From Patescibacteria group bacterium (lineage in GTDB: Bacteria > Patescibacteria > Microgenomatia > Levybacterales > UBA12049), in the NCBI GenBank assembly GCA_023381035.1, contig JAMCTK010000050.1, positions 1-11,652 of the forward strand: a stretch of 11,652 bases of DNA, read 5' to 3'. Position 1 is the stretch's first letter; every line of letters starts with the position of its first letter. This document shows positions 1 through 11,652 of the stretch, one piece after another. The position numbers and the translations under genes are program-made. Below the pieces are notes generated by a model. It searched no databases. It saw only the letters and a program-made list of their open reading frames with translations, and had not been told where the DNA came from.

Positions 1-74
1 TCTCGATTTTGAATTCAGTTTATGCTAAACTTTTTCTGTCTAAATCAGGCTTAAGTTAGTTTAGTGTTTGACGT

Positions 75-146
75 GGTGCGGTGGCGAAGTAGTAACGCAG
101 CGGTCTGCAAAACCGCCATTCAGGGGTGCAAATCCCCTCCGCACCT
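75..146 (+). tRNA. tRNA-Cys (anticodon GCA)
   Basis: A full cloverleaf can be folded. The acceptor stem pairs 75-81 with 139-145, and the anticodon stem is 100-104 with 112-116 around the 7-nt loop 105-111, with anticodon GCA at 107-109. The T arm is closed by GGGG/CCCC-type pairing (123-137). The unpaired discriminator base at 146 is T (U73), the known identity base for cysteine tRNAs, which supports the call. The 3' CCA is not encoded (CAT follows), so it would be added by the CCA-adding enzyme. A T-run at 168-174 may end transcription. I found no convincing promoter upstream. Confidence 0.95.
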
Positions 147-207
147 CATTCAGCCTCATTTTGTTGCTTTTTTTGTGATTTCCACATTAAGTTTACCTCT
201 ATTTAAG

Positions 208-305
208 TGTTATACTTAAAATACTCAAATCTATAATTATAAAAGTATTTTGAGTACATAGTCGGCTGACGAGAGTTGCAAACTCAAGTTAGGCGAATAT
301 ATAAT
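208..305 (+). promoter_or_regulatory. Upstream element copy A (paired with copy B before dcd)
   Basis: This block matches 7752-7851 in layout and in several identical stretches. Both have an extended -10 box TGnTATACT at the left end (here 208-216), the stretch GAGTACATA (252-260), the core AGAGTTGCAAACTC (272-285) and TATAAT at the right end (300-305). The left boxes lie 89 bp upstream of the TATAAT here and 91 bp in copy B. A hairpin folds from 262-270 with 288-296 (one mismatch), a 2x2 internal loop (271-272/286-287), then GAGTT (273-277) with AACTC (281-285) around a GCA loop. The outer stem has a different sequence but similar pairing in copy B. It could be an operator over a promoter, or a structured leader made from the upstream box. 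The two genes that follow are unrelated. Confidence 0.7.
276..305 (+). promoter_or_regulatory. Promoter of the small unknown gene (leaderless)
   Basis: The -35 box TTGCAA (276-281) and -10 box TATAAT (300-305) are separated by 18 bp. The ATG at 313 lies only 7 nt after the -10 box, so transcription would start at or next to the start codon. The -35 box sits at the tip of the dyad described for element A. Confidence 0.7.
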
Positions 306-312
306 ATTGAAA

Positions 313-684
313 ATGGAAACAGAGAAATCAAAAGAACAAAGCGAAAGAAAAGAATCATTTGATGAAAAGAAAGATTCATCTAGATTACAAGAAGAAATAG
401 ATGCAGGTGAATGGCAGCGTTTACGTGAATTTGAAACCTACAAAAAAAGATCCAGACAAGGAAAAATTATCGCAATGCATCAGGCGATTTCCAATAGAAT
501 TAAGCAACTTGAATTATTATTTTATCAACTTGTTGCAAATCATCCACAAAAGGCAAAGAAGCTATTAGAGGAAATCAAGAGATTGAGATTTTTACGTGAA
601 TTCTTGCTCCAGTGTTTGATTTGGGAAGAGCGGGGAGAGTTAGAAGATCACGATATGCCTGGAGAACTCGAAAGCCTTATTTAA
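313..684 (+). CDS. Small charged, coiled-coil-like protein of unknown function
   Basis: I do not recognise this 123-residue protein. The first 25 or so residues are almost all Lys, Glu, Ser and Asp and probably disordered. Residues about 26-105 are rich in Lys, Arg, Leu and Glu with heptad-like spacing, suggesting long helices; the tail is acidic. It has no signal peptide, membrane segment or Cys pattern, so it is probably cytoplasmic. A TTG at 307 is in frame, but it lies 1 nt after the TATAAT box and would be outside the transcript, so I chose the ATG at 313. No Shine-Dalgarno is visible. It stands alone between two tRNA genes. The one clue to its role is that it shares its unusual upstream element with dcd, which suggests co-regulation with deoxynucleotide synthesis (inference). 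Confidence 0.7.
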   Translation: METEKSKEQSERKESFDEKKDSSRLQEEIDAGEWQRLREFETYKKRSRQGKIIAMHQAISNRIKQLELLFYQLVANHPQKAKKLLEEIKRLRFLREFLLQCLIWEERGELEDHDMPGELESLI

Positions 685-700
685 CTCCTCCTTAAAGATG

Positions 701-730
701 TTGTTTTATGCCTACTTTTTTTGGTAAAAT
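701..730 (+). promoter_or_regulatory. Promoter of tRNA-Ile
   Basis: TTGTTT (701-706) and TAAAAT (725-730) are 18 bp apart, and the tRNA 5' end is 17 nt further on. The spacing matches the other promoters in this window. Confidence 0.55.
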
Positions 731-747
731 AAGAAGCTCCAAGATTT

Positions 748-819
748 GGGCGCATGGCTCAGTGGTAGAGCGCGTTCCTGATAAGAACGAGGTCCTTGGT
801 TCGATCCCAAGTGCGCCCA
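748..819 (+). tRNA. tRNA-Ile (anticodon GAT)
   Basis: The acceptor stem pairs 748-754 with 812-818, with discriminator A at 819. The anticodon stem is 773-777 with 785-789 around loop 778-784, anticodon GAT at 780-782. The T arm is 795-799/807-811 with a normal TTCGATC loop. CCA is not encoded. The 3' half from about 783 is repeated in decayed form at 853-891. Confidence 0.96.
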
Positions 820-852
820 CAAACTAATTTTCAAAAGTTTGCGAAGCAAAAG

Positions 853-891
853 AAGAACGAGGTCATAGGTAAAGATCCCAAGTGCGCCCAC
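853..891 (+). pseudogene. Decayed duplicate of the tRNA-Ile 3' half
   Basis: From the 3' side of the anticodon stem to the acceptor end, this stretch repeats 783-820. The two share AAGAACGAGGTC at the left and GATCCCAAGTGCGCCCAC at the right. Between these the T stem and loop have changed (CTTGGTTC replaced by an unpaired ATAGGTAAA-like stretch with one extra base), so the T arm cannot fold. There is no 5' half, so it cannot be a working tRNA. A T-run (892-897) follows. It could be a tandem-duplication scar, or an attachment-site remnant of an element that used the tRNA 3' end and has since been lost. Confidence 0.8.
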
Positions 892-946
892 TTTTTTATC
901 CTCTTAAAATCGTACTGAAAAAATCCCAAAAATCAAGATACAGAGT

Positions 947-1594
947 TTATTGTGCTACAGCTGTTGTAGGTTGGACTTGAATAGGTTGGGTAACCTGTTG
1001 TGAGACAAAGTTTATTTGAAGAGGAGTCGATTCTTTAAGAACTGATTGTTTAGTATCTAACTCAGAAACCATGCTTTTCTCAAGAAATCCAATACTTGTA
1101 CTTTGAGTTGCGGCAACAGGATTTACCGAAAAAGTAATCGTTGCAACTTTTCCCACGCCCGTCTTTGGTTCACTGTTTGGAGTGATCCCGACCGCATATG
1201 AAATTCTTCCTAGTTGGTAGTCAATGTCTTTAAAAAGAACTATACTGTCCGAATCAGGAAAAAGTGAATCAGTAGGATTAGTTATTTGTATATTTGAAAT
1301 AACTTTTGGATCAAAAGTTGCTTCCATCTGAACCCCTGTAACTTTATTTGTTCCCGTATCAACAACTAAATCTGCTTTTTGCGAAGGAGAAGCTACTTTA
1401 GTATCAATATTTAATATAGCCGGATCAAAGTAAAGTTTAGCAGTTTTTTTAACAGATGGGGAAGTGGCAACATTAGTAACAGCCGGGTTAGTGCTCTGTA
1501 ATTTTTGGGTATTATTTTCGGCGACTGCAAAATAAACCAAAACTACTGTTAAGAAAGCTAATATTATAATCAATAATGTTGTTCTCTTTGGCAT
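947..1594 (-). CDS. Membrane-anchored cohesin-like domain protein
   Basis: This 215-residue protein starts with a short basic stretch (PKR) and a hydrophobic segment (about 7-25), which can be a signal anchor or signal peptide. A low-complexity Thr/Ser/Asn linker runs to about 50. Residues about 50-197 look like a type I cohesin fold: an early strand with VASPSQKADLVVD, the typical TGVQMEATFDPKVI strand pair, a GRISYAVGI strand and the late VGKVATITFSV strand. The tail is rich in Gln, Val and Thr. Cohesins bind dockerins; three dockerin-like proteins are encoded directly upstream on the same strand, so the likely role is the docking partner on the cell surface (inference). The gene has its own promoter 6 bp beyond the stop of the neighbouring dockerin gene. 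No Shine-Dalgarno is visible. The family call comes from strand pattern, not from a profile search; a generic beta-sandwich domain is the main alternative. Confidence 0.75.
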   Translation of the reverse strand: MPKRTTLLIIILAFLTVVLVYFAVAENNTQKLQSTNPAVTNVATSPSVKKTAKLYFDPAILNIDTKVASPSQKADLVVDTGTNKVTGVQMEATFDPKVISNIQITNPTDSLFPDSDSIVLFKDIDYQLGRISYAVGITPNSEPKTGVGKVATITFSVNPVAATQSTSIGFLEKSMVSELDTKQSVLKESTPLQINFVSQQVTQPIQVQPTTAVAQ

Positions 1595-1611
1595 ATTTCT
1601 TGTCTAATTAA

Positions 1612-1640
1612 ATAGTATCTAATAAAAATTACTTAGTCAA
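1612..1640 (-). promoter_or_regulatory. Promoter of the cohesin-like gene
   Basis: On the minus strand TTGACT (1640-1635) and TACTAT (1617-1612) are 17 bp apart, and the ATG is 17 nt downstream of the -10 box. The -35 box begins 6 bp after the stop of the preceding gene. Confidence 0.65.
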
Positions 1641-1645
1641 TACCT

Positions 1646-3913
1646 TTAGTCACCATTCCTCACTGCCAGACCAATCTTTAAAATATTAAGATCTATTTCA
1701 TCAATTACACCATCATCATTGAAATCAGCAAGCTTTTTCTCTGTGCATTGTTTACTGCCAAAACAGGATATGAAGTCGTTGTAATCATGGAGGTCAAGTA
1801 CATTGTCTCCATCTAAATCTCCAGGTATTAACGTAACTGTCGGCAAATTTACCGTTCCGCTCCCAACAGTTTGAATACCTGGCACTCTTTTAACTAATGT
1901 ATTATCAAGATTTAATTTAACAGTATAAGATCCTGCCGGCACTTCGCTTCCTACGGTAACGGTTCCTTTATAGCTATATGTTGTACCATCAAATTTTACA
2001 GTCCCTGGAACTTTTTTAACCAATTTATCTGCTGAATCAAAAATTGATAATACTACACTTCTTGTTTGATTTTTTGGACTAGGATTTTCTCCGACTTGGG
2101 TGTTACCTCCGATCCCTGGAAGCTTCACCTCAATATTAAATGTAGTCTGTCCTGTTTTGTTACAAGAATTAACTTTTTCCCAACCAGAAGGAACATCACA
2201 AGGGGTAGGGAATGCTTTACATTCGCCAGTTTGCGGATTTTGCGCATAAGTAATTACTTGTACGCAAGTATTGCTGCCAACATAATTAAATGCTCCGTAA
2301 GCTTCATAGTTTTTAGTTCCTGGGAAATTTCCTGTTGCTGCATCGCCAGATCCTTTTGTGCAACTCCAGTTCGGTCCTGCACCAGTATTTACTTTGGGGC
2401 AGATCCAAGTGTAGAAATTGTGCCCCCCATTAGCATCAAATTTTACTCTATAGACATTATTGTCAAAAGTATTAGATCCTTGTGCTTTATATAATTTCGA
2501 CCCCGGCAAAGTCGGATCTTTACTGGTATCACCGGAAGTCCAATTGCCGCACTTTGCCCAGTTGATTCCGCTACTTGTGATAGGACAAGTTCTAAAGTAG
2601 AAAACTTTATTGTTTTGCTTTACCCAGGCCTGAAGTAAACCATCTCCATTTTTATCTTTATATGTAAAAGCGTCATATCCACCCCAAAGTTGTCCCGTAA
2701 CAGGATAAGCAGTACTATTTGAATTACCCGTATTCCAACTGCCACACCCTGTAGAACTTGTCATTATATTCGTAGTTTCCGGACATTCTCTCCAGAAGAA
2801 TTTTGAACCGTCAGCCGCCAAAAATGTTTCATTCACTTTCCCGTTATAATTAAAAGCGTCAAATCCTTTATATTTTAAGCTGCTATTTGGAATGGCCGCA
2901 GAACCCGCTTTGTTCCAAGTTCCGTTGCAAAAACCGCCAGCAGAGCATTGCTGCCACCACATATCCCCATTGCTGTCAATAAGAACGTTCATATTGAAAT
3001 AAGTCCCGCCCCCTCCTTTACCACCAGGGGTAGGTGTCGGGCTAGGCGCAGTACCAGTTGGCGTTTCTCCTCCTGGAGGTATAACCTGAGATTTAGAACA
3101 AACATAATCTGGGTAAGGAAGAGATTTTGCCGGCGATTGAGCATTTGAAACGCATGTCCCTCCCTTTGAGCAAAGCCCACTATTTTCACAAACATTAAAA
3201 TCCCAGGCAACCGTGCTGCAACCATTTGTATTTTCTTCTTGAAGTTGTTGATCCCATGAATGACCAAAAATTGCCAAAGCAGCCCTATCAACATCATTCG
3301 GTCTATCACCAAAAGATACCGCCTGTCGTTTGATTACATTCATAAGATAATTCCAAGCAATTCTTTTTCCGATTTCTGTACCAAACCTGCTTTGAAAACT
3401 TCTCTCCTGCCCATTCGCTATATAATTAACTACATTTGGATAAAAGCCAAAATGACTTGTATGCCAACCTCTACAAGCGTAAACTACATCAGCGCTAGGT
3501 GGGCATACAGCATATGGATAACCAGCAGGGCACTTATAACAGCTATTAGGATCTTTACCGTCTAGATTACAAGGTCCGCTAACATGGTACTGACCATCTT
3601 GAGTTTTCTCGTAATTCCATTCCTTTATCCAATAATCTCCGCAATTTTTTAACTCAGGGTAAATTGTGTCCCCATTGCCGGCACCTTTGTAATGGATAAA
3701 TGGAGCAGAAGAAGTTTTATATCCGGCCGGAGGAGGATTTATCAATTTTACATCGCAAACACTTCCCGCAGCGTGTTGTCTTACCTCTTGTTGTTGTTGC
3801 ACCATTAGTAAAGTAACTGGGACGGATATTGCAATTGCCAAAAGAAATACGATGCTAATGGTTCTTTTATAAGAGGAAAAGAAAAAATCTCTAATAAATC
3901 CGAATTTATTCAT
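1646..3913 (-). CDS. Large anchored dockerin protein with four Cys-paired repeats
   Basis: Using the ATG at 3913 the protein has 755 residues. Layout: N-terminal anchor (FFFSSYKRT then a hydrophobic segment about 18-38, then QQQQEVRQHAA); a Cys-rich domain about 50-250 holding one 'KRIAWNY' module (about 176-238); a Pro/Thr/Gly linker (282-303); four repeats of about 60 residues (305-547), each with a Cys pair (323/329, 377/390, 443/455, 505/518); a Cys-containing TPCDVPSGW segment (about 551-584); a beta-sandwich (about 592-695); and a dockerin-like C-terminus (698-755) with two calcium loops (D699-D710 and D730-D741). It should be an exported surface protein. The repeats may form a propeller-like or lectin-like head (inference). 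An upstream in-frame ATG at 3955 would add 14 residues, but it overlaps the -35 box and lacks a counterpart in the paralogues, so I rejected it. Confidence 0.85.
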   Translation of the reverse strand: MNKFGFIRDFFFSSYKRTISIVFLLAIAISVPVTLLMVQQQQEVRQHAAGSVCDVKLINPPPAGYKTSSAPFIHYKGAGNGDTIYPELKNCGDYWIKEWNYEKTQDGQYHVSGPCNLDGKDPNSCYKCPAGYPYAVCPPSADVVYACRGWHTSHFGFYPNVVNYIANGQERSFQSRFGTEIGKRIAWNYLMNVIKRQAVSFGDRPNDVDRAALAIFGHSWDQQLQEENTNGCSTVAWDFNVCENSGLCSKGGTCVSNAQSPAKSLPYPDYVCSKSQVIPPGGETPTGTAPSPTPTPGGKGGGGTYFNMNVLIDSNGDMWWQQCSAGGFCNGTWNKAGSAAIPNSSLKYKGFDAFNYNGKVNETFLAADGSKFFWRECPETTNIMTSSTGCGSWNTGNSNSTAYPVTGQLWGGYDAFTYKDKNGDGLLQAWVKQNNKVFYFRTCPITSSGINWAKCGNWTSGDTSKDPTLPGSKLYKAQGSNTFDNNVYRVKFDANGGHNFYTWICPKVNTGAGPNWSCTKGSGDAATGNFPGTKNYEAYGAFNYVGSNTCVQVITYAQNPQTGECKAFPTPCDVPSGWEKVNSCNKTGQTTFNIEVKLPGIGGNTQVGENPSPKNQTRSVVLSIFDSADKLVKKVPGTVKFDGTTYSYKGTVTVGSEVPAGSYTVKLNLDNTLVKRVPGIQTVGSGTVNLPTVTLIPGDLDGDNVLDLHDYNDFISCFGSKQCTEKKLADFNDDGVIDEIDLNILKIGLAVRNGD

Positions 3914-3925
3914 AAACTCTTTTTT

Positions 3926-3955
3926 AGAATAAAACAATTTTAATAAAATTGTCAA
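3926..3955 (-). promoter_or_regulatory. Promoter of the first dockerin gene
   Basis: On the minus strand TTGACA (3955-3950), an 18-bp spacer and TATTCT (3931-3926) lie 12 nt before the ATG at 3913. The consensus -35 box supports the downstream start and gives a leader of only about 5 nt. Confidence 0.7.
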
Positions 3956-3979
3956 GTAAGAACTTTAAAATTGATTGAT

Positions 3980-6268
3980 TTAATCACCGCTTCTTCCCAT
4001 AAGACCTACTTTTAAAATATTAAGATCTATTTCATCCACTACACCATCATCATTGAGATCGGCTAAATCCTTTTTGTCACATTGTTTTTCGCCAAAGCAG
4101 GATATAAAAATATTGTAATCAGCAAGATTTAAAATATTATCGTTATTTAAATCTCCCGTTGCAAGTTCTGTAGTCGGTAGCGTAATCGTCTGATTTCCCT
4201 TTATAGTTTGGAAGCCTGGTAATTTTTTGGTCAGTGAATTATCAAGTCTTAATTTAACAGTATATGCACCGTCAGGAATATTTTTAGCGGTAGTTAATTG
4301 ATCACCAGTAGTAATAGATCCAGTAAATAAGCCAGAAGAAGTATTATAAGCCGCAGGCACTTCAACCACGCTTACTTGTTGCTCTTTATCATCAAGGAAT
4401 ATAACACTTATCTTTCTAGAAGGATTTTTGGGATTATTATTCTCGCCTAAATTTTCATTTTTCCCAATTCCAGGAAGTTTCACTGAAATATTAAGCGTAG
4501 TTTCTCCCGTAGGAGCCTCAGTTGGAGTAGGCGTTATTGTTTCAGTTGGCGTAATAATTCCAGGTTTTGTACAGGTGAATGATGCAGGTTTCATAGGATC
4601 AATATTTACAGGTTGTATGTGACAATTCTGGCTGCTGGCATTGCTTGGACAACGTCCAATAGAGCCTGCTGTATTACTATTACATGCTTCTTTAATTGGT
4701 AAAAATGGACACCCAATTTGTGTTTCATGATCTTGCAACTGTTGCCAAGTAGTTATTCCAAACTGTCCAAACATTCTATTTGTAAGCCAGTTGAGATCTT
4801 GGACAGTACCTTTTCCTTGCGCACCTTGAACTCTAACTCCAGTCATTGCATAATTCCATCCAAGTCTTGCTGCTTGGTATTTGCCCCAAAACTTATCCCA
4901 GTGATATCCGCCTTGAGCATGTGATTGAGCTATTTCAACCCAAGTTAATCTACCAAGATGTTGACTCCAAGGCGAGAGAGGAGATTGAGCTATTGTAGGC
5001 TGTGTAAGCTGTATATAACATGGATTTGGATTAAAATCTCCAGAAATTGGTGGTAGTGTTCCACTTGGAGTAGGTGTTGCTCCACCGGGTCCTGTTTTAA
5101 CTGTTACATTTATTTCTGCACAAGTTTTGCCTCTAGAATGATTTGTTGAAGAATAATATCTTGCAGAAACCATATGTTTGCCAGCAGATACTCCTAGCAA
5201 ATCACAATAAGGTACGGTACGAGGGTTGTGGCTATCTGCTTTTCCATCAACAAAACAGTCCACTAAGTTGATATCACTAGGTTTATTTGAAGCATTAACA
5301 TCGGCAAGAATTTTTCCACCATAAAGATTATTCGGATTAGTTTTATTAAGAGATAATGAACATGTAAAATCTCCAGCAATCGGAGGCGCAGGAGGAGTAC
5401 CGCTTAAATTTATGTCGCCTATATATCTTAACTGTAAGCATTTTGGGCCATCAGCATAACCATAGCACCATACACTATTATCAGGTGTAACTTGGCCAGG
5501 TTGATCCGTATTCTTTGGGCACTGAGTTTGCCAATTATTATAATCACATGTTTTTTGGCAATTATTTACTGGGATCCATTTATATCTTGTATCATTATTC
5601 GGTGGGTTTGGAACATTTGATGCGCTACAGTTTCCTATACCTCCATTAGGTGTTGATTGGCCTTGTGTTCCTCCTCCATGTGACCCATCACAAAGGTATG
5701 TTGGCGGATCACTACAATCATGTGGATGAATAGAAAGATTAGTGCATGTTTTAGGATCGGTGTATAGAGTATCCCATGAGGCAATAGGGCATTTTTCCTC
5801 TGATTTTACTTGCGCCCAAGTCTTTCCCCATATTTTTTGCGCCGCGTAGTCAATTTCAGTATTTGGGTCAAAGCTTTTTATATCTTTTCTTTTTATAAAA
5901 CCCCAGATGTAATTCCAGGTAATTCTTTTTGCCTGATAATCTCCGTAGATTGCAAACTGATGTGCAAGTTGTCCAGCCACAACATAATCAACATGGGGTT
6001 TAAAGTCAATTCTGTTTTTACCTGCGGTTTCATTGAAAAGCGGTTGGGTATTGTACGAAGTAATCACAGTTGGGTCAACAAGATGAACATAACAAGGGTC
6101 GGGGTTTGGGCAAACTTCAGATGCACGTTGTCTCACATCCTGCTGTTGTTTTACCATCACCAAAGTAACAGGTAATGATATTGCAAGGACAAAAAGAAAT
6201 ACGATGCTAATGGTTCTTTTGTAAGAGGAAAAGAAAAAATCTCTCAAAAAATTTGATTTATTATCCAT
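3980..6268 (-). CDS. Large anchored dockerin protein with duplicated WNY module
   Basis: The protein has 762 residues. Layout: anchor with FFFSSYKRT, hydrophobic segment about 19-39 and QQQDVRQRA; first NPDPCYVHL-type module (about 54-175, with KRITWNY at 114-120); a Cys-rich stretch (about 185-280); an Ig-like beta domain (about 300-393); a Pro/Thr linker; second NPNPCYIQL-type module (about 413-529, with RLGWNY at 468-473); a TP-rich linker (571-589); a beta-sandwich (592-700); and a dockerin-like end (705-762) with loops D706-D717 and D737-D748. Both modules follow the pattern A-[KA]-R-[IL]-x-W-N-Y, then a later W-G/F-G, then W-x-Q and a Cys-Pro, so one arose by duplication. Module function is unknown to me. 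It should be exported and anchored. The first 50 or so codons are almost identical in part to the neighbouring gene at DNA level. Confidence 0.85.
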   Translation of the reverse strand: MDNKSNFLRDFFFSSYKRTISIVFLFVLAISLPVTLVMVKQQQDVRQRASEVCPNPDPCYVHLVDPTVITSYNTQPLFNETAGKNRIDFKPHVDYVVAGQLAHQFAIYGDYQAKRITWNYIWGFIKRKDIKSFDPNTEIDYAAQKIWGKTWAQVKSEEKCPIASWDTLYTDPKTCTNLSIHPHDCSDPPTYLCDGSHGGGTQGQSTPNGGIGNCSASNVPNPPNNDTRYKWIPVNNCQKTCDYNNWQTQCPKNTDQPGQVTPDNSVWCYGYADGPKCLQLRYIGDINLSGTPPAPPIAGDFTCSLSLNKTNPNNLYGGKILADVNASNKPSDINLVDCFVDGKADSHNPRTVPYCDLLGVSAGKHMVSARYYSSTNHSRGKTCAEINVTVKTGPGGATPTPSGTLPPISGDFNPNPCYIQLTQPTIAQSPLSPWSQHLGRLTWVEIAQSHAQGGYHWDKFWGKYQAARLGWNYAMTGVRVQGAQGKGTVQDLNWLTNRMFGQFGITTWQQLQDHETQIGCPFLPIKEACNSNTAGSIGRCPSNASSQNCHIQPVNIDPMKPASFTCTKPGIITPTETITPTPTEAPTGETTLNISVKLPGIGKNENLGENNNPKNPSRKISVIFLDDKEQQVSVVEVPAAYNTSSGLFTGSITTGDQLTTAKNIPDGAYTVKLRLDNSLTKKLPGFQTIKGNQTITLPTTELATGDLNNDNILNLADYNIFISCFGEKQCDKKDLADLNDDGVVDEIDLNILKVGLMGRSGD

Positions 6269-6284
6269 AAATTCTTACTTATTT

Positions 6285-6314
6285 ATAATAGGATAGTTAA
6301 AGTTAGAGCGTCAA
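6285..6314 (-). promoter_or_regulatory. Promoter of the second dockerin gene
   Basis: On the minus strand TTGACG (6314-6309), an 18-bp spacer and TATTAT (6290-6285) lie 16 nt before the ATG at 6268, giving a leader of about 9 nt without a Shine-Dalgarno. Confidence 0.65.
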
Positions 6315-6319
6315 GTGGC

Positions 6320-6337
6320 AGTTTGTTTTTACAAACT
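6320..6337. other. Inverted repeat next to the third dockerin gene's stop
   Basis: A perfect 7-bp stem, AGTTTGT (6320-6326) with ACAAACT (6331-6337), surrounds a 4-nt loop. It touches the TAA stop of the upstream gene and lies just outside the -35 box of the next gene. It may act as a weak terminator or an mRNA 3'-end hairpin, but no T-run follows on the minus strand, so the role is uncertain. Confidence 0.4.
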
Positions 6338-7606
6338 TTAATCTCCTTGTCTTGCTGAAAGAGCAGACTTTAGAATATTAAGATCTATTTCATCCACTAC
6401 ACCGTCATCATTTAAATCTGCTTGGTCTTTGTTAGCACACTGTTTGCTTCCAAAGCAGGCAACAAGGGCATTGTAATCAGCAATATCAATTACGTTGTTA
6501 TTGTCCAAGTCGCCGCTTGCCAGAGTAATAACTGGAAAAGTGTTAACAGTTCCTGCGGTTATATGTTGTGTCCCTACAATAAGCTTTCTTAGCGTATTTG
6601 GGATCTTTACTTTAACATTATAATTTCCTGTTAAAATACTTTTTCCAAGGTCAATATTCCCTTTAAAGTATGTGCCATCAAAAGTTATTTTCCCCGGCAC
6701 ATTTGCCATTTCTTTTGTCATCGTGGTATCTGCCGAGCTATAAAAATATAGTATGACGTTTTTGGTAGGATTTTTTGGTTTATCATTTTCACCCTTCTTA
6801 GTATCAGATCCTATTGCCGGAAGTTTTACGGATATTTGAAGGGTTGTTAAGCCGGATTTCGGACACCAACCACCAGGAGGTATATTCATTATACAGGGCT
6901 GTGCACTATCAAGACAGGGAGGTCTTGGGGTGCAGGTTGGAGTAGGGTTGCCGGTAGGTTTTGCTACAACAACTGGAAACGCATAACTGCAAATTGCACT
7001 CCAAGACTTATTTGCTCCCTGAATTCTGAATTTAGGATTATAAGTCCCAGGTTTTAGATAAGTATTCGAAACCGGGTCAATGCTAATCCCTGAGTCCCAG
7101 GTTCCATTCCCATCAAAATCCCATTGATACCCAACCACTCCGCTACTCGGTCCGCCTGCTTTTCCTGATCCATACAACGTTACCTTTAATGGTGCTGATC
7201 CGCTTGCCGGAGGGATAGTAGATTTTTCGCAAAGAGGCACTTCTCCTGTAGTTGTAACCTGTATACATACATTAGAAGTGCATTTGACCGTAAGGTTTCC
7301 GCCTATCCCACTACAAAAATCAGGGCACTGTTTGGTCGCATCAATATATTTTTTGTTTTCCACAACACAGGCTTTCGTTGTAATATCAGTACCACAACCA
7401 CAGTCACTATCAATTAAGCACGCTGTTTTATTCGTTGGTTCTGGTACGGGTATCGATGCAGCATTTTGCCTGTAAGTTTGTTGTTGACCAACTAAAATTA
7501 CAGTAACAGGAAGAGAGACTAAAAGTGCAAAAAGAACAAGACTAATAACGGTCTTTTTCACTGAGGTAAAAAAAAGACCCTCAAAAATCTCAGATATCCT
7601 ACTCAT
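6338..7606 (-). CDS. Anchored PKD-domain protein with dockerin-like end
   Basis: This 422-residue paralogue has the same ends as the two larger ones. Layout: anchor with LFFTSVKKT, a hydrophobic segment about 19-40 and QQQTYRQNAA; a Cys-rich stretch (about 60-127, nine or so Cys); a PKD domain (about 128-215) with the typical VGYQWDFDGNGTWD and TYLKPGTYNPKFRI strands; a short TPTCTPRPPC linker; a beta-sandwich (254-362) starting LQISVKLPAIG; and a dockerin-like C-terminus (365-422) with loops D366-D377 and D397-D408. PKD domains are common extracellular spacers or adhesive modules, so a surface structural or binding role is likely. It is the first gene of the minus-strand locus and is transcribed divergently from dcd. 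The last residues (RQGD) match the conserved R-x-GD ending of the paralogues (RNGD, RSGD). Confidence 0.85.
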   Translation of the reverse strand: MSRISEIFEGLFFTSVKKTVISLVLFALLVSLPVTVILVGQQQTYRQNAASIPVPEPTNKTACLIDSDCGCGTDITTKACVVENKKYIDATKQCPDFCSGIGGNLTVKCTSNVCIQVTTTGEVPLCEKSTIPPASGSAPLKVTLYGSGKAGGPSSGVVGYQWDFDGNGTWDSGISIDPVSNTYLKPGTYNPKFRIQGANKSWSAICSYAFPVVVAKPTGNPTPTCTPRPPCLDSAQPCIMNIPPGGWCPKSGLTTLQISVKLPAIGSDTKKGENDKPKNPTKNVILYFYSSADTTMTKEMANVPGKITFDGTYFKGNIDLGKSILTGNYNVKVKIPNTLRKLIVGTQHITAGTVNTFPVITLASGDLDNNNVIDIADYNALVACFGSKQCANKDQADLNDDGVVDEIDLNILKSALSARQGD

Positions 7607-7618
7607 AAATTCAATTTA

Positions 7619-7647
7619 ATCATAAGTCAGTTTTCACAATAATGCAA
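7619..7647 (-). promoter_or_regulatory. Promoter of the PKD/dockerin gene
   Basis: On the minus strand TTGCAT (7647-7642), a 17-bp spacer and TATGAT (7624-7619) lie 12 nt before the ATG at 7606. Confidence 0.55.
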
Positions 7648-7751
7648 TATACAATATAATTTGAAATTTTAAATTTTTAATCAAAACTAAATTTTAAAAA
7701 TTTAATAATTAAAAATTCATTAGAAATTGAAAATTAAAAATTATAAATTTT
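7648..7751. other. Very AT-rich spacer between divergent promoters
   Basis: This roughly 100-bp stretch is almost purely A and T, with repeated AAATTTT/AAAAATT words that form several imperfect inverted repeats (for example around 7665-7680 against 7706-7717). It separates the minus-strand surface locus from the plus-strand nucleotide cluster. I see no gene in it. It may simply be low-complexity intergenic DNA, or a bidirectional terminator-like or protein-binding spacer. Confidence 0.4.
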
Positions 7752-7851
7752 TGCTATACTCGAAATACTTTTTGTAATTTAAATTAAAATTTTCGAGTAC
7801 ATAATCGATTATTAACAAGAGTTGCAAACTCGAGTTTAACGATTATATAAT
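7752..7851 (+). promoter_or_regulatory. Upstream element copy B before dcd
   Basis: This is the counterpart of 208-305. It has TGCTATACT (7752-7760), GAGTACATA (7795-7803), AGAGTTGCAAACTC (7818-7831) and TATAAT (7846-7851). The hairpin pairs AATCG (7803-7807) with CGATT (7840-7844), TTAAC (7812-7816) with GTTTAA (7834-7839, one bulge), then GAGTT with AACTC around a GCA loop, with a 2x2 purine internal loop (AA/GA here, GA/AA in copy A). Four bases bulge on the 5' side (7808-7811). A further inverted repeat, TACTCGAAA (7757-7765) with TTTCGAGTA (7791-7799), frames the left part; copy A has TACTCAAA/TTTGAGTA in a similar position. The different stem sequences with kept pairing suggest selection on structure or dyad symmetry. 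Confidence 0.7.
7822..7851 (+). promoter_or_regulatory. Promoter of dcd (leaderless)
   Basis: TTGCAA (7822-7827) and TATAAT (7846-7851) are 18 bp apart. The ATG is 9 nt after the -10 box, so the mRNA would begin within a few nucleotides of the start codon; no Shine-Dalgarno is present. Confidence 0.7.
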
Positions 7852-7860
7852 AGCAAAACT

Positions 7861-8436
7861 ATGGTTCTTTCAGACCGTGATATTAAAAAATCTTTAAAAG
7901 AAAAGAAAATTATTATTACGCCTTACCCAGATCTTAAAACCCAGCTTGGTTCTTGTTCGATCGACTTAAGGCTGGGAAATGTTTTTCGCGTATTTGAGCA
8001 TAGTAGAAATCCATATATTGATCCAATGAAAAAAAACTCGAGCCACGAAATAACCCGCGAAGTGAGAGTAAAAAAGGGCGAACATTTTATTATTCAGCCA
8101 GGTGATTTTGTTTTAGCCGTAACTCTTGAAAAAGTCAAAATCAGCTCAAGTTTACTCGGCCGGCTTGAGGGAAGATCGTCTCTCGGAAGACTAGGTATCG
8201 TGGTTCATTCAACCGCCAGTGTTTTTGATCCGGGTTGGGATGGAAATCCTGTTTTAGAGCTAGGAAATTTGGGTAGAATCGCTGTTGCACTTTACCCAGG
8301 GATGAGGATTTGTGCAATGACATTTGAAGAGTTATCAACCCCCGCAGAAGTTCCATACACAAGTAAAAAACAAGCTAAATACTCAGTTCAGAGCCGACCA
8401 GAAGAATCCAGAATTCACGAAGATCTGAAGAAATAA
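7861..8436 (+). CDS. dcd: dCTP deaminase
   Basis: This 191-residue cytoplasmic enzyme deaminates dCTP to dUTP, feeding thymidylate synthesis. Family motifs are clear: SIDLRLG (33-39), GRSSLGRLG (104-112), HSTASVFDPGW (116-126), LEL with the expected catalytic Glu at 133, and YPGMRI (145-150). The C-terminal YTSKKQAKY (166-174) resembles the closing segment of the family. Length is normal. The HSTA...DPG region and the SKY-like tail resemble, from memory, the bifunctional dCTP deaminase/dUTPase of Mycobacterium tuberculosis, so release of dUMP directly is possible, though a separate dut gene follows. It heads the plus-strand nucleotide cluster. The ATG at 7861 fits the promoter. Confidence 0.93.
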   Translation: MVLSDRDIKKSLKEKKIIITPYPDLKTQLGSCSIDLRLGNVFRVFEHSRNPYIDPMKKNSSHEITREVRVKKGEHFIIQPGDFVLAVTLEKVKISSSLLGRLEGRSSLGRLGIVVHSTASVFDPGWDGNPVLELGNLGRIAVALYPGMRICAMTFEELSTPAEVPYTSKKQAKYSVQSRPEESRIHEDLKK

Positions 8437-8477
8437 TACCAATGTCAAATTTCACAATTAAAATATAAAAAGTAAGA

Positions 8478-8852
8478 ATGAAAAACGACAAAGAAAAATT
8501 CAAAAATGAATTTAAGAAAAGAATTTATAGATTCGTTTTAAGTATCATAAGCTACGTAGATGAGCTAAACAGGAAAGACCCAACTTGTAGGGTGATTAGC
8601 GAACAGTTAATAGATAGTGGTACTGGTATTATTTCAAATTATTCAGAAGCTCAAGTATCTAGTTCTAAAAAAGATTTTACTAATTACTTTCATTACTGTT
8701 TAAAATGTTGTAATGAAACAAAGGTATGGATTGGGCTTTTAAGAGATTCAAGTAAAGCAAATAAAGAAAAATCAAATGTGCTTTTAGACGAACTAAATGA
8801 GATAAGTAACATTTTTGGTTCAAGTTTGTTAACATTAAAGGATAGAAAATAA
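8478..8852 (+). CDS. Four-helix-bundle protein (23S rRNA intervening-sequence family)
   Basis: The 124-residue protein matches the pattern of the small four-helix-bundle family first known from open reading frames inside 23S rRNA intervening sequences. It has a helix with FKNEFKKRIYRFVLSIISYV, then the QLIDSGTGIISNYSEAQ turn and helix (family: R-x-SxSIxxNixEg-like), the SSKKDFTNYFHYCLKCCNE helix (family: S-x-KDFxxyLxxAxgSxxE) and a final helix. The biochemical role of the family is not established. Here it stands outside any rRNA, between dcd and tmk. A TATAAA (8464-8469) 8 nt before the ATG may be a weak -10 box, but no -35 box is convincing. It could be a passenger inserted into the cluster. 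Confidence 0.8.
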   Translation: MKNDKEKFKNEFKKRIYRFVLSIISYVDELNRKDPTCRVISEQLIDSGTGIISNYSEAQVSSSKKDFTNYFHYCLKCCNETKVWIGLLRDSSKANKEKSNVLLDELNEISNIFGSSLLTLKDRK

Positions 8853-8891
8853 TTTTATAATTTTTAGGTTATAATTCTTTAGTATTTATTT

Positions 8892-9560
8892 ATGAAGCAT
8901 CACGTATCTTTTGACATTGAGTTTAAAAAAAATAAACTTCCTGGAAAACTTATCGCCATTGAAGGTATTGATGGCAGCGGAAAAACGACCCAAGCGCAAT
9001 TAGTTGTAGATCTCTTAAAAAAGCAAGGATATAAAGCAATTTACACAAAAGAACCAACAGACGAGCCAATCGGAAAATTTATCAGAGAACAAATACTTTC
9101 TGGAAAAGTAAAAGTCCCGCCTATCTCGATTCAGTATATGTTTTCTGCTGATCGGGCAGTTCACCAAGTCGAATTAGAAGAGTATTTAAAAAAAGGCTAT
9201 ATTATTATCACCGATAGATATTTTTGGTCAGCCATAGCATATGGAATTTCTGACTTAAAAGGGAAAGCAGATTATTATCTTTCCGCGCTTTCCATCCTTT
9301 CTTTCTATCATAGATTTTTGACCCCTGACTATACATTCTTTTTAAATATTCGTGCTAAAGAAGCTGCAAAAAGAATTGGCACAAGTGAAAAACACAAAGA
9401 GATTTACGATGACGCAACAAAACTTGTTAAAATAAAAAAAGCTTATGATTTATTGATTAAAAGATTCAGTAAAGAGTTTGTCTTGATCAGTGCAGAACAA
9501 AGTATAGAAAATGTTTCAGAAGATATTTTAAAGAAGATTAAAAAATTGACTAAAAAATGA
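8892..9560 (+). CDS. tmk: Thymidylate kinase
   Basis: This 222-residue enzyme phosphorylates dTMP to dTDP with ATP. It has the P-loop GIDGSGKTT (25-33), the TKEP motif (52-55) contacting substrate, FSADRAVH (84-91) and ITDRYFWSAIAYG (106-118), the DRY-type signature of the family. A Lys/Arg-bearing lid is expected around AAKRIGTSEKHKE. The N-terminus carries about 17 residues ahead of the usual start of the fold (KLIAIEG), which may be a short extension; no alternative Met lies closer to the fold. A TATAAT at 8870-8875 is 16 nt upstream, without a clear -35 box. The stop overlaps the dut start by 4 bp (ATGA), so the two are co-translated. Confidence 0.93.
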   Translation: MKHHVSFDIEFKKNKLPGKLIAIEGIDGSGKTTQAQLVVDLLKKQGYKAIYTKEPTDEPIGKFIREQILSGKVKVPPISIQYMFSADRAVHQVELEEYLKKGYIIITDRYFWSAIAYGISDLKGKADYYLSALSILSFYHRFLTPDYTFFLNIRAKEAAKRIGTSEKHKEIYDDATKLVKIKKAYDLLIKRFSKEFVLISAEQSIENVSEDILKKIKKLTKK

Positions 9561-9988
9561 GCAAAGTTTTCATTAAAAGAATCGACAAAAATTTGGAAAT
9601 GCCTGCTTATAAAACAAAAGGTGCAGTTGGTTTTGATTTATCCGCCCGCGAACAAGTCGAAATAGAGCCGGGTGAAGTAAAACTTATTCCACTAAATATT
9701 GTTGCAAAAATTCCTGAAAGTTGCGGATTTTTTCTTCTTTCCAGAAGCTCAACACCACTAAAAAAAGGCTTACTCGTTGCAAATAGTGTCGGCATTATAG
9801 ACCAGGATTATTGTGGTGAAAATGACGAGATAAAACTCCAGGTTCTTAATTTTTCAAAAGAAAAAGTCGTTGTTGAAAAAGGCGAAAGAATTGCCCAGGC
9901 CATAATTATGAGAATTGAAAAAGTGGAATTTGAAGAAGTTGAGAAAATGAATAATAAATCCCGCGGCGGCTTCGGCTCAACAGGATAA
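9557..9988 (+). CDS. dut: dUTP diphosphatase (trimeric dUTPase)
   Basis: This 143-residue enzyme hydrolyses dUTP to dUMP and pyrophosphate, keeping uracil out of DNA and supplying thymidylate synthase. All five motifs of the homotrimeric family are present: AVGFDLSA (23-30), SRSSTPLKKG (62-71), GIIDQDYCGE (79-88, with the catalytic Asp at 82), KGERIAQAI (108-116) and the C-terminal SRGGFGSTG (135-143). Length is typical. The ATG is embedded in the tmk stop, so translation is probably coupled. Dcd just upstream makes its substrate. Confidence 0.95.
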   Translation: MSKVFIKRIDKNLEMPAYKTKGAVGFDLSAREQVEIEPGEVKLIPLNIVAKIPESCGFFLLSRSSTPLKKGLLVANSVGIIDQDYCGENDEIKLQVLNFSKEKVVVEKGERIAQAIIMRIEKVEFEEVEKMNNKSRGGFGSTG

Positions 9989-10035
9989 AAACCAGTCATC
10001 TGTTCTTTGTTTTTAACCTTCAGTTTTCAGAAAAA

Positions 10036-10091
10036 TGTCATCCTGAGCAAAGCGAAGGATCTAGATTCTTCACCTTTAGTTCAGAATGGCA
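10036..10091. repeat. Palindromic repeat unit, left of the GIY-YIG gene
   Basis: The left arm TGTCATCCTGAG... (10036-10062) and right arm ...TTCAGAATGGCA (10063-10091) are imperfect inverted copies of each other, both centred on GATCT/AGATT. Related units occur at 10396-10434 (one arm) and 10460-10528 (both arms). They resemble a dispersed palindromic family, TGTCATCCTGAGCGAAG...GGATCT, that I have seen in many bacterial genomes (from memory, not searched). Confidence 0.8.
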
Positions 10092-10096
10092 ATGAA

Positions 10097-10381
10097 TTAA
10101 AACGATAAACTTAGATCCTTCCATTCGGGATTCTTTGATTCTATAAGTTCTATCTTTTTTATTCTCAACCAACCTTTTATTTTCTTTTCGGCAGATATTG
10201 CATCATTGACATTTATAAACTCATCAAAGTAAACCAGTCTATTAACATTATATTTCTTAGTAAAACCTTCTATGAGTTTATTTTTGTGTTCATAAATTCT
10301 TTTTTGTAAATTGTTTGTTATTCCGGTATATAAAACTTTATTTGTTCTGTTGGTTAGGATATAGACAAAATAATTTCTCAC
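10097..10381 (-). CDS. GIY-YIG nuclease-domain protein
   Basis: The 94-residue protein is a minimal single-domain GIY-YIG protein of the UPF0213/YhbQ-like group. The first motif is VYI (6-8), the second is YTG (18-20), followed by ITNNLQKRIYEHK with the expected catalytic Arg at 28 and His at 32; the later Glu of AISAEKKIKGW (65) fits the metal-binding Glu. The start must be the GTG at 10381, because an in-frame stop lies two codons upstream. A TATTAT (10393-10388) sits 6 nt before it. The gene is opposite in strand to its neighbours and bracketed closely by palindromic repeat units, which suggests that gene and repeats arrived together as a cassette between dut and thyX (inference). DNA target and cellular role are unknown. 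Confidence 0.88.
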   Translation of the reverse strand: MRNYFVYILTNRTNKVLYTGITNNLQKRIYEHKNKLIEGFTKKYNVNRLVYFDEFINVNDAISAEKKIKGWLRIKKIELIESKNPEWKDLSLSF

Positions 10382-10395
10382 ATACTAATAATATC

Positions 10396-10434
10396 AGATT
10401 CTTCCATCTCGAAAAACTCAGTGTCAGAATGACA
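10396..10434. repeat. Single-arm repeat unit, right of the GIY-YIG gene
   Basis: AGATTCTTC at the left and GTCAGAATGACA at the right match the right arm of the full units. The opposite arm is missing, so this is a half or degenerate copy. It begins 15 bp from the GIY-YIG start codon and covers the region where its -35 box would lie. Confidence 0.65.
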
Positions 10435-10459
10435 AAAATCCAAATTAATTAACTCGAAT

Positions 10460-10528
10460 TGTCATCCTGAATGAAATGAAGGATCTAATTCATTAAAAAA
10501 AGATTCTTCGTTTACACTCAGAATGACA
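10460..10528. repeat. Palindromic repeat unit, upstream of thyX
   Basis: The left arm TGTCATCCTGAATGAAATG.. (10460-10486) and right arm AGATTCTTCG...CAGAATGACA (10501-10528) form an imperfect inverted repeat around a 14-bp AT-rich centre. The right end lies 18 bp before the thyX -35 box, so it could also act as a terminator-like hairpin for transcription coming from dut. Confidence 0.8.
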
Positions 10529-10546
10529 AAATAATAAATTCACCAA

Positions 10547-10576
10547 TTGACAAAGTAAATTCATTTAGTTTATTAT
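10547..10576 (+). promoter_or_regulatory. Promoter of thyX
   Basis: A perfect TTGACA (10547-10552), an 18-bp spacer and TATTAT (10571-10576) lie 8 nt before the ATG at 10585, so the mRNA is probably leaderless. This gives thyX independent transcription after the inserted repeat and GIY-YIG cassette. Confidence 0.7.
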
Positions 10577-10584
10577 ATTCCTCA

Positions 10585-11652
10585 ATGAAAAAGGCAGTAG
10601 CAAAAAGAATCTACAAAATAACCAAACTCCCCATAGAACAAAATCTCGACAAATTTTCCCCTCCTTACACACCAGAAAAATTTACCAAAGAAGAAAAACT
10701 TTACTTAAAACCTTTTTTCAGCAATCTCGACAAACCTGTTTTTGTTGCAACACATTTACCTGAAGAAGTAATTGGCGCACTTTCTTCCCGCTATAGCCGC
10801 TCGACAAAAAGCATCAGAAGAATGTTTTTAGACGAGTACGTTTATCCAATCATTCATCCAGAAGAGCAGAAGGGTTGGGATGAATTGTCCGCAAAAGAGA
10901 AAAAAGAAGCAGAGGAGACCAAAAAGAAATTTCTAGAGCTTATCATTTTTTTGGACACTCACGGAGGAATTGATTACGTCGTCAATGTCCAGCGCGGCAG
11001 AAAGTTTTTCGACAGATGGCTAGCAGAATACGGCGACGATTCAATCGCAGAATTGGGTGGCGTACACATTTTTCTTGAAGGATTATCAATTATCGCCACA
11101 AAAGAAATTGAAGACAAAAGAGTTGGCATTTCGCCTTTAGAAAAATCGACAAGATATGTTTCCTACGCCGACAAAAGGCCGGATGGCGGATATCTTTACA
11201 TCACCCCCGCAGAAATTAAGGAAAGCAAGTTGGAAAAGGAGTTTAAAGAAGCAATGGATGGTCTTTTTGAGGTTTACGTCGGCATTTCAGAGCCTTATTT
11301 AAATTATGTAAAAGAGCTTTATCCAAAAGGAGAGGATGAAACCGAAGCTTCATTTAACAACTCCCGCTCAGCTAAAAGATTTGATGATATCAGAGACCTT
11401 CTTCCATTTTCTACTCAAACAAATGTCGCGCTTTTCGGCAATGGCCGTGCTTTTGAAGACCTTATCAACAGACTTTTAAATCATGAACTTGGCGAAATGC
11501 GATGGTGGGGAAAAATGATTTGCCAAGAGTTAGAAAAAGTTGTTCCTTCATTTGTCAGAAGACCACAAACAGAAAGAGGTGCAGAAGTCCAATTTTACCG
11601 AAGCAATTTAAAAACACTCCGCCAAGAATTGGCCAAAAAAATGATAAGCTCT
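10585..11652 (+). CDS. thyX: FAD-dependent thymidylate synthase, large form (3' end outside window)
   Basis: The frame is open from the ATG for 356 codons to the window edge with no stop, so the protein is incomplete here. ThyX converts dUMP to dTMP using methylenetetrahydrofolate, FAD and NADPH. Visible features: SSRYSRSTKSIRRMFLDEY (68-86); GDDSIAELGGVHI (150-162); the ThyX-like signature R179...S183...E186-x-S188-x-R190-Y191, one residue longer than the usual RHRxxSxNxxSxR; and DIRDLLP (268-274) with FGNGRAFEDLINR and HELGEMRWWG (284-310), matching the ThyX 'LP...N-x-R...EIR' region. Classical ThyX is about 220-250 residues, so this longer form with about 150 residues before the signature and more sequence to come belongs to a variant, possibly with two ThyX-like halves. 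It completes the dCTP-to-dTDP route of the cluster. Confidence 0.87.
   Translation, partial: MKKAVAKRIYKITKLPIEQNLDKFSPPYTPEKFTKEEKLYLKPFFSNLDKPVFVATHLPEEVIGALSSRYSRSTKSIRRMFLDEYVYPIIHPEEQKGWDELSAKEKKEAEETKKKFLELIIFLDTHGGIDYVVNVQRGRKFFDRWLAEYGDDSIAELGGVHIFLEGLSIIATKEIEDKRVGISPLEKSTRYVSYADKRPDGGYLYITPAEIKESKLEKEFKEAMDGLFEVYVGISEPYLNYVKELYPKGEDETEASFNNSRSAKRFDDIRDLLPFSTQTNVALFGNGRAFEDLINRLLNHELGEMRWWGKMICQELEKVVPSFVRRPQTERGAEVQFYRSNLKTLRQELAKKMISS

Follow-up and report, generated by a model that had tools for sequence, protein, structure and literature searches.

Introduction

Among the closest described counterparts of the locus reported here are the type II cohesin/X-dockerin pairs of C. thermocellum and Acetivibrio cellulolyticus (reference structures PDB 2b59, 5k39, 5g5d, 5m0y, 4u3s and 4wi0). 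In these cellulosomes an X-module and a dockerin form the C-terminus of a protein, as they do in the window (our term for the whole 11,652-nucleotide stretch of DNA that was analyzed), and the X-dockerin fixes the complex to a cohesin on the cell surface. Type II cohesins are marked by a crowning alpha-helix between strands 6 and 7 and by beta-flaps that interrupt strands 4 and 8 (PMC5141474). The window set differs from these pairs: it has no recognizable enzyme or scaffoldin cargo, its cohesin is a stand-alone domain on a membrane helix, modeled without the crowning helix, and its dockerin ends have two invariant cysteines between the repeats.

Cohesins and dockerins without a cellulosome were reportedly documented by Peer et al. 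in 2009. That they occur outside cellulosomes in archaea and bacteria is already known (PMC9012536, PMC9705933), and their function there has been called not known (PMC5244752). For an Omnitrophota protein with nine dockerins, adhesion has been suggested (PMC10066038). Archaeoglobus fulgidus possesses a cohesin-dockerin pair whose binding has been reported and used (PMC9705933, PMC9012536); it is non-cellulosomal like the window set, but its host is an archaeon. The dockerin and cohesin proteins of ANME archaea are assigned to the extracellular space, possibly in cell-cell contact and without a cellulosome (PMC9012536). Many proteins are reported there, some with up to five cohesins, whereas the window holds a compact gene pair with an anchored cohesin.

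The same domains have been reported in Patescibacteria. Ca. Shapirobacterales (Microgenomates) were reported in 2022 to express cohesin and dockerin (PMC9123182). That expression was interpreted as a cellulosome, unlike the window set. A Saccharibacterium that we take to be Southlakia epibionticum carries SEML1_0315. This is an essential dockerin protein and, like those of the window, a patescibacterial one; the main text of that report does not contain the word cohesin (PMC10633639). To the non-cellulosomal cohesins and dockerins already described, the window adds a patescibacterial example in which the order of two genes is conserved and a single cohesin is anchored. In the open literature searched, we found no description of this patescibacterial gene order, of the anchored single cohesin or of the X-dockerin cargo.

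Results

Four genes lie close together on the minus strand of the window, separated by gaps of 69, 66 and 51 bases. They encode, in order, proteins of 422 residues (protein 4, 6338..7606), 762 residues (protein 3, 3980..6268) and 755 residues (protein 2, 1646..3913), and then a stand-alone cohesin protein of 215 residues (947..1594). The frame of protein 2 spans 1646-3955; we prefer the ATG at 3913 as its start, while the TTG at 3955 is possible. A scan for promoters and terminators performed no better than on shuffled sequences (24 versus 22.8 and 4 versus 5.5, respectively).

Plus-strand neighbors at 7861-11652 adjoin the cohesin-dockerin set. Judging by their sequence, we take them to encode dCTP deaminase, thymidylate kinase, dUTPase and a ThyX-like protein, with what reads as a small GIY-YIG-like endonuclease gene at 10097-10381; locus L083 has a similar gene. 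Genes that we read as dCTP deaminase- and thymidylate kinase-like also lie near dockerin or cohesin genes in loci L002, L004, L006, L018 and L019.

The nearest named relative (locus L001, 48% identity) belongs to a metagenome-assembled genome (MAG) labeled Candidatus Parcubacteria, a Levybacteria or Levyibacteriota label is attached to 15 of the 24 related loci, and the 22 relatives' genomes searched measure 0.7-1.4 Mb. These labels and sizes give good support to the origin in a reduced CPR genome that an earlier, sequence-only reading of this DNA had supposed. The window bacterium is probably tiny and host-dependent.

Against the Pfam cohesin family PF00963, the short protein scored 19.1 bits, below the curated cut-off of 24.1, and a PDB search using its single sequence gave no match. 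Precomputed PF00963 annotation is present in eight of nine other homologues, and a profile of 29 cohesin relatives retrieved cellulosomal cohesins from the PDB (best E 1e-5). The AlphaFold2 model (pLDDT 91.7) has a helix at residues 3-28 (1511-1588, minus strand), the predicted membrane helix, and strands forming a beta-sandwich at residues 52-197 (1004-1441, minus strand). When folds were compared with the PDB in two runs, all 50 matches listed in each were cohesins or cohesin-containing chains; the A. fulgidus cohesin 2xdh was among the structure matches. On the model, the short protein is confidently predicted to have the cohesin fold, and it does so in residues 50-197, where the sequence-only reading had looked for it.

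Gln89 is invariant in the 29 cohesin sequences and aligns with a glutamine of 2bm3 and 3l8q. The window cohesin has the strand 3 glutamine as in SdbA and ScaB, a feature taken from alignments only. The model lacks the crowning alpha-helix of type II cohesins; apart from 3-28, it lists no helix that reaches four residues. The proposal that both partners belong to one known class, type I or type II, was rejected for the cohesin because of this missing helix.

The last 176-183 residues of the three long proteins are homologous (46-52% identical). Each end consists of an Ig-like X-module directly before a two-loop dockerin, as in cellulosomal X-dockerins (minus strand, 1649-2176 in protein 2, 3983-4531 in protein 3 and 6341-6877 in protein 4). 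Their PF00404 scores were 21.2, 21.8 and 26.6 bits for proteins 2, 3 and 4 against a curated cut-off of 22.9. The Pfam search that had been suggested as a check on both domains was thus borne out for one dockerin of three, while the other two and the cohesin stayed below threshold. A profile of 14 C-terminal ends had X-dockerin 2b59_B as its top PDB match (E 7e-10). For the modeled X-dockerin end of protein 4 (AlphaFold2, pLDDT 88.9, pTM 0.82), the first eight PDB matches in Foldseek were type II X-dockerins (E 4.9e-7 to 1.5e-5), and the next stood at 2e-3. VIA-align, Foldseek and the sequence profile concur on the cellulosomal X-dockerin dyad. As read from the alignment, all six calcium loops carry D or N at positions 1, 3, 5, 9 and 12, and helices 132-140 and 163-172 follow the loops in the model of the protein 4 end. 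The earlier assignment of dockerins with a shared beta-sandwich is supported by profile, by structure and by the D/N-bearing loops.

The three ends are most alike in the second dockerin repeat and last helix (20-22 of 27 positions identical), less so in the first repeat (17-21 of 32) and least in the X-module (42-53 of 115-117). The last helix is reported to dominate binding in two C. thermocellum type II complexes, but for one of the two dockerins it is mainly helix 1 that binds a different cohesin (PMC5141474). The conservation of the second repeat and last helix fits three plugs for one socket, though we treat it as no more than a hint. Between the dockerin repeats lie two cysteines (CFGSKQC or CFGEKQC in the window) that are invariant in all 14 aligned ends; perhaps they form a disulfide.

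Hydrophobic N-termini had been noted in all four proteins. They are indeed present but not alike, as only the dockerin proteins carry a cleavage-like stretch. On the minus strand, the N-terminal helix is followed by QQQTYRQNA in protein 4 (7457..7552), QQQDVRQRAS in protein 3 (6116..6211) and QQQQEVRQHAA in protein 2 (3764..3859). We compared related proteins using motif patterns, which are loose; the counts include the window proteins and leave out start-cut frames and one stand-alone cohesin whose helix was unclear. R-x(1-2)-A after the N-terminal helix was found in 30 of 44 X-dockerin proteins, 7/8 C-terminally anchored cohesins, 3/3 fused proteins and 1/25 stand-alone cohesins. Once small-x-Ala sites were added, the numbers rose to 42 of 44, 8/8, 3/3 and 7/25. 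The window cohesin and most other stand-alone cohesins have neither the Q...R.(R)A nor the small-x-Ala stretch.

We read the stretch as a signal cleavage site because the C-terminally anchored proteins also carry it; on motif counts, the Q-rich segment ending in R-x-A has the appearance of an export or cleavage signal specific to this lineage. From this pattern we infer that the signal of the dockerin proteins is cleaved and the proteins released, whereas the cohesin would be retained. For the dockerin proteins, secretion and subsequent tethering are probable; this favors a complex on the producing cell over one that bridges cells. The Q-rich R-x-A stretch is common to otherwise dissimilar exported proteins in the lineage.

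Unlike their common ends, the front parts of the three dockerin proteins differ. Proteins 2 and 3 share a domain of about 110-125 residues (residues 153-276 and 85-197, respectively; 30% identity, E 8e-12); protein 3 matches it a second time, more weakly, at residues 461-546. Matches below the cut-off were a FlgD_ig domain in protein 2 (24.8 bits) and a PKD-like stretch in protein 4 (residues 138-190, 17.4 bits). The front part of protein 3 (45-560) has one other relative in the database, P0040 (43% identity), which has no name and no Pfam domain. As the sequence-only reading had stated, no glycosidase domain was found; none of these families matched any of the window's four proteins at E up to 1.

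We scanned 57 related proteins, 50 dockerin proteins and seven wall-type cohesins, for Pfam domains. Dockerin was found in 39 and cohesin in nine, and the other domains belonged mainly to types used in binding or adhesion: CBM_4_9, SdrD_B and FG-GAP_3 each in four of the 57, beta-helix in three and VWA in one. PKD (PF00801) was concentrated in the subset with the seven wall-type cohesins (7/8 bearers); in the subset of the window proteins it occurred in one member only, protein 4. Enzyme-like domains comprised one subtilase and one M64 peptidase. As for sugar-related domains, a Pel9A-like beta-helix was above cut-off in 2/57, single members carry GH115_C, Glyco_hydro_65C and NPCBM_assoc, and one has a Cip1-like polysaccharide-lyase stretch below cut-off. 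The names of the GH-type matches (GH115_C and Glyco_hydro_65C) denote C-terminal domains, and the families listed for the 57 (the best 14 of 14, 25 of 27 and 22 of 22 in the respective subsets) include no catalytic domain of a glycosidase.

To examine neighbors, we used 24 related loci that had been found via the cohesin only and asked for an adjacent same-strand frame of at least 80 residues matching an X-dockerin profile. A dockerin gene adjoins the cohesin gene in 15 of the 24, upstream as in the window in 14 and downstream in one; two of the loci share a contig, and certain matches, L023 and L024 among them, extend over the dockerin part alone. The neighbor has no X-dockerin match in the other nine, two of which start inside the cohesin at a contig end.

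We assessed co-occurrence in 192 genomes drawn evenly from the phylum to which G003, the Levybacteria MAG with locus L003, belongs; we take this phylum to be the Patescibacteria. Cohesin was found in 55 genomes, dockerin in 74 and both in 42 (Fisher p 1.2e-11; this value and the counts below ignore kinship). Dockerin was thus present in 42/55 genomes with cohesin versus 32/137 without. As a control, laminin-G, found in 94/192 genomes, was associated neither with cohesin (28/55 versus 66/137, p 0.43) nor with dockerin (36/74 versus 58/118, p 0.59). The Pfam counts are lower bounds, since G002 had no PF00963 match although its locus L002 holds a clear cohesin relative by our own profile.

In 32 of the 42 genomes with both domains, cohesin and dockerin lie at most 3 kb apart, where about one would be expected from random placing on 1 Mb. 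The dockerin of these 32 close pairs is a separate frame upstream in 30, downstream in one and in the same frame in one; by eye, several of the cohesins at 20 of the 32 places end in a hydrophobic segment. The comparison phylum of G214 (an Anaerolineae MAG) yielded cohesin in five of 61 genomes and dockerin in seven, all five having both, numbers too few for statistics. Many of the cohesin and dockerin matches there fall in frames of equal length, and these proteins are probably fused. Among the 192 genomes, G202 has 21 dockerin matches and no cohesin match at E 0.001.

The sequence-only reading had called the four genes a complete set. For relatives this did not stand, as they also have C-terminally anchored cohesins and fused cohesin-X-dockerin proteins. 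Ten loci (L025, L026, L028, L031, L033, L036 and L039-L042) encode a cohesin-like protein whose C-terminal part includes a hydrophobic segment. These proteins have 388-412 residues with a PKD-like part (by eye), apart from that of L042, which has 290 residues and no PKD-like part, and in some of the ten loci LPxTG-like letters precede the segment. In L025, L040 and L042 the gene is flanked by genes that we read as lepA and groEL. The fused proteins, of about 390-420 residues (L029:334-1575, L037:1513-2769 and L038:1829-3004), resemble adaptor scaffoldins in their layout, and in P0013-P0015 both the cohesin and the dockerin Pfam domain are present. A sortase match was found in 21 of the 22 relatives' genomes searched. 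The exception is G001, the genome of the closest relative, which carries a second cohesin.

Discussion

We consider it likely that the four genes encode a non-cellulosomal set for cohesin-dockerin surface display, in which a membrane-held socket catches secreted cargo on the producing cell. The computations establish the folds, the plug common to the three long proteins, and the gene order with its conservation. The three exported proteins would bring different front parts, the cargo, on a common plug made of an X-module and then a dockerin with two calcium loops. An uncleaved N-terminal helix would anchor the short protein in the membrane and leave its cohesin domain outside, and this socket would catch the dockerin proteins one at a time, presumably in a calcium-dependent manner. 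Cleavage of the dockerin proteins' signals and the location of all four proteins are likewise deduced. As one cohesin holds one dockerin at a time, either the three compete or further cohesins hold them.

Such further cohesins could be the main partners. On this argument, the X-dockerins would bind chiefly to additional cohesins that the cell makes, C-terminally anchored or fused as adaptors, and the stand-alone cohesin would have another ligand. The anchored and adaptor proteins of relatives, and the sortase in 21/22 genomes, speak for this; however, the gene for the stand-alone cohesin and that for the dockerin are conserved as neighbors and in their order, which does not fit it, nor does G001, with its second cohesin but no sortase match, and we think it unlikely.

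A cellulosome proper, with a multi-cohesin scaffoldin and dockerin-bearing glycoside hydrolases, was rejected for the window, which has one cohesin and, in the four proteins, no glycosidase domain. A polysaccharide-binding and -degrading complex, like a cellulosome but reduced, would share the domain pair, and CBM_4_9, Pel9A-like and other sugar-related domains do occur among the 57 relatives. It is nevertheless quite improbable given that the window's four proteins showed no glycosidase domain and the families listed for the 57 no catalytic one.

It is more improbable still that this is a generic surface-protein gene cluster whose cohesin-like sandwich and calcium-loop ends are non-interacting structural modules: binding is deduced, the window's Pfam matches are weak and 32/192 genomes (among them G202, with its 21 matches) have dockerin without a cohesin match, but cohesin and dockerin co-occur and in a one-sided gene order, laminin-G shows no such association, and X-module plus dockerin is the cohesin-binding dyad of cellulosomes. 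Chance resemblance was ruled out by the fold comparison and the conserved pairing.

For the surface-display set that we favor, a role of the cargo in attachment to surfaces, sugars or the host cell is a guess, made because of the domain types in relatives and the reported lifestyle of cultured Patescibacteria (PMC10633639). Tentatively, and with more doubt than belief, we suggest that some Patescibacteria possess a cohesin-dockerin machine dedicated to display, not a cellulosome, and with it plug in exchangeable secreted proteins that hold the small cell on its host or neighbors. Such a machine would consist of an anchored single-cohesin socket encoded just behind a dockerin gene, with wall-anchored cohesins and adaptors in some lineages.

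The compact, order-conserved pair and its three cargo proteins with one plug make a minimal set fit for expression and testing. If the suggestion is true, these sets would be a source of small new binding pairs, and reduced, host-dependent bacteria would alter their surface by exchanging the secreted parts that a single anchor carries.
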